Of a stretch of 61,514 nt of DNA, positions 1 to 61,514 are shown in pieces. Below the pieces are notes generated by a model that was not told where the DNA came from, did not search any database, and saw nothing but the letters and a program-made list of their open reading frames with translations. This stretch comes from Myxococcota bacterium. Lineage in GTDB: Bacteria > Myxococcota_A > UBA796 > CAJQPC01. The DNA lies in NCBI GenBank assembly GCA_023150845.1, contig JAKLKD010000010.1, positions 1 through 61,514 on the forward strand, given 5' to 3'. Made by a program: the position numbers and the translations under genes. Every line of letters begins with the position of its first letter. Within the stretch, counting starts at the first letter, position 1.

Positions 1-632
1 ATGAAGGTGAAGCTCTGGGTGAGGTGCCAGCCCGGGGCCTGGGCGAAGGAGACGGCGAGGGCCTCCCCCTTGACCTTCACCGAGACGCTGACGGGGTTCT
101 CGTCGTTGAGCTTGCCCGCGTAGGCCGAAGGCAGCAGGGTGTCGAGCCAGCCGACGGCCTTGGGCTTCACCTCGACGGTGGCGCGTAAGGTCTCGGTGTG
201 GGGCAAGAAGCAGATGTTGCCTTTGCAGCCGACGACACGCAGCTCCAAGGCCACGTCGTGGCGGCCAACGGCCTTCGGCGCCTCGACGGGAACACGGAGC
301 GCCACGTCGCTCGACCAGACCTCGATGAGCTCGCCGGTCACCGGGTCGGGCTTCATCTCCCCCGGCGGGTACTCGACGGGCCGGAGCGTCAGCGCGCCTT
401 TGCTCAGCGGGGTGAGGAAGGTCTCCGCGCTGTAGACGACGACCCCGGCGGGCACCCGCAGCTCGACGGTGAGCGCCCCGGCCTTGCCGACCTCCAGGGG
501 GCTCGCGGTGAGGAGCGCCTGCACCGGGGGGCCGCCGGCCTCGGCGCGCGTAGCGACCACGCCCAGCAAGGTGAGCAGGCCCAAGGCGAAGGCGAAGAGC
601 CGCAGGGGGAGCTCTCTGAAGCTGAGGATCAT
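1..632 (-). CDS. DsbD-type N-terminal domain protein, partial (3' part outside window)
   Basis: The first 210 residues of an exported protein read leftward off the window edge. It begins MILSFRELPLRLFAFALGLL, a signal peptide with an Arg-containing n-region and a hydrophobic core ending near ATRAEA. The following beta-rich region resembles the N-terminal immunoglobulin-like domain of the thiol:disulfide interchange protein DsbD (PF11412). The key motif, around residue 147, is GCKGNICFLP: two cysteines four residues apart followed by Leu-Pro. In that family these cysteines pass electrons from the membrane domain to periplasmic partners. The ATG follows a GGAG at about 11 bases. The gene is divergent from the glycosyltransferase at 760. 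The membrane and thioredoxin parts that would make it a full DsbD lie outside the window, so it could also be a stand-alone DsbD-N protein. Confidence 0.85.
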   Translation of the reverse strand, partial: MILSFRELPLRLFAFALGLLTLLGVVATRAEAGGPPVQALLTASPLEVGKAGALTVELRVPAGVVVYSAETFLTPLSKGALTLRPVEYPPGEMKPDPVTGELIEVWSSDVALRVPVEAPKAVGRHDVALELRVVGCKGNICFLPHTETLRATVEVKPKAVGWLDTLLPSAYAGKLNDENPVSVSVKVKGEALAVSFAQAPGWHLTQSFTF

Positions 633-759
633 ATCGACACGCTCCGGGAGACAGGCGGCGGCGTGAGCCGAGTCAACGCCGACGACGCCTCGGTCTTGGG
701 TAGCACGATGCCGCGCCGGTTGCAGGGCTTCAGGGACGCCGCCGAGTTAAGGCCGCGCG

Positions 760-1434
760 ATGCGTGTCGCCGTGCTCATCCCCGCGCTGAACGAAGAGGA
801 GGCCCTGCCGCTCGTGCTCGCCGACCTCAGCCGACGCCGCCCGGATCGGGTCGTCGTCGTCGACAACGGCAGCGTCGACCGCACCGCCGAGGTCGCCCGC
901 GCCGGGGGCGCTGAGGTCGTCGTAGAGCCAAGGCGCGGCTACGGCTCGGCCTGCCTCGCCGGGCTGCGCCACCTCAGCGGGGATCCCCCGGACGTGCTCG
1001 TCTTCTTGGACGGCGACCACAGCGACGACGTCGAGGACCTCCCCCGCCTGCTCGCGCCGATCGAGCGCGGAGCGGCCGACCTCGTCTTGGGCGACCGCAC
1101 CGCCCAGGCCGAGCGCGGGGCCCTGCCCCCCCAGCAGCGCGTCGGGAACCTCGTCGCCACCACGCTGATCCGGGCGCTCACCGGCCTCTCCACCCGCGAC
1201 ATGGGGCCGCTCCGGGCCATCCGCTGGTCCGCGCTCATGGGCCTCCAGATGGCCGACCCGGCCTTTGGCTGGAACGTCGAGATGCACATGAAGGCCGCCC
1301 GGGCGGGGCTCCGGGTGGTGGAGCTGCCCGTGCGTTACCGCCCCCGGCGCGGGGTGAGCAAGATCAGCGGCACGGTCCGGGGCTCGATCAAGGCCGGCGT
1401 CGGCATGCTCGGCGCCTGCTGGACCTACCGATGA
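760..1434 (+). CDS. Family 2 glycosyltransferase (DPM/polyprenyl-phosphate type)
   Basis: A soluble 224-residue GT-A glycosyltransferase. The N-terminus MRVAVLIPALNEEEALPLVL is the nucleotide-sugar-binding start of GT2. DNGSVDRTAEVA follows at about 37, and LDGDHSDD at about 86 supplies the DXD-like metal-binding acidic cluster. The conserved R-G-VSKISGT element is near the C-terminus. No membrane anchor is visible, so it probably acts at the inner membrane face on a lipid-phosphate acceptor; the substrate is unknown. Its stop overlaps the next start by four bases (ATGA), so it is translationally coupled to the DUF2064 gene. GT2 and DUF2064 genes often sit side by side. An AAGG lies upstream of the ATG. 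Confidence 0.9.
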   Translation: MRVAVLIPALNEEEALPLVLADLSRRRPDRVVVVDNGSVDRTAEVARAGGAEVVVEPRRGYGSACLAGLRHLSGDPPDVLVFLDGDHSDDVEDLPRLLAPIERGAADLVLGDRTAQAERGALPPQQRVGNLVATTLIRALTGLSTRDMGPLRAIRWSALMGLQMADPAFGWNVEMHMKAARAGLRVVELPVRYRPRRGVSKISGTVRGSIKAGVGMLGACWTYR

Positions 1435-2072
1435 TCCCGAACCTCAAGACGGTCATGTTCTTTAAGGTGCCGATCCCCGGCCAGGCGAAGACGCGGCTGA
1501 TCCCGGCCTTGGGCGCCGAGGGCGCGGCGGCGCTGTCCGAGGCCATGGCGCTCGACTGCCTGCACACGGCGATGGCGGCGGGGCTTACGCCCGAGATCGC
1601 CGTCGCGGGGCCCATGGACCACCCCTTCGTCACCGCCCTGCTCGGCCGTGGCCTCAAGGTGAGCCCTCAGGTGGACGGTGACCTCGGCGCACGCATGAGC
1701 GCGGCGATGGGGCCCGGGCCCGCCATGGCCTTGGGCGGCGACGCGCCGGCGCTCCGGGTGACCCAGCTCCAGGCCCTCGCCCGGGGCAGCGGCCACGTCA
1801 ACATCGGCGCCACCGAAGACGGCGGCTATTGGGGCATCTCTTGGCCGGAGCGCCAAGACGAGCTCCTGCGCGACATGCCTTGGTCTACGCCGAACCTGTG
1901 CTTAGAGACGCTCCTGCGGGCGAGCAGGTTAGGGTTGACCGTCGGCCTCGCCCCGAAGGGCTGGGACGTCGATGAGCCCCAAGACCTGCTCCCGCTCCGG
2001 GACGCGCTGCTCCAAGGCGCGCCCGCGCCGCGCACCCGCGCCGCCCTCGCCCGCCTGCTCCCCCCCTCTTGA
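1431..2072 (+). CDS. DUF2064 / TIGR04282-type glycosyltransferase
   Basis: A 213-residue protein of the DUF2064 family (TIGR04282), a nucleotidyl/glycosyltransferase-like Rossmann fold. FFKVPIPGQAKTRLIPALG at about 10-28 is the family signature, in which the KTRL basic loop probably contacts nucleotide phosphate. The acidic stretch ALGGDAPALR at about 102 and TEDGGYWGI at about 126 correspond to the metal-binding and substrate loops. TIGR04282 was named from arsenosugar biosynthesis clusters, but no arsenic gene is nearby, so only the family is claimed. The start overlaps the GT2 stop (ATGA), and the two proteins probably act in one pathway. The mpl gene begins 27 bases downstream. Confidence 0.85.
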   Translation: MIPNLKTVMFFKVPIPGQAKTRLIPALGAEGAAALSEAMALDCLHTAMAAGLTPEIAVAGPMDHPFVTALLGRGLKVSPQVDGDLGARMSAAMGPGPAMALGGDAPALRVTQLQALARGSGHVNIGATEDGGYWGISWPERQDELLRDMPWSTPNLCLETLLRASRLGLTVGLAPKGWDVDEPQDLLPLRDALLQGAPAPRTRAALARLLPPS

Positions 2073-2099
2073 CCCCACGCGCTCGCTGGAGAGCCCCGT

Positions 2100-3620
2100 A
2101 TGCCCCTCGTCAACGCTGGTCTGCCCTCCCCGCTGCGCTCGATTCACATCATGGGCATCTGCGGCACCGCCATGGGCGCCGTCGCCGGGATGCTCAAGGA
2201 CGCTGGGTATGAGGTCAGCGGCTCGGACGGCGCGGTCTACCCGCCGATGAGCGACTACCTCGCGAGCCTGGGCATCCCCGTGATGTCGGGCTACGTCGCC
2301 AAGAACCTCGACCACAAGCCCGACCTCGTCGTCGTCGGCAACGCCATCCGCGCGGTGTACGAGGAGGCCGAGGCCGTCGTCGCCCGGGACCTGAGCTACT
2401 GCTCCTTCCCCCACCTGCTCGGCGAGCTCTTCCTCAAAGATCAGAAGAGCGTCGTCGTCGCGGGCACCCACGGCAAGACCACGACGACGGCGGTGACGGC
2501 CTGGCTCCTCGACCAGGCCGGGATGGCCCCGGGTTACCTCATCGGCGGTGTGGTGCGGGGCTGGGAGCGCACGGCCCGGGCGGGTGAGGGCCTCTACTTC
2601 GTCATCGAGGGGGACGAGTACGACACGGCCTTCTTCGACAAGCAGCCAAAGTTTGTGCATTACCGGGCCAAGGTCACCATCCTCACCTCGGTGGAGTTTG
2701 ACCACGCCGACATCTACCGCGACCTCGCCCACGTCCAGGAGAGCTTCAAGCGCCTCATCGCCGGGATGCCCGCCGATGGCCGGGTCATCGCCCGCTGGGA
2801 CCACGCCACGGTGCGAGAGGTCTGCCAAGGTGCGCCCTGCGCCATCGTGAAGTACGGCCCCGGCCAGGACTGGGACGGCCGCATCGACGGCGTCGACCAC
2901 GACCGGGGCGTGATGCGGTTCTCGGTGCTGCACGACGGCGTCGTCGTCGGGCGCTTTGAGAGCGTGCTCGTCGGTGAGCACAACCTCTACAACCAGGTCG
3001 CCGTCATCGCCGCCTTGCTCGGCGAGGGCGTCTCCGCCGAGGTCTTGGCCAAGGGGCTCAAGACCTTTGAGGGCGTGAAGCGCCGCCAAGAGGTGCTCGG
3101 CGAGCCCGGCGGCGTCACCGTGCTCGACGACTTCGCCCACCACCCCACCGCCGTGAAGGTCACCACCGCCGCCCTGCGCCTGCGCTTCGGCGGGCGCCGC
3201 CTCTGGGTGGTCTTTGAGCCGCGCTCCAACACCTCCCGGCGCAAGGTCTTCCAAAAGGAGTACGGTGAGGCCTTCGACGACGCCGACCAGATCATCATCG
3301 CCGACACCGCCCCGGACACCCGCCTCGCCCCGGAGGAGCGCTTCTCGCCGGGCCAGCTCGCCGCCGACCTGCGCGCCCGCGGCCTGGAGGCCACCTGCCT
3401 CGCCGAGGTAGACGACATCGTGGCCACCCTCGCCGCGAACGTGAACGAGGCCGACGTGGTGGCGGTGTACTCCAACGGCGGCTTCGGCGGCCTGCACAAG
3501 AAGCTGCTCAAGGCCCTGGAGGAGCGCTTCGCCGAGGCCGCCCGGGCGGACGCCAAGGCTGAGGCGAAGGCCGAGGCCAAGGCTGAAGCCCGCGCCGAAG
3601 CCCGAGCCGAGAAGAAGTGA
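2100..3620 (+). CDS. mpl: UDP-N-acetylmuramate:L-alanyl-gamma-D-glutamyl-meso-diaminopimelate ligase
   Basis: Mpl is the murein-recycling Mur ligase that attaches recovered tripeptide to UDP-MurNAc in the cytoplasm, using ATP. The N-terminal Rossmann part starts at IHIMGICGTAMGAVAGMLKD (about residue 17). The P-loop GTHGKTTTTA is near 122, and EGDEYDTAFFDK (about 169) and DDFAHHPTA (about 343) are typical Mpl motifs. At 506 residues it is about 50 longer than the usual 450. The excess is a C-terminal Ala/Glu/Lys/Arg run from about residue 478 built of short KAEA and RAEA units, which is not part of the Mur fold. GGAG precedes the ATG at a good distance. The stop overlaps the start of the aminotransferase gene. 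Confidence 0.95.
   Translation: MPLVNAGLPSPLRSIHIMGICGTAMGAVAGMLKDAGYEVSGSDGAVYPPMSDYLASLGIPVMSGYVAKNLDHKPDLVVVGNAIRAVYEEAEAVVARDLSYCSFPHLLGELFLKDQKSVVVAGTHGKTTTTAVTAWLLDQAGMAPGYLIGGVVRGWERTARAGEGLYFVIEGDEYDTAFFDKQPKFVHYRAKVTILTSVEFDHADIYRDLAHVQESFKRLIAGMPADGRVIARWDHATVREVCQGAPCAIVKYGPGQDWDGRIDGVDHDRGVMRFSVLHDGVVVGRFESVLVGEHNLYNQVAVIAALLGEGVSAEVLAKGLKTFEGVKRRQEVLGEPGGVTVLDDFAHHPTAVKVTTAALRLRFGGRRLWVVFEPRSNTSRRKVFQKEYGEAFDDADQIIIADTAPDTRLAPEERFSPGQLAADLRARGLEATCLAEVDDIVATLAANVNEADVVAVYSNGGFGGLHKKLLKALEERFAEAARADAKAEAKAEAKAEARAEARAEKK
3541..3617 (+). repeat. Low-complexity KAEA/RAEA repeat at the 3' end of mpl
   Basis: A run of roughly six-base units of the type gccaag/gctgag encodes an alternating Ala-Lys/Arg-Ala-Glu tail. 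It is an imperfect repeat inside the coding frame, predicted to form a charged helix after the last Mur-ligase domain. The unit structure would allow length variation by slippage. Confidence 0.7.
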
Positions 3621-4876
3621 TGATGGACGGCACCAGCGGGCCCAGCCTGCGCACGGAGATCCCCGGCCCGGCCTCCCGGGGCTGGATCGACCGCCTCGCG
3701 CTGCGGGAGTGCCCGGCGATCACCTCGCGCCGCGCCCGCCGCGCCGCGGCCTTGGGTGTGGCCGATGACGACCCCATCGTCTGGGACGAGGCTCTGGGCG
3801 CCAACGTGCTCGACGTCGACGGCAACGTCTTCGTCGACCTCACCGCGGGCTTCGGCGTGGCGTCCGTCGGCCACCGAAACCCCGCCGTCGTCGCCGCGGG
3901 CCAGGCCCAGCTCGGTCGGCTCCCCCACGCCATGGGCGACGCCTTCCCCGACCCCCAGCGGGTGCGGCTCCTGGAGGCCCTCGCCGAGCGCACGGGCCTC
4001 GACCACGGCATCTTGGGCAGCTCCGGCAGCGACGCCGTCGAGGCCGCGCTCAAGACCGCGCGCTTGGCCTCGGGTCGGGACGGCGTGCTCGCCTTTGAGG
4101 GCGGCTACCACGGCCTCTCCTACGGGGCCCTCGCGACGAGCCACTACAAACACCACGACTTCCGGGGGCCCTTCGTCGGCCAGCTCGGCGAGCACGTCCG
4201 CTGGGCGCCCTTCGGCGGGGAGATCCCGGCCTTAGACGGCGTCGGCGCGGTGCTCGTCGAGCCGATTCAGGGCCGGGGCGGCGTACGTTCGCCCCCGCCG
4301 GGCTGGCTCAAGCGGCTCCGGGAGGCCTGTGATCAAGCCGGGGCCGCCTTGATCTTCGACGAGATCTACACCGGCTTCGGGCGCACGGGCCTCATGTTCG
4401 CCCACCAGCGTGAGGATGTGCGCCCAGACCTGCTCTGCGTCGGCAAGAGCCTCGCCGGCGGCTTCCCCATCTCGGCCTGTATGGGCAGCCGGGCGGTGAT
4501 GGAGGCCTGGGGCGCGTCCAAGGGTGAGGCCCTGCACACCCAGACCTTCTTGGGCAACCCCGTGGGCGCGGCGATGGCCTTGGCGGCGCTGCGGTTCATC
4601 GACGAGGCGGGCCTCGTGGAGCGGGCCGCCGGGGTAGGCGCCTGGCTCAAGGAGCGCCTGTCCGCCTTCGGCCCGGTGCGCGGCGAGGGCCTCATGGTCG
4701 GCCTGGAGGCGCCGGATCCCCTCGCCTTGAGCCGGGCCTTGCTCCAGCGCGGCTACATCATCCTGCCCGCGGGCCTGCGCGGCGAGGTCCTGGCGTTCAC
4801 GCCGCCTTTGGTGATCACCGAGGCCCAGCTCGACGGCGTCGTGGCGGAGCTACACGCCCTGCTGGGGCGACCGTGA
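3620..4876 (+). CDS. Class III PLP-dependent aminotransferase
   Basis: A 418-residue fold-type I enzyme of the class III group (GABA, ornithine, diamine and omega-amine transaminases). The N-terminal glycine-rich FVDLTAGFGVASVGHRNPAV, the cofactor loop SSGSDAVEAALKTAR, FDEIYTGFGRTG with the PLP-nitrogen Asp, and LCVGKSLAGG with the Schiff-base lysine at about 276 are all present, so it should be active. The start is ambiguous: GTG 3617, ATG 3620 or ATG 3623 are consecutive, and the chosen ATG overlaps the mpl stop as TGATG behind GAGAAG. It is coupled downstream by a GTGA overlap to the LuxE-like gene. Next to an acid-activating enzyme and a reductase that yields aldehydes, the simplest reading is that it aminates the aldehyde; the substrate is inferred only. 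Confidence 0.92.
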   Translation: MMDGTSGPSLRTEIPGPASRGWIDRLALRECPAITSRRARRAAALGVADDDPIVWDEALGANVLDVDGNVFVDLTAGFGVASVGHRNPAVVAAGQAQLGRLPHAMGDAFPDPQRVRLLEALAERTGLDHGILGSSGSDAVEAALKTARLASGRDGVLAFEGGYHGLSYGALATSHYKHHDFRGPFVGQLGEHVRWAPFGGEIPALDGVGAVLVEPIQGRGGVRSPPPGWLKRLREACDQAGAALIFDEIYTGFGRTGLMFAHQREDVRPDLLCVGKSLAGGFPISACMGSRAVMEAWGASKGEALHTQTFLGNPVGAAMALAALRFIDEAGLVERAAGVGAWLKERLSAFGPVRGEGLMVGLEAPDPLALSRALLQRGYIILPAGLRGEVLAFTPPLVITEAQLDGVVAELHALLGRP

Positions 4877-5850
4877 AGGCCGAGACCCTGAGCCTCTTGC
4901 GCCGCGGCGCGCCGGAGGCCGAGCGTTGGCCTCACGCCCGCCGCCTCTTTGAGCACCAGCGCGCCTTGTGCCCGGACTACGCGGCCTTCGTCGGCGACGC
5001 CGACCCGCAGAGCTTCGCGGCGCTGCCCGCCGCGCCGGTCGGCCTCTTTCGTGACCTTCGGTTCTGCGTTACCGCGGAGTCCGGGGTGATCTTCCGCACG
5101 AGCGGCACCACCTCGGGCCAGCGCGGGGCGCACCACCTGCCCGACGCCGAGGCCGTCGAGCTCGCCTCACGCCTGCACTTCGACGCCATGCTCCCGGGCT
5201 GCCCGACGGGCAACACCCTCTCGTTTGTCACCGACGCCGCCGCGCACCCCGACTCGTCGCTCGGCCACATGATCCGCCACCTCGCCCCCGGGGCGCGGAC
5301 CTTCTTTCACCCCGGCGCCGGGGTTGACGCCGAGGCGGGCTGGGCCGCCCTACGCGCCGTGAGCGCCCCGGTGTTTGTGCCCGCCACGGCCTTCGCTTTG
5401 GCCGACCTCCTCGACCATCCCGGCGACGCCAAGCTGCCTCCAGGCTCGGTGGTGATGGTGACCGGCGGGTTTAAGGGCCGCCGCACCCAGCTTGACGAGG
5501 CCGGGCTCTGGGCCGAGGCCCAGGGGCGGCTCGGGCCGGGCGCGCGGCTGGTCGGCGAGTACGGCATGACTGAGCTCTCCTCCCAGCTCTGGGACGTCGG
5601 CGAGGGCTACGTCGCCCCGCCCTGGCTCATCGTGCTCGTCGTGGCCCCCGACACCGGCGCGCCCCTGCCCGACGGCGCGCTGGGCCTGCTGCGCTTCGTG
5701 GACCTCGCGAGCTGGGGGAGCTGCGTCGCCATTGAGACCCAAGACCTCGGCGTGCTCCAAGGCGGCCGCCTGCGCCTGCGGGGCCGGGTGACCGACGCCC
5801 CCGCACGAGGCTGCTCCTTGACCGCTGAAGAGGCGATGGCCCTCCGATGA
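4873..5850 (+). CDS. LuxE-like acyl-protein synthetase
   Basis: A 325-residue member of the LuxE / acyl-protein synthetase family (PF04443), relatives of the adenylate-forming enzymes. LuxE activates a carboxylic acid with ATP and passes the acyl group to LuxC. Visible motifs are SGTTSGQRG at 77-85, the phosphate-binding loop, and GEYGMTELSSQ at about 228-238, the counterpart of the YGxTE adenylate motif. MVTGGFKGRR at about 193 is also characteristic. Translation starts at GTG, overlapping the aminotransferase stop by four bases (GTGA). The stop overlaps the LuxC-like start by four bases (ATGA). No luxA, luxB or luxD gene is present, so a role in light emission is not supported. Confidence 0.88.
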   Translation: MKAETLSLLRRGAPEAERWPHARRLFEHQRALCPDYAAFVGDADPQSFAALPAAPVGLFRDLRFCVTAESGVIFRTSGTTSGQRGAHHLPDAEAVELASRLHFDAMLPGCPTGNTLSFVTDAAAHPDSSLGHMIRHLAPGARTFFHPGAGVDAEAGWAALRAVSAPVFVPATAFALADLLDHPGDAKLPPGSVVMVTGGFKGRRTQLDEAGLWAEAQGRLGPGARLVGEYGMTELSSQLWDVGEGYVAPPWLIVLVVAPDTGAPLPDGALGLLRFVDLASWGSCVAIETQDLGVLQGGRLRLRGRVTDAPARGCSLTAEEAMALR

Positions 5851-6890
5851 CCCCACGCCGCCCGCCGAGCCTCGAGGCCGAGGCCCGCGCCGCCGTCACC
5901 CGCTTCGGGGCGATGGACCCCACCTCCTGGGGCACGGGGCTCTCCGCCGAGGGCGCACGGGAGGCCTTGCGCCTGAGCGTCGACGCCGTGCTCACCGGCC
6001 GCTTCGGGGAGCCCCCCGGCGAGCCTCCGGCGCGGCTGCTCATCTGGTGCGCCGCGAACGTGTTCACCGCGCCCCTGGAGTGGACGGCGCGCTTCTCGGC
6101 TTGGGGCAGCCAGGTCACCCTGAAGGCGCCCACGGCCTGCCCGGCGCCTGTCGAGGCCTTGGCCGCCGCGTTTAAGCCCCTGGGCGTCGTCGCCGTGAAC
6201 AAAGCCCACGAGGATGCCTGGGACCTCGTCGCCGAGGCCGACGCCGTGCTCGGCTTCGGCGGGGACGAGGCGATGACGGCGCTCCAGGCCAAGCTCCCCC
6301 CGGCCACGCCCCGCTCGCTCCACGGGCACCGCCTGAGCCTCGCCGTGGTCGCCGGGGACGACGCCGCGACGGCCAAGGCCCTTGCCTTGGACCTCGCGCT
6401 CTACGACGGCCAAGGCTGCATGTCCCCCGCCGCCATCTTCTGCCTCGGCGACGCCGTCCGCCTCGGGGAGCGCCTCGGCGACGCCCTCTACGAGCTCTCC
6501 GGCCGCCTGCCCCGGGGTGAGGCGACGCCGGGGCTCGGCCCGGAGCGCCGCCGCCGCATCGGCCTCGCCCGCGCCTTGGGCCAGGTCTGGGAGGGCGAGG
6601 ACTGGCTCGTCACCGTCACCCCCGCCCGAACCTTCAGCCCCCTGAGCCACGCCCGCCTCGCCGCGGTGCACCCGCTCCCCAGCCTAGACGCCTTGGCGGA
6701 GCTGCCACGCCTGCCCTGGTCTACCCTCGGCACGGATCTGCGCGACGACGAGGCCGCCCGGGTCGCCGAGGCCCTGGGTGTCCCCCGGGTGTGTCGCCTG
6801 GGCCAGATGCAGCGTCCACGCTTTGGCCGCCCCCACGACGGCGTGAACGTCGAGGCCACGCTCTGCCGGAGCCGCGCGTGGGAGCTCTGA
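5847..6890 (+). CDS. LuxC-like acyl reductase
   Basis: A 347-residue protein of the LuxC acyl-CoA reductase family (PF05893), an aldehyde-dehydrogenase-like enzyme that reduces a protein-bound acyl thioester to an aldehyde with NADPH. The active-site context DGQGCMSPAAIF puts the nucleophile at Cys191, matching the QxC-SP pattern of LuxC. The segment GFGGDEAMTAL (about 135) resembles the nucleotide-binding loop. It is shorter than Vibrio LuxC (about 480 residues), mostly at the N-terminus, as in many non-luminous homologues. It is translationally coupled to the LuxE-like gene and overlaps the dipeptidase start by 13 bases. With LuxE it should form a carboxylate-to-aldehyde reductase. Confidence 0.85.
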   Translation: MTPRRPPSLEAEARAAVTRFGAMDPTSWGTGLSAEGAREALRLSVDAVLTGRFGEPPGEPPARLLIWCAANVFTAPLEWTARFSAWGSQVTLKAPTACPAPVEALAAAFKPLGVVAVNKAHEDAWDLVAEADAVLGFGGDEAMTALQAKLPPATPRSLHGHRLSLAVVAGDDAATAKALALDLALYDGQGCMSPAAIFCLGDAVRLGERLGDALYELSGRLPRGEATPGLGPERRRRIGLARALGQVWEGEDWLVTVTPARTFSPLSHARLAAVHPLPSLDALAELPRLPWSTLGTDLRDDEAARVAEALGVPRVCRLGQMQRPRFGRPHDGVNVEATLCRSRAWEL

Positions 6891-7912
6891 TCCCCGCATT
6901 GGCCGGGCGCGTGTCGGCCGAGGCCCAGGCCGTGCACGAGGCCGCGCTCATCGTCGATCTGCACTGCGACCTCTTGTTGACCTCGGGGCTCTTGGGCTGG
7001 GACTGGGGCCGCCAGCACCGCGAGAACCCCCTGCCCTTCGCGCCGCTCTTTGGGCACTGCGACCTCCCGCGCCTGCGCCTCGGCAACGTCGGCTGCTTGG
7101 GCCTGGGTGTGGTCACGAACCCCTTCGCCGGTCCTTGGCGTGAGGCCCACGGCGACCTCATCTTCCGCCGCCTCGGCGAGAAGCTAACGCGCCACTCCAC
7201 GGAGCTGCGCCTCGCCACCACCGCCCAAGGCATCCGCACCGCCCGGCGCGACGGCCGCATCGCCTGCTTCGCGGGCTTAGAGGGCGCCCACGCCTTGGCG
7301 GGCCGTCTCGACGCCTTGCCCCGCTGGCAAGACCAGGGCCTCACCTACGTCGGCCTCGCGCACTTCACCCAGAACGAGGCCGTGCGACCGATGGTCGGGC
7401 TTGGCGCCTGCGCCACCACACCCCTCACCGACTACGGCCGGGAGCTCGTGCGTGAGCTCGACCGCCGCCGCATCCTCGTAGACGTCGCCCACCTCAACCG
7501 CGCCGGGGTCGAGGAGGTCTGCCGCGGGTCGACCACGCCGAGGATCTGCTCGCATACGGCCTGCACCGCCGTCCACCCCTCCCCGCGGGGAATCGACGAC
7601 GCCCAGATCCGGCTCATCGCTGAGACCGGCGGGGTGATCGGCGTGATCTTTGTCACCCCCTTCATCGGCCCCGGCGGCGCGGCCCAGGTCGCCCGGCACA
7701 TGGACCACATCAAGCGCCTCGTCGGCGTGCAGCACTGCGCGCTCGGCTCGGACTGGGAGGGCTTCGCGGTCTACCCGGACGACCTGCGCAGCGCCGACCG
7801 CCTCCCGCTGCTCACCCAAGCCCTGCTGGACCTCGGCTGGACGGCGGACGAGGTGCACATGGCCTATGGCGAGAGCTTCTTGCGGGTGCTCAACGAGGTC
7901 CGCGGGGGTTGA
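6878..7912 (+). CDS. Membrane dipeptidase, peptidase family M19
   Basis: A 344-residue amidohydrolase-fold zinc enzyme of family M19 (renal-dipeptidase-like). VDLHCDLL near the N-terminus gives the HxD metal ligands. EGAHAL (about 132) supplies the bridging Glu, SHTACTAVHPSPRGIDD (about 224-240) the later His ligands and the Arg-Asp pair, and GSDWEG (about 292) the final Asp. No signal peptide is evident, so it is probably cytoplasmic. The GTG at 6878 was chosen because GGAG lies six bases upstream and because it places the start inside the end of the LuxC-like gene, matching the overlaps before it. M19 enzymes can cleave dipeptides with a D-residue or unusual amide bonds. In this operon it may release or recycle an amine-linked product, which is inference. 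Confidence 0.9.
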   Translation: MGALIPALAGRVSAEAQAVHEAALIVDLHCDLLLTSGLLGWDWGRQHRENPLPFAPLFGHCDLPRLRLGNVGCLGLGVVTNPFAGPWREAHGDLIFRRLGEKLTRHSTELRLATTAQGIRTARRDGRIACFAGLEGAHALAGRLDALPRWQDQGLTYVGLAHFTQNEAVRPMVGLGACATTPLTDYGRELVRELDRRRILVDVAHLNRAGVEEVCRGSTTPRICSHTACTAVHPSPRGIDDAQIRLIAETGGVIGVIFVTPFIGPGGAAQVARHMDHIKRLVGVQHCALGSDWEGFAVYPDDLRSADRLPLLTQALLDLGWTADEVHMAYGESFLRVLNEVRGG

Positions 7913-7945
7913 GGGTTTGTTTATGTGCAAGCCCTGTGCAAACCC
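7913..7945 (+). terminator. Weak inverted repeat after the dipeptidase gene
   Basis: GGGTTTG and CAAACCC form a seven-base stem with a 19-base loop right after the stop codon, between two convergent genes. No clear U-tract follows, so a terminator role is only tentative. Confidence 0.3.
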
Positions 7946-7954
7946 CCGGCGTGC

Positions 7955-8566
7955 TCAGGGGTTGGCGGGGAGGTCGCGGCTGAGGCGCGCCCGAGCCCGG
8001 GCGAGGTCGCGGCTGATCTGCGCGGGGTGAAGGCCAAACTCCCGGGCGATGTCGCGGCCCGTGCGGCCCTCGATGAACGCGCGCAGCACCTTGGCCGGGC
8101 GATCGGCGTGCTGGCCGAGGTAGGTGTCGATGGCCTGGGTGACGCCGCTCTTGCGGGCGCCGACGCCGCCCATGGCCGCCTCGGGGCCATCGGCGTGCTC
8201 AAGTGACCAGGCCGACATGCAGCGCGAAGCGCCAGGATCTTGGCCGAAGCTCGGCAGCTCACTCGCCCGGCGGCGGGCCCGACGGCGGCGGCGCTTGGCC
8301 TCGGCGCTGCGCGCGGCCCAGGCGGCCTGAACGACGAGGTAGGTGCGCAGGCTGCCGCGCTCCGGGTCCCAGCGCTCCAGAAGCTCCGGGAGCTTGGCCC
8401 AGAACTCTTGCAAGAACTCTTCGACCTCGGAGCTGCAGAACCCGCCCAAGCTGCGCGTCATGCTGCGCCGGACGGCCTCCGCGTGAAGGTGGTAAATCAC
8501 CTCAAAGCTGCGGCTCGTGCGCAGCGTGAGGTAGCTCTTAACCAGCTCGCGGTCGACGGTGGACAT
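7955..8566 (-). CDS. Small sigma-70 family RNA polymerase sigma factor (ECF-like)
   Basis: A 203-residue two-domain sigma factor. Residues about 45-95 (EVEEFLQEFWAKLPELLERW then GSLRTYLVVQAAWAARS) look like region 2, which binds the -10 element and core polymerase. Residues about 160-195 (FIEGRTGRDIAREFGLHPAQ) are a region 4 helix-turn-helix for the -35 element. A very basic linker (KRRRRRARRRA) joins them. Regions 1 and 3 are absent, as in ECF sigma factors, but no anti-sigma gene lies next to it. The ATG follows GGGAGG at seven bases. It lies 122 bases downstream of another sigma gene, behind that gene's terminator, and has its own good promoter. The target regulon cannot be read from this sequence. 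Confidence 0.82.
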   Translation of the reverse strand: MSTVDRELVKSYLTLRTSRSFEVIYHLHAEAVRRSMTRSLGGFCSSEVEEFLQEFWAKLPELLERWDPERGSLRTYLVVQAAWAARSAEAKRRRRRARRRASELPSFGQDPGASRCMSAWSLEHADGPEAAMGGVGARKSGVTQAIDTYLGQHADRPAKVLRAFIEGRTGRDIAREFGLHPAQISRDLARARARLSRDLPANP

Positions 8567-8588
8567 CTGTGCCTCCCTGAACGGGGTG

Positions 8589-8600
8589 TGTACAGACTAT
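8589..8600. repeat. TGTACAGAC(T/G)AT direct repeat, copy 1
   Basis: This 12-base element recurs at 8664 with one mismatch, at opposite ends of the hairpin between the two sigma genes. Its core TGTACA is palindromic, and it overlaps the expected transcription start of the small sigma gene, so it could be an operator. Confidence 0.45.
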
Positions 8601-8624
8601 ACGCAACGTCACCGGAAATAGCAA
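8596..8624 (-). promoter_or_regulatory. Predicted sigma-70 promoter of the small sigma gene
   Basis: On the minus strand TTGCTA (8624-8619) and TATAGT (8601-8596) are separated by 17 bases, a near-consensus housekeeping promoter. The start would fall near 8589, about 22 bases before the ATG. The -35 box abuts the terminator hairpin of the upstream sigma gene. Confidence 0.65.
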
Positions 8625-8657
8625 GCCCCCAATGTACAAACCCGTACATTGGGGGCT
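8624..8657 (-). terminator. Perfect 14-bp hairpin, terminator of the RpoD-family gene
   Basis: Two perfect 14-base arms (AGCCCCCAATGTAC and its complement) flank the six-base loop AAACCC. On the minus strand it stands 32 bases after the stop of the RpoD-family gene and is followed by TTGCTATTT. That is only moderately U-rich, so efficiency is uncertain. The arm ends contain GTAC, echoing the TGTACA repeats on both sides. Confidence 0.7.
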
Positions 8658-8663
8658 AAAGCC

Positions 8664-8675
8664 TGTACAGACGAT
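8664..8675. repeat. TGTACAGAC(T/G)AT direct repeat, copy 2
   Basis: Second copy of the element at 8589, with G in place of T at position 10. It lies between the RpoD-family stop codon and its terminator hairpin. Confidence 0.4.
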
Positions 8676-8688
8676 CGCCTGAAGCCGC

Positions 8689-9750
8689 CTAGGCGACCGG
8701 CGGCGGCGCCTTGAGCAGCCCCGCGAGGTTGAAGTCGCGGATGCCGGAGTGGTCACGGAGGCGGATCAGGGCCTCACGCTCGATCTGCCGCACCCGCTCG
8801 CGGGAGAGGCCCATCTCTTTGCCGACCTCGGACAAGGTGCGGAACTCGCCGTCGTCCAGGCCGTAACGCCGGGTGAGCACGAAGCGCTGGCGATCGGAGA
8901 GCACCGAGGCGAAGGCCGTGTGCATCCGGTTGAGCTCTTGGCCCTGGATGGCGTCGCCGTCGGGCTGGGGCGCGTCCTCATCGCTGAGGAACCGCTCCAA
9001 GGGCCGGGGGCGCGGGCCGTCATCGACGGGCTGCTCCAAGGAGATGGTGTTGCCCTGGCTCAGCAGCAGCTCCGCCCGCTCCTTGTCGATGCCCACCTCG
9101 TCGGCGAGGTCGTTGATGTTGTACTCGATCCCGCCGGCCTCGAAGCGCTTCATCGCCTTGCGGAGGTTGCGGGTCTGCTCGACGGCGCAGCCGGGCAGGC
9201 GCACGGGGCGGCCGGTGTGGTCGATGGCGCGGGTCATCTGGGCGCGCACCCACCAACGGGCGTAGGTGGAGAAGCGGATGCCGCGGTCGGGGTCAAACCG
9301 TTTGGCCGCGCGCAAGAGCCCGATGTAGCCCTCCTGAACGAGGTCCTCCTCGTCCATGAAGGGCCCCGCGAGCTTACGAGCCTCGCCGTGGGCGATGCGG
9401 CGACCGGACATCGCGAGGCGCCAGCGGAGGTTCTCCGCCTCCTGCCACGCCGCCGACGCGGTGCGGGCGCGCTGCTTGAGCTCCGGCTGGAGCTTCGCCT
9501 CACGCACGACGGACATCACCGCCTCCTCAAGGCGGCTCACCGCGCCTGCGCGCGTACGTTCGGCCCGCTCAGGGCGGCGACCGACGATGGCCTGGGCGGC
9601 CGGAACCTCGCGGATCGCCTCTCTGGCAGCCTCCTCTGCCCGACGAATGCGCCGGGCCATGTCCTTCTCTTCTTCAGCCGTGAGCCGCTCGCTGCGGCCA
9701 GAACGCTCTGAAGAGGAAGACATCCCGAAGCTGGCACGGGAAAGGGCCAT
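8689..9750 (-). CDS. RpoD/RpoS-type (group 2/3) sigma-70 factor
   Basis: A 353-residue member of the RpoD superfamily. LTAEEEKDMARRIRRAE (about 23-39) resembles region 1.2, followed by a roughly 60-residue Ala/Arg/Glu-rich spacer. DEEDLVQEGYIGLLRAAKRF and IRFSTYARWWVRAQMTRAI (about 132-177) are regions 2.1-2.4 with the WW of the -10 melting element. A region 3 helix (NINDLADEVGI) follows, and LTRRYGLDDGEFRTLSEVGK with LSRERVRQIEREAL (about 300-335) is region 4.2. Region 1.1 and the large non-conserved insert of primary sigma factors are missing, so it is an alternative sigma rather than the main RpoD. GAGGAG lies seven bases before the ATG. A palindromic GTGTACAC lies just upstream at 9767-9774. 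Confidence 0.93.
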   Translation of the reverse strand: MALSRASFGMSSSSERSGRSERLTAEEEKDMARRIRRAEEAAREAIREVPAAQAIVGRRPERAERTRAGAVSRLEEAVMSVVREAKLQPELKQRARTASAAWQEAENLRWRLAMSGRRIAHGEARKLAGPFMDEEDLVQEGYIGLLRAAKRFDPDRGIRFSTYARWWVRAQMTRAIDHTGRPVRLPGCAVEQTRNLRKAMKRFEAGGIEYNINDLADEVGIDKERAELLLSQGNTISLEQPVDDGPRPRPLERFLSDEDAPQPDGDAIQGQELNRMHTAFASVLSDRQRFVLTRRYGLDDGEFRTLSEVGKEMGLSRERVRQIEREALIRLRDHSGIRDFNLAGLLKAPPPVA

Positions 9751-9910
9751 GGAATCTCCTCAACTTGTGTACACGATGCTTGGTGGGCGCCCGCTGCCCG
9801 GCTGGTGAGAGCTGCGCGCCACGACTGGTGAAGCGCCAGCAGAAAGAGATAGTCTACTGGCATTCGGATGAAGATGAAAGACGTGAACGCGAATCCGCAG
9901 AATTCCGCGT

Positions 9911-10894
9911 TTATCCCAGAGAATGGAGCCCGATCGCCTCGCGAACCCGGCCCAATGTGCTCCTGGCGACGGCGCGAGCACGTCGCGCGCCGTCAATGAG
10001 AATGTCCTCTACCTCGTCGGGCTTCGCCGCGAGGAGCTCATATCGTGCGCGAGGGGCCTCCATCGCACGATCCATCACCTCAAAGAGCGCCTGCTTGGCG
10101 TGGCCGTACCCGAAGCCGGGCTCGACGTAACGCGCCGCCAACGCCGCCTGCTCGTCCGCGGAGGCGAAGAGCTTGTAGAGGGCGAAGACGTTGCAGGTGC
10201 TTGGGTCTTTGGGCTCGTCGAGGCCCTTGGAGTCCGTGACGATCTGCATGATCCGCTTGCGCAGCGCCTTGGGGGGCGCGAACAGCTCGACGGTGTTGCC
10301 GTAAGACTTGGACATCTTTCGACCGTCGAGCCCAGGCACCGTCGCCACCTCCTCACGGATGAGCGGCTCGGGCACACGGAAGATCTCGCGGCCGACGTGG
10401 TGGTTCATCGACAGGGCCATGTCCCTCGCCATCTCGACGTGCTGCTTCTGATCTTTGCCGACCGGCACGAGGTCGCTGTCGTAGAGGAGGATGTCGGCGG
10501 CCATCAACACGGGGTACGCCAGGGTGCCGAGGTTTATCTCACGACCAGCGTCACGAGCGGCCTTCACGGCGTGGGCGCGGTCGAGCACGCCCATGTTGAC
10601 GAAGCAGCCAAGGATCCAGGCCAGCTCGGTGACCTCGGGCACGTCCTCCTGGCGAAAGAGCGCGGCGCGGGCGGGGTCGAGGCCGAAGGCCAACCAGGTC
10701 AGGGCGGCCTCACGCTGGTTCTTACGCACCAGCTCGGCGTCGTGGGTCGTGGTCAGCGCGTGGAAGGACGCGATGAAGTAGAACGGCTCCGTCGAGTCCT
10801 GAAGCTGGATGGCGGGCTCAATCATGCCTTTGAGGTTCCCGACGTGGGGAACACCCGAGGGCTGGATGCCAGTGAGGGCGCGCTTGGGAGGCAT
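9911..10894 (-). CDS. trpS: Tryptophanyl-tRNA synthetase
   Basis: A class I aminoacyl-tRNA synthetase of 327 residues that charges tRNA-Trp. TGIQPSGVPHVGNLKG at 8-23 contains the HIGH-type ATP site in its usual TrpRS form (PSGxxHxGN). GRKMSKSYGN at about 192-201 is the intact KMSKS loop. LMAADILLYDSDLVPVGKDQ (about 129-148) is the tryptophan pocket and dimer segment typical of bacterial TrpRS. Length is normal. It is divergent from the lipoprotein gene at 10994, separated by 99 bases. No tryptophan leader or T-box is visible. Confidence 0.97.
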   Translation of the reverse strand: MPPKRALTGIQPSGVPHVGNLKGMIEPAIQLQDSTEPFYFIASFHALTTTHDAELVRKNQREAALTWLAFGLDPARAALFRQEDVPEVTELAWILGCFVNMGVLDRAHAVKAARDAGREINLGTLAYPVLMAADILLYDSDLVPVGKDQKQHVEMARDMALSMNHHVGREIFRVPEPLIREEVATVPGLDGRKMSKSYGNTVELFAPPKALRKRIMQIVTDSKGLDEPKDPSTCNVFALYKLFASADEQAALAARYVEPGFGYGHAKQALFEVMDRAMEAPRARYELLAAKPDEVEDILIDGARRARAVARSTLGRVREAIGLHSLG

Positions 10895-10993
10895 GGGGGC
10901 TCGAACGACGAGGGGTGTAGAACAGGCTATCTACTCACGCCAGCGCCCGATGCAAGCTATCCTGAGCTGTGTTCACCCCTCTGGAGTCCGCGC

Positions 10994-12358
10994 ATGTCGG
11001 CCATAAACAAGCATCTTCTCAGCGTCACGTCGTTGGTGCTCTTCGCCGCGATCGGCGGATGTAAGGGCGGAGAGAGCGACGACACCCCCACCGACGACAG
11101 CGAGGAGCCGAGCGCGGAGTGCGCTGAAGATCTCGACTGCCCCGGGTGGGAGATCTGTGACGAGGATCTGACCTGCGTCGGTGGGGATCGAAACAACAGC
11201 ATCGCCGAGGCCGAGTCGATCCTCTGGGACGGCGCTGAGGAGGGCTACCTCTCCGCCGACGGGGACCAAGACTTCTTCACCTTCACCGCTGAGGGCGGCG
11301 AGTTCATCCGGGTGACGACGGAGAACATCGGCGGCTCGGAGACCATGGACACCGTCGTCTCCTTGTACAGCCCCTCGGGCAAGCTCCACGCCCAAGAGGA
11401 CAACCACCCCGCCGGGCGCGTGAACACCTACGACACCGTGCTCTTCGCGTACCTGCCCGACGCCGGGGCCTGGACCTTGGTGGTCGAGGACCTCAACGGC
11501 GACTCCGGCTCCAGCTTCATGTACGAGCTCATCGTCTCAGAGTACGGCGCGAGCACCCGGGAGAGCGACGCCTTCGACGACCCCTCGTATGAGCGTGACC
11601 CCCTGGAGGCTGGCTACATCTACGCCGTCGGCTACGTCCTCGAGGAGAGCGGCGACGTGGACTGGATGGAGTTTGACCTCCCCTACGACGACTGCCCGGT
11701 CACCCTCTACGGCCCGCTCTACACCCAGGGCTCCGACGCCGTGCCGCTCATCGAGCTCTACCTGCCCACGGGCGAGCGCCTGCTCTCCAAGGAGGGCCTC
11801 GGCGCCCAGGGCCCCGCCCAATACTTTGAGGTAGACGGCGGCAAGCTGCTCTTGGGCGCCAGCGACGCCTTCGGCGACGGCAGCGCCGACCACTGGGGCT
11901 TCGTGCTCATCCAGGTGAGCGAGCGCGGCTACCCCTATGAGCTGGAGGAGGAGTTCAACAACAGCGACAGCGACGCCAACGAGCTCGACGTCGAGTGGGA
12001 GACCACCGACGCCGGGGAGCGCGGCAGCAGCTACGCCTGGGGTGTGATGGACGAGCTCGGTGACGAGGACTGGTTCGCCGTGGAGGTCGATGACGGCTTC
12101 TACCTCAGCGTCGCCGGGACGGCGGACAGCCTAGGCTCGGTGCTCGACGCGGAGATTGAGGTCACCGACCAGTTCGGTGAGGTGATCGGCGCGGGCACCT
12201 ATGGCGACGACGACTTCCCCGACGTCTACGACCTCGGTCCGCTGGACGCCGGGACCTACTACGTCCGCGTCTACGCCGAGGGCGAAGAGATCGAGGGCCT
12301 CGACGCCTATTACCGCTTCGCCGCGGTGCAGCGCGACTACAAGATCGCCGACGAGTAA
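10994..12358 (+). CDS. Lipoprotein with Cys-rich tag and PPC-type domains
   Basis: A 454-residue predicted outer-membrane lipoprotein. The signal peptide ends with AAIGGC, a plausible lipobox with the lipidated Cys at 23. A short acidic linker is followed by a Cys-rich segment (CAEDLDCPGWEICDEDLTC), a tag common in myxobacterial surface proteins. Three beta-sandwich modules of the pre-peptidase C-terminal (PPC) type follow, recognised by DGDQDFFTFTA, SGDVDWMEFDLP and LGDEDWFAVEVDDG and their closing Gly-x-Tyr-Tyr/Trp strands. The protein is very acidic and no catalytic domain is visible, so it is probably a binding or structural surface protein. GGAG lies upstream of the ATG, and the next gene starts 11 bases after its stop. 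Confidence 0.88.
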   Translation: MSAINKHLLSVTSLVLFAAIGGCKGGESDDTPTDDSEEPSAECAEDLDCPGWEICDEDLTCVGGDRNNSIAEAESILWDGAEEGYLSADGDQDFFTFTAEGGEFIRVTTENIGGSETMDTVVSLYSPSGKLHAQEDNHPAGRVNTYDTVLFAYLPDAGAWTLVVEDLNGDSGSSFMYELIVSEYGASTRESDAFDDPSYERDPLEAGYIYAVGYVLEESGDVDWMEFDLPYDDCPVTLYGPLYTQGSDAVPLIELYLPTGERLLSKEGLGAQGPAQYFEVDGGKLLLGASDAFGDGSADHWGFVLIQVSERGYPYELEEEFNNSDSDANELDVEWETTDAGERGSSYAWGVMDELGDEDWFAVEVDDGFYLSVAGTADSLGSVLDAEIEVTDQFGEVIGAGTYGDDDFPDVYDLGPLDAGTYYVRVYAEGEEIEGLDAYYRFAAVQRDYKIADE

Positions 12359-12369
12359 GCGCCCCACGA

Positions 12370-13722
12370 ATGGCCAAACGCCAAGCCGCCAAGCCCGCTG
12401 ACAAGGCGGGCGCACCTCGTCGTGGGGGCCCAAAGAAGGCCGCCAAGGCCGACAAAGGCGCTCCCCGCGCCGCCAAGAAGGGCGGAGCTGGGGGCGCTGG
12501 GGCCTTGCTGCGCCTGCCCTTCGCGCTCCTCACCGCGGCCTTGGCCGGGGGCGGCGCCGCCTGGTGGATGTCCGGTCGCCCCCAAGGCGCGGCGCTGGAG
12601 GCCCTCGCCCCCTTGATGCTGCGCCAGGGCGTCTCCGCCGCGGCCCTCTTCGGTGTGCTCGGCGCCTTCGCCTTGGGCCGGGGCGCCTTGGGTGGGCTCC
12701 TGGGCTCGGTCCTGGGCCTCGCCGCGGCTGGGCTGGCGCTGCCGCTCTCCTTGGCGCCGGAGAACTGGCCGCTCGTCGCCGTCGGGCTCGGCCTGGGGCT
12801 CTCCCAAGAGGCCCCGGCGCGGGCGGCCTGGGTGCGCCCCTTGGCGGCCTTGCTCGTCCTCGGGGTGACGGCCTTGGCCTTGGGCACGAAGGGCCTCGTC
12901 TGGGCGGGCCTCGCCCTCGCCGGGCTCCTCGGCGCGCTCCTGCCGCTGCCTTGGCCGGGCCTCATTCGTCCCCTGGGCGCGCTCCTCGGCCTCTCCGTCG
13001 TGGCGGGCGCGGCGCTCACGGCGAAGGCGGGCTTCGTCGAGGTCCAGCAGCGCGCCGACCGGGCCGTGCTCGCGGAGTGGCCCGACCTCTTCAACCGCGA
13101 CGAGGCCGCGTGGTCGGAGATCATCCCCGCCCGCTCCAAGACCCGGATCTGGACGGCGGGCCGCCCCATCCGCTACCGCCTGCGCCTCGACGGCCCGGCC
13201 TTCCGGGGCCTGCCGCCGGTGGATCCGGGCCTCACCCTCGCCACACGCAGCCCCGACGCCCGCGACCTCGCGGAGCTGGGCATGGAGGTCAACTGCGAGG
13301 CGCTCTTGCCCAAGGCCGTCGAGGGGGATCGCCGCGCCCGGGCCTTGGCCACGAAGGCGCGCTGCTCGGCTGACCTGGAGAAGCTCGCGGCGTCGGATCC
13401 CGTCATCGACGCCGCCCGGGTGCTGCGGGGTGAGCGGGCGATGGCGCCGGGGCAGATCGCCGGGACGACGGTGGAGCTCCCTCTGGACGAGGCTGGGGCG
13501 ATGCTGCTCGCCGCCGCCGCGCGCCTGGAGGCGCCCAAGGCCGCCGCCCAGGCCCTCGTCGACGGCAGCGACTACGACCGCGCCCTGCTCTTGCCGCTCT
13601 TGGGCAAGGCCGAGCGCCGCGCCGCCCACGGGCTCATCTTGGCCTGGGCCGAGGAGGTGCCCGCCGAGGTCGGCGGGGTCTACCAGCGGGCGCTGATGGC
13701 CTTAGAGGCCGAGGGGCTCTGA
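12370..13722 (+). CDS. Multi-pass membrane protein with Lys/Ala-rich N-terminus, unrecognised
   Basis: Not recognised. The 450-residue product begins with about 40 residues of Lys, Ala, Arg, Gly and Pro (AAKPADKAGAPRRGGPKKAA) resembling a histone-H1-like tail. About seven closely packed Ala/Leu/Gly-rich hydrophobic segments follow (about 48-215). The C-terminal 230 residues are hydrophilic, probably periplasmic or cytoplasmic, with NRDEAAWSEIIPARSK, three cysteines and helical Ala-rich repeats. The basic tail would stay in the cytoplasm by the positive-inside rule. No Shine-Dalgarno site is visible. It starts 11 bases after the lipoprotein stop, so the two are probably co-transcribed. No family is claimed. 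Confidence 0.75.
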   Translation: MAKRQAAKPADKAGAPRRGGPKKAAKADKGAPRAAKKGGAGGAGALLRLPFALLTAALAGGGAAWWMSGRPQGAALEALAPLMLRQGVSAAALFGVLGAFALGRGALGGLLGSVLGLAAAGLALPLSLAPENWPLVAVGLGLGLSQEAPARAAWVRPLAALLVLGVTALALGTKGLVWAGLALAGLLGALLPLPWPGLIRPLGALLGLSVVAGAALTAKAGFVEVQQRADRAVLAEWPDLFNRDEAAWSEIIPARSKTRIWTAGRPIRYRLRLDGPAFRGLPPVDPGLTLATRSPDARDLAELGMEVNCEALLPKAVEGDRRARALATKARCSADLEKLAASDPVIDAARVLRGERAMAPGQIAGTTVELPLDEAGAMLLAAAARLEAPKAAAQALVDGSDYDRALLLPLLGKAERRAAHGLILAWAEEVPAEVGGVYQRALMALEAEGL

Positions 13723-13723
13723 G

Positions 13724-13755
13724 CTAGACCGAGCTGTCTAGACAGGCCAGTCTAG
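13724..13755. other. Overlapping CTAGAC inverted repeats (alternative hairpins)
   Basis: CTAGAC (13724), GTCTAGAC (13736-13743) and GTCTAG (13750) are spaced by six bases each. The central palindrome can pair with either neighbour, giving two mutually exclusive six-base-pair hairpins. It lies between convergent genes, where a bidirectional terminator is expected, but it lacks a U-tract and its stems are not GC-rich. Confidence 0.55.
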
Positions 13756-13760
13756 TGCGC

Positions 13761-14267
13761 TCAGTCCGCCCACTGGGCTGCGTCGGCGACGGCGAGCCAG
13801 AGGTCGTAGAGGTCGATGTGCTCGGCCACGGCGGGCAGGCGCGCCAAGGACTTGGCCTGGGGGACCAAGGTGATGAAGACCTCGGGGGTGGCCCGCACCG
13901 AGGCCGCCGCGCGCCGGGCGAGGCCGCGCACCTTGGCCGGGCGCTTGGACCAGACCGCCGCGCAGAGCAGCTCGTCTACGTCCATGACGGCCTCCTCGAT
14001 GGCCTCGGCGTCGTCGTCGGGGGTCAAGGAGTCTAAGGTCTCGATGAGGTCGTCCTCGTCGATGAGCCCGAAGGCCTCGTCCAAGAGCGCCTTGCCGTCG
14101 GTGTCGCGCCAGCGCTCGGCGTCCTGGAGCGCGGGGTGGCGCGGATCGAGGCGGGCGACGAGCCCGGCGAGGATGGCCCGCTCGATGGCGTCCTCTTCGT
14201 CCATCACAGGATCGGCCATCACCTCGTCGAGCTGCTCGACGAGGACCTCAAGCTCGGTTGCAGACAT
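13761..14267 (-). CDS. Acidic hypothetical protein
   Basis: Not recognised. The product is 168 residues, strongly acidic in its first 110 residues (clusters such as DEEDAIERA, DEDDLIETLDSL and DDDAEAIEEA) and helical throughout. A more basic central segment (SKRPAKVRGLARRAAASVR) precedes a hydrophobic C-terminal helix region. No signal peptide or membrane segment is seen, so it should be cytoplasmic. GGAG stands upstream of the ATG. It is the only gene between the CTAGAC repeats and the permease gene, which lies upstream on the same strand 30 bases away and may share its transcript. Confidence 0.7.
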   Translation of the reverse strand: MSATELEVLVEQLDEVMADPVMDEEDAIERAILAGLVARLDPRHPALQDAERWRDTDGKALLDEAFGLIDEDDLIETLDSLTPDDDAEAIEEAVMDVDELLCAAVWSKRPAKVRGLARRAAASVRATPEVFITLVPQAKSLARLPAVAEHIDLYDLWLAVADAAQWAD

Positions 14268-14297
14268 ACGCGCTCCATGCCCACGGGGGTGGGCGCC

Positions 14298-15731
14298 TTA
14301 TCCCGGCGCGGCGCCGGGCTCAAGCGGCAGGGGCCCGAGGGTCACCCCGGGGTGCAGCGGGTCGGCGACGGTCTCCCCGCGGCGGCGGGCGGCGAGGGCC
14401 GCGAGGATCGCGTCGTGGGCGTTGCGGTCGAGTCGATACCGCCAGACGATGCCCAAGGCGGCCAAGGCGCAGACCGACGGCACCGCCGCGTAGAGCGCCC
14501 GGAGCGTCCAGGAGACGGCCTCGGGCTGGGTGGTGGCGCCGGGGACGTAGCCCGCGAGCTGCATGAGCGGCAGCGCCACGCCGACGCCGAGCGCCGCGGC
14601 GAGCTTCCGGCTCACGTTCCAGAGCCCGACGTAGTGGCCCTCCCGGCGCTCCCCGGTGAGCAGCTCGTCGTAGTCGATGACGTCGGCCTGCATCGACGAG
14701 GGCAGGATCACCGTGCCGCCGAAGCCGATCCCCGAGGCCACGCAGATGAGCCCGAACCACAGGCCGTCGCCAGGGCCGAGGTTGTAGGCCCAGACGAAGG
14801 CGCCGATGTTCACCGCGCAGGCCAAGACGTAGGCCTCCTTCTTGCCGATCTTCCGGCTCAGGGGCGGCCAGGCGGGCATGAGCGCGATGCCGGTCAAGAA
14901 GTAGGCCAACAAGAAGGGTTCGGCCTGGGGCGCCTGCAGCACGACGGCGACGTAGTACAAGAGCAGGGTCGCCGGGAGGTTCGAGCCGATGGCGTTCACG
15001 GTGTATGACGCGAGCAGGGCCGCGAAGGGCGGGTTGGCGCGTAGGGTGCGCAGGGCCTCCGCCGGGCTCAAGAAGCCGCCTTTCCCCTGGGCTTTCCCCC
15101 GCTCGGGCACCCAGAACGCGCAGAGCAGGCACAAGGCGGCGATGAGCACGCCATAGATCGCCGCCAACCAGAAGAACTTCGTGCGCTCCCCGGCGTTGGT
15201 CTCGGGCAGATCGAGGGCCCAGACGAGCAGGCCCGGCACCGCCGAGGCGACCAGGGTGCCCACCAGGAGCGCCCCGTCGCGTAGGCCGAGCACCGCGGTG
15301 CGCTCGTCGAAGTCTTCGCTCAGCTCGTTGCCCAAGGCCTCATAAGGCACGACCACCGCCGTCCAGGCCGCGAAGACGAGGAGCAGCGCCCCGACGAAGC
15401 GCCAAGCCGCCAAGGTCCCCGACGCGAAGGCGCCCTCGGTGGGCGGCACAAAGAGCACCCCGAGGCTCAAGGCCAGCACCAGGCCTCCGAGCGCGATGTA
15501 GGGGCGGCGGCGGCCCCAGCGGGTGCGGGTGCGGTCGGAGAGGTAGCCCGCGAGCGGGTCCGTCACCGCGTCAAAGACCCTCGCCAAGAGCAGGGCCGCC
15601 CCGACGAGGCCGACGTCCACCCCCACCACGTCCGTCGTGAACTTGGGGAGGTGCACGTAGAGCGGGATGCCCAACGCCGCGAGGCCGAGGGCCGGGGCGG
15701 CGTAGACGAGGCGCGTTGACCAGGGGACCAT
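14298..15731 (-). CDS. MFS / GPH-type (MelB-like) cation:sugar symporter homologue
   Basis: A 12-helix inner-membrane permease of 477 residues. The first half has the MelB/GPH pattern, with FDAVTDPLAGYLSDRTRTRWGRRRPYI (about 53-79): the Asp in helix 2 and the basic loop 2-3 motif. The second half, beginning after the hydrophilic loop at about 210, repeats the layout with MPAWPPLSRKIGKKEAYV. GPH proteins import glycosides with Na+ or H+; the substrate here is unknown. The ATG at 15731 is preferred to an upstream in-frame TTG because it leaves a normal N-terminus (MVPWSTRLVYAAPALGL). It follows the RND pump gene by 40 bases on the same strand. Confidence 0.88.
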   Translation of the reverse strand: MVPWSTRLVYAAPALGLAALGIPLYVHLPKFTTDVVGVDVGLVGAALLLARVFDAVTDPLAGYLSDRTRTRWGRRRPYIALGGLVLALSLGVLFVPPTEGAFASGTLAAWRFVGALLLVFAAWTAVVVPYEALGNELSEDFDERTAVLGLRDGALLVGTLVASAVPGLLVWALDLPETNAGERTKFFWLAAIYGVLIAALCLLCAFWVPERGKAQGKGGFLSPAEALRTLRANPPFAALLASYTVNAIGSNLPATLLLYYVAVVLQAPQAEPFLLAYFLTGIALMPAWPPLSRKIGKKEAYVLACAVNIGAFVWAYNLGPGDGLWFGLICVASGIGFGGTVILPSSMQADVIDYDELLTGERREGHYVGLWNVSRKLAAALGVGVALPLMQLAGYVPGATTQPEAVSWTLRALYAAVPSVCALAALGIVWRYRLDRNAHDAILAALAARRRGETVADPLHPGVTLGPLPLEPGAAPG

Positions 15732-15771
15732 GCCGGGAAGTATGCCCAAGCGTGGCCCCCCGTGCGCGCCC

Positions 15772-18700
15772 TCAGCCTACGCTCGCCGAGGCCGCGCCCT
15801 CATCAGCGCCCTCAGGCGCGCTCTTGGCGCCCATCACCCACCGGATCAGCCGCTGCAGATCCTCTTGAATCATGTACAGCGGCGGGACGAGCAGGAGCGC
15901 GATGAACGTCGTGAAGGCGACGCCGTAGGCCAAGCTCAAGGCCATCGGGATGAGGAACCGCGCCTGGGGCGAGGTCTCAAAGATGAGCGGGATGAGCCCG
16001 AAGAAGGTCGTCAACGACGTGAGCAAGATGGGGCGCATCCGGCGCTGGCCGGCGGCGACGACGGCGTCGAGAGCGCTCATGCCCTCTTCGCGGCGGAAGG
16101 TGTTCACCGCGTCGATGAGCACCAAGGAGTCGTTCACCACCACGCCGGAGGCGGCGATGATGCCGAAGACGCTGATGATGCTCAGGCCGTAGCCGTGCAG
16201 CAGGTGCCCGCCGATGGAGCCGACGAAGCCCATGGGGATCGACACCATCACGATGGCCGGCTGGACGTAGCTGCGGAAGGGGATGGCCAGGAGCGCGTAG
16301 ATGACGAACAGACCGAAGAGGAAGTTCCGGCCCAAGGCGCCGAAGGTCTCGGCCTGCTCCCGCTGGGCCCCGGCGAGGCCCGCGCTGAGCCCGGGGTACT
16401 TCGCCATGAGGACCGGGAGCTGCTCCTTCACCGCGGCGACGACCTCCTGAGACGAGGGCACCCCCGGCGCCAGCTCGCCGGACACGCTCACCACCCGGCG
16501 GCCGTCCTCACGGCGGATCACCGTGGGGGCCTGGCCCCGGCTCACCGAGGCCACGGCGCCGATGGGCACGCCGCCCCCGGCCGCCGTGCGCACCTGGAGC
16601 TGCTCGATGTCGTACTCCGTGCGGCGCTGATCCTCCGGCAGACGCACCATGACCTTCACCTCCTCCCGGCCGCGCTGCTCCCGCAGCGCCTCGGCGCCGA
16701 AGAAGGCCGAGCGCACCTGGCGACCCAGGTCCGTCGAGCTGAGGCCCAAGGTGCGGGCCGCGTCGGTGAGCTGGAGGTCCAGGCGCACCTTGCCCGAGGC
16801 GAAGCCGTTCTCAACGTCGGTGAGGTCGGCGTAACCGCGCAGGAGCTCGGTCATCTCGGCGGCGGCCTTCTGGAGCACCGCCACGTCAACGTGGGAGAGC
16901 TGCACGTCCACCGCCGCGCCCGCCCCAGCGCCGAAGGCCGCCGAGAACGAGCTCGCCTCGATGCCCGGCAAGGGGGGCGTGGCCTTCTCCCAGGCGTCGG
17001 CGATCTCTTCGCCGGAGAGGTCCCGCTGCTCAGCGCTCACGAGGCTCATCTCGACGGTGAGCAGGTGGCTGCCCGTCTCTTGGGTGGCGCCGGGGCCACG
17101 CGGCGCGGGGCCGAGGCCGACGATGGCGTACATGCCCGCCCGTGCGGAGGGGTCGCCGACGTCTTGAAGGGCCTGGTCCGCCGAGCGCTCCAGGATCTCC
17201 TTGATCTCGCGGGTGCGCTCCACGGGGGTGCCGTAGGGCAGACGCACCGTGGCGGTCACCAGATCGCCCTCCAGCTTGGGGAAGAACTCAAAGGGCACGA
17301 TGCCGCCGCCGAGCACACCGATGGTCAACACGAAGAGCGCGAAGGCCCCCGACGCCGTGAGGTAACGGGCGTTGATCAGCCAGCGCAGCAGCCGCTCGTA
17401 GGGGCCCTGGGTGAAGGCCGTGAGGCGCTTGTCGACCCAGCCGCGGGGTTGGTCCAGAAGCGTCATCAGGCGGCTGTTCTTGCCGTTCCAGGGCCCTAAG
17501 TGCGCCGGAAGAATGGTGAAGCACTCAATCACCGAGAACAGCAGCACCGAGATCACGACGACGGGGATGATGGCGAAGATGCGGCCGCTCACCCCGGGCA
17601 CAAAGAGCAAGGGCGCGAAGGCCGCGACCGTCGTGAGCACGGAGAAGGTCACCGGCACGAGCATGTCTTGGGCGGCGCGCACCGCCGCCTCCATCGGTGA
17701 GAGCCCCGACTCGACCTTAAACCAGAAGTCCTCCGAGACCACGATGGCGTCGTCCACGACGATGCCCAAGGTCACAATGAACGCGAAGAGGCTGATCATG
17801 TTGATGCTCACGCCCAAGGCGGGGAGCACCAAGAAGGTCGCGAAGAAGGCGCTGGGGATGCCGAAGGCCACCCAGAACGCCAGCCGGGCGTTCAAGAACA
17901 GGCCGAGGCAGATGACGACGAGGATGAGCCCCTGGGCGGCGTTGGTGACGAGGAGCTTGATACGATCCTTGAGGATCTGCGAGTCGTCCTGCCACAGCGC
18001 GACGCCGATCTCCGGCGGCAGCTCCGCGCGCAGCTCCGCGGCGACCTCACGGGCGGCGTCGGCCACCTGAGACGGCGTCTCGGCGCCGCTGCGGTAGGCG
18101 ATGACCCGCACGGCGCGGTCGCCGCCGTAGAACGCCTCCAGGTCCTCCTCGGCGTATCCGTCGGTGACGGTGGCGATGTCGCCAAGTCGGAGCTGGGCGC
18201 CGTCCGCCGTGCCGCGCAGGATGATGTCCTCAAACTGGTTGGCCTCCAGGCGGCGATCGGCGACCCGCACGAGGATCTCGCCGCGCCGGGACTCGACGGA
18301 GCCGCCGGGCAGCTCCAAGGAGGCCAGGGTGATCTGGGCGGCGACCTGGTCCAAGGTGAGGTTGTAGGCCTCAAGCCGCTCCCGGGGGATCTCGACGGCG
18401 ATCTCCAGAGGCGGCACACCTTGCAGCTCGGCCTGGGTGATCTCCGGGTGGTCCACGAGGCGCTGCCGGGCGCGCTCGGCGATCTCGTGCAGGGTCGCCA
18501 AGGGCTGATCCCCGCTGATGAGCAGAGAGATCACCTGGCGCTTCGTGGAGGCCAAGGTGACCGAAGGCTCCTCGGCCTCGTCCGGGAAGGAGGTGATGCG
18601 GTCCACCTCGGTCTTCACGTCGGAGAGGGCCTTCTGGAGATCCGCGCCGAGCACAAGCTCGATATTCACCACGCCGACGCCCTCGGAGGACGCCGAGGTG

Positions 18701-18990
18701 ATACGTTTGACCTGATCGACGCCGCGGGCGGCCTCCTCGATGGCGAGCACGATGCCCTGCTCGACCTCCTCCGGCGACGCGCCGGGGTACGGCACGCTGA
18801 CGGTGACGAGCTCTGGGGAGGTGTCGGGGAAGACCTCTTGCCGGAGGTTCCCGATGGAGAGCAGGCCGCCGATGAACAGCACGAACAAGAGCAGGTTCGC
18901 GGCGACGGAGTTCTGGGCCATCCAGGCGATGGCGCCTTGGCGCCAGCTCTTGCCGGGGCTCGGCTCGTAGACAGACTCGGGCTCAGACAT
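15772..18990 (-). CDS. RND efflux transporter permease (AcrB/HAE family)
   Basis: The inner-membrane proton-driven pump of a tripartite efflux system, 1072 residues, close to the usual size. Helix 1 follows QNSVAANLLLFVLF at about 26. The periplasmic porter domain opens with VSVPYPGASPEEVEQGI. The proton-relay helix 4 carries GIVVDDAIVVSEDF with the Asp pair of drug-type (HAE) pumps. The second half repeats the 6-helix arrangement, ending with GVVVNDSLVLIDAVN and a helix near LLLVPPLYMI. The gene order tetR-tolC-adaptor-pump with overlapping stops and starts places it in one operon. Substrates are not predictable, but the TetR operator suggests induction by a small toxic molecule. Confidence 0.96.
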   Translation of the reverse strand: MSEPESVYEPSPGKSWRQGAIAWMAQNSVAANLLLFVLFIGGLLSIGNLRQEVFPDTSPELVTVSVPYPGASPEEVEQGIVLAIEEAARGVDQVKRITSASSEGVGVVNIELVLGADLQKALSDVKTEVDRITSFPDEAEEPSVTLASTKRQVISLLISGDQPLATLHEIAERARQRLVDHPEITQAELQGVPPLEIAVEIPRERLEAYNLTLDQVAAQITLASLELPGGSVESRRGEILVRVADRRLEANQFEDIILRGTADGAQLRLGDIATVTDGYAEEDLEAFYGGDRAVRVIAYRSGAETPSQVADAAREVAAELRAELPPEIGVALWQDDSQILKDRIKLLVTNAAQGLILVVICLGLFLNARLAFWVAFGIPSAFFATFLVLPALGVSINMISLFAFIVTLGIVVDDAIVVSEDFWFKVESGLSPMEAAVRAAQDMLVPVTFSVLTTVAAFAPLLFVPGVSGRIFAIIPVVVISVLLFSVIECFTILPAHLGPWNGKNSRLMTLLDQPRGWVDKRLTAFTQGPYERLLRWLINARYLTASGAFALFVLTIGVLGGGIVPFEFFPKLEGDLVTATVRLPYGTPVERTREIKEILERSADQALQDVGDPSARAGMYAIVGLGPAPRGPGATQETGSHLLTVEMSLVSAEQRDLSGEEIADAWEKATPPLPGIEASSFSAAFGAGAGAAVDVQLSHVDVAVLQKAAAEMTELLRGYADLTDVENGFASGKVRLDLQLTDAARTLGLSSTDLGRQVRSAFFGAEALREQRGREEVKVMVRLPEDQRRTEYDIEQLQVRTAAGGGVPIGAVASVSRGQAPTVIRREDGRRVVSVSGELAPGVPSSQEVVAAVKEQLPVLMAKYPGLSAGLAGAQREQAETFGALGRNFLFGLFVIYALLAIPFRSYVQPAIVMVSIPMGFVGSIGGHLLHGYGLSIISVFGIIAASGVVVNDSLVLIDAVNTFRREEGMSALDAVVAAGQRRMRPILLTSLTTFFGLIPLIFETSPQARFLIPMALSLAYGVAFTTFIALLLVPPLYMIQEDLQRLIRWVMGAKSAPEGADEGAASASVG

Positions 18991-18993
18991 GGC

Positions 18994-20151
18994 TCAGCCC
19001 TCCTTCGCGGCGGCGGTCGGCGAGACGGTCATGCCCTCGACGGGCAAGGACAGCGGGGTGAGGAGCACCCGATCCCCGGGGCTCAGGCCGTCGGTGACGA
19101 GCACGTTGGCGGAGTCGCCAGAGACCACCCGGAGGCTGCGACGGCGGAGGCGGTCCTCGGCGTCCACCACCCAGGTCTGGTCGCCGTCAAACAGCGCCGC
19201 CCGGGGGACGACGAAGGCCCCGGCGGCCGCCCGGCCCTCGATCTCGACGTCGACGTAGGCGCCGGGCAGCATCGGCAGCTCCCCTGCCCCGCCGAGGGGG
19301 TTCTCTACGCCGACGACGAGCTGGGCCGTGCGGGTGTTGGACTCAAGCTGGCCAACGAGGCTCAGCACCGAGCCCTCACGGGTGATGGTGGCGCCGTCGC
19401 CAAGGCGCTGGCTCACCGCGGCCGGGGAGCCGGACTCGCCGTTCACCCCGGGCACAAAGACCGCGGAGAGCTGCTCGACGGGCACCGACACCGTCACCCG
19501 CAGGCGGTCGGTGCCGACCAAGGTGGTCAAGACCTGGCCCGGCGTCGCGAGCTGCCCGGCCTCGGCGGTCTCCCGCACGACGACGGCGTTGAACGGGGCG
19601 CGGATCACCGTGCGCTCGAGGTTGTTCTTGGCGCGCTGCAGGCTCGCCCGGGCGCTCTCTAGGTTGGCCTCGGCGACGGCGAGCTGGGGCAGGCGCCGGG
19701 CGAGCTCGCTGTCTTGGGCCTTCTGGCCGAGGCGCTGGTAGTCCTCTTCAGCGATGGCCTGGCGGCCCTTCTCCAGGCGCAGGTCCAGCTCGGCCTGGCG
19801 GACCCGGGCCTCCTCTTGGGCGACGGCGAGGCGGTAGTCGCGGCCGTCGAGGGTGATGAGGGGCTGGCCGGCGCTCACGCGGCCGCCGGGGATGAGGCTT
19901 GAGGAGACCTCGACGATCTTCGCGCTCAGCTCGGCGGAGAGTGAGACGTCGCGGTCGGCGCTCACGACGCCCGTGGCGCGCACACGCACGACCTGATCCG
20001 AGGGCTGGACGACGAGGATCTCCACCGTCGGGACGGCGGACGTCGGCGGGCTCGTCTCGGCGTCACCGCGAGAGGCGAAGAGCCCGACGGTGAGCGCGAA
20101 GCCCAGAGAGAGGACACCAAAGGAGGCGAGGGCTTGGGCGGTGCGGGTCAT
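18994..20151 (-). CDS. RND efflux periplasmic adaptor (MFP) subunit
   Basis: A 385-residue membrane-fusion protein linking pump and TolC channel. An N-terminal anchor or signal segment (LASFGVLSLGFALTVGLFAS) precedes the beta-barrel entry VRVRATGVVSADRDVSLSAE. The lipoyl/barrel-sandwich half GQPLITLDGRDYRLAVAQEE follows, then a coiled-coil hairpin (about 120-170) and the second lipoyl half TVIRAPFNAVVVRETAEAGQ. Beta-barrel and membrane-proximal domains complete it. There is no lipobox cysteine, so it is probably held by an uncleaved helix. Its start overlaps the tolC stop by four bases, and its stop is three bases before the pump start, so the subunits are made together. Confidence 0.95.
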   Translation of the reverse strand: MTRTAQALASFGVLSLGFALTVGLFASRGDAETSPPTSAVPTVEILVVQPSDQVVRVRATGVVSADRDVSLSAELSAKIVEVSSSLIPGGRVSAGQPLITLDGRDYRLAVAQEEARVRQAELDLRLEKGRQAIAEEDYQRLGQKAQDSELARRLPQLAVAEANLESARASLQRAKNNLERTVIRAPFNAVVVRETAEAGQLATPGQVLTTLVGTDRLRVTVSVPVEQLSAVFVPGVNGESGSPAAVSQRLGDGATITREGSVLSLVGQLESNTRTAQLVVGVENPLGGAGELPMLPGAYVDVEIEGRAAAGAFVVPRAALFDGDQTWVVDAEDRLRRRSLRVVSGDSANVLVTDGLSPGDRVLLTPLSLPVEGMTVSPTAAAKEG

Positions 20152-21545
20152 GGCTGACCTCCAGCCTGGGCGGCGAGGACCGAGTCGGTCCAGGTCCCGC
20201 CCAAGGCGTCGTGAAGCTGAATGCGGGCGACGAGCAGGTCACGCTCGGCGCTGAGCGAAGAGACCTGGGACTGCTGATAGGTAGAGAGCGACGAGAGCAC
20301 GGTGAGGTGATCGACGAGGCCACGCTCGTACTGGGCGCGGGACTCGTCATAGCTGGCCTTGGCGGCGCGCTCTTGCACACGCACGGCGTCCAGGGTGAGC
20401 GCCGCGGACTCCTCCCGGGCCAGGGCCTCCTCGACCTCTTGGGCCGCGGTGAGCACGAGCTGGCCGTAGGTGGCCTCCATGGCGCGCTCCGTGGCCTGGG
20501 CGGCCTGGGCCCCGCCGAGGTTGCGGCCGCCGGAGAAGATCGGCACGGACAGCGCCACGCCGAGGCCCCAGAGGTCCTGCATGTTGAGCTCGCCGATGTA
20601 GATGCCCTGGTAGCCGACCTGGCCGGAGAGGGTCAACGAGGGCGCCAGGGCCCGGTTCGCGGCCTTGCGGCGGGCGGTGGCGGCGAGCTCGTCCTCATAC
20701 GCGGCGCGCAGGTCGGGGCGGGTCGTGAGCAGCTCCTCGGGGCTGCCGAGGCCGGGCCGGGGCGGCAGGCTCGGCAGGCCCTCCCCCCCTTCAGGCACGG
20801 TGGCGCCCGCCGGGCGACCCAAGAGCGTGTTGAGCTGCAGGGTGGCGACCCGCACGTTCGCCTTTGCCGCGGGGAGCTGGGCCTGCACGGTCGCGACCTG
20901 GCGCTGCTGCTGGAGCAGGTCAAGGCTCGTGATCAGGCCCTCGTCGTAGCGGCGTTGAACGATGTTTAACAGCTCTTCGCTCGCCGCCACCTGCTCCTCC
21001 ACCAGCCGGAGCCGCTCCCGGGCGGTCTCTAGGTCCATCCAGGCCTGGCCGATGCGGGTGGACAAGGCGATGAGCTGGGCGTCCCGGTCCCCGGCCATGC
21101 CCGCGGCGTCGTGGCGGCTGGCGATCCAGGTCTGGGTGGACTTGCCCCAGAGGTCCACGGGCACGCTCGCCTTGAGGTAGCCCGAGCCCGTGTGGTAGAC
21201 CTCGGGGGCGTCGGGCTGGGCCGTGAGGTCGAGGCCGAAGGTGAAGCCGAGGCTGTCCAGGGGCGCGGTGGAGGTCGAGACATCGACGCTGAGGCTCGGC
21301 AGCACGCCGCCGAAGGACTGCCGCGCGAGGGCTTCAGACTGCTCAACCCGGGCGTTGAAGGCGACGAGGTCGCCGTTCTGCTGGAGGCCCTCCTCCATCA
21401 ACGCGCTGAGGGTGGGATCGTCAAAGCTGGTCCACCAGGGGGCGTCGGAGATCGGCCCCGCGGAGGGCACGCTCCAGGCGCTCGGGAGCGCTTGGGCCAT
21501 GGCGGCGCCGCCCAGGCTCCAGATGAGGCACAACGACAGGGACAT
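20148..21545 (-). CDS. TolC-family outer-membrane efflux channel protein
   Basis: A 465-residue outer-membrane factor. The signal peptide (MSLSLCLIWSLGGAAMAQA) is followed by two structural repeats of coiled-coil helices and barrel strands, as in TolC/OprM (PF02321 twice). FDDPTLSALMEEGLQQNGDL opens the first repeat, and RPDLRAAYEDELAATARRKA opens the second, the OprM-like 'RPDxxAAE' position. The signal peptide lacks a clear lipobox, unlike OprM. The start overlaps the TetR stop as TGATG and the stop overlaps the adaptor start by four bases. It gives the operon's exit duct across the outer membrane. Confidence 0.93.
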   Translation of the reverse strand: MSLSLCLIWSLGGAAMAQALPSAWSVPSAGPISDAPWWTSFDDPTLSALMEEGLQQNGDLVAFNARVEQSEALARQSFGGVLPSLSVDVSTSTAPLDSLGFTFGLDLTAQPDAPEVYHTGSGYLKASVPVDLWGKSTQTWIASRHDAAGMAGDRDAQLIALSTRIGQAWMDLETARERLRLVEEQVAASEELLNIVQRRYDEGLITSLDLLQQQRQVATVQAQLPAAKANVRVATLQLNTLLGRPAGATVPEGGEGLPSLPPRPGLGSPEELLTTRPDLRAAYEDELAATARRKAANRALAPSLTLSGQVGYQGIYIGELNMQDLWGLGVALSVPIFSGGRNLGGAQAAQATERAMEATYGQLVLTAAQEVEEALAREESAALTLDAVRVQERAAKASYDESRAQYERGLVDHLTVLSSLSTYQQSQVSSLSAERDLLVARIQLHDALGGTWTDSVLAAQAGGQP

Positions 21546-22147
21546 CAGCGCGACTCCTTCGGCGCGAGGCCGGAGACGAGGAGATCAACGAGGCCAGCGA
21601 CATAAGCGGCGTCATCTCCGGCGCCCCCGATGGGGCCGCCGACGAGGTGCTGGAGGAAGGCGCGGGTCTGGGCGGCGCCGAGGATGGCCGTGGCGACGGT
21701 GTCCACCTCACAGGGCCGCACGAGCCCCCGGGCGACGCAGCGGCTCAGCCAGCCCGCCCAGGCCTGCTGGGCGGCGAGCGGCGGCGGCACGTCGAAGCGC
21801 CGCATCACGTCATGCACATCGACCTCGCTCGCGCGGAGCGTCGCCATGCAGGGCACCATCTGGTGGAAGAAGCGGAGCATCTCTTGGAGGAGCGCCGTGA
21901 GCTGGATCTCCAGGGGCGCGTCCGTCGGCCCGGCCTGGAGCACGGCCAGAAAGGGCGGCCGCCCCGAGGGCATGAGCGCGGCGAGCATGAGGCTCGTCTT
22001 GTTGCCAAACCGCTTGAACAGCGTGGCCTGGCTCACCCCCGCGCGGTCAGCGATGAGCGTGGTCGAGACGTTGGGGCCATGCTCCAAGAACGCCTCACGG
22101 GCGACCTGGAGGAGCTGATCGTCGGCGATCTGTTGGGGACGCGCCAC
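21545..22147 (-). CDS. TetR-family regulator of the efflux operon
   Basis: A 200-residue TetR/AcrR repressor. The N-terminal helix-turn-helix is NVSTTLIADRAGVSQATLFKRFGNKTSLM (about 27-55), with the YxxFxxK-like LFKRFGNK end. The rest is the variable ligand-binding and dimer domain. The GTG at 22147 (VARPQQIADDQLLQVAREAF) was chosen over a GTG at 22177 because the latter lies inside the palindromic operator and adds residues absent from the family. The gene is first in the transcript tetR-tolC-adaptor-pump, so binding upstream would give autorepression relieved by a pump substrate. That regulatory reading is inference from position. Confidence 0.92.
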   Translation of the reverse strand: MARPQQIADDQLLQVAREAFLEHGPNVSTTLIADRAGVSQATLFKRFGNKTSLMLAALMPSGRPPFLAVLQAGPTDAPLEIQLTALLQEMLRFFHQMVPCMATLRASEVDVHDVMRRFDVPPPLAAQQAWAGWLSRCVARGLVRPCEVDTVATAILGAAQTRAFLQHLVGGPIGGAGDDAAYVAGLVDLLVSGLAPKESR

Positions 22148-22162
22148 GGGACCTCGGTGATA

Positions 22163-22184
22163 AGTAAGTGAGCGCACACTTACT
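22163..22184. promoter_or_regulatory. Palindromic TetR operator of the efflux operon
   Basis: Perfect eight-base arms AGTAAGTG and CACTTACT flank AGCGCA, 16 bases upstream of the TetR start. The sequence resembles AcrR/MtrR-class operators rich in AGTGAGCGCACACT. It is the only strong palindrome before the operon. Confidence 0.8.
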
Positions 22185-22247
22185 AATCCCGCCGCAGCCC
22201 AGGCGTCAAGCGCCGCTCACCGCGGCGATCCGCCGCACCCCGAAAGA

Positions 22248-25433
<3,186 letters not shown>

Positions 25434-25454
25434 AAGCGTGGCTCCGGCTTCGGC

Positions 25455-26531
25455 TCAGGAGGCGAGCGCGAGGAAACGCTGAAGGATGAGGTGGCGGCTG
25501 TCCCGGGGGCCGGGGGCGGCCTCGGGGTGGAACTGCACGGCGGCGAGGCGGTAGCGGTCGTGCGCGAAGCCCGCCAAGGTGCCGTCGTTGAGGTGAACGT
25601 GGGTGATGCGCCCGCCCAGGGCCTCGATCTCGGCGCCGTCCACGCAGAAGCCGTGGTTCTGGCTCGTGATCTCCACCCGACCCGTCTCCAGATCCTTGAC
25701 GGGGTGGTTCGCGCCGCGATGGCCGAAGGGCAGCTTGAAGGTGCGGGCGCCGATGGCGAGGCCCAAGAGCTGGTGGCCGAGGCAGATCCCGGCGATGGGC
25801 CGGGTGCCCAAGAGGCGGCGGGCCTCCTCGATGGGGCCGGTGAGCGCGGCGGGGTCGCCGGGGCCGTTGCCGAAGAAGACGAGGTCGGCGTCTTCAGCCC
25901 ACTCCTCGGCGGTGGCGGTGATGGGCTTCACGACCACCCGCGCGCCGGTCGAGGCGATGAGGCGCAAGATGTTCCGCTTCACGCCGCCATCGACGACGTT
26001 CACCCGCAGAGTCGGGCTGTCCGGCGCGGCGTAGACGTAGGGCTCCTTGGTGCAGACCTCCTGGGCCAAGGCCCGGCCGTTCATGCCCGGCCAGCTCTCC
26101 AGGATGCTCCACAGCTCCGAGGCCGGGGTGCCGTCCGTCGAGATCACGCCCTTCATCGCGCCTTTGTCGCGGATGTGGCGCACCAAGGCCCGGGTGTCGA
26201 TGCCGTGGAGCGCCGGGACGTTCTGGGCGCGGAGGTGCGGGCCGAGGCCGGACTCGGCGCGGTGGTTCGAGTGAACGCGGGAGAACTGGCGGGCGACGAA
26301 GCCGCTCACCCAGACCCGCTCACTCTCGGGGTCCTCCCCGTTGACGCCGGTGTTCCCGATGTGGGGTGAGGTCATCACCACGATCTGCTCGGCGTAGGAG
26401 GGGTCGGTGAGGGCCTCCTGGTAGCCGGTCATCGCCGTGTTGAAGACGACCTCACCGACACGGGTGCCGCGGGCGCCGAACGCCTCGCCTTCAAAGGAGC
26501 GACCATCTTCGAGGAGAAGGATGCTGCCCAC
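25455..26531 (-). CDS. carA: Carbamoyl-phosphate synthase small subunit (glutaminase)
   Basis: A 358-residue class I glutamine amidotransferase that feeds ammonia to CarB. The N-terminal domain (LLLEDGRSFEGEAFG, then FNTAMTGYQEALTDPSYAEQ) is the CarA-specific half. The triad is visible as the nucleophile Cys in GICLGHQLLG (about 249) and His-Pro-Glu in VQFHPEAAPGPRD near 332. Translation starts at GTG, with AGGAGG seven bases upstream. The length is slightly below the E. coli 382 but no domain is missing. No arginine or pyrimidine attenuator was recognised in the 116 bases before it. Confidence 0.97.
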   Translation of the reverse strand: MGSILLLEDGRSFEGEAFGARGTRVGEVVFNTAMTGYQEALTDPSYAEQIVVMTSPHIGNTGVNGEDPESERVWVSGFVARQFSRVHSNHRAESGLGPHLRAQNVPALHGIDTRALVRHIRDKGAMKGVISTDGTPASELWSILESWPGMNGRALAQEVCTKEPYVYAAPDSPTLRVNVVDGGVKRNILRLIASTGARVVVKPITATAEEWAEDADLVFFGNGPGDPAALTGPIEEARRLLGTRPIAGICLGHQLLGLAIGARTFKLPFGHRGANHPVKDLETGRVEITSQNHGFCVDGAEIEALGGRITHVHLNDGTLAGFAHDRYRLAAVQFHPEAAPGPRDSRHLILQRFLALAS

Positions 26532-26647
26532 GGGTGCCTCCTGGGGGCGCCGCTCTTAGCGCGTCTTCGCCCCCGCGTCACCCTCCCCGGGTGGGGGTCG
26601 CACGAATCCCCGGCGCGCTGGCGCCGAGAGGGCCGCGCCTAGGCCGA

Positions 26648-27760
26648 TCAGGGCGCGACAGGGGCCGTGTCGCTCTCGGTGCGCATCGTCATCGTGACGT
26701 TCTGGGTCTCACCGTTCGCGGAGACCGAGAAGCCCGCCTGCAACCCCACGAGGATCTCGCTCGTGACCGCCAGCGGCTTGTTGAGGTTGATGCGGGCCTG
26801 GCCCGCGCCTTCGCTGCGGAACTGGGTGAACACCACGCTTGAGCCCGGCGGGAGGCCGAGCAGGTCACCCCGGCCCTCGACGAGGTCTTGGGTGATGGTG
26901 AAGCTCACCTGCGCGACATCACCCTCCAGGGACTCCAGGGTGGTCGTCTGGGTCACGAGCACCTCCAGGGCGTTGGCCTGGCTGATGCTCATGACGGTCC
27001 AGCGGGCGCCGACGCCGATGGGCTCTTCGGGCAGCGGGAAGCTCACGCCTTGGGAGGCCTGATCCGCCATGGCCATCGACTCCGCGATCTCCGGGCTCAC
27101 GTCCGCCGGGAGCGTAGACGCCAGCCGCACGAGGCGCCCCGTCGGGGTCAAGACCGCCTGGGTGCTCAAGCCGACCAGGCTCGTGAGCTGCGCGCTGAGC
27201 AGGTCGACCAGCCCCTCCCCCATGCCGTCCCGCGCCTCGACGCCGACGGCGCCGACGACGCCGTTGAGGTGAACGTTCTTGTCGGCGTCGACGCGCTCGA
27301 CGGACATCACCACGTCCATCAGCATCGCCGGCATGATGACGTCCATCACCGGGATCGCCTGCCCCGTCGCGGGGTCGACCATGCCCATGCCCATGTCAAA
27401 GGCCGTGGTGACCCGGAGCGTGCCTTTGGTGCCAGGGGTGTAGTTGTAGCGCAGGGCCCGGCGGGGCTCGGCGCCAGCGTCCTGCAGGATGACGCGGATC
27501 TCCCCTTCCGTGAAGGTCGCCGCCAAGGCGGTCACCGCGGGGTCGATGGCGGAGCTGGGCGGGGGCAGGGTCAACGCGCCGCCCTCGACGCCGCCAGGCA
27601 CTCCCCCCACGAGCCCGCCCTCAATTCCCCCCTCGACGCCGCCCTCGACGCCGCCCTCCATGCCCCAGTCGGCGTCGTCCATCGTCTCGATGGGGGCCGA
27701 CTTTTTGCAGGCCAAGAGCGTGAGCGCGAGGAGGAAGGAGCGACCGAAGGAGCGCGGCAT
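26648..27760 (-). CDS. Predicted lipoprotein with Gly-rich repeat, unrecognised
   Basis: Not recognised beyond its layout. It has a type II signal peptide (MPRSFGRSFLLALTLLACKK, lipobox LLAC). A low-complexity stretch of six or seven GGV/GGI/GGL units with Glu or Pro between them occupies about residues 34-62. A 300-residue beta-rich domain then has repeated strand patterns (TKGTLRVTTAFDMGMGM, VVMSVERVDADKNVHLN). The mature part looks like an outer-membrane-attached periplasmic protein of the kind annotated DUF6263-like in other bacteria, but that is a guess. The gene is monocistronic, between carA and tetR on the same strand. Confidence 0.8.
   Translation of the reverse strand: MPRSFGRSFLLALTLLACKKSAPIETMDDADWGMEGGVEGGVEGGIEGGLVGGVPGGVEGGALTLPPPSSAIDPAVTALAATFTEGEIRVILQDAGAEPRRALRYNYTPGTKGTLRVTTAFDMGMGMVDPATGQAIPVMDVIMPAMLMDVVMSVERVDADKNVHLNGVVGAVGVEARDGMGEGLVDLLSAQLTSLVGLSTQAVLTPTGRLVRLASTLPADVSPEIAESMAMADQASQGVSFPLPEEPIGVGARWTVMSISQANALEVLVTQTTTLESLEGDVAQVSFTITQDLVEGRGDLLGLPPGSSVVFTQFRSEGAGQARINLNKPLAVTSEILVGLQAGFSVSANGETQNVTMTMRTESDTAPVAP
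27577..27664. repeat. Tandem repeat encoding GGV/EGG units
   Basis: About seven imperfect copies of a 12-base unit (gccgccctcgac type) lie inside the lipoprotein gene. They encode the alternating Glu-Gly-Gly-Val/Ile/Leu linker. Exact neighbouring copies suggest expansion by slippage in frame. Confidence 0.7.
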
Positions 27761-27794
27761 TGAGCGCCTCAGAGGGAGGATTTTTGCCCCCGTA

Positions 27795-28412
27795 TCACGC
27801 GCTCTGCCGCGTCGGGAGCGGCCCGCTGGCGATGACGCCGCCCATGAGCAGCCGGAACACCTGCTCGGCGAGCTGATTGACGTGCAGCTCCTCCCCGGCC
27901 AAGGCGCCCTGGAAGATCGGCTCTTTGACCAAGCCCAAGATGCAGCGGGCGAGCAGGCGGGGGTCGCCGTCCACCACCACGCCGATGGCCTGCCCCGTGC
28001 GCAGGGCCCGCTCTAGCCGCCCCGCCGCCCGGGCGTAGAAGGCCCGCACCAAGGCGTCCCCCTCGGCGTCGATGCCGATGGCCTCGGTGAACAAGAGGCG
28101 CCAGGCGCCGCGCTCCAAGGCCGCGCCCAAGATGCGCTCGATGTTGTCTCGGGCCTGGGAGGCGATGTCGCCCTCGACGTCGATGGGCTGAATCACCGCC
28201 TCCACCCGCTCCATCAGCCCCTCCAAGACGGCCTGGAAGACCGCCCGTTTGGAGTCGAAGTAGTTGTAGAAGGTGCCTCGTGCGACCCCGGCGATGAGCA
28301 GAATGTCGGACACCGAGGCGGCGTGGTAACCCTTCTTCGTGAAGACCTCCCGCGCGGCGTCTAGGAGGGCGGCGCGGCGGTCGTCGGGGTGCATGGCTGG
28401 CGCACGAGTCAT
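27795..28412 (-). CDS. TetR-family regulator divergent from the activase operon
   Basis: A 205-residue TetR/AcrR protein. The HTH at about 18-55 reads AREVFTKKGYHAASVSDILL then GVARGTFYNYFDSKRAVF, a near-perfect family signature with the TFYNYF recognition helix. The C-terminal two-thirds is an all-helical ligand domain (TetR_C type), ending with a hydrophobic FRLLMGGV helix. It is transcribed away from the activase gene, and a 16-base palindrome lies between them. Family knowledge and this geometry suggest it represses itself and the divergent genes, responding perhaps to an acyl-CoA; the ligand is inference. No Shine-Dalgarno site is obvious. Confidence 0.92.
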   Translation of the reverse strand: MTRAPAMHPDDRRAALLDAAREVFTKKGYHAASVSDILLIAGVARGTFYNYFDSKRAVFQAVLEGLMERVEAVIQPIDVEGDIASQARDNIERILGAALERGAWRLLFTEAIGIDAEGDALVRAFYARAAGRLERALRTGQAIGVVVDGDPRLLARCILGLVKEPIFQGALAGEELHVNQLAEQVFRLLMGGVIASGPLPTRQSA

Positions 28413-28490
28413 TCGGGGCCTTTATCCGAGCGAGGCGCCGCTCGCCGCGCCAAGCGACGAGATCTGGGGCAGGCGCTAATCCTCGTGATA

Positions 28491-28506
28491 GACTGACGTG
28501 TCAGTC
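28491..28506. promoter_or_regulatory. Palindromic operator between tetR and the activase gene
   Basis: GACTGA and TCAGTC flank CGTG, in the 122-base gap between two divergent genes and 29 bases before the activase ATG. The GACTGAC-type half site is common among TetR regulators of fatty-acid and acyl-CoA genes. Confidence 0.7.
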
Positions 28507-28534
28507 ACGCCCACGACCCTCCAGCGAGCCCACG

Positions 28535-31500
28535 ATGACCCCACGCACCCGCCTCGCCATCGGCCTCGACGTCGGCTCCACCACCGTCAAGGCCGTCGTG
28601 TGTGACCCGGAGACCCTTGAGATCCTCTGGAGCGACTACCAGCGGCACGAGACCCGGCAGCCCGAGACCGTGCTCGACTTCATGGTGCGCATCGGCGAGG
28701 CCTTCCCCGAGGCGACGGACCTGCGCGTGCTCATCACCGGCTCCGGCGCGGGCCCGCTCACCAAGCCGCTCAACGCCCGCTTCGTGCAGGAGGTCAACGC
28801 GGTCACCTTCGCCGTCGAGCGCCTGCACCCCGACGTAGGCTCAGTGATTGAGCTCGGCGGTCAAGACGCCAAGATCATCATGTTCCGCGAGCGCACGACC
28901 GACGACGGCCAGGTCGAGAAGCAGGCGCTCACCTCGATGAACGACAAGTGCGCGTCGGGCACCGGCGCCACCATCGACAAGTGCCTCATCAAGGTCGGCA
29001 TGGACAGCGCCACCTTACGCGGCCTGCGCTTTGACCCCACCCGCCTGCACCACGTCGCGGCGAAGTGTGGTGTGTTCGCCGAGACGGACATCGTGAATCT
29101 CGTGAAGAGCGGCATCCCCGCCCCCGAGATCATGTGCTCCTTGGCCGACGCCATCGTGCACCAGAACCTCAGCGTGCTCACCCGGGGCAACACCCTGCGC
29201 CCCAAGGTGCTGCTCCTGGGCGGCCCCAACGCGTACCTCGGCTTCTTGGTCGAGTGCTGGCGGATGCGTATCCCCGAGACCTGGGAGAGCCGCGGCGTGG
29301 CCTGGCCCAAAGACCAGCCCATCGAGTCCCTCATCTTCACCCCGCCGAACAGCCAGTACTACGCCGCTTATGGCGCCGTCGTCTTCGGCATCTCCGACAC
29401 CCGCGCCGGGGCCGACGAGGGGCGCTACGCGGGCCTCGACGGCCTCAAGCGCTACATGAGCGAGGGCCGGGGCGCGCGCCTGGCCGCCACCGCCGCCGCG
29501 CCCTTGGTGAAGGACGAGGCCGAGCTTCTGACCTTCCGCGAAGACTACCGGGTGCCGGTGTTCAACCCCGCCCAGTTCACGCCGGGGCAGGTCGTGCGGG
29601 GGGTCATCGGCCTCGACGGCGGCTCGACGAGCTCGAAGGCCGCGCTCGTGGACTACGAGACTGGGGAGGTGCTGCTCAAGGCCTACACCTTGTCCAAAGG
29701 AAACCCCATCCAGGACACCCGGGACCTGCTCGCGGAGCTGCGCGACGCCGTCCGCGCCCAAGGCGCGGAGCTCGAGTGTATGGGCTTCGGCGCCACGGGC
29801 TACGCCGCGGACGTGCTTGAAGAGTCCGTGGCCGCGGACGTGAACATCGTCGAGACAGTGGCCCACATGATGTCGGCGGTGCGGTATGTGCCCGACGCTG
29901 ACGTGATCTGCGACATCGGCGGCCAAGACATCAAGGTGCTGATGCTCACGCCGAGCCGCGACGGCGGCCGGGACGTGAAGGACTTCCGGCTCTCCAACCA
30001 GTGCTCCGCGGGCAACGGCATGTTGCTCCAGGCCATGGCCGACCAGCTCGGCGTGCCGCTCCAGGACTACGCTGAGGTCGCCTTCGCCGCGCCCCTCGCC
30101 CCGCGCTTCTCCTATGGCTGCGCGGTCTTCTTGGACGCCGACCGGGTGAACTTCCAGAAGGAGGGCTTCAAGGCCGCGGAGATGTTGGCCGGGCTCGCCC
30201 AGGTCTTGCCGAAGAACGTGTGGCAGTACGTCGCCCAGGTGCCCCGGCTCTCCGAGCTCGGGCGGGTGTTTGTGCTCCAGGGCGGCACCCAGCGGAACCT
30301 CGCCGCGGTGAAGGCCCAGGTGGACTACATCCGGCAGCGTGTGCCAGACGCGAAGATCGTCGTTCACCCCCACTGCGGCGAGGCCGGGGCCATCGGCGCG
30401 GCGATGGAGACCCTGCGCGTGGTCCGCCGCCGGGGCAGCTCGCGGTTCATCGGCTTAGACGCCGCGATCCGCCTGGAGTACACGGCGAAGAACGACGAGA
30501 GCACGAAGTGTACGTTCTGCCCCAACAACTGCTCCCGCACCTTCATCGACACCCGCACCTTTGACGGCCGCACGAGCCGCTACATCTCCGGCTTCTCCTG
30601 CGAGAAGGGCACGGTGGAGAGCAAAGAGGCCCTCAAGGAGCTCGCCCGGCGCCAGTCCGAGCTGCGGAAACACTTCCCGAACCTCGTCACTGAAGAGGCC
30701 GTGCTCTCCTTCAAACACTTCTTCACCCCAACGCCCCAGCCCCCGGCGGGCAGCGTCAAGGGTGACGTTGAGGTGCGGCGCCTGCCGTTTCTGCGGGTGG
30801 CCCGGCGGGTGATGCAGCGCGGGTTCCGCCGCTCCCACCGGGATCTTCGGGGGGTGAAGATCGGCATCCCCCGGGTGCTCAACATGTACTCCGTGGGCCC
30901 GTTTATGCGGACCTACCTGGAGAGCCTCGGCCTGCCCAAAGAGAACGTCGTGTTCTCCCCGGCGACGAGCGAAGAGATGTGGACGGAGGGCGGCCGCTAC
31001 GGCTCCATCGACCCCTGCTTCCCCTCCAAGGTCATCCAGGCCCACGTGCACGAGCTGCTCACCCACGCCAACACCGACCCCAAGCGTGGCCCGCTCAACT
31101 ACATCTGGTACCCCTGCGTCACCCATGTGCAGAGCTGGGTGCAGCACACCATGGACAACGCCTCCTGCCCCATCGTCGCGGGCAGCCCCAACGTCATCAA
31201 GGCCGCGTTCACCAAGGAGGTGGACCTCTTCGCCCGGGCCGGGGTGCAGTATGTGGACGACGCGGTGACCTTCACCGAGCCGAACCTGCTCAAGCGCCAG
31301 CTCTTTGAGGTCTGGGGGCCGCGCCTCGGCGTCACTGAAGACGAGAGCGACCACGCCGTTGACCAGGGCTTCGCCGCGCTCCAGGCGTTCAGCGCCCACA
31401 TGGAGCAGAAGGGCCGGGAGATCCTGGAGCAGGTTGAGCGGGACGGCAAGCTCGCCATCTTGATGATCGGCCGGCCCTACCACAGCGATCCTGGCCTCCA

Positions 31501-32014
31501 CCACGGCATCCCCGAGGAGCTGCAGGCGCTCGGTTACCCCATCCTCTCCATCCGCTCAATCCCCAAGGATCCCGAGTGGCTCCGCCGCTTCTTCGGCCCC
31601 GACGACCCGCTCGACATCCGCGACGTCTGGCCGGAGAACTACTCCGCGAACTCCGTGCAGAAGGTCTGGGCGGCGCGGTTCGCGGCGCATCACCCGAACG
31701 TGGCGCTCTTGGACCTCTCCAGCTTCAAGTGTGGCCACGACGCGCCCACCTACGGCATCATCGACCAGATCATCGGCGCGGCGAAGGTCCCCTACTCCGC
31801 CCTGCACGACATCGACGCCAACAAGCCCGGCGGCTCGATCCGCATCCGGGTGAAGACCTACGCCCACCGCCTCAAGCTCGTCGAGGAGGCCCTCGCCGAG
31901 CAAGCCCAGGCCCGGGCCGAGCTCGCCCGCCGGGTCGCCGCGCGCCGCGAGGAGCTCATCTTGGCCCGTCTACAAGGCCGCGCCGCCCCCTCGGGCGCCC
32001 AGGCCGCGAAATAG
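28535..32014 (+). CDS. Double-ATPase acyl-CoA dehydratase activase (BadF/BadG/HgdC family) with DUF2229
   Basis: A 1159-residue ASKHA-fold protein related to the ATPases that inject electrons into 2-hydroxyacyl-CoA dehydratases and benzoyl-CoA reductases. Domain 1 has GLDVGSTTVKAVV, ELGGQDAKIIMF and NDKCASGTGATIDKC. Domain 2 (from about 355) has GLDGGSTSSKAALV, DIGGQDIKVLM and SNQCSAGNGMLLQ. The paired cysteines in each (CASGTG/AAKCGVF; CSAGNG/SYGCAVF) match iron-sulfur cluster ligands of the family. CTFCPNNC at about 658 is an extra Cys-rich motif, and the C-terminal 400 residues are DUF2229-like. Related giant proteins of about 1400 residues are often fused to a dehydratase-like part, which here is the next gene. 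The substrate is unknown. Confidence 0.9.
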   Translation: MTPRTRLAIGLDVGSTTVKAVVCDPETLEILWSDYQRHETRQPETVLDFMVRIGEAFPEATDLRVLITGSGAGPLTKPLNARFVQEVNAVTFAVERLHPDVGSVIELGGQDAKIIMFRERTTDDGQVEKQALTSMNDKCASGTGATIDKCLIKVGMDSATLRGLRFDPTRLHHVAAKCGVFAETDIVNLVKSGIPAPEIMCSLADAIVHQNLSVLTRGNTLRPKVLLLGGPNAYLGFLVECWRMRIPETWESRGVAWPKDQPIESLIFTPPNSQYYAAYGAVVFGISDTRAGADEGRYAGLDGLKRYMSEGRGARLAATAAAPLVKDEAELLTFREDYRVPVFNPAQFTPGQVVRGVIGLDGGSTSSKAALVDYETGEVLLKAYTLSKGNPIQDTRDLLAELRDAVRAQGAELECMGFGATGYAADVLEESVAADVNIVETVAHMMSAVRYVPDADVICDIGGQDIKVLMLTPSRDGGRDVKDFRLSNQCSAGNGMLLQAMADQLGVPLQDYAEVAFAAPLAPRFSYGCAVFLDADRVNFQKEGFKAAEMLAGLAQVLPKNVWQYVAQVPRLSELGRVFVLQGGTQRNLAAVKAQVDYIRQRVPDAKIVVHPHCGEAGAIGAAMETLRVVRRRGSSRFIGLDAAIRLEYTAKNDESTKCTFCPNNCSRTFIDTRTFDGRTSRYISGFSCEKGTVESKEALKELARRQSELRKHFPNLVTEEAVLSFKHFFTPTPQPPAGSVKGDVEVRRLPFLRVARRVMQRGFRRSHRDLRGVKIGIPRVLNMYSVGPFMRTYLESLGLPKENVVFSPATSEEMWTEGGRYGSIDPCFPSKVIQAHVHELLTHANTDPKRGPLNYIWYPCVTHVQSWVQHTMDNASCPIVAGSPNVIKAAFTKEVDLFARAGVQYVDDAVTFTEPNLLKRQLFEVWGPRLGVTEDESDHAVDQGFAALQAFSAHMEQKGREILEQVERDGKLAILMIGRPYHSDPGLHHGIPEELQALGYPILSIRSIPKDPEWLRRFFGPDDPLDIRDVWPENYSANSVQKVWAARFAAHHPNVALLDLSSFKCGHDAPTYGIIDQIIGAAKVPYSALHDIDANKPGGSIRIRVKTYAHRLKLVEEALAEQAQARAELARRVAARREELILARLQGRAAPSGAQAAK

Positions 32015-32052
32015 CCCTCCCTTCCCCTTCTTTTCGCCTCCAGGAGCCGCCG

Positions 32053-33654
32053 ATGTACGACAACGAGAACGACCTCTCCGGCCAGCCCGACCGCCTGAGC
32101 CCCGAAGCCCTCGCCGAGATTGAGCGGGAGCTCGCCGAGTTCAGCCGCGCCGAGGCCGACGCCTTGGGGCTCGGGCGCGCCCAGTGGCGGGACCGGGTGA
32201 ACACCACCTTCACGGCCTCCCAGCGCGGCACCACGACGATCTGGGTGAGCGGCCTCACCATCGCCCATGACGAGCTCGTCGTGCAGGCGCTCAAGGGCAT
32301 CGGCTACCAGGTCGCCATGCTCACGCCGCCGGACAACGCGGCCCTGCAGCTCGGCAAAGAGTTCGGCAACCGCGGGCAGTGCAACCCCACCTACTTCACC
32401 GTCGGCAACCTCGTGAAGCACCTCGTGCACCTCCGCGACGTGGCCGGGATGCCGACGGCGGAGATCATCGAGCGCCACGTCTTCTTGACCGCCGGGGCCT
32501 GCGGGCCCTGCCGCTTCGGCACCTACGTCACCGAGTACCGCAAGGCCCTGCGCGACGCGGGCTTCGACGGCTTCCGGGTGCTCCTGTTCCAGCAGCAGGG
32601 CGGCGTAAAGCAGGCCACGGGCGACGAGCTCGGCCTCAAGATCGACGTGAACTTCGCCGTCGGCGTGGTGCGCGCCCTCATCGCCGGGGACGTGCTCAAC
32701 CTCATCGGCTACCGCATCCGCCCCTACGAGGTCACCCCCGGCGCCACCAACGCGGCCCTGGAGGAGTGTAAGCGCCTCGTCGGCGAGGCCCTGGCCAAGA
32801 AGGGCAGCCTGCTCCCGGCGCTCATGCGCTCCCGGCTGATCCTCTCGAAGGTGGAGGTCGACCGCACCCAGCCCAAGCCCGTCGTCTCGGTGATCGGCGA
32901 GTTCTGGGCCATGACCACTGAAGGTGAGGGCAACTACCGCCTGCAGAAGTTTCTGGAGCGTGAGGGCGCCGAGGTGGACGTGCAGGGCGTCACCAACTGG
33001 ATCTTGTTCATGATCTGGGAGAACCGCTACGACACCAAACGCCGGATGGACCTGCGTGAGCAGGACGGCGGGCGCAAGGGCCTGGAGGGCAAAGACCCGA
33101 CGAAGAAGCTCTGGGGCCTCGCCGCGGCGGAGCCCCTGGTGCGCGGCATCTTCCAGCTTTACGCGAAGGCCGTGGGCCTGCACGGCTACCACCTGCCCAA
33201 CATGGACGAGATCGCGGCCTTGGCGAAGGACCACTACTCGAACGACGTGCGCGGCGGCGAGGGCCACATGGAGGTGGGCAAGCTCATCCACTTCGCCCAA
33301 GACAAGGTCAACCACATGACCGTGTCGGTGAAGCCCTTCGGCTGTATGCCCTCCTCGGGCGTGAGCGACGGCGTGCAGACCCTGGTGGCCGCCCGTTACC
33401 CCGACTCCTTGTTTTTGCCCATCGAGACGACGGGCGACGGCGAGGTCAACGTGCACAGCCGCGTGCAGATGATGCTGTTCAAGGCGCATCAGAAGGCCCG
33501 GGCCGAGTTTGAGCAGGCCCTCGCCCAGGCGGGGCTCGACGAGGACACCTTCAAGGCCCGGGTGCGCGGCAGCCGCCGCTGGCGCTCGGCCTTCTCCCGC
33601 CCGGCGCACCGCTCGGCGAGCGTCGTGACGAGCCTCGTCTACGCCGTGTCCTGA
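32053..33654 (+). CDS. 2-hydroxyacyl-CoA dehydratase-like protein (HgdB/BcrC superfamily)
   Basis: A 533-residue partner of the activase, of the 2-hydroxyglutaryl-CoA dehydratase D-component superfamily. Cysteines that could bind iron-sulfur clusters occur in GNRGQCNPTYFTVGNL (about 108), TAGACGPCRFGTYVTEYRK (about 140-158) and VKPFGCMPSSGVSDG (about 430-444). The second of these corresponds to the C-x2-C pattern of the giant activase fusions. AGGAG sits seven bases upstream of the ATG. A longer open frame runs further upstream through the activase gene, but the family N-terminus and this ribosome site fix the start here. It lies 38 bases after the activase gene and is co-transcribed. Confidence 0.88.
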   Translation: MYDNENDLSGQPDRLSPEALAEIERELAEFSRAEADALGLGRAQWRDRVNTTFTASQRGTTTIWVSGLTIAHDELVVQALKGIGYQVAMLTPPDNAALQLGKEFGNRGQCNPTYFTVGNLVKHLVHLRDVAGMPTAEIIERHVFLTAGACGPCRFGTYVTEYRKALRDAGFDGFRVLLFQQQGGVKQATGDELGLKIDVNFAVGVVRALIAGDVLNLIGYRIRPYEVTPGATNAALEECKRLVGEALAKKGSLLPALMRSRLILSKVEVDRTQPKPVVSVIGEFWAMTTEGEGNYRLQKFLEREGAEVDVQGVTNWILFMIWENRYDTKRRMDLREQDGGRKGLEGKDPTKKLWGLAAAEPLVRGIFQLYAKAVGLHGYHLPNMDEIAALAKDHYSNDVRGGEGHMEVGKLIHFAQDKVNHMTVSVKPFGCMPSSGVSDGVQTLVAARYPDSLFLPIETTGDGEVNVHSRVQMMLFKAHQKARAEFEQALAQAGLDEDTFKARVRGSRRWRSAFSRPAHRSASVVTSLVYAVS

Positions 33655-33726
33655 TCCGCCGCACTCGACGAGGCGCCGGGCCGGGGCTATATCCACTTCC
33701 AGTTGTGCTAAGCAATGGAGGTGGTG

Positions 33727-34752
33727 ATGCGTGACTTCTGGCTCCCGGCGCTCTCGACGCCGATGCTCCCGGCGGGCAAACCCCTCGGCTTCACGCTCTA
33801 CGGGGACCGCCTCGTCTTCTGGCGAGACGCCCAGGGCGTGGCCCGCTGCGCCCCAGACGTCTGCCCCCACCGCTCGGCGCCGCTGTCCTTGGGCCGGGTG
33901 ACCGACGGCGACCTGGAGTGCCCCTACCACGGCTGGCGTTTTGACGGCGGCGGCGCCTGCAGCCACATCCCCACCCTCGCGCCTGGGGTGAAGCCCCCGG
34001 CCCGGGCCTGCCTCACGCCCTACCCCACCGTCGAGCGCTGGGGCTTCATCTGGGTGTGGATGGGCGACCCCGCCGCGGCGACCCCAGACACCATCCCCGA
34101 CTACAGCGCCTGGGTGGGCCCCGGCTGGGACGGCTTTGAGGACACCTTCGAGCTCGACATCGACCACGGCCTCATGGTCGAGAACCTCCTCGACCCCTCC
34201 CACATCCCCTTCACCCACGAGGGCACCCTCGGGCGGCGCGGCGACGCGAAGCCCCTGGACCTCGCCGTCGAGGACCACCCGTCTATCCCCGGCGCCTTCG
34301 TCGGCCTGTTTAAGAACAGCACCGTGCAGTCCGCGACGGAGCAGCGCTTCCGCTTCTTCCCGCCCTGCGTCGTGGTGCTCGACTTCCAGCTCAAGCCCGG
34401 CTGGCGCTTCGTGCAGCTCCAGCACTGCCTGCCCGTGGCCCCGAACAAGATGCGCCTGCACTACCGCCTGCAGCGGGACTGGCTCACGTCGATCCCCGGC
34501 ATGAACCTCTTGATGACCTACCAGAGCCGCAAGATCGTCGCCCAAGACGTCGCGATGCTCGCCGGGGAGCAGGCGCGGCTAAACGAGGGGTTTAAGCCCT
34601 GGAACGCCAGCGTTGAGGCCGACCGCTTCGCCCTGCGTTACCGCGCCTGGCGCGCCCGGAACGACCGCCCCGAGCACTGGCAGGGCCGCGGCGCCGTCAC
34701 CGCCGTCGGCGCGCCCCTCAGCCCCGATCCAGCGCCGACCGAAGCCGCCTGA
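33727..34752 (+). CDS. Rieske 2Fe-2S oxygenase (pheophorbide a oxygenase-like)
   Basis: A 341-residue Rieske non-heme iron oxygenase alpha subunit. Residues 46-68 give the cluster motif CPH(R)-x16-CPYH (Cys46, His48, Cys65, His68) with GW after it. The mononuclear iron site is ENLLDPSHIPFTH, ligands His159 and His164 with a nearby Asp156, as in the PaO/CAO and vanillate-demethylase class. The C-terminal part lacks an obvious membrane anchor. The ATG at 33727 was chosen because GGAGG stands five bases before it and an upstream in-frame ATG at 33715 would place that site inside the gene. No reductase gene adjoins, so electrons must come from elsewhere. Its 3' end overlaps the convergent BtpA-type gene by 35 bases. 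Confidence 0.92.
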   Translation: MRDFWLPALSTPMLPAGKPLGFTLYGDRLVFWRDAQGVARCAPDVCPHRSAPLSLGRVTDGDLECPYHGWRFDGGGACSHIPTLAPGVKPPARACLTPYPTVERWGFIWVWMGDPAAATPDTIPDYSAWVGPGWDGFEDTFELDIDHGLMVENLLDPSHIPFTHEGTLGRRGDAKPLDLAVEDHPSIPGAFVGLFKNSTVQSATEQRFRFFPPCVVVLDFQLKPGWRFVQLQHCLPVAPNKMRLHYRLQRDWLTSIPGMNLLMTYQSRKIVAQDVAMLAGEQARLNEGFKPWNASVEADRFALRYRAWRARNDRPEHWQGRGAVTAVGAPLSPDPAPTEAA

Positions 34753-35518
34753 CCCGGGCGACCTCGACCTCAGCCCGCCAGTCGCCGCCTTCTTTGATGC
34801 TCGTGCCGACGATGACCGCGTCCGCGACCGCGCCGAACTCGGCGAGGTTGGCCTCGGTGATGCCGCTGCCGACGAGCACAGGGAGCCCCGCGGCCTTGGC
34901 CTCGACCACGTCGCCGAGGCGCGCGGCCTTGCCCGTGGACTCCCCGGTGATGATCAGGCCATCGGCCCCGCAGAAGGCGTAGCCCTCACACAATGCGCGA
35001 AGGGGGAGATCCGCCGTGGCCGCGTGGGCGGCGTGCTTTTTGCGCACGTCGGCGAAGATCCGCACCCCCTTCGCCCCCAAGGCCGCCCGGCGGCGTAAGA
35101 GCGGCCCGGCGCAGGCGTCGAGCCAGCCCTCATCGGCGAGGTGGCCGTACGCGAAGCCCTCGACGCGCAAGAAGCTCGCCCCGGCGGCCACGGCCACGCC
35201 CAAGGCCTCCTCGTTGGCCCCGGCGAGCACCTGCACCCCGGTCGGCAGGCCCATACGCGCGACGGCCGCCGTCGCCAAGGCCATGGCGGCGACGGTGGCG
35301 GGCTCCACCTGACCGCGCAGGTACGGCAGGTCGCCCATGTTCTCGACGAGCAAGGCGTCGCAGCCGCCCTCGATGAGCCGCGCCGCGTCGGACTCGGCCC
35401 GGCGGAGCATCGCCGCCATGTCCCCCGCCCAGCCCGGGCTTCCCGGCAGCGGGAGGAGGTGCACCATGCCGATGAGCGCGCAGCGCCCTGGGATGAGAGG
35501 AGACGTCAGCTCACGCAC
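34718..35518 (-). CDS. BtpA/SgcQ-family TIM-barrel protein
   Basis: A 266-residue BtpA-family protein (PF03437), a TIM barrel of unknown reaction. The N-terminal CALIGMVHLLPLPGSPGW and the LIEGGCDALLVENMGDLPYL strand are characteristic. Later barrel strands include VLAGANEEALGVAVAAGA, LRVEGFAYGHLADEGW and VGSGITEANLAEFG. The name comes from a cyanobacterial photosystem I biogenesis factor, while SgcQ sits in sugar-metabolism operons, so the function is open. The GTG at 35518 was chosen because it begins just before the first barrel strand. GGAG precedes it at a rather long distance, so the start is only moderately sure. Confidence 0.85.
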   Translation of the reverse strand: MRELTSPLIPGRCALIGMVHLLPLPGSPGWAGDMAAMLRRAESDAARLIEGGCDALLVENMGDLPYLRGQVEPATVAAMALATAAVARMGLPTGVQVLAGANEEALGVAVAAGASFLRVEGFAYGHLADEGWLDACAGPLLRRRAALGAKGVRIFADVRKKHAAHAATADLPLRALCEGYAFCGADGLIITGESTGKAARLGDVVEAKAAGLPVLVGSGITEANLAEFGAVADAVIVGTSIKEGGDWRAEVEVARVRRLRSALDRG

Positions 35519-35613
35519 GACAGCACCAAGCTCCGGGGGAAAAAACGACCGCGCCGCCGAGCGAAGGCGCCTGGCCCTCCGCTCGACGGCGACGATGCTC
35601 CGCGCCGCGCCGC

Positions 35614-37215
35614 TTACGGCACGTCGAAGAGGTAGACGGCGCCCTTGTCCTTCTCGCTCGTGGTCTGGCCGCGGCCCGAGGCGCCGACGATGATCATGTC
35701 GGTGCCGGAGCGGTTGGTGTCTTCCGCGAAGTCGAGCCAAGAGCCGAGGTAGTCGCCCGCGCCGGTGCCGACGATGCGGGTGTCGGCGTCGTAGGCGTAG
35801 AGCGTGCCCGCGGCGGGGTTCAAGAAGACGTAGACCGCGCCGTTGTCGGCCACGCCCTCGCGGTTCGCGGAGATGATGACGTCGCGGTTGCCGTCGCCGT
35901 CTACGTCACCGGCGGTCATGCCCGAGCCGAACTGGTCGCCGTTGAGGTTGCCGATGAAGGTGATCTCCGCGGCGCTGTCCACGATCTGGGTGCCCGAGAT
36001 GGGCCCCTGGATGAGGTAGGCCGCGCCGACGCCGTCGTAGTTGATGGAGCCCACCAAGAAGTCGTCGTAGCCGTCGGCGTTGACGTCACCGGCGTGGTCG
36101 ATCTGGTTGCCGAGGTTGTCGCCTGGCACCGCGCCCTGGAGCTTCGCCGTCGCCGTGGAGATCGAGGCGTCGGCGCCGTCGGTCACCTCGGTGATGAGGT
36201 AGACCGCGCCCGCGCCGGAGCCGTTGGAGGACTCGTTGCGGGTGGAGACGATGAGGTCGTCGTTGCCGTCGCCGTCGGTGTCGCCGACGCCGTTGGCCCG
36301 GGTGCCGAGCTGGTCGCTGGCGGCCTCACCGGCGAGCTTCACGTTGGCGTTCGCCAAGGCGACGTCGGCGGTGACCGGCCCGAGGATGATGTAGGCCGCG
36401 CCCGCGTCCGCGCCGCCGACGTCGTCACCCGTCGCGGTGACCACCACGTCGGCGTAGCTGTCGCCGTTCACGTCGCCGATGATGTCCACCGCCGTGCCCG
36501 CGAGGTCGTTCGCCTTCTCGCCGGAGAAGGTGAAGCCGCCCGTGGTGATGGGCATGGTCTGCTTGCCGCGGGTGTAGTTCATCACCAGGTAGGCCGCGCC
36601 CGCGCGGGTCTTGGACGAGCTGACGGTGTTGGCGCCGAGGATGAAGTCATCCTTGCCGTCGTTATCGACGTCACCGCCGCCGCCGACGATCATCAGCGAC
36701 TTCGCGCTGCCCGTCGGGGTGTAGTAGCGGCCCTTGGCCCCGCCGATGTTGCTGTCGCCGGAGGTGAAGGGGCCACGCTCCATGTAGGCCGCGCCGTCGC
36801 CGCTCGCCGTGCTCGAGCCGTAGAGCGAGCCCGCGACGATGTCGGTGAGCCCGTCGCCGTTGAGGTCGCCCGCGGCGGCCACGCTGATGCCGAGGCGGTC
36901 GTCGGCGGACTCACCCTTCCACTGCGCGTAATACGACTTCGCCGCCCCGATGGAGCCCAGGGGCAAAGAGCGCTTCTCGCCGTCGGCGGTGAAGGAGCGG
37001 TCTACGTCGGGCTCGTAGTCGTCGTTGTCCCAGGCGAGCTGCCCCGCGGGGTCGGCCAGGGCGGCCTGCTCCTGCGCGGCCTCCTCGGCGCTCACGGGCT
37101 CACGCCCTGCGTCTGCGCTGGCGTCAAGTGCGTCACCCACAGGGGCGGGGGCGCACGCGGAGAGGAGCGCGAGGAAGATGACGGCCGAGGCAGGCGCGAG
37201 TGTAGACCGGTTCAT
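35614..37215 (-). CDS. FG-GAP beta-propeller lipoprotein
   Basis: A 533-residue surface lipoprotein. The signal peptide MNRSTLAPASAVIFLALLSA is followed by the lipobox Cys (LLSAC). From about residue 95, about seven blades of an integrin-alpha-like propeller follow, each with a calcium loop of the form D-x-[ND]-x-D-G-x-x-D: DLNGDGLTD, DVDNDGKDD, DVNGDSYAD, DTDGDGNDD, DVNADGYDD and DVDGDGNRD, with a degenerate last blade EDTNRSGTD. The ATG at 37215 was chosen over an upstream ATG because it begins the signal peptide and has GGGAG six bases upstream. Such lipoproteins are common in myxobacteria and probably bind surface ligands or cap multi-protein complexes. Confidence 0.93.
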   Translation of the reverse strand: MNRSTLAPASAVIFLALLSACAPAPVGDALDASADAGREPVSAEEAAQEQAALADPAGQLAWDNDDYEPDVDRSFTADGEKRSLPLGSIGAAKSYYAQWKGESADDRLGISVAAAGDLNGDGLTDIVAGSLYGSSTASGDGAAYMERGPFTSGDSNIGGAKGRYYTPTGSAKSLMIVGGGGDVDNDGKDDFILGANTVSSSKTRAGAAYLVMNYTRGKQTMPITTGGFTFSGEKANDLAGTAVDIIGDVNGDSYADVVVTATGDDVGGADAGAAYIILGPVTADVALANANVKLAGEAASDQLGTRANGVGDTDGDGNDDLIVSTRNESSNGSGAGAVYLITEVTDGADASISTATAKLQGAVPGDNLGNQIDHAGDVNADGYDDFLVGSINYDGVGAAYLIQGPISGTQIVDSAAEITFIGNLNGDQFGSGMTAGDVDGDGNRDVIISANREGVADNGAVYVFLNPAAGTLYAYDADTRIVGTGAGDYLGSWLDFAEDTNRSGTDMIIVGASGRGQTTSEKDKGAVYLFDVP

Positions 37216-37365
37216 GAGGTCTCCCGTGGCAGTAGGGACTGTTCGAGGGGCTGAGATCACCTTATCACCCCCGGCGGCGGGGGGGTCGGACAAGCGCGCG
37301 GAGGCCGCCCGTGGTTCTCCAGAGCCCCGAGACTCTACGGCGGATCACGCAAATCGACAGGAAGA

Positions 37366-37659
37366 TCAGTAGGTGCGATCCACGACGGACCGGAGGCGCA
37401 AGCCCGCGCGCTCCAGGCGCGCGGTGAGCCCCTCGGGGGGGTCCGCCACCACACAGCGCAGCACCTCCCCTCGATCGTAGGCGAGCAGCGTCACCTCCCG
37501 GACGTGCCCGACGGTGACGCCGGAGCCGTGGCTGCGCGCCCGAGGCTCGTCTACGGTGCGCACCACGGCGGCGGTGAGCCCCCGCGCGGCGCAGGCCGCC
37601 AAGAAGGCGTCGAGATCAGGGAGCGTCAGGGTTGGGGTGCTCGGCGTCAGCGGCGTCAT
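37366..37659 (-). CDS. Small conserved-looking hypothetical protein
   Basis: Not recognised. The 97-residue product has a low-complexity Thr/Pro start (MTPLTPSTPTLTLPDLDAFL) followed by a compact mixed alpha/beta region with EVTLLAYDRGEVLRCVVADP. There is no signal or membrane segment. The first 44 bases overlap the end of the GT39-like gene on the same strand, which suggests translational coupling. The coding potential is moderate, with normal third-position GC and no alternative start. Confidence 0.6.
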   Translation of the reverse strand: MTPLTPSTPTLTLPDLDAFLAACAARGLTAAVVRTVDEPRARSHGSGVTVGHVREVTLLAYDRGEVLRCVVADPPEGLTARLERAGLRLRSVVDRTY

Positions 37660-39187
37660 CGGTGTCCTCGGTCACCGCGTAGAGGATCCAGCCGTACCCC
37701 GGCTCGTCTCGCAGAGGCGTGAACCGCAGGCCGCCGACGCGGTGAACCACGGGGTAACCGAGCCAAGGCGCCACCGCCGGGGCCAAGGTCCAGTCCTCAC
37801 GAAACCAGGTGATGTAGCGGACTCGCTCCCGGCGGGCCCAGGCGGCGAAGCCCTCGGGGCCGCCCCCCAAGGTGTCGAGATCCATCCAGGTGAACATCCG
37901 GAAGCTGTGGTCGCGGCGGTTGATCCAGCAGCCGGGGATGTTGTCCACCAGGAGCCCGTCGCCGGGCCTCGACTCCCCCTCGATGAACACGGCGATCTCC
38001 CACTGGGGCTTGTAGAGCTCCTCCGAGAGCCGAATCTGCCGCTGGGTCTCCTCCCCCATCACCCACAGGCCTTGGGCCAAGGCCAAGGCCCCCAGGACCC
38101 GCGCCACGGTCGGGCTCAGGGCCGCGCCGAGCCGGTCGTAGAGCGCGAAGCCGCCGTGGCAGGCGAGGATGAGCATCGGCGGCAGCACCGGGTAGAGCCA
38201 CTTCCAGTAGAGGTTGTGCCCGGGCTCGTGCTGTGCGGTGAGCGCGATGCCCAGCCAGAAGCCCATGAGCCCCAAGGCCGCGACGCCGAGGCTGCGCCGG
38301 GGGTCGTGGCGGGTCCACGGCAAGAGCCCCAGGCCCAAGAGCCCGCCCGCCCAGAGCCCCCAGCCCACCCGCGACGGGATGAGCCCCGTGAGCAGGGCGA
38401 GGTCCACCCGGAGCCCCTCGATCACCCAGGCCGCGCCGACCGGCGACGCCGCCCCGCCGGTCTCGATGTTCACCGAGACCGAGTGCTCCCAGAACGCCCA
38501 GGTGCCGTGGACCTCGTGGCAGTAGGTGGACCAAACCGCCGCCGCCGCCGCCAGGGGCCCCAAGGCCATCCCCAGCCGCGGCAAGCGAGGGCCGCGCCCC
38601 AAGGCGTGCAGGGCCAAGGCCGGACTCAAGGTGAGGAGCGCGTCCATGCGGGTCAAGAAGGCGAGGCCCGCGAAGGCCGAGGCCAAGGCCAGGCGGTCCC
38701 GGGTCAAGGCAGCGAGGCTCGCCATCACAAAGCCCGCGTAGCAGGGCTCCCGCAGCGCTGAGGACGAGTACAGCGCGAGCTCCGGCTGAAAGGCGAGGAC
38801 GAGGCCCACGACCGCGGCCACCCGGGCGCCGAAGAGACGGTCGGCGATGAGCCCGGCGAGCAGCACCACGGCGACGCCGCCGACCCACGCGACGATCCTT
38901 GTGGCGATCACCGCGTCGCCGACCACGGCCATCACCGCCGCGGAGAGCGCGTAGTACATCGGCAGGTGGTTCATGTCGAAGCGCGTGAAGCCCGACTCCA
39001 GCACGCCCCGCGCCATGGCGAGGTTGCCGTAATCACTCTCTTCCCAGCCGTAATACCGAGGGATCAACCACAGGCGCCACAACCCCGCGATCACGGCCCA
39101 GAACGCCGAGAATCGCACGCCGAGCCCCCAACGTGAGCCCGCTCGCGCCGCGAATGACGCCCCTTGGTCCTTACCCGACAATGTCAC
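37616..39187 (-). CDS. GT39/PMT-like multi-pass membrane glycosyltransferase
   Basis: A 523-residue membrane protein of the ArnT/PMT_2 GT-C type. A first helix (FSAFWAVIAGLWRLWLIPRY) is followed by the loop GWEESDYGNLAMARGV, whose acidic residues occupy the place of the catalytic Asp of GT-C transferases. About 10-12 hydrophobic segments follow up to residue 380. A hydrophilic C-terminal domain of about 120 residues (CWINRRDHSFRMFTWMDLD onward) is periplasmic. Such enzymes move a sugar from polyprenyl phosphate to a lipid or protein outside the inner membrane. Donor and acceptor are unknown. The upstream neighbour is the divergent alpha/beta hydrolase. Confidence 0.85.
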   Translation of the reverse strand: MTLSGKDQGASFAARAGSRWGLGVRFSAFWAVIAGLWRLWLIPRYYGWEESDYGNLAMARGVLESGFTRFDMNHLPMYYALSAAVMAVVGDAVIATRIVAWVGGVAVVLLAGLIADRLFGARVAAVVGLVLAFQPELALYSSSALREPCYAGFVMASLAALTRDRLALASAFAGLAFLTRMDALLTLSPALALHALGRGPRLPRLGMALGPLAAAAAVWSTYCHEVHGTWAFWEHSVSVNIETGGAASPVGAAWVIEGLRVDLALLTGLIPSRVGWGLWAGGLLGLGLLPWTRHDPRRSLGVAALGLMGFWLGIALTAQHEPGHNLYWKWLYPVLPPMLILACHGGFALYDRLGAALSPTVARVLGALALAQGLWVMGEETQRQIRLSEELYKPQWEIAVFIEGESRPGDGLLVDNIPGCWINRRDHSFRMFTWMDLDTLGGGPEGFAAWARRERVRYITWFREDWTLAPAVAPWLGYPVVHRVGGLRFTPLRDEPGYGWILYAVTEDTDDAADAEHPNPDAP

Positions 39188-39260
39188 TCCTTCGTAGAGG
39201 CCGGTGTGCGGACGCTATCATGCGGATAGAGGACAGGATCGTCCCCTCGGGAGGAGTGTC

Positions 39261-40196
39261 ATGCAGAGCGTGCAGAGCCGCGGCGCCGCCGAGATGCGCA
39301 GCGGGTTTGTGGAGACCGAAGACGGCCTCAAGCTGTTCTGGCAGGCGACCGGCAGCGGCCCGCCCTTGGTGTGCTGCAACGGGCTCGGCGTCTCGACCTT
39401 CTTCTGGAAGTACATCGTTGAGCAGTTCCGCGACCGCTACGAGGTGATCGTCTGGGACTACCGCGGCCACGGCCGCTCGGACCGCCCGGAGGACCCCTAC
39501 GCCGTTGACCTCTCGATCCCCACCTTCGCCCGGGACCTCGGCCTCGTCTTAGAGGCGACCGGCGCGCGCTCCCCGGTGCTCATGGGGCACTCCATGGGCT
39601 GCCAGGTGATCTTGGAGCGGGTGCACCAGGCCCCCCATGAGGCGCGCGGCCTCGTGCTGCTCTTGGGCGGGCCCGGCCGGGTGCTCTCCCACTTCAACAA
39701 CAACCCCCGCAGCCCCCAGCTCTTTAAGGGCATCCACCTCGTCGTGAAGGCCCTCGACGACCGGGTGAACAAGCTCGCCCGGGTCGCGTTGCGCGGCCCC
39801 TTGGCCTGGAAGGTGACGAAGGGCCTCGCGATGGTGGACCCGCTCTACACCTCCAAGGCCGACTTTGTGCCCTATCTGGAGCACATGGCGAGCCTCGACC
39901 TGCGGCTGTTCTGTGAGCTCGTCGCCAGCGCCCAGCGCCACGACGCCCGCCCCTACCTCAACAGCGTGAAGCAGCCGACCCTCATCTTCGCCGCCGAGCG
40001 CGACGACTTCTTCCCGCTGTGGGTCATGAAGGACATGGCCGACCGCATCCCCAACGCGAGCCTGCTCGTGCTCGCCGATGGGTCACACGCGGCGATCATC
40101 GAGCAGCCCTGGACGATCAATCACCGTCTGGAGCGGTTTCTGCGGGAGGAGGTGCCGATTCAGTCGGGGCTACGGCTCGTTCGACCCGCGTCTTGA
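39261..40196 (+). CDS. Alpha/beta-hydrolase
   Basis: A 311-residue soluble alpha/beta-hydrolase. The oxyanion-hole strand PPLVCCNGLGVSTFFW (about 34-49), the nucleophile elbow MGHSMGC with Ser near 110, the acid in AERDDFFPLWV (about 257) and His in LADGSHAAIIEQP (about 278) form a complete triad. A helical cap lies between about 150 and 235. Epoxide hydrolase, haloperoxidase and ester hydrolase members share this pattern, so the substrate is undetermined. The ATG at 39261 is preceded by GGAGGAG at a good spacing, and an upstream ATG in the same frame lacks one. The 3' end overlaps a convergent gene by 80 bases. Confidence 0.92.
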   Translation: MQSVQSRGAAEMRSGFVETEDGLKLFWQATGSGPPLVCCNGLGVSTFFWKYIVEQFRDRYEVIVWDYRGHGRSDRPEDPYAVDLSIPTFARDLGLVLEATGARSPVLMGHSMGCQVILERVHQAPHEARGLVLLLGGPGRVLSHFNNNPRSPQLFKGIHLVVKALDDRVNKLARVALRGPLAWKVTKGLAMVDPLYTSKADFVPYLEHMASLDLRLFCELVASAQRHDARPYLNSVKQPTLIFAAERDDFFPLWVMKDMADRIPNASLLVLADGSHAAIIEQPWTINHRLERFLREEVPIQSGLRLVRPAS

Positions 40197-40608
40197 GCCG
40201 CTCCAGGGCCTCTCGCAGCTCGACCCCGGTGAGCGTGTTCTGAATCACCTGGGGCACATACGCGCCGACCTGCGCCGCCCCACGCCAGGAGAGCGCGCAG
40301 GCCTGCCCATCAGCGGCGGGCGCCAAGGTCCACTCGCCCTCGTTCGCCAAGAGGTCACCCTCTAAGAGCGCCCAGCTCAGGCGGATGGCGCCGTCCTCAC
40401 CGACGGGGTGCTGCTGCAGGCGAATGACGAAGCGCAGGCGGCGGATGATCTCGACGACGAGGCCGAGCTCCCACGCCGACTCCTCACGCCCCCGCACCTC
40501 ACAAGCGCGCACCTGGGGCCAGATCTCCGGCCAGGCGGTGAAGTCGGTCAAGGTCTCGAGCACCCGCGCTGGCGGGGCGCCCACGACCACCGAGGCGCGC
40601 CCCTCCAT
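40117..40608 (-). CDS. SRPBCC (START/polyketide-cyclase-like) protein
   Basis: A 163-residue START-like helix-grip protein. The N-terminus MEGRASVVVGAPPARVLETL then DFTAWPEIWPQVRACEV is the SRPBCC opening (strand, helix, WP-containing loop). Alternating strands (VEIIRRLRFVIRLQQHP, IRLSWALLEGDLLANEGEW) and a long C-terminal helix (VELREALERLKTRVERAV) complete the fold, followed by a Pro/Ala-rich tail. These proteins bind hydrophobic ligands such as lipids or polyketides. The start overlaps the stop of the RecG-like gene by one base (TGATG), so they are coupled. The last 80 bases overlap the convergent alpha/beta-hydrolase gene, encoding mostly the disordered tail. Confidence 0.82.
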   Translation of the reverse strand: MEGRASVVVGAPPARVLETLTDFTAWPEIWPQVRACEVRGREESAWELGLVVEIIRRLRFVIRLQQHPVGEDGAIRLSWALLEGDLLANEGEWTLAPAADGQACALSWRGAAQVGAYVPQVIQNTLTGVELREALERLKTRVERAVAPTESAPPPAETAPDGD

Positions 40609-43325
40609 CAGCGGCCCCCACGACGACGGCGGCGGCGGCGCTTGCCCTTGGCCCCAGACGCGGCGCCCGCGGCCGTGCCGACAGCGCCCTCCTCGGCGTT
40701 GCCTCCGCCGAAGACCCGCGCCTGCAGCTCACGGTGGGCGCGCTGCTTGAGCTGGGGATCGACCTGCAAGAGCGCGATGGCCGCGCGGCGAGCGCGTAAG
40801 AAGAGGTCCCGATCCCGGCCAGGCTCGCCGATCTCGAAGCTCGGCAGCTCCTGGGCGCGGGCGCCGAGGAGCTCCTCGTCGCCGCGGGCGATGCGGTCCT
40901 GCTCGGAGATCGCGAAGCCGTCCTGCTCCCGGGCGACGAGCTCGACGAGGCGCACCCCCTCGGGGTTCGGCGTCGCGCTGAGCACAAAGAAGCAGAGGCC
41001 GGGGTTGGCGCCTTTGGCGACGTGGCCGCGGAGCCGGTGCAGGCGCACGAGGTCGAAGCGGTCGGCGCTCTCGACGAGCACACAGCTCGCGTTGGCGACC
41101 TCCGGGGCGTCCTCGATGGCCGTCGTGGCGACGAGCACGTCAAAGCGGCGGCGCTGGAAGTCGTCGTAGGCGCGCTGGCGCTCCTCGCGGCTCATGGCGC
41201 CGTGGTAGAGCCCCACCCGGTAGCCGGGGAAGGCCTCCGCGCCGAGGGCCTCGACGAGCTGTCGGGCGCGGTCGAGAGGCATGAGATCACCGCCCTTCCC
41301 GAGCGGGAACACGACGTAGCCTTGGCGGCCATCGGCGAGCAGCTCACACATGCGGGCGTAGGCGACGGCGCGCTCCTCAGGGCCACGCACGACGGTCTCG
41401 ACGAGCTGCTGCGACTCCGTGGGGATCACGGAGATGTCGCAGTCCGAGAACAGCGTGAAGGTGAGGCTCGTGGGGATCGGCACGGCGGTGACGATGAGCA
41501 GGTCGGGGTGCACGCCCTTCTGGTTGAGCCACTCCCGGCGCACCTGCCCGAAGGAGCTGCGCTCCTCGACGACCACGAGGCCGAGCTTCTTAAACTCCGG
41601 TAGCCCCGCCGAGGCGAAGCTGTGGGTGGCGAAGACGACGTTCACCTCGCCGCGGCGGATCGCGTCGAGCTGGTTGTTCGACGGGGTCTGGGAGATGAGC
41701 TGGGGCACGAGGCCGACGCCGCGCAGGAGCGGCTCGGCGAAGAGGTGGCGGTGCTCCGCCGCCAAGGAGTCCGGCGCCAAGAACAAGACCTGGCTGCGCG
41801 CCGCGCCGACCATGACCGCCGAGATCAGCGCGACGAGCGCCTTGCCCGAGCCGACGTCGCCTTGGAGCAGCCGCGTCATCGCCGTCGAGCGGCGGAGATC
41901 CCGGCGGATGTCGTCGAAGGCCGCCTCTTGGCCGTCGTTGAGCGCGAAGCTGTTGAGGAGCTGGAGCCGCCCGGTCAGATCGTGGGAGATCGGGTGCGCG
42001 ACCCCGCGTAGGCGCACGGGCTGCTGCGAGCTGGCCGAGAGGTGGTGGACGAAGAACTCCTCAAACACCCAGCGCGCCCGGGCCCGCTTGAGCCCGATCG
42101 TCGGCAGGTGCAGCTCACGGATCGCGTCGTCCAAGGAGGAGACGCGGGCGTCCTGCACGATGCGCACGGGCAAGGGGTCAAGGCAGAGCTCCCCGTACTT
42201 GAGGAGCGCGAGCCGCGCGAGGCGCCGGAGCTCGTCCTCATCGACGCCCTCCACGCCGTAGATCGGGCGCCGCAGGAAGCCCCGGGCGTCGGCGAGCCAG
42301 CGCATGGCCTCGTAGAGCACCGCGCCGTCGTCGGTGACCTCAAGGCGGCCAGCGACGGCGACCTCTTGGCCCGTCGGCGTAGCCGCGAGGTCCGGCGGCG
42401 TGCTCGTGTACCAGCGGCAGCGCACCACACGCTCCCCCTGGGTGAGGATCATCTCCTCGACGCGGCTCCCCGGGCGCATCCGGGCGCAGCGCGCGCTGAT
42501 GCGGCCCACCAAGGCGAGGTCCTCGCCGCCGTCCGGCAGGGGGTCCTCGGCGCGCAGGAGGCTGAGCTTCTGCTGATCCGCGGGGACGCGGCAGAGCAGG
42601 TCGGCGATGGTCTCGATGCCCGCCTCGTCCAGGGCCTCGACGACCTCGGGGCGGAGCGGGCTGAGCGCCGACACGGGCTGCCCGGTGTGCTCGGGGTCGC
42701 CCAAGGAGGCGCGCGGCGGCGGAGGCGGCGCGGGCGGCGGGGCCTCGGGCTCCTTCGCCTGCTTCGACTCTTTGCCGCCCTTCGGGCCGCGGCCGCGCTC
42801 GTCACCCCGGCTGCGCTCCTCACCGCGCTCTTTGCCGCCGTGGTCTTTGCCGCCTTGTTCACGGGGCTCCCGGGCGCCCTCCACGCGGGCGCCTTCGGGC
42901 CGAGCGGCCCGGGCCTCGTCCTGGGGCTCCCCGGCGAGCACGATGAGCTCCGCGGTCGGGAGGAGGGCCGTGTCGTTGGCCAAGGTCAACGCCGCCTCTT
43001 GCACGGCGACCAAGGCGTCGCGCATCGGGCCCACACGCAGGAGGTACGGGAGATCGTCGGCCTGGGCGAGGGTGTCGCGGACCTCGGCGAGGCGCTCCAA
43101 GGCGAGCCCCTCGGGAGCCTCGGCGAGGGCCGTCGTCAAGAGGCTCGCGCAGGAGCGCCCGAGCCAAGGGGAGGCCCACAGGCGCTCACCGTCCTCACGG
43201 AGGCCAAAACGAAGGGCGCGGCAGACCGCGTCCAGCAGCGCAGGAGCGCGGGCAGCGCGAGCGCGACGAGGCGCGCGCGGGGCCGACGCCCCCTCGCCCA
43301 CCTCGGGCTGGGGAAGCTCGGACAT
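40608..43325 (-). CDS. RecG-like protein with degenerate helicase motifs (probable pseudo-helicase)
   Basis: A 905-residue homologue of the RecG branch-migration helicase. The wedge/OB region (about 250-390), two RecA-like domains and a C-terminal TRG-like region are recognisable, but nearly every catalytic motif is altered. Walker A is GDVGSGKALV (Thr to Ala after Lys, about 490). Motif II is EERSSFG where RecG has DEQHRFG (about 585). Motif III is TAVPIPT for TATPIPR. Motif V is TTAIEDAPEVANA for TTVIEVGVDVPNA, and motif VI is RGHVAKG for RGRVGRG. A charged Lys/Glu/Arg/Gly linker (about 155-205) and a basic KRRRRRRRGG tail flank the core. The frame is intact and codon use is normal, so it is unlikely to be a plain pseudogene. 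It follows greA by eight bases and is coupled to the SRPBCC gene. Confidence 0.85.
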   Translation of the reverse strand: MSELPQPEVGEGASAPRAPRRARAARAPALLDAVCRALRFGLREDGERLWASPWLGRSCASLLTTALAEAPEGLALERLAEVRDTLAQADDLPYLLRVGPMRDALVAVQEAALTLANDTALLPTAELIVLAGEPQDEARAARPEGARVEGAREPREQGGKDHGGKERGEERSRGDERGRGPKGGKESKQAKEPEAPPPAPPPPPRASLGDPEHTGQPVSALSPLRPEVVEALDEAGIETIADLLCRVPADQQKLSLLRAEDPLPDGGEDLALVGRISARCARMRPGSRVEEMILTQGERVVRCRWYTSTPPDLAATPTGQEVAVAGRLEVTDDGAVLYEAMRWLADARGFLRRPIYGVEGVDEDELRRLARLALLKYGELCLDPLPVRIVQDARVSSLDDAIRELHLPTIGLKRARARWVFEEFFVHHLSASSQQPVRLRGVAHPISHDLTGRLQLLNSFALNDGQEAAFDDIRRDLRRSTAMTRLLQGDVGSGKALVALISAVMVGAARSQVLFLAPDSLAAEHRHLFAEPLLRGVGLVPQLISQTPSNNQLDAIRRGEVNVVFATHSFASAGLPEFKKLGLVVVEERSSFGQVRREWLNQKGVHPDLLIVTAVPIPTSLTFTLFSDCDISVIPTESQQLVETVVRGPEERAVAYARMCELLADGRQGYVVFPLGKGGDLMPLDRARQLVEALGAEAFPGYRVGLYHGAMSREERQRAYDDFQRRRFDVLVATTAIEDAPEVANASCVLVESADRFDLVRLHRLRGHVAKGANPGLCFFVLSATPNPEGVRLVELVAREQDGFAISEQDRIARGDEELLGARAQELPSFEIGEPGRDRDLFLRARRAAIALLQVDPQLKQRAHRELQARVFGGGNAEEGAVGTAAGAASGAKGKRRRRRRRGGR

Positions 43326-43333
43326 TTTGCCCT

Positions 43334-43810
43334 CTAGCGGTACTCGATGGTGATGATCTCGAAGGTGCGGCGCCCGCTCGGGGTCTCAACCCTCACCTCA
43401 TCGCCGCTGGTCTTGCCGATGATCGCGCGACCGATGGGGGAGGTGTAGGAGATCTTGCCGGCCTTCACGTCCGACTCGAAGTCGCCGACGACGGTGTAAC
43501 GCACCTCCTCGTCGGTCTCGGTGTTCACCATGACCACCGTGGCGCCGAAGACGACGAGATCCTTCTGCGGCACCTTGGTGATGTCGATGACCTCACAGGT
43601 GGCGATGGCCGTCTCGACCTGGCGGATGCGGCCCTCCAAGAGCGCCTGGCGCTCCTTGGCGTCTTCGTACTCGGAGTTCTCCGAGATGTCGCCGTGGGCC
43701 CGCGCCTCGGCGATGTCTTGAACGACCTTGGGCCGAAGGACCTCCTTGGCGTGCTTGAGCTCAGCGACAAGACGCTGATGTCCTTCGGGGGTCATGAGAC
43801 TTCGCTGCAT
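43334..43810 (-). CDS. greA: Transcription elongation factor GreA
   Basis: A 158-residue GreA that stimulates RNA cleavage in arrested polymerase. The N-terminal coiled coil (LVAELKHAKEVLRPKVVQDI then SENSEYEDAKERQALLEGRI) has the acidic tip, here AEARAHGDISENSEYEDAKE with its invariant Asp/Glu pair. The C-terminal FKBP-like domain (VVFGATVVMVNTETDEEVRY to YTSPIGRAIIGKTSGDEV) binds the polymerase secondary channel. Length and sequence are typical. It is eight bases upstream of the RecG-like gene and probably forms a transcript with it. Confidence 0.97.
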   Translation of the reverse strand: MQRSLMTPEGHQRLVAELKHAKEVLRPKVVQDIAEARAHGDISENSEYEDAKERQALLEGRIRQVETAIATCEVIDITKVPQKDLVVFGATVVMVNTETDEEVRYTVVGDFESDVKAGKISYTSPIGRAIIGKTSGDEVRVETPSGRRTFEIITIEYR

Positions 43811-43998
43811 AAACGGTGCCTTCTGATGAATACGGAGAGAGGTGTCGAGAGGGGCGCTCGGCGATCGCGGCCCAAGCAGACCAGGGCGGGCGGGCGGGCG
43901 ATCCGAGCGCCACCAAGGAACGCTGAGCCTTCAGAGTAGCACGGCGCGGCCCGATCGGGTCGGCGCCTGCGCTGAGCCAGCCCCCGCGCGGGGACCGC

Positions 43999-44385
43999 TC
44001 ACTCCAAGGTCTCGAGGAGCCCCTGGGCGTCTAAGAACTTGTGGGAGGCGAACTCCAGGTGCTGCGTCTGGTTGATCACAGGGAAGACGACGTTTAGCGC
44101 CCACTCACAGCGGACGTGACGCTCGCCCTTCTCCTCGTAGATCGTGCAGTCCTTGGGGACGATGTAGGTGGGGATCTCCTGCTTGTCGAGCTCATGGAGG
44201 AGCCGCTCCTGGGCCTTGGCCTGGGAGCGATCTCGCCACTCCAAGAGCGAGACCTGCACGATCTCGTCCATCTTGTACTTGATCCAGTAGTGCGGCGTGA
44301 TGACGGCGACGTAGAAGCCTCCGCCGACCACGATCGCCACCATGAGGATCTTGACCACGTCGATCTTTCCGGATCGCAGCCGCAT
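43999..44385 (-). CDS. Small single-pass membrane protein, DUF4845-like
   Basis: A 128-residue protein with one N-terminal helix (IDVVKILMVAIVVGGGFYVA) and a roughly 90-residue outside domain. The domain pattern (IVQVSLLEWRDRS, then LHELDKQEIPTYIVPKDCTI and HVRCEWALNVVFPVINQTQH) resembles DUF4845, a family often near lepA/lepB, but the match is by layout only. The ATG at 44385 has AAGGAG nine bases upstream; an ATG at 44403 lacks one. The gene follows lepA by 75 bases on the same strand, which agrees with the usual neighbourhood. Confidence 0.7.
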   Translation of the reverse strand: MRLRSGKIDVVKILMVAIVVGGGFYVAVITPHYWIKYKMDEIVQVSLLEWRDRSQAKAQERLLHELDKQEIPTYIVPKDCTIYEEKGERHVRCEWALNVVFPVINQTQHLEFASHKFLDAQGLLETLE

Positions 44386-44460
44386 CACCAGGCACTCCTT
44401 CACCAGGTCAGGGAATCAGGAGTGTACCAAACAACCGGCGACGCGGGGGTCCGAGCGCGG

Positions 44461-46266
44461 TCAGTCCTCTAAGCTGAGCACGGCCAAGAAGGCCGTCTGG
44501 GGGATCTCCACCGCCCCGACGGACTTCATGCGCTTCTTTCCTTCTTTCTGGCGCTCAAGGAGCTTCCGTTTGCGGGAGATGTCGCCGCCGTAACACTTCG
44601 CCGTGACGTCCTTACGAAGAGCCTTCACGTTGGTGCGGGCGATGACCTTGGCGCCGATGGCCGCCTGGATGGCCACGTCGAACATCTGCCGCGGGATGTG
44701 ATCCTTGAGCTTGCTCGTCAACATCTGGCCGGTGCGGAGGCTCACGGCGCGGTGGCAGATCGTCGAGAGCGCGTCGACGGGATCGCCGTTGAGCAGCACG
44801 TCGAGCTTCACGAGATCCGCCTCCTCCCAGCGCAAGACCTCGTAGTCCATCGAGGCGTAGCCGCGGCTGAGGCTCTTGAGCTTGTCGAAGAAGTCGAAGA
44901 CGACCTCAGCGTAGGGGATCTCGTAGGTGAGGATGCTGCGGCCGGGGCTCGGCACCTCAAAGGCCATCTGCACGCCGCGGCGGTCCTGGCAGAGCTTCAT
45001 CACGCCGCCCAAGAACTCATCCGGGGTGTGGATGACCACCTTAGAGATGGGCTCCTGGATCGCGTCCACCTCAGCGATGGGCGGGAGCTGGGAGGGCGAA
45101 TGAATCTCCAGCGCCTTGCCCTTCTTGGTCGTGACCTTGTAGACCACCGACGGCGCGGTGACGATGAGGTCGAGGTTGTACTCCCGCTCCAGGCGCTCCT
45201 GCACGATCTCCATGTGGAGGAGGCCCAAGAAGCCGAGCCGGAAGCCGAAGCCCAGGGCGTCGGAGGTCTCGGGCTCCCAAGAGAACGAAGAGTCGTTCAG
45301 GGAGAGCTTCTCCAAGGCGTCGCGCAGGTTCGCGTAGTCCGCGGATTCCGTGGGGTAGATCCCCGCGAAGACCATCGGCTTCGACTCCTTGAAGCCCGGC
45401 AGAGGCTCGGTGGCCGGGTTGCGGAAGGTCGTGACCGTGTCACCCACCCGGGCGTCCGCCAAGGACTTGATGTTCGCGACGATGAAGCCCACCTCCCCCG
45501 CGCAGAGCTCGTCCCGGGGGCGGCCCTCGGGAGCGAACACGCCGAGCTGGGTGCACTCATGCACCGCGCCCGTCGCCATGAGCTTGATGCGGTCGCCCTT
45601 GGCGAGCCGCCCGGCCTTCACCCGCACGAGCACGACGACGCCGACGTAGGTGTCGAACCAGGAGTCGATCACCAAGGCCTGCAAGGGCGCGTCACGCTCA
45701 CCCACAGGCGGCGGGATCATCGCGACGATCGTCTCCAGCAGCTCATCGATGCCCACGCCGGTCTTCGCGGAGACCATGCAGGTGTGGGTGATGTCGAGGC
45801 CGATGCCGCTCTCAAGCTGCTCCAGCACCCGCTCGGGGTTGGAGCTCGGCAGATCGACCTTGTTGATGACCGGGATGATCTCGAGGTTGTGCTCAAGGGC
45901 GAGGTAGACGTTCGCTAAGGTCTGCGCCTCCACCCCTTGGGTGGCGTCTACGACGAGCAGCACGCCCTCACAGGCCGACAACGACCGGCTCACCTCGTAC
46001 CCGAAGTCGACGTGTCCTGGGGTGTCGATGAGGTTCAGGGCGTAGAGCGTGCCGTCTTTGCCGACGTAGGGCAGCACGCAGGTCTGGGCCTTGATCGTGA
46101 TGCCGCGCTCACGCTCGATGTCCATCTTGTCGAGGTACTGCGCCTTCATCTCCCGGGCGGTCAACGCGCCTGTACGCTCGATGAGGCGGTCGGCGAGGGT
46201 GGACTTGCCGTGGTCGATGTGGGCGATGATCGCGAAGTTGCGGATGAGCGCGACAGGATGGCTCAT
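44461..46266 (-). CDS. lepA: Elongation factor 4 (LepA)
   Basis: A 601-residue membrane-associated ribosomal GTPase. The G-domain has [20 protein letters not shown] (P-loop), [16 protein letters not shown] (G3) and [12 protein letters not shown] (G4). Domain II, the EF-G III-like and V-like domains follow, and the LepA-specific C-terminal domain carries [20 protein letters not shown] and the basic tail [16 protein letters not shown]. Length is the usual 600. It precedes the small membrane gene. The start ATG has GAGGA upstream, and there is no obvious alternative. Confidence 0.98.
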
Positions 46267-46297
46267 GAGTCCTCAGCGCGCGGCGGCGCGGGGTCGG

Positions 46298-47614
46298 TCA
46301 GGGATTCGAGGGGCGAGGGCGCCCAATCCCCGTGTAGCGGAGCCCGTGGCCCTCGACCACCTCTGGCTCCCAGATGTTGCGTCCATCAAACACGTCACGG
46401 CCCCGAAGCGCCGCGGCGACGGCGTCCCAGTCCGGGGCGCGGAACTCGTTCCACTCGGTCACGAGCACCACGGCGTCGGCGCCCTGGATCGCCTCCAAGG
46501 CCGTCGTGGCGTAGGTGACCCGGTCGCCCAAGGATCGTTTGGCCTCGTGCATGGCCTCGGGGTCGTACACGACGATCTCCGCGCCCGCGGCGAGGAGCTG
46601 CTCGATGATGACGAGCGCCGGGGCCTCCCGCATGTCGTCGGTCTGGGGCTTAAAGGCGAGGCCCCAGATGCCGATCCGGCGGCCCCCAAGATCCTCGCCG
46701 AGCCGCGAGAGCACCTTCTGGCCCACCACCTTCTTCTGGGCCTCGTTCACCGCGTGCACGGCGTCGAGGATCTGCAGGGGCATGCCCGCGTCCGCCGCGG
46801 TGGACATGAGCGCCTGGACGTCCTTCGGGAAGCAGGAGCCGCCGTAGCCCGCGCCGGGGAAGAAGAAGCGCAGGCCGATGCGGGAGTCGGAGCCCGCGCC
46901 GCGGCGAACGGCGTCGACGTCGGCGCCGACGAGCTCACAGAGCCGGGCGAGCTCGTTGATGAAGGAGATGCGCGTCGCCAAGAAGGCGTTGGCCGCGTAC
47001 TTACACAGCTCCGCCGAGCGGTTGTCCATGAAGAGGATCGGCTTCCCGGTGCGCACGAGCGGGCTGTAGATCTCGTGCATCACCTTGCGAGTGCCCTCGT
47101 CGCGGCAGCCGACGACGATGCGGTCGGGGCGCATGAAGTCCTCGATCGCCGCGCCCTCCTTCAAGAACTCGGGGTTCGAGACGACGTCGAAGCCCAGCGT
47201 GGTGTGCTGGGAGAGCACCTCACGGACCCGATCCGCCGTGCCCACGGGCACCGTGGACTTGATGACGACGGTGGTGTGGCGCTCCATGGCCAGGGCGATC
47301 ATGCGGGCCACGGCGAAGACGCCGGAGAGATCCGCCGAGCCGTCGGCGGCGGGGGGCGTGCCGACGGCGATGTAGACGACCTCCGCCCGGCGGACCGACG
47401 CCACGCCATCGGTGGTGAACTCCAGGCGGCCCTCACGCACGTTCCGGTGGATGAGGTGATCGAGGCCGGGCTCGTAGATGGGGACCTCGCCCCTGAGCAG
47501 GCGGTCGATCTTGTTGACGTCGGAGTCGACGCAGATGATCGAGTGGCCCATGTCCGCGAGGCAGGTGCCCGCGACGAGTCCGACATAGCCCGTGCCTACA
47601 ACGCAGATCTTCAT
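46298..47614 (-). CDS. ugd: UDP-glucose/UDP-GlcNAc-type 6-dehydrogenase
   Basis: A 438-residue NAD+-dependent sugar-nucleotide dehydrogenase, oxidising UDP-glucose (or a relative) to the uronic acid in two steps. The NAD-binding KICVVGTGYVGLVAGTCLAD opens it. The catalytic Cys is in YGGSCFPKDVQALMS (about 262), preceded by ANAFLATRISFINELAR. The C-terminal UDP-binding domain has GLAFKPQTDDMREAPALVII. The ATG at 47614 begins exactly at the NAD motif and has GGGAG six bases upstream, so the longer frame is rejected. Distinguishing UDP-Glc from UDP-ManNAc dehydrogenase is not certain, but the motif set favours Ugd. Confidence 0.94.
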   Translation of the reverse strand: MKICVVGTGYVGLVAGTCLADMGHSIICVDSDVNKIDRLLRGEVPIYEPGLDHLIHRNVREGRLEFTTDGVASVRRAEVVYIAVGTPPAADGSADLSGVFAVARMIALAMERHTTVVIKSTVPVGTADRVREVLSQHTTLGFDVVSNPEFLKEGAAIEDFMRPDRIVVGCRDEGTRKVMHEIYSPLVRTGKPILFMDNRSAELCKYAANAFLATRISFINELARLCELVGADVDAVRRGAGSDSRIGLRFFFPGAGYGGSCFPKDVQALMSTAADAGMPLQILDAVHAVNEAQKKVVGQKVLSRLGEDLGGRRIGIWGLAFKPQTDDMREAPALVIIEQLLAAGAEIVVYDPEAMHEAKRSLGDRVTYATTALEAIQGADAVVLVTEWNEFRAPDWDAVAAALRGRDVFDGRNIWEPEVVEGHGLRYTGIGRPRPSNP

Positions 47615-47736
47615 GAGCGTCTCCCGAACGGTTTGGTCGAGCGCGACCGATGTAACGCATGGGACGCCAGATCGCGCGCCGCGGATCACCCGAGTTGACC
47701 GGCCTCGTCGCCGCGGCCCCCAAGGCCCCCAAACGC

Positions 47737-47764
47737 TTGACACCGCGCGGCGCCGTGCTAAACA
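47737..47764 (+). promoter_or_regulatory. Sigma-70 promoter of rpsT
   Basis: TTGACA and TAAACA are separated by 16 bases, about 90 bases upstream of the rpsT start. The -35 box is a perfect consensus. Confidence 0.75.
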
Positions 47765-47851
47765 AAAGCCCCGTTCAGGATGCGCAGTCCCTCTCTGCGT
47801 ATCCCTCTGACCTCGACCTCATCAGACCCTTCGTCCTCTCGGGAGCCAGCC

Positions 47852-48127
47852 TTGGCCAACCATGCCAGCGCCATCAAGCGGATGCGCCAGAGCCAGAAGC
47901 GCCGCCTCTACAACCGTCACTACCGCGCTGGGATGCGCACCCAGATCAAGAAGGTTCGCGCCGCCGTCGCCGCTGGCAACGTCGAGACCGCCACCTCTGA
48001 GCTGAACGCCGCGGTGTCGATCATCCAGCGCCTCGCGGGCAAGAAGGTGCTGCACCGCCGCAACGCCTCGCGCCGCGTCGCTCGCCTCTACAAGGCCGTC
48101 AACGGCCTCAAGGCCTCGGCCTCCTGA
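47852..48127 (+). CDS. rpsT: 30S ribosomal protein S20
   Basis: A 91-residue S20, which binds 16S rRNA in the small subunit. The start MANHASAIKRMRQSQKRRLY and the helical repeat continuing to LAGKKVLHRRNASRRVARLY are typical. Translation begins at TTG, as in E. coli rpsT, with GGGAG six bases before it. Upstream ATG codons in the same frame encode an unrelated Ser/Pro-rich stretch. It has its own TTGACA promoter and a strong terminator, so it is monocistronic. Its neighbour, converging from the right, is holA, a frequent partner. Confidence 0.96.
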   Translation: MANHASAIKRMRQSQKRRLYNRHYRAGMRTQIKKVRAAVAAGNVETATSELNAAVSIIQRLAGKKVLHRRNASRRVARLYKAVNGLKASAS

Positions 48128-48171
48128 CCGTTCGCCCCTCCTGGGGCGGCGCCTGAAGCCCTCGCTTGAAG

Positions 48172-48206
48172 CACCCTGCCACAGCCGTGGCGGGGTGTTT
48201 TGTTTT
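48172..48206 (+). terminator. Rho-independent terminator of rpsT
   Basis: CACCCTGCCAC pairs with GTGGCGGGGTG around a short loop (one internal mismatch) and is followed by TTTTGTTTT. It lies 44 bases after the rpsT stop. Confidence 0.9.
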
Positions 48207-48227
48207 GGCATCACCCGCGTCTGCGCC

Positions 48228-49238
48228 TCAGATGTGGTTCGCCCGCCGCGCCAAGAGCCGCAGGAGCAGGCCCTCAAACACGCGGCGATCCCCCGCCCGG
48301 TGGGAGTTCATGTCTTGGTTGGCCGCGGCGAGGCGCTCCAAGACTTCAGCGGTGCCGATGGGGCTCTCCCGCAGCGCGCGCTCGGCCTTCTCCCGCTTCC
48401 AGGGCGGCATCTTCACCGCGTCCCCGCCGCCGGTGCGCATGGAGTGCTGCAGGCTGAGGAGCTGGCGGAGCTGCCAGGCGATCATCGCCATGAGCCGGTG
48501 GGACTCGCCGCCCTTCTTTGCGTCCATGAGGCGCAGGCAGGTGGCCAAGGCGTGATCCGCGTCCCGGGCGACGACGGCGTCGGTGAGATCCCAGATCTGG
48601 GCCTCGGCGAGCAGGCTGCAGACCTCGCCGAGCACGGCCTCGTCGAGCCTCCCCTGCCCGCCCAGGTACATGCAGGCCTTCTCGATCTCTAGGCGGAGCT
48701 GGCCGAGGTCTTTGCCCACCAGCTCGACGAGCAGGGTGGCCTCCCGGCGGTCCAGCGCGCAGCCGAGGCTCCGGGCGGTCTCGATGGCGAAGGCGACGGG
48801 ATCCTGATCCTTCGCGCGGTACCGCACGAGCACCCCGTCGCTCTTGAGCAGGGCCTCGACACGTTTCTGGGGATCTTTGCCGTCGCCAGCCTTGGCGAAG
48901 CCCGAGCCGAAGATGCCGAGCACGGTGCTCGGCGAGGGGCTCTCTAGGTACCGCAAGAGCGCGTCGATGAGCGCAGGCGGGGCCTCGTGTACGTCGCGCA
49001 GGATCACCACACGACGGGCGCTCATCATCGGCAAGGTGCGGGCCACGCTGAGCGCCTCGGCGGCGGACTCCTCCCCGGCGCGGGCGACGCTCAGGTTGAA
49101 GGCCGCCATGACGCCTTCAGTGGCCTTGGCGGTGAGGCGCTCCTCGGCCTGCTTCACGAGCAGAGCCTCGTCACCGAGCACGACGTACACGGGCTTGAGG
49201 CCCGCCTGGAGCGCCTGGTCGAGAGGGTCTTGGGCCAT
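48228..49238 (-). CDS. holA: DNA polymerase III subunit delta
   Basis: A 336-residue clamp-loader delta subunit that opens the beta clamp. The N-terminal AAA+-like domain starts LKPVYVVLGDEALLVKQAEE. The family hallmark RRVVILRDVHEAPPALIDAL and the PSPSTVLGIFG strand follow. Domain II has ELVGKDLGQLRLEIEKAC, and the helical collar domain ends near GDRRVFEGLLLRLLARR. It lacks a P-loop, as expected for delta. The ATG at 49238 is preferred over GTG 49247 as the more usual start. It lies 36 bases after lptE, the same order as in other Gram-negative bacteria. Confidence 0.93.
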   Translation of the reverse strand: MAQDPLDQALQAGLKPVYVVLGDEALLVKQAEERLTAKATEGVMAAFNLSVARAGEESAAEALSVARTLPMMSARRVVILRDVHEAPPALIDALLRYLESPSPSTVLGIFGSGFAKAGDGKDPQKRVEALLKSDGVLVRYRAKDQDPVAFAIETARSLGCALDRREATLLVELVGKDLGQLRLEIEKACMYLGGQGRLDEAVLGEVCSLLAEAQIWDLTDAVVARDADHALATCLRLMDAKKGGESHRLMAMIAWQLRQLLSLQHSMRTGGGDAVKMPPWKREKAERALRESPIGTAEVLERLAAANQDMNSHRAGDRRVFEGLLLRLLARRANHI

Positions 49239-49274
49239 CGGGATCACCGCGCGGGTCGAGGGCGAGCCAAAGGT

Positions 49275-49808
49275 CTAACGCGCTGACGTGGACTCGGCGG
49301 CGGTCAGGGCGGAGATCCCCTCGCTGAGCAGGCGGCGGAGCGCGCGCTCAGCGGCGGCGGCCCGAGCGGCCTCGGTGGTGAGGGGATCGTCCGCGGCCAA
49401 GGCGTAGGGCTCCTCGGCCCGACCCTCCCAGCGCCGCGGCGGCGCGCTGTCGAGGCGCAGCGCCACCCGCACCGTCACCGCGCTCACCCCGCCGCCCACG
49501 GTGAGCGCCCGGGCGTCTACGGCGCTGAGCTCGACGTGCAGGGCGGGCCCCTCGGCGCCGGTCAGCTCGGTGAGCGCCGCGGCGGCGGCCTCGGCGAGCC
49601 AAGGCTCCGGGGTGAGGATCACGAGCTCACCGGCGCTCACGGCCGCGGCCGGGGGTCGGCCGAGCTGCAAGCCGCAGGCGGTCAGACCCAAGGCGGCGGC
49701 GACCCCGAGCGTGATCAAGGCGGCGCGGAGGCCCCGTCGTGGCGGCCCGCTGGCGCGGAGAACGCGCCATGTCGGGGCGCTCTGGGGGCTTTGGGCCGAG
49801 GTGGGCAT
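49275..49808 (-). CDS. lptE: LPS-assembly lipoprotein LptE-like
   Basis: A 177-residue outer-membrane lipoprotein. The signal segment RRGLRAALITLGVAAALGL ends with the lipobox LTAC, followed by GLQLG, which resembles the LptE start CGFHLRG. The C-terminal YALAADDPLTTEAARAAAAE then ALRRLLSEGISALTA is the LptE closing helix pattern. LptE plugs the LptD barrel that inserts lipopolysaccharide. Sequence similarity within the family is low, so the call rests largely on this pattern and on position directly before holA, as in E. coli. The residues before the signal segment make the start slightly uncertain. Confidence 0.75.
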   Translation of the reverse strand: MPTSAQSPQSAPTWRVLRASGPPRRGLRAALITLGVAAALGLTACGLQLGRPPAAAVSAGELVILTPEPWLAEAAAAALTELTGAEGPALHVELSAVDARALTVGGGVSAVTVRVALRLDSAPPRRWEGRAEEPYALAADDPLTTEAARAAAAERALRRLLSEGISALTAAESTSAR

Positions 49809-49895
49809 AGGCGCTCAGGTCGAGAGAGAGCGGCGCAAGAGGCGCGGCGCCGGGGCGCGCGGACGCGGCTTGGCGGGGCCGAGGGCGCGTAAGGA

Positions 49896-49922
49896 TTGAC
49901 AGTGCCCACGATCCCGTAGAAG
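49896..49922 (+). promoter_or_regulatory. Possible promoter of the beta-barrel gene
   Basis: A perfect TTGACA is followed 15 bases later by TAGAAG, 29 bases before the ATG at 49951. The -10 box and spacing are imperfect. Confidence 0.45.
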
Positions 49923-49950
49923 ATCGGGGCTCCCTGCCTCGGAGTATCCC

Positions 49951-50766
49951 ATGCTCACCCTCCTCGCCTCATTGACTGTGGCCCACGCCGCCGAGCCCAT
50001 CGCCGCCGAGCCCATCGCCGCCGAGCCCGCCGCGGACACGGCCGCCGCCCAGCCCGTCGAGGCCGAGGCGGACGACGCCCTCGCTGGGGACGCCCTCGCC
50101 CAGTCCACGGAGACCGCGCCGACCCCGGCGCCCTCCTCCACCCAGCCCGTGCGCGCCCGGCCCTACCTCATGGAGGTCAACGTCCGCGGCCGTTACCTCG
50201 GCGTGCCGGCCTCACTCTTCGACATCTGGTACTACAACGACACCGACGACGGCGGCACCCACCTGCCCCGCCCCCAGGCCCGCGCCTGGTCCGTCGGCCT
50301 TGAGTACGTCGTCAAGAACGACACCCAGAACGGCGTCTTCTACTTCGACTACGTCGGGAACCTCATGGAGGGCGGCTACTGGGACGACCGTGAGGATCCG
50401 CCGGACTACTTCGACGGCGACTACGTCGTGCCCGACCGGCTGAGCCTGCTCACCTTGGGCGCGGACTACTACTACGAGCTGCACGCGACGCAGTGGCTCT
50501 CGTTCATGTTCGGCGCTGGCCTGGGCGTGGCGGTCGTCACCGGCAACCTCCAGAAGTGGGACGGCGATGACGGCGTTCCTTCCTACGAGATCTACGCCCA
50601 GCGCCCCGACGACCCGGACGACGTGATCGCGATCCCCAAGGTGCTCCCCGTCGTGGACATCAACGCGGCCATCAAGTTTGACATCAACCACCGGGCGAAC
50701 ATCCGCCTGGAGGGTGGGTTCCACAACCTGCTCTACACCGGCGCGGCGGTCGGCATCATCTTCTGA
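49951..50766 (+). CDS. Outer-membrane beta-barrel protein
   Basis: A 271-residue protein with a short signal peptide (MLTLLASLTVAHA). A low-complexity AEPIAAEPIAAEPA linker and an acidic/Pro-rich stretch extend to about 70. The rest alternates hydrophobic and aromatic residues in strands (YLMEVNVRGRYLGVPASLFD, VPDRLSLLTLGADYYYELHA, LSFMFGAGLGVAVVTGNLQ), and the last residue is Phe (GAAVGIIF), the BAM recognition signature of barrel proteins. Acidic loops (DDRE, DDPDDV) could bind calcium. No specific family is recognised. A TTGACA element lies upstream, and the gene stands alone before rpsU. Confidence 0.85.
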   Translation: MLTLLASLTVAHAAEPIAAEPIAAEPAADTAAAQPVEAEADDALAGDALAQSTETAPTPAPSSTQPVRARPYLMEVNVRGRYLGVPASLFDIWYYNDTDDGGTHLPRPQARAWSVGLEYVVKNDTQNGVFYFDYVGNLMEGGYWDDREDPPDYFDGDYVVPDRLSLLTLGADYYYELHATQWLSFMFGAGLGVAVVTGNLQKWDGDDGVPSYEIYAQRPDDPDDVIAIPKVLPVVDINAAIKFDINHRANIRLEGGFHNLLYTGAAVGIIF

Positions 50767-50829
50767 GCGCAGCGCCGCCCGCACGATGGATCTCCGCGTG
50801 GATCCGAGGGGTATCGCTGTGGCGCGTCT

Positions 50830-50850
50830 GGGGAGGTGATGTTAACCTCC
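50830..50850. other. Inverted repeat in the rpsU leader
   Basis: GGGAGGT and ACCTCCC form a perfect seven-base stem around GATGTTA, 62 bases before the rpsU start. Neither arm overlaps the ribosome site, and no U-tract follows. It may be a leader structure or the terminator of the upstream gene. Confidence 0.45.
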
Positions 50851-50911
50851 CAGGTCTTCAACCATTCCCAGCGCGCAAAGCGCGTCATTTCCATCGGTTC
50901 AGGAGTCGTCG

Positions 50912-51133
50912 TTGATTCAGGTCACCGTCCGCGAGAACGAGCCCTTCGAGAAGGCCCTCCGCCGCTTCCGCCGCAAGGTTGAGCGCGAGGGTATCCGCAA
51001 GGACATCAAGAAGAACAGCGTCTACCTGAAGCCCGGTGAGCGCCGTCGCCTCAAGCAGCGCCTCGCGGAGAAGCGTCGCCGGAAGGCCGCTCGTCGCGCC
51101 GCCCGTCGTGGTGGCCCCGGTCGCGGCCGCTAG
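50912..51133 (+). CDS. rpsU: 30S ribosomal protein S21
   Basis: A 73-residue S21, the small basic protein near the anti-Shine-Dalgarno region. MIQVTVRENEPFEKALRRFR matches the family start, and the Arg/Lys-rich C-terminus (AEKRRRKAARRAARRGG) is typical. Initiation is at TTG with AGGAG six bases upstream. The gene is not followed by dnaG or rpoD as in E. coli. A terminator follows 30 bases after the stop, so it is monocistronic here. Confidence 0.95.
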   Translation: MIQVTVRENEPFEKALRRFRRKVEREGIRKDIKKNSVYLKPGERRRLKQRLAEKRRRKAARRAARRGGPGRGR

Positions 51134-51162
51134 GCTCGCTCGGGCGTCTTCGCTACAACATC

Positions 51163-51190
51163 AGGCCCCATCTCGGGGCCTTTGTTGTTC
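51163..51190 (+). terminator. Rho-independent terminator of rpsU
   Basis: AGGCCCC and GGGGCCT pair around a five-base loop and are followed by TTGTTGTT. Confidence 0.85.
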
Positions 51191-51207
51191 CTTGGGCACC
51201 GGAGCCT

Positions 51208-52095
51208 TCAGGGGCGGCGACCTGACAGATCACCCTCGTCGAGGCTCAACAGCGCCTCCTCGGCCTTACGCCTCGCCGCGGCGTTCTCTAAGGCCCAGGG
51301 CCCGTCCCGGGGCGGCGCGCGCTCCGCGAGGGCCTGCAGGGCCGTCCGAGCGGCCTCGACGCCTTGCTCTTGGTGGATGAGCAGGCGCGCCTCGTCGAGC
51401 TCCAGGAGCCACAGCCCTGGCTCCAGGGCGCGGGCGGCGCGCAGGCGCTCCGCGGCGGCGGTGAGGTCCCGGGAGAGGGGCTGCGGGCGCAGCAGCGTGG
51501 CCATGCTCACGCCCCAGGTGGCGGTCCAGCTCGGTCGGGTGTCCTGGCGCCGCTGCAGCCCGGCGGCGATCACCGAGAGCTCCTCCAGCTCGACGGCCCC
51601 GGCCACCCCACGCAGCTCCACCCAGCGCAGCCCGGCGACGAGGGCCTCCTCCGCGCAGGGCCAGAACGGCGGCGTGAGCTGCATGACGGCCTTCTGGTTG
51701 ACCTGACCGCCCCGCCCGTCGAGGCGCGCGGCGTAGCCCGAGTTGAGCAGCATGCAGCGGTAGGCGAACTCCCGGGCCTGGAGGTGATCCCGGGCCCGGT
51801 CGTCCCCCTCGGCGTACCCGATCGCCCGGGCGTTGTAGGCGCGGGCGAGGCGCGCGAGCACCGTCGGGCGCTCGGGCTCCAGCGCCTGGGCGTCGAGGTA
51901 GGCCTCAATGGCGCTGTTGAGGGTGTCTAGCCCCTCCGCGCGCCGGTCAAAACGTTCATCCCCCGTCGCCAAGGCCAGCTCAACCGGGGTCGGGCCCTTG
52001 TCGCGCCACCCGAGGCAGCCCCCCAGGCAGAGGAGCACCAGGGCGATCGCGCCGCGCGCCAAAGAGAGGGCCGCCCTGTTCTCGCCTGACCGCAC
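51208..52095 (-). CDS. Lipoprotein with TPR/TatT-like helical repeats
   Basis: A 295-residue predicted lipoprotein. The signal peptide NRAALSLARGAIALVLLCL ends with the lipobox LGGC. The mature part is all helical, with TPR-like units: AIEAYLDAQALEPERPTVLA (about 66-85), a middle region with CAEEALVAGLRWVELRGV, and LRAARALEPGLWLLELDEAR. This layout resembles TatT (TP0956), the T component of TRAP transporters, although no TRAP genes are nearby, so the match is weak. The GTG at 52095 was chosen because AGGAG lies five bases upstream and it begins just before the signal. It is divergent from tRNA-Leu. Confidence 0.78.
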   Translation of the reverse strand: MRSGENRAALSLARGAIALVLLCLGGCLGWRDKGPTPVELALATGDERFDRRAEGLDTLNSAIEAYLDAQALEPERPTVLARLARAYNARAIGYAEGDDRARDHLQAREFAYRCMLLNSGYAARLDGRGGQVNQKAVMQLTPPFWPCAEEALVAGLRWVELRGVAGAVELEELSVIAAGLQRRQDTRPSWTATWGVSMATLLRPQPLSRDLTAAAERLRAARALEPGLWLLELDEARLLIHQEQGVEAARTALQALAERAPPRDGPWALENAAARRKAEEALLSLDEGDLSGRRP

Positions 52096-52129
52096 GGGGG
52101 CTCCTTTTGTTGGCGCCTCACGCGCCAGC

Positions 52130-52159
52130 TTGCCTTGGGTTGTACCACCAAGGTATAAA
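52130..52159 (+). promoter_or_regulatory. Probable promoter of tRNA-Leu
   Basis: TTGCCT and TATAAA with an 18-base spacer end about 58 bases before the mature tRNA, leaving a short 5' leader for RNase P. The -10 box matches TATAAT at five of six positions. Confidence 0.6.
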
Positions 52160-52217
52160 CAGCAGGTCCTGGGCGCGTCCACTCACTTTGGCGCCGTACA
52201 GGACACGCTCTGTGCGT

Positions 52218-52301
52218 GCCCGGGTGGTGGAATGGTAGACACAGGGGACTTAAAATCCCTTGCCCTTCACGGGCGTGTGGGTTCGACTCCCACTCTGGGC
52301 A
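52218..52301 (+). tRNA. tRNA-Leu (UAA)
   Basis: An 84-base cloverleaf. Acceptor GCCCGGG pairs with TCTGGGC (two G-U pairs), discriminator A. The anticodon loop CTTAAAA carries TAA, reading Leu codons UUA and UUG. A long class II variable arm (GCCC-TTCAC-GGGC) identifies a Leu-type tRNA. The T-arm has GTGGG-TTCGACT-CCCAC. The 3' CCA is not encoded, because the next bases are TCC, so it needs a CCA-adding enzyme. Confidence 0.97.
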
Positions 52302-52311
52302 TCCCCCCTCG

Positions 52312-52340
52312 TTGACAGTAGACTCACGCGGATCTACGGT
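52312..52340 (+). promoter_or_regulatory. Predicted promoter of the DnaK-like gene
   Basis: TTGACA and TACGGT are spaced by 17 bases and lie 72 bases before the ATG. The -35 is consensus and the -10 weaker. No CIRCE element is visible. Confidence 0.55.
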
Positions 52341-52411
52341 ATCAATGGCGCCTCGGCGCACCGCCGGGATCTCCTGAACCCAAGCGGACTCTCTTGGAGT
52401 CGGAACGCTCG

Positions 52412-54226
52412 ATGGGCAAGGTCATAGGAATCGACCTCGGGACGACAAACTCGGTCTGCGCCTACATGGATCGGCGTGAGCCTGTCGTCATCATCAACTC
52501 CGAGGGGGGCCGTGTGACCCCCTCGGTGGTTGGCATCTCCAAGAACGGAGAGCGGTTCGTCGGGGACATCGCCAAGCGACAGCTCCTCATCAACCCTGAA
52601 GCGACGATCCACTCGATCAAGCGCTTCATGGGCCGCCGATACCGCGACGCGCTCTCCGACTGCGCCTCGGTGCAGTACAAGGTCGTCGAGACGCGGAACG
52701 GCGACTGCGGCGTCGAGGTGGGCGATCGCCTCTACCTCCCCCAAGAGATCTCGGCGATGATCCTGCAGAAGCTCCGGAAGTCCGCCGAGGACTTCTTGGG
52801 GGAGCAGGTCACCGAGGCCGTGATCACCGTCCCGGCCTACTTCACCGACCGCCAGCGCCAGGCCACCAAAGACGCGGGCACCATCGCCGGGCTGAACGTC
52901 CTGCGCATCATCAACGAGCCCACCGCGGCGGCCTTGGCCTACGTCCACGACCGCAAACGCTCCTCGACGATCGCCGTCTATGACTTCGGCGGCGGCACCT
53001 TCGACATCTCCTTGCTGGAGGTTGACCGCGACCTCGCCGAGGTGCGGGCGACCCGCGGCAACAACGCCTTGGGCGGCGCCGACATCGACAACAAGATCGT
53101 GCACTGGCTCTTGGAGGAGTTCTACAAGGAGCACGGCATCGACGTCTCCGACGACAAGGTCGTGCTGCAGCGCCTCCGTGACGCCGCCGAGCGCGCCAAG
53201 CTTGAGCTCTCCGCGGCGTACGACACCGACATCCACCTCCCCTTCTTGTTGGCGAACGCCTCGGGCCCCAAGCACCTCCAGTGCACGCTCACCCGGGCCA
53301 CCTTCGAGAGCCTCGCGATGCCGCTCTTTGAGCGCACCATCGAGGAGTGCCGCCGGGCGATGGAGGACTCCCGCATGAGCCCGGAGGACATCGACGAGGT
53401 CATCCTCGTCGGCGGCTCCTCCCGCATCCCCATGGTGCAGGCCATGGTGCAGGACCTCTTCAAGCGCCCGCTGAACAAGTCCTTCAACCCCGACGAGGTC
53501 GTCGCCGTCGGCGCGGCGATCCAGGCGGGCATCCTAGAGGGCGACGTCAAGGCCGTCACGCTCTTGGACGTCACCAACTTCTCCTTGGGCATCGAGGTCG
53601 AGGGGCGGCGCTTCGCGAAGCTCATCCCCAAGAACACGACCATCCCCACCCAGAAGACCCAGCTCGTCTCCACCGTCGCCGAGAACCAGCGCACGGTGAA
53701 GATTCATGTGCTCCAGGGCGAGAGCCCCGACGCCCGCGACAACGTCTCCTTGGGCGACTTTGAGCTCGTGGGCATCCCCCCGGCCAAACGTGGCGAGCCC
53801 CGCATCCACGTCAAGTTCGCCATCGACAGCAACGGCATCGTGCATGTCTCGGCCAAGGACAGCCGCTCCGGCGTCTCCGGCGAGATCACCATCGAGGCCC
53901 CCACGGGCATGACCCAGTCCCAGATCGAGGAGCTGCGCGAGGAGCACGAGACGATCCATCGCCGCAGCACCGACAGCCACGAGATGAAGGAGCTGCGCCA
54001 CCAGATCGAGAAGCAGCTCGTCTCGCTGGAGAACTTCTTGCGGGACAACCGCGGCTTCTTACACAAGAAGGACATCTTCGAGATCGAGCAGGCCCTCAAA
54101 CGTGGCCGCATGGCGCTCTTGAAGTCCTCGGACAAGACGAACCTCGACGACCTCTCGATGTACCTCGCGCGCTTCTTCGCCCACCTCGCCGACAAGACCG
54201 GCGGCGGGGACGCCCCGGTCCACTGA
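52412..54226 (+). CDS. Hsp70 family chaperone, DnaK paralogue
   Basis: A 604-residue Hsp70 ATPase chaperone. The nucleotide-binding domain has GKVIGIDLGTTNSVCAYM, NEPTAAALAYVHD, YDFGGGTFDISLLEVD and ILVGGSSRIPMVQAM, all intact. Differences from housekeeping DnaK are DVTNFSLGIEVEGRRF where DnaK has DVTPLSLGIET, and a shortened lid region ending at LADKTGGGDAPVH with no EEVD-like end. No dnaJ or grpE adjoins, so it is probably an extra paralogue with its own partners. The ATG was chosen because GKVIGIDL begins there, in preference to a TTG 18 bases upstream. It lies 110 bases after tRNA-Leu. Confidence 0.95.
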   Translation: MGKVIGIDLGTTNSVCAYMDRREPVVIINSEGGRVTPSVVGISKNGERFVGDIAKRQLLINPEATIHSIKRFMGRRYRDALSDCASVQYKVVETRNGDCGVEVGDRLYLPQEISAMILQKLRKSAEDFLGEQVTEAVITVPAYFTDRQRQATKDAGTIAGLNVLRIINEPTAAALAYVHDRKRSSTIAVYDFGGGTFDISLLEVDRDLAEVRATRGNNALGGADIDNKIVHWLLEEFYKEHGIDVSDDKVVLQRLRDAAERAKLELSAAYDTDIHLPFLLANASGPKHLQCTLTRATFESLAMPLFERTIEECRRAMEDSRMSPEDIDEVILVGGSSRIPMVQAMVQDLFKRPLNKSFNPDEVVAVGAAIQAGILEGDVKAVTLLDVTNFSLGIEVEGRRFAKLIPKNTTIPTQKTQLVSTVAENQRTVKIHVLQGESPDARDNVSLGDFELVGIPPAKRGEPRIHVKFAIDSNGIVHVSAKDSRSGVSGEITIEAPTGMTQSQIEELREEHETIHRRSTDSHEMKELRHQIEKQLVSLENFLRDNRGFLHKKDIFEIEQALKRGRMALLKSSDKTNLDDLSMYLARFFAHLADKTGGGDAPVH

Positions 54227-54246
54227 GCCCGCCCGACCGCCACGCC

Positions 54247-54278
54247 GACGCCGCCCCCCTGAGGGCGGCGTCTTCGTC
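54247..54278 (+). terminator. Terminator of the DnaK-like gene
   Basis: GACGCCGCCC and its perfect ten-base complement surround a six-base loop and are followed by TTCGTCT, 20 bases after the stop. The U-tract is weak. Confidence 0.75.
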
Positions 54279-54297
54279 TCTGGGGCCCACGCGCGGC

Positions 54298-54336
54298 CCA
54301 AAACGAACGAGGCCGCCCCGGTGGGGACGGCCTCGT
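54298..54336 (-). terminator. Terminator of the M16 peptidase gene
   Basis: ACGAGGCCG and CGGCCTCGT (nine bases) enclose a CCCC/GGGG extension. On the minus strand the stem is followed by TCGTTTTGG. It lies 20 bases after the stop, opposite the previous terminator. Confidence 0.75.
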
Positions 54337-54355
54337 CGTCAGTCAAGGAGGAGGG

Positions 54356-57295
54356 TCACTCCTTCTTCTTGTCCTCTTTGGCCTTCTCTTTGGCCTCCTT
54401 CTTCTTGGCCTTGGCGTAGCCCTTGGGGTCACCCGCCTGCCACATCTTGTCGGCCTCGGCCTTCCAGTCGTAGACCTCAAACGCGACGCCGGCCTTCTCA
54501 AGCTGGGGCGCGATGACGTCCGCGGGGCCGACGAGGGTGAAGACCTCATGGCCCGTGCAGCGCTGCATCTGGGCCTGGAGGTCGGCCTTGGTCACCGCGG
54601 CGAGGCGGTCGGCCTTGCCCTCGATGTGGCTCCAGTCCTCCCGGTAGGCCGGGGAGATGCGGGCGATCATCTGGTCGGTGGACTGCTGGCCCAAGGCGTA
54701 CTGGCGCGCGTAGGACAGCTTCTTCACGGCGATCATGTCCTCGGGGATGTTCCCCGCGCCCGCCTCCTCGGAGAGCTTGATGAACGTGGTCACCGCGAGG
54801 CCCACACCGTCGTTCTGCACCAGCGAGCTGAGCGTCAGCATCGACGCGCCGCCAGGCCACTGGCTCTGGCCGGAGCCCGCGCCGTAGGTGGCGCCAGACT
54901 GCTCACGGAGCGCGACCCAGGCCTGCTCGTCGAGCACGTCCGCGAGGATGCGGCGGGCCTCCAGGTTATCGTTCGTCGCCGGGCCGATCTGGCAGGCCAT
55001 GGTGACGCCGGTCTGCGAGACGCGGTCCTTGTTGAGCACCACCACGCGGCGGCCCTCAGGCGGCGCGGGCGGAGCGGGCGGGAGCGGCTGGGGCTTGCCA
55101 GAGGCGCCCTCGACGACCCAACCCTCAAAGTAGGTGCGCACGGCGGCCTCGGTGCGGGCCGGGTCGACACGACCGACGATGTACAGGGTGGAGTTCGCGG
55201 GCTGGATCAGCTCGTTGAAGAACGCCGTGGCCTGGGCCTCGGTGATGGTGGCCAGGCTGTCGTAGTAGGCCTCATCCTCGTAGATGCCCAGGGGGTGTCC
55301 CGGGAAGAGCGTCGAGTAGCGGATGTAGCCCTCCCACCAGCCGACCTCCTTGTTGCGGCTGCGCACGAGGCTCTTCTTCCAGACCTTGATCTGGGACTTG
55401 GACTCGGCGAGGTCCACCGTGGCCTCGTCAATGCTGCGACGCAGCATGTAGAGCAGGCCGTCGATGTTGGCCGAGGAGCCGACGAGGCCCTGGCGCCAGT
55501 CCACGGAGGAGGAGGCCATCTCCCAGCCGCCCGCGTAGCGGAGCGGATCCTCCATGGGGCCGAGCTGGAAGCCGAGGCCATAATTGACCATCTGGGCGAG
55601 GCCCGGCGTGGGCTCGGTCATCGAGCCGCCGTTGGCGACGAGGTGCACCCGGGCCAGCGGCGCCGTGCCGTAAGGCATCACGACGACGCGGAGGCCGTTC
55701 TGGAGGGTGTACTCCTTCATGTCCGTGAGCTTGGGCGGCACCATGATGCCCTTGAGGAGATCGGCGTTGATCTCCGAGGGGTCGATCATCGTGATGGTGT
55801 CGGCCTGGCGGACGGCGCCCTTGTACACGGCGTCGGAGGAGTCGGTCACGATGTCGTCGTCGTCGTAGGGCTCCAGCACCACGGTGACGGCGCGCTCGCG
55901 GGTGAGGTACTTCATCGCGAAGTTACGCGCCTTCGACACATCGACGCTCTGGAGCCACTCGAACATCTTCGAGTAGTACCGGGCGTCGCCGGTGAAGTGC
56001 ACGAACTCGGCGGTGTCCGTGGCGCGGCCGGAGCCGACGCTAGAGACGGACTCCACGGAGCGGAAGTAGTAGGCCATCGTGTCGTAGCGGGCCTGCTCAT
56101 AAGCGACGCGCTGGAACTGGAGCTGGTCAGCGGCCCAGACCATGAAGAGGCCGTCGAGGGCCTTCTCCGCGACCTTGATGGGGTCCTGGCCCGCGCCGAT
56201 CTCGATGAAACACATCGCCGAGGAGTTGACCTCCTCGATGAGCGGGAAGCAGCCGAAGCCGTTGAGGTCGTCGAGGCTGTCGGTGAGGGGGTTCCAGTCG
56301 GGGTTGAGGTACGAGCCGACGGCGCGGCTCATGAGGTTCACCGCGACCTGCATCTCGGGCTGGTTGGGGCGGTAGCCGCCGGGCAAGGACCAGCCGAGGA
56401 TGACCGTGGTCTTCTCGACGCCGGCCTTGTGGTAGAAGGGCCCGCGGGACACCGGGGGCGGCGGCTCAGCGGCGGGGCCGCTCACGCGGACCGGCGCGTC
56501 GATGAGCTCGAGCTTGGCGTCGGGCTTCTTAGGATCGACGAGCAGCTCCATCGGGAAGGACTCCTGGATGAGCTGGGGGACCTCATCCAAGGAGAAGTCG
56601 CCGACGACGACGATCGTGGTGTTCTCGGGCTTGTAGTTGGCGTCGGTGAACGCCTGCACGTCCGCGAGGCTGATGTTGTTCAGCGAGTCGTGGGTGCCGA
56701 TGCCGAGGCGGTGGTAGGGGTGGCCTTCAGGGTAGAGCGCCTCGCGCATGTAGCCCAGGGCCGAGCCGCTGGAGTTCTCGTAGCGCATGCGGAGCTCGTT
56801 ACGAACGATCTCACGCTCGGTGGCGACGTCCTGCTCCACCACGCCGATCACGGGCTCGGTGAGGCGCATCGCCTCCAGCTTGAGCAGCGGGACCAAGGCG
56901 TCTTTCGGCGCCACGGTCATGTAGTTGGTCCAGTCCGAGGCCGTCGAGGCGTTGAGGTTGGCGCCGAACTCCTCAAGCACGTCCCAGACCTTGGGCAATG
57001 TGCCGTGCACCGAGCGGAACCAGAGGTGCTCGACGAGGTGGGCGATGCCCTCTTTGCCGACCGGGTCGTGGGAGGAGCCGCGGTCGATGACCATCGTGAT
57101 GGAGACGATGGGCTGGGAGTGGTCCTCCTGGAAGAGGATGCGGAGGCCTGACGGGAAGGTGTAGTCCGAGATGCCGATGTCGTACTGATCAAGGGCCAGA
57201 TCGAGGCTCGGGCGGGGCAGATCTTCGGCTTGAGCCGGGCTCGATAAGCCGATGAATGTCCCCAAGGCGAGGCCGAGGGTCAAGCGCTGGTTCAT
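54356..57295 (-). CDS. M16 (pitrilysin-like) zinc metallopeptidase, double-length
   Basis: A 979-residue exported M16 peptidase with two pitrilysin repeats. The signal peptide ends near LSSPAQA at 23. The inverted zinc motif HLVEH is at about 87 (IAHLVEHLWFRSVHG), with the downstream Glu ligand in EREIVRNELRMRYE. Each half has the M16 companion domain (for example TTIVVVGDFSLDEVPQLI, and STLYIVGRVDPARTEAAV in half two). The second half lacks an HxxEH, as in insulinase-type pairs where only the first half is catalytic. The C-terminus is a Lys/Glu-rich run (KAKKKEAKEKAKEDKKKE). It probably digests peptides in the periplasm. Confidence 0.95.
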   Translation of the reverse strand: MNQRLTLGLALGTFIGLSSPAQAEDLPRPSLDLALDQYDIGISDYTFPSGLRILFQEDHSQPIVSITMVIDRGSSHDPVGKEGIAHLVEHLWFRSVHGTLPKVWDVLEEFGANLNASTASDWTNYMTVAPKDALVPLLKLEAMRLTEPVIGVVEQDVATEREIVRNELRMRYENSSGSALGYMREALYPEGHPYHRLGIGTHDSLNNISLADVQAFTDANYKPENTTIVVVGDFSLDEVPQLIQESFPMELLVDPKKPDAKLELIDAPVRVSGPAAEPPPPVSRGPFYHKAGVEKTTVILGWSLPGGYRPNQPEMQVAVNLMSRAVGSYLNPDWNPLTDSLDDLNGFGCFPLIEEVNSSAMCFIEIGAGQDPIKVAEKALDGLFMVWAADQLQFQRVAYEQARYDTMAYYFRSVESVSSVGSGRATDTAEFVHFTGDARYYSKMFEWLQSVDVSKARNFAMKYLTRERAVTVVLEPYDDDDIVTDSSDAVYKGAVRQADTITMIDPSEINADLLKGIMVPPKLTDMKEYTLQNGLRVVVMPYGTAPLARVHLVANGGSMTEPTPGLAQMVNYGLGFQLGPMEDPLRYAGGWEMASSSVDWRQGLVGSSANIDGLLYMLRRSIDEATVDLAESKSQIKVWKKSLVRSRNKEVGWWEGYIRYSTLFPGHPLGIYEDEAYYDSLATITEAQATAFFNELIQPANSTLYIVGRVDPARTEAAVRTYFEGWVVEGASGKPQPLPPAPPAPPEGRRVVVLNKDRVSQTGVTMACQIGPATNDNLEARRILADVLDEQAWVALREQSGATYGAGSGQSQWPGGASMLTLSSLVQNDGVGLAVTTFIKLSEEAGAGNIPEDMIAVKKLSYARQYALGQQSTDQMIARISPAYREDWSHIEGKADRLAAVTKADLQAQMQRCTGHEVFTLVGPADVIAPQLEKAGVAFEVYDWKAEADKMWQAGDPKGYAKAKKKEAKEKAKEDKKKE

Positions 57296-57566
57296 TCGGA
57301 CTCCGAAGGAGTTGTTTCATGGAGAGGTCGCCGACCGACGACCCCTGGTGGGTGGGGAGCTCGCGATGCACGACGGGGCGCGCAGAGCGCGTGGACATTC
57401 GAGTCGGTTTAGTTAACTACATCTCCCCAAGGATCGCGCCGCGGGGGCTCAAAAAATCCTCGAAGACGGGCATGGCAGCCCATGATCGCCAGCCGTGGCG
57501 ACCCGAGGGGAGAGCCTGCGGCGCGTCGGCCTCGGGGCGTAAGACGCGCAAGCGCAGATCAGAAAT

Positions 57567-57599
57567 GAAAAACCCCTCTCGGCGAACCGAGAGGGGTTG
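57567..57599 (-). terminator. Terminator of tRNA-Ala
   Basis: A perfect 12-base stem (AACCCCTCTCGG) with a CGAA loop is followed on the minus strand by TTTTTCATTT, just two bases beyond the tRNA 3' end. Confidence 0.92.
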
Positions 57600-57600
57600 A

Positions 57601-57676
57601 TGGTGGAGCTGAGGGGACTCGAACCCCTGACCCCCAGAATGCCATTCTGATGCTCTCCCAACTGAGCTACAGCCCC
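57601..57676 (-). tRNA. tRNA-Ala (GGC)
   Basis: A 76-base cloverleaf including encoded CCA. Acceptor GGGGCTG pairs with CAGCTCC, discriminator A. The D-arm is GCTC-AGTTGGGA-GAGC. The anticodon loop ATGGCAT carries GGC, for Ala codons GCC/GCU. The T-arm is AGGGG-TTCGAGT-CCCCT. A promoter precedes it and a terminator follows immediately. Confidence 0.98.
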
Positions 57677-57689
57677 ATCAGGCCTCATC

Positions 57690-57718
57690 TAATTAGCCGG
57701 GCGGCCCGCTCCTGGCAA
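57690..57718 (-). promoter_or_regulatory. Promoter of tRNA-Ala
   Basis: On the minus strand TTGCCA and TAATTA are spaced by 17 bases, ending 13 bases before the tRNA 5' end. This places the transcription start very near the mature tRNA end. Confidence 0.7.
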
Positions 57719-57740
57719 GGCGACTGCCCCAAATTTCCGG

Positions 57741-58175
57741 TCAGCCGCCCTCGCCCTCGTCGGGGCCAGGATCCACCGGCGCTGGGCTCGCGCCCTGCTG
57801 CCGCTCGGCCTCACGGACGACCTCCTCCTGGGCCCGAATACGCGCCGCGCGCTGCCGCAGGGCGGGGTGGTCCAGCTCTCCGGCCTCCACCAGGCTCACG
57901 ACCTCCCGGCCGAGCTTCTGGTGCAGGCGGTCGAGGTCACGCCGCGCCTGGATGAGGTCGAGGCGCTCGCGGCCGCGCCGGGCGAGGTGCTCAAGCTGAC
58001 GGCGGCCGTGGGTGCGCAGCACGCCGAAGACCTGCCGCATCGCGTCGGAGAGCGCTGGGCTCAGGGACTCGAAGTCACGATCGTCCCCGGGGCGTCGGGC
58101 GCCGGGGCGAGCGTCTTTCACGCCAGGATCCCCGGTCGCTCCACCTTGACCATCACGCTGGGCATCATCGGACAT
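57741..58175 (-). CDS. Hypothetical coiled-coil protein
   Basis: Not recognised. The 144-residue product has disordered Gly/Asp/Arg-rich ends and a helical, strongly charged middle (about 45-120). Heptad-like Leu positions occur in VLRTHGRRQLEHLARRGRER and ARRDLDRLHQKLGREVVSLV, suggesting a coiled coil. There is no signal or membrane segment. It lies upstream of tRNA-Ala on the same strand and is divergent from the SDR gene by 105 bases. GC-rich composition makes any open frame long here, so coding status is moderately sure. Confidence 0.6.
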   Translation of the reverse strand: MSDDAQRDGQGGATGDPGVKDARPGARRPGDDRDFESLSPALSDAMRQVFGVLRTHGRRQLEHLARRGRERLDLIQARRDLDRLHQKLGREVVSLVEAGELDHPALRQRAARIRAQEEVVREAERQQGASPAPVDPGPDEGEGG

Positions 58176-58280
58176 GCAGGCGCCCTCCTCTGGGCGAAGG
58201 CTCGATAACCCGCCGCGGCCGGAGCGAGCGAGCCCGCGACGGAGGGGCTATGTTTCGCCACAGAACTCCTGGAGCTTCAT

Positions 58281-59291
58281 ATGATCCTCGTGACCGGCGC
58301 TACGGGCCGACTCGGCAACAAGATCGTGCGGCTGCTCCGCGCCGCGCGGTTTGAGGTGCGCTGCCTCGTGCGGCCCGGGTCGGAGTACTACTGGCTCAAC
58401 GACACGGGCGCGAACTACTTCTTCTCGGACCTGCGGGATCCCGCCGGGCTCAAGCGCGCGCTCAAGGGGGTTGACCTCGTCATCCACGCCGCCAACGTGC
58501 GCGTGGAGAGCACGGACAACCACCACGGCAACGTCACCTACGAGGGCACGCTCAACCTCATCGCCGCCGCGAAGCACCACAAGGTCAAGCGGCTGGTGAT
58601 GGTGAGCTGCCTCGGTGTGGAGCGCCCGACGACCTGCCCGGCCTTCACGAACCTCAGCCGGGCTGAGGAGGCGCTCATCAACTCGGGCCTCCCCTACTCC
58701 ATCCTGCGCTGCGGGCCCTTCGTCGATGAGCTCGCGGACGTGGCGAAGGAGCTGCGGGACGGCAAGAGCCCCAGCCGGGTCGGCCGCCGGGAGACCCCGA
58801 TCGCCCCCTTGGCCCGCCGTGACGCCGCCTTGGTGGCCGTGTCCGCCTTGGACCACAGCGCCGCCCTCGGCCACGTCCTGAGCCTCGTCGGCCCCGACCG
58901 CCTCACCTTGGGTGAGGCTCTGGACCAGGCCTGCGCCGCCGCCGAGCAGACCCCGAGCTATCGCCTCGTCGATGGCGTCGCCGCCCAGGCGCTCATCCGG
59001 GCGTCCCGCATCGTCGGGCGCCGCTGGCCGCACTGGTTCCAGCGCTGGATGGTGCTCTGGGGCGAAGACCTCACCGTCGATCCCAAGCCCCTCGCCGCCA
59101 CCCTCGGAATCCCCCTCACCTCCTACGCCCAGGCCCTCGCTGAGAGCCTCGCCGAGGAGGATCTCTCCAAGGATCCCGAGGCGCGGGACACAAAGGTCGT
59201 ACACCGCCAGTTCCAGGCGACGGTCTACGAGCCGGGGGAGATCCTCTGGAGCGATCTCCCCGAGGGTCCGCTCCGCGCCGACGAGCCTTAA
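58281..59291 (+). CDS. NmrA/ycf39-like NAD(P)-binding SDR-family protein
   Basis: A 336-residue atypical short-chain dehydrogenase with a complete Rossmann fold. MILVTGATGRLGNKIVRLLR gives the GxxGxxG motif at the very start. DLVIHAANVRVEST, VKRLVMVSCLGVERP and SILRCGPFVDELADVAK follow the NmrA / ycf39 (atypical SDR) pattern. The catalytic YxxxK is not evident, so it may be a regulatory or assembly protein that only senses NAD(P). The C-terminal part (about 240-336) includes FQRWMVLWGEDLTVDPK. A TTCAT sequence rather than a strong ribosome site precedes the ATG. Confidence 0.85.
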   Translation: MILVTGATGRLGNKIVRLLRAARFEVRCLVRPGSEYYWLNDTGANYFFSDLRDPAGLKRALKGVDLVIHAANVRVESTDNHHGNVTYEGTLNLIAAAKHHKVKRLVMVSCLGVERPTTCPAFTNLSRAEEALINSGLPYSILRCGPFVDELADVAKELRDGKSPSRVGRRETPIAPLARRDAALVAVSALDHSAALGHVLSLVGPDRLTLGEALDQACAAAEQTPSYRLVDGVAAQALIRASRIVGRRWPHWFQRWMVLWGEDLTVDPKPLAATLGIPLTSYAQALAESLAEEDLSKDPEARDTKVVHRQFQATVYEPGEILWSDLPEGPLRADEP

Positions 59292-59307
59292 GCGGCGCGG
59301 CCGGCGC

Positions 59308-59973
59308 TCAGGGCAGGCACTCCGAGACCTTCTTGAAGGCGTCTTCACCGAAGGTCACGCCGGTGGCGCTCGGCTCGCCGCAGTGCTCAACGCCGTTGAC
59401 GAGCACGCAAGGCGAGACGACGCGGCCATCGGGCGGCGGCGCCCCGCCGACGTTGATGACGCAGCTCGACGGCCCGCGGTAGAGCTCCAGGCCTACGGCG
59501 AAGCCGTCCACGCGCACGTCGAAGCGAGAGGCGATGGCGTGGCGGTAGCTCGCCAAGGCCGTGGTGATCGGCGCCAGCTCCGCGAGCTGAATCGTGCGAC
59601 CGGACTCTGCAGGGGGCCGCAAGAAGCCCCCCGGCGGCACCCGCACACGGATCTGGCCGAGGAAGGTCTTGTTGTCGTAGCGGATGAAGAGCTGCACCGG
59701 CCCGCTGAGGTAGGGCGCCAAGGCCACGGAGAGGGCGGTCATCGCCTCGCGGTCGGAGAAGTAGCTCTGGTGGAGCGGGCCGACGCCCTCCCAGGTGATC
59801 TCCACGGGCACGAGCGCCGCGCCCTCGACGGCGGGAGGGGCGGCGTTCGACGGCGCGGCGGCGGTGAGGCGCTCCATCTCGGCCTCAGCCCGCGCGCGGT
59901 CGGCGCCCGGCGCGGGCGGCTCGTCACCGCCGCAGCCAAACGACCACAAGAGGCTGAGGATGAGCGGGATCAG
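59308..59973 (-). CDS. Predicted lipoprotein, probable CTG start
   Basis: Not recognised. In this frame no ATG, GTG or TTG lies before a TTG at 59949, which would begin inside the hydrophobic signal (WSFGC). Starting instead at CTG 59973 gives IPLILSLLWSFGC with a lipobox Cys at 14, and the CTG overlaps the DUF507 stop by four bases (CTGA), mirroring the ATGA/GTGA overlaps elsewhere. The mature 208 residues contain strands (PVQLFIRYDNKTFLGQIRV), a Tyr/Phe-rich core and three cysteines, two in SPCVLVNGVEHC. If the CTG is rejected, the protein is 213 residues from the TTG. The frame itself is well supported. Confidence 0.65.
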   Translation of the reverse strand: MIPLILSLLWSFGCGGDEPPAPGADRARAEAEMERLTAAAPSNAAPPAVEGAALVPVEITWEGVGPLHQSYFSDREAMTALSVALAPYLSGPVQLFIRYDNKTFLGQIRVRVPPGGFLRPPAESGRTIQLAELAPITTALASYRHAIASRFDVRVDGFAVGLELYRGPSSCVINVGGAPPPDGRVVSPCVLVNGVEHCGEPSATGVTFGEDAFKKVSECLP

Positions 59974-60488
59974 ATGAGCCCCTTCTTCTTCTTCACGTCA
60001 CGGAGCGCCTTCTCGAAGGCGATCTCATAGTCAACGGTGCCCTCGCGGAGGTTCTTGATCAGGCCCTTGGCCTCCTCGCGGAGATCGTCCTCGTTGACGT
60101 CAAAGCTGCGGAGGATGTCTACGACGCGGCGCCAGAGCGGGCCGTCGTCGAGGTAGACCTCATCCACAAAGCGGCTGATCATGAAGTTCTCGACGATCTG
60201 CCGGGCCAAGAACTTGCCGACCTCCTCACCGACGGGGTGCTTCCACTCCTCCGCGAGGCGGCTGCGCTCCTTGCCGTAGTTCTCAAAGCCGATCGCGCGG
60301 TCGGACATGCCCTCACGCACGCGGGAGCGGAGGTCGTTGTCGCGGCGCAGGTACTCCTCCATGATGGAGATGATGTCCTGCTTGGCCTCCGCGCGGTTCT
60401 CCATCGCGACGTCGAGGGCATCCTCCTCGCAGAGGGTGTCCACAACAGCGGCGGCGATCTGGGGGATCTTGCTGCGATACAGCTTCAT
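59970..60488 (-). CDS. DUF507 family protein
   Basis: A 172-residue protein of family DUF507 (PF04368), found mainly in deltaproteobacteria and Aquificae and of unknown function. It has two similar helical halves, each about 85 residues. The first has KIPQIAAAVVDTLCEEDAL then AKQDIISIMEEYLRRDNDLR. The second has GKFLARQIVENFMISRFVDE and VNEDDLREEAKGLIKNLREG. The C-terminus is Lys-rich. Its stop overlaps the next gene's probable CTG start. It starts 16 bases after the stop of the upstream beta-barrel gene, so those three genes look like one transcript. Confidence 0.92.
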   Translation of the reverse strand: MKLYRSKIPQIAAAVVDTLCEEDALDVAMENRAEAKQDIISIMEEYLRRDNDLRSRVREGMSDRAIGFENYGKERSRLAEEWKHPVGEEVGKFLARQIVENFMISRFVDEVYLDDGPLWRRVVDILRSFDVNEDDLREEAKGLIKNLREGTVDYEIAFEKALRDVKKKKGLI

Positions 60489-60503
60489 GACGGAGACCTT
60501 TAC

Positions 60504-61202
60504 TCAGCGAGGCTGGGCGTTCGAAGGGAGAGGGACCAGCACCCCGACACCGAGCCGAAAGGCGTTCAGGGAGAAGTCGCTGGTCGAGAGCAGGTCGGCG
60601 CCGGACGGCACGAGCGCGCGCGCGGGCGTTCGGCTGACCGTGTAGCCCGCCTCCACAGACACCGCCACGCGCGGAGAGAAGTGCAGATCAATCCCCGCGC
60701 TCACGCCGATCATCGGGCGGAGCTGGCGCGCCACGCCGAGGTCCCCCTCGACGATCCCCCGGGCCTCTCCCTCCAGGGTGACGCGGGTGGCGGCGAGGCC
60801 GAGGCCCAGTTCCGCGCCGAAGTACGGGGAGATCGGGGTGGCGGCGGCGGTGGGCACCCGGAGCTCGGGGCCGACGCTCAGCGCGGTGTAGCTGTGGCGG
60901 GCGTCTTGGCGAACGCCGTCGAGGGGGGCGTCCTCGGGGCCGCCGCTGACCCGCGCCCAGCCCGCGGCGGTCTGGGTCGAGAGCGTCGCCCGCAGGGCCG
61001 GGCCGCCGGGGCGGAGGTTGAGGCGAAAGGGGGCCACGAGGGTCGGCGCGAAGCCGAGGCCGACGGGCTCATCCACCGCGGCGCCGTCGGGGAGATCCTG
61101 GCTCATCGAGACGATGGCGCCGACGCTCATCTCCGCGGCGGAGGCGACGGGCGCCCCGGCGAAGGCGGCGGCGAGCAGGAGGGAGGGGGTGAGAGCAGGC
61201 AT
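60504..61202 (-). CDS. Outer-membrane beta-barrel protein, opacity-type
   Basis: A 232-residue exported protein. The signal peptide (PALTPSLLLAAAFAGAPVAS) is followed by amphipathic strands typical of small 8-strand barrels (LGFAPTLVAPFRLNLRPG, ISPYFGAELGLGLAATRVTL, VSAGIDLHFSPRVAVSVEAG, FRLGVGVLVPLP). It ends in PSNAQPR rather than an aromatic residue. No specific family is identified. The ATG at 61202 begins exactly at the signal peptide; an upstream start would add residues before it. It is the first recognisable gene in the run with DUF507 and the lipoprotein. Confidence 0.82.
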   Translation of the reverse strand: MPALTPSLLLAAAFAGAPVASAAEMSVGAIVSMSQDLPDGAAVDEPVGLGFAPTLVAPFRLNLRPGGPALRATLSTQTAAGWARVSGGPEDAPLDGVRQDARHSYTALSVGPELRVPTAAATPISPYFGAELGLGLAATRVTLEGEARGIVEGDLGVARQLRPMIGVSAGIDLHFSPRVAVSVEAGYTVSRTPARALVPSGADLLSTSDFSLNAFRLGVGVLVPLPSNAQPR

Positions 61203-61240
61203 CGGCCCCACATAACCCGCCGTGGCCACACGCAGGCGGC

Positions 61241-61514
61241 CTAGCCGCCGCCGAGCTTGCCCATGGCGCGGCTCACCCGATCAAGCTCCAGCTCGACAAG
61301 ATCACCGTGGGCCGGCCGCGCCCGCACGAGGTCCGTGCGCAGCATGAAGCCCTCGCTGATCTTGTCCTTGAGGAAGCTCTGGTAGGCCTCATCGACGCCG
61401 CCGCCGACGGTGTACTCGTGCACATCGACGAGGCGCTCACCGTAGGGTCGGGCGAAGACGACGTTCCCCTCGGAGGTGCGGTAGGTGACGTAGCCCGCGA
61501 AGAGGTAGCCGAGA
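61241..61514 (-). CDS. C-terminal end of an unrecognised protein, 5' part outside window
   Basis: The last 90 residues of a gene that begins beyond the window. The visible part reads LGYLFAGYVTYRTSEGNVVF, then RPYGERLVDVHEYTVGGGVD, EAYQSFLKDKISEGFMLRTD and a helical end RVSRAMGKLGGG. No family is recognised. It shows alternating strand then helix composition and ends 38 bases before the beta-barrel start, on the same strand. Confidence 0.7.
   Translation of the reverse strand, partial: LGYLFAGYVTYRTSEGNVVFARPYGERLVDVHEYTVGGGVDEAYQSFLKDKISEGFMLRTDLVRARPAHGDLVELELDRVSRAMGKLGGG

Follow-up and report, generated by a model that had tools for sequence, protein, structure and literature searches.

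Three adjacent genes of a Myxococcota bacterium, which encode a class III aminotransferase (AT3), a LuxE-like acyl-protein synthetase, and a LuxC-like acyl-thioester reductase, seem to work together. Judging from comparisons of sequences across genomes, AT3, LuxE, and LuxC are a conserved functional module, and the M19 dipeptidase gene that follows them is a lineage-specific neighbor. The three enzymes probably make up a dedicated pathway that would start from a carboxylic acid and yield a primary amine. A first-pass annotation of this DNA had suggested an acid-to-amine pathway with the dipeptidase as one of its parts. LuxE, LuxC, and AT3 did turn out to be a conserved and co-inherited set, and the pathway is our leading, well-supported hypothesis, but we would leave the dipeptidase out of it.

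All four genes are on the plus strand of the window, by which we mean the whole stretch of 61,514 nucleotides that was analyzed. As first annotated, they are intact open reading frames with overlapping starts and stops. AT3 begins at 3617 or 3620 and ends at 4876, LuxE is at 4873..5850, LuxC is at 5847..6890, and the M19 membrane-type dipeptidase is at about 6875..7912. The AT3 and LuxE genes share GTGA, the LuxE and LuxC genes share ATGA, and the LuxC and M19 genes overlap by 16 bases. Also, the start of AT3 overlaps the stop of the gene for Mpl (UDP-MurNAc:tripeptide ligase; 2100..3620, plus strand; 422 bits for TIGR01081, which has a cutoff of 388.7). Directly 5' of mpl, at 760-2072, a gene for a GT2 glycosyltransferase is followed by an overlapping gene for a TIGR04282-like DUF2064 protein, and several families of the window's taxonomic order show synteny for the arrangement GT2, DUF2064, Mpl. 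Beyond the dipeptidase, two sigma factors, the first of which is of the ECF type, and TrpS are encoded consecutively on the minus strand (7955-10894). In many relatives, the sigma factors and TrpS adjoin the LuxC end of the trio and are syntenic.

The assignments of family and the catalytic residues that were noted from the sequence alone held up for all four proteins. For LuxE, the Pfam family is of limited help: PF04443 gives 21.1 bits, which is below its gathering cutoff of 24.9, and it matches just 11 of 28 LuxE relatives at E <= 0.001, while the general AMP-binding family matches 16 of the 28. Nevertheless, the SGTTSG loop is present, and a profile that we built from the 28 relatives (A1) matches nearly the full length of Photobacterium LuxE (7xc6_E, E = 3.7e-21). 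Cys314, which is encoded at 5812..5814 (plus strand), is the putative acyl-acceptor site based on alignment and conservation: it is invariant in the 28 relatives, and it aligns with Cys364 of Photobacterium LuxE, which we take to be the acylated cysteine. The predicted structure of LuxE (pLDDT 89) has a PaaK-like adenylating fold of the ANL type, and 7xc6 chain E was absent from the 50 structural matches listed for this model. The window's LuxE is 48 residues shorter than the LuxE of bioluminescent bacteria, and it is the only LuxE homologue in the genome.

LuxC is more easily recognized, with 79.7 bits for PF05893 (cutoff 21). The family profile for LuxC (A2) matches Photobacterium LuxC (7xc6_A, E = 1.4e-18), and the same chain is the best structural match to the predicted model (TM 0.80), which has an aldehyde dehydrogenase fold. 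Cys191 (codon at 6417..6419, plus strand), the likely site of the acyl thioester by alignment and conservation, aligns with the active cysteine of Photobacterium LuxC and is invariant in 31 relatives. The protein is 130 residues shorter than the LuxC of bioluminescent bacteria. The window's genome has one strong LuxC, and a LuxC homologue was found in 51 of 58 genomes in a set of relatives, including all 27 of the genomes of good quality. As for the dipeptidase, it scores 221 bits for PF01244 (cutoff 26), its metal-ligand motifs can be recognized by inspection, and it is an ordinary relative of the renal-type dipeptidases.

AT3 belongs to a distinct clade of class III aminotransferases, which we call R-type. 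It scores 289 bits for PF00202 and falls below the curated cutoffs of the named NCBIfam models that were shown. The lysine that binds PLP is in place; it is Lys277 if counted from the start at 3617, as are all of the AT3 residue numbers given here (L167, R220, D248, K277, and A393), or Lys276, as first annotated, if counted from 3620. Every R-type sequence that we sampled has both K277 and D248. The closest solved structures are acetylornithine, GABA, and putrescine aminotransferases, and AT3 has its fold, its PLP lysine, and its general sequence in common with these enzymes. Unlike them, it has an arginine in place of the Glu-switch residue (QGRGG instead of QGEGG; Arg220, codon at 4274..4276, plus strand) and it lacks both of the carboxylate-binding arginines. 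One of these is replaced by Leu167 (4115..4117, plus strand), where ArgD and GABA transaminases have arginine, and the usual position of the other is taken by Ala393 (4793..4795, plus strand). So AT3 does not have the features of the ArgD or GABA transaminase type at any of the three positions. In the GABA aminotransferase of E. coli, the equivalent residues are presumably Glu211, Arg141, and Arg398, which we understand to bind and gate the carboxylates of substrates.

The same signature is found throughout the clade. R220, which defines the group, is present in 84 of 84 R-type AT3s and is invariant in all 30 AT3s from the window's order, whereas glutamate is found at this position in 54 of the 78 class III aminotransferases that we compared from outside of the group (a sample from about 45 genomes, which is not exhaustive). 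At position 167, in the YHGR motif, the 84 R-type sequences have 77 leucines, 2 valines, and 5 gaps, and 47 of the 78 others have arginine. At position 393, in the xRxxPPL motif, arginine is found in 0 of 84 R-type sequences as opposed to 59 of the 78 others. In a tree of 105 sequences, computed with a quick method, the R-type AT3s form one clade with an SH-aLRT value of 100 and a single change of label.

We also asked if AT3 could be a standard aminotransferase that is missing from the genome. Ornithine, GABA, acetylornithine, and glutamate-semialdehyde aminotransferases of class III (OAT, GABA-T, ArgD, and HemL) are all encoded elsewhere in the window's genome, so AT3 does not fill any of these gaps. 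BioA was not identified among the enzymes that we classified in this genome, a set that leaves aside two AT3 fragments (L080 and L081).

That the three proteins work together is supported by the linkage of their genes in several phyla; a search for conserved co-occurrence was the check that the first-pass annotation had proposed. With the LuxE profile, we found matches in 304 of 379 Myxococcota genomes; for Verrucomicrobiota, the number was 14 of 195 (8 of these 14 are full-length). In the named collection, the profile has matches in Polyangiaceae, Omnitrophota, Eremiobacterota, Sumerlaeota, Verrucomicrobiota, and Gemmatimonadota. Among 80 named LuxE loci, AT3 is within 3 kb of LuxE in 65, LuxC is in 58, and both are in 50. 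Within the window's order, linkage by itself is weak evidence, because the whole segment, from GT2 and DUF2064 through Mpl, AT3, LuxE, LuxC, and sometimes M19 to the sigma factor and TrpS, is broadly syntenic there. Across the 80 loci, however, the other neighbors of LuxE are mostly unrelated housekeeping genes, and the order of the genes varies (it is LuxE-LuxC-AT3 in Eremiobacterota). Because the linkage recurs with otherwise different neighbors, we argue that the trio is a functional unit, and because the arrangement is conserved in several phyla, it is far beyond what would arise by chance. The pairwise distances of AT3, LuxE, and LuxC are also correlated (Spearman 0.79-0.84), which shared descent alone may explain.

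Two other types of loci should be mentioned. LuxE and LuxC are in one continuous open frame, probably as a natural fusion, at 3 of the 80 loci (L084, L104, and L152); the genomes of L084 and L104 are high in GC, and long frames may be open by chance in such genomes. And in several genomes that belong to the same family (G009, G013, G025, G028, G037, and G050), LuxC no longer accompanies AT3-LuxE and instead occupies another conserved neighborhood (L043, L049, L059, L062, L065, and L068).

R-type AT3 is often found together with LuxE even if the genes are not linked. Of 14 genomes with LuxE but without AT3 beside it, 9 have an R-type AT3 elsewhere. Among the hits that we checked, it was not seen in the other 5. 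Two of these are small assemblies, and the remaining three, all of them Sumerlaeota, indicate that the pairing of AT3 with LuxE is not universal. We then predicted that the pairing would hold in further Verrucomicrobiota, and it did: 7 of 7 LuxE-positive genomes have R-type AT3, as opposed to 0 of 9 LuxE-negative genomes. Five of the seven are complete; the other two are fragments at contig edges in which R220 cannot be read, and we counted them on the basis of the N-terminal motif and the absence of arginine at 393. In one of these genomes (G398), the AT3 fragment is directly upstream of LuxE. Similarly, no R-type AT3 was found among the sequences examined from 14 of 15 Myxococcota with no LuxE or a weak LuxE; the exception (G298) has an R-type AT3 and a weak match to LuxE (E = 2.1e-7) in a fragmented assembly. 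Altogether, R-type AT3 is present in 16 of 21 LuxE-positive genomes and in 0 of 23 LuxE-negative or weak-LuxE genomes (9 Verrucomicrobiota and 14 Myxococcota, leaving out G298; Fisher's exact test, p = 5e-8, with genomes that are related by descent and with the signature read in the best hits per genome).

The surroundings of the unlinked genes in Verrucomicrobiota gave us no clue about function: the neighbors have housekeeping roles that are unrelated (pyruvate dehydrogenase, glgA, rsmA, infA, a queD-like gene, and hisI). For example, three Verrucomicrobiota with single-contig genomes of 2.2-2.5 Mb encode LuxE (G436, G466, and G546; L290, L291, L302, and L303), and their R-type AT3 is unlinked and is near a pyruvate dehydrogenase operon; in G436, LuxC adjoins LuxE. 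A genome of the same group (G394; L195 and L211) has two R-type copies, one of which is divergent from LuxE, and the other is unlinked. In two of the Sumerlaeota loci (L125:8875-11224 and L156:8875-11227), LuxE overlaps a gene for a class I aminotransferase of the PRK09257 family, and the third (L141) has no such neighbor.

The M19 dipeptidase and Mpl are local operon neighbors, and Mpl is one only within the window's order. M19 adjoins LuxC in about 10 of 40 loci of this order, Mpl is syntenic in 17 of the 41 loci that we clustered, and neither is beside the trio in Polyangiaceae, Omnitrophota, Eremiobacterota, or Verrucomicrobiota. We therefore rejected M19, which is conserved in some families only, as a core member of the pathway, and we rejected a link to Mpl and peptidoglycan as the general function, as this fails outside of the window's order. 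The first-pass annotation had taken the dipeptidase as a hint that the substrate or product contains an amide or peptide bond. Because M19 is not conserved beside the trio and is absent from it in distant clades, this suggestion has no basis. Its statement that luxAB are absent agrees with our search for the luciferase family (PF00296), which found no match above the cutoff in the window's genome. A search for LuxD found no match in this genome, but it found none in the control genomes either.

How might the pathway work? Proteins of the LuxE family form an acyl-AMP and then an acyl-cysteine, LuxC proteins take the acyl group on a cysteine and reduce it to an aldehyde, and class III aminotransferases can convert an aldehyde to an amine with an amino acid as the donor. 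So LuxE would adenylate the acid with ATP and transfer the acyl group to Cys314; the acyl group would pass to Cys191 of LuxC and be reduced with NAD(P)H; and R-type AT3 would aminate the resulting aldehyde. Arg220 might hold the carboxylate of the amino-acid donor. With both of the carboxylate arginines of class III aminotransferases missing, a dicarboxylate or an amino-acid semialdehyde is a less likely acceptor than an aldehyde that is neutral or hydrophobic, for example a fatty aldehyde. The comparisons establish the homology, the intact catalytic residues, the linkage, the co-inheritance, and the signature of AT3; the order in which the steps occur, the way in which they run, and the identities of the donor, substrate, and product are our inferences. 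A more specific proposal is that most Myxococcota, and scattered members of several other phyla, have a core pathway that has not been described before, in which LuxE-LuxC and a dedicated family of aminotransferases produce a primary amine that is long-chain or hydrophobic in some other way (a lipid or its precursor). We offer this only tentatively, as a serious possibility rather than as our expectation.

Alternatively, the module might make a small amine from a metabolite such as GABA, beta-alanine, a dicarboxylic acid, or glutamate, in which case the product would be a precursor of polyamines or amino acids instead of being lipid-like. The nearest solved structures to AT3 act on acetylornithine, GABA, and putrescine, the near-universal presence of a single copy in the window's order fits with primary metabolism, and LuxE is an adenylate-forming enzyme that might accept such acids. 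On the other hand, R-type AT3s lack both of the arginines that would bind a carboxylate, their extra arginine would be unfavorable for cationic diamines, and the genome already encodes class III enzymes that act on ornithine, GABA, acetylornithine, and glutamate semialdehyde. We consider a small amine to be somewhat unlikely. Linkage and co-occurrence carry no information about direction, and the route might also run in reverse, with AT3 oxidizing an amine to an aldehyde that LuxC and LuxE convert to an acyl thioester or an acid. LuxC does have an aldehyde dehydrogenase fold, and catabolic enzymes are common among class III aminotransferases. But LuxE has the acyl-Cys site of acyl-protein synthetases, which consume ATP, and this would be superfluous for breaking down amines; also, it would be unusual for one catabolic pathway to be nearly universal in a phylum. 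We doubt that the pathway is catabolic.

The other explanations take the neighborhood of the trio more literally. If the four genes and mpl were an operon for peptidoglycan recycling, then the trio would act on an acid derived from muropeptides and M19 would act on a dipeptide. This would account for the overlap of mpl with AT3 in the window, for Mpl adjoining AT3 in several families, and for M19 being 3' of LuxC in some families, but we find it highly improbable given that the trio occurs without Mpl or M19 in Polyangiaceae, Omnitrophota, Eremiobacterota, and Verrucomicrobiota. Or, LuxE and LuxC might make an aldehyde for another use, with AT3 as an unrelated neighbor that is kept by shared descent of the region. 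Because the region from Mpl to TrpS is syntenic in the window's order, part of the linkage is indeed inherited. But the linkage recurs in other phyla with other neighbors and other gene orders, and R-type AT3 tracks LuxE even when it is unlinked, so it is very unlikely that AT3 is a bystander.

If our preferred reading, a dedicated route from an acid to an amine, is correct, then it points to a widespread and unnamed metabolic step in major but little-studied phyla, and it predicts that an amine is the product. It would also place the fatty acid reductase of Lux systems within a wider family, as a single branch, with a transaminase instead of luciferase as the partner in the rest of that family, and it would provide a new set of enzymes for converting acids to amines. 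For annotation, the three-residue signature should be useful for recognizing the R-type clade of aminotransferases.

Among known systems, the fatty acid reductase of luxCDABE is homologous for both LuxE and LuxC, and both of the acyl cysteines are conserved. The window's set differs in that the genome has no luciferase above the cutoff, LuxE is weak in Pfam, and the partner is an aminotransferase. Outside of bioluminescence, LuxE and LuxC have been reported from flagellin-glycosylation islands of enterobacteria (PMC4875605), where they are accompanied by acyl carrier proteins, FabG, and sugar genes, and a link to R-type AT3 was not reported. In the literature that we searched, these islands were the only related description, and we found no paper on the set of LuxE, LuxC, and aminotransferase. 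In the trio, we see a real and conserved variant of the Lux acid reductase that seems not to have been described before and that is coupled to its own family of aminotransferases. The first-pass annotation knew of no system with this exact set, and as far as the trio goes our search agrees, but a cascade from a fatty acid to a fatty amine is known with other enzymes. In the biosynthesis of tambjamine, TamA activates a C12 acid; its reduction and transamination are both carried out by TamH, which uses L-glutamate and accepts C7-C14 aldehydes (PMC9594044). PigE is analogous in the biosynthesis of prodigiosin (PMC8341465). These systems share with our proposal the activation as a thioester, the reduction to an aldehyde, and the transamination by a class III enzyme to give a primary amine (PMC9594044, PMC8341465). 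Because this logic is already known from TamA/TamH and PigE, the trio is not categorically new. In TamA-TamH and PigE, though, an acyl-ACP reductase-type enzyme is fused to the transaminase, and the genes are part of antibiotic clusters, while the window's set has separate genes, a LuxC-type reductase, a transaminase from a distinct clade, and a phylum-wide presence. The new parts are the combination of enzymes, the clade of aminotransferases, and the phylogenetic breadth.
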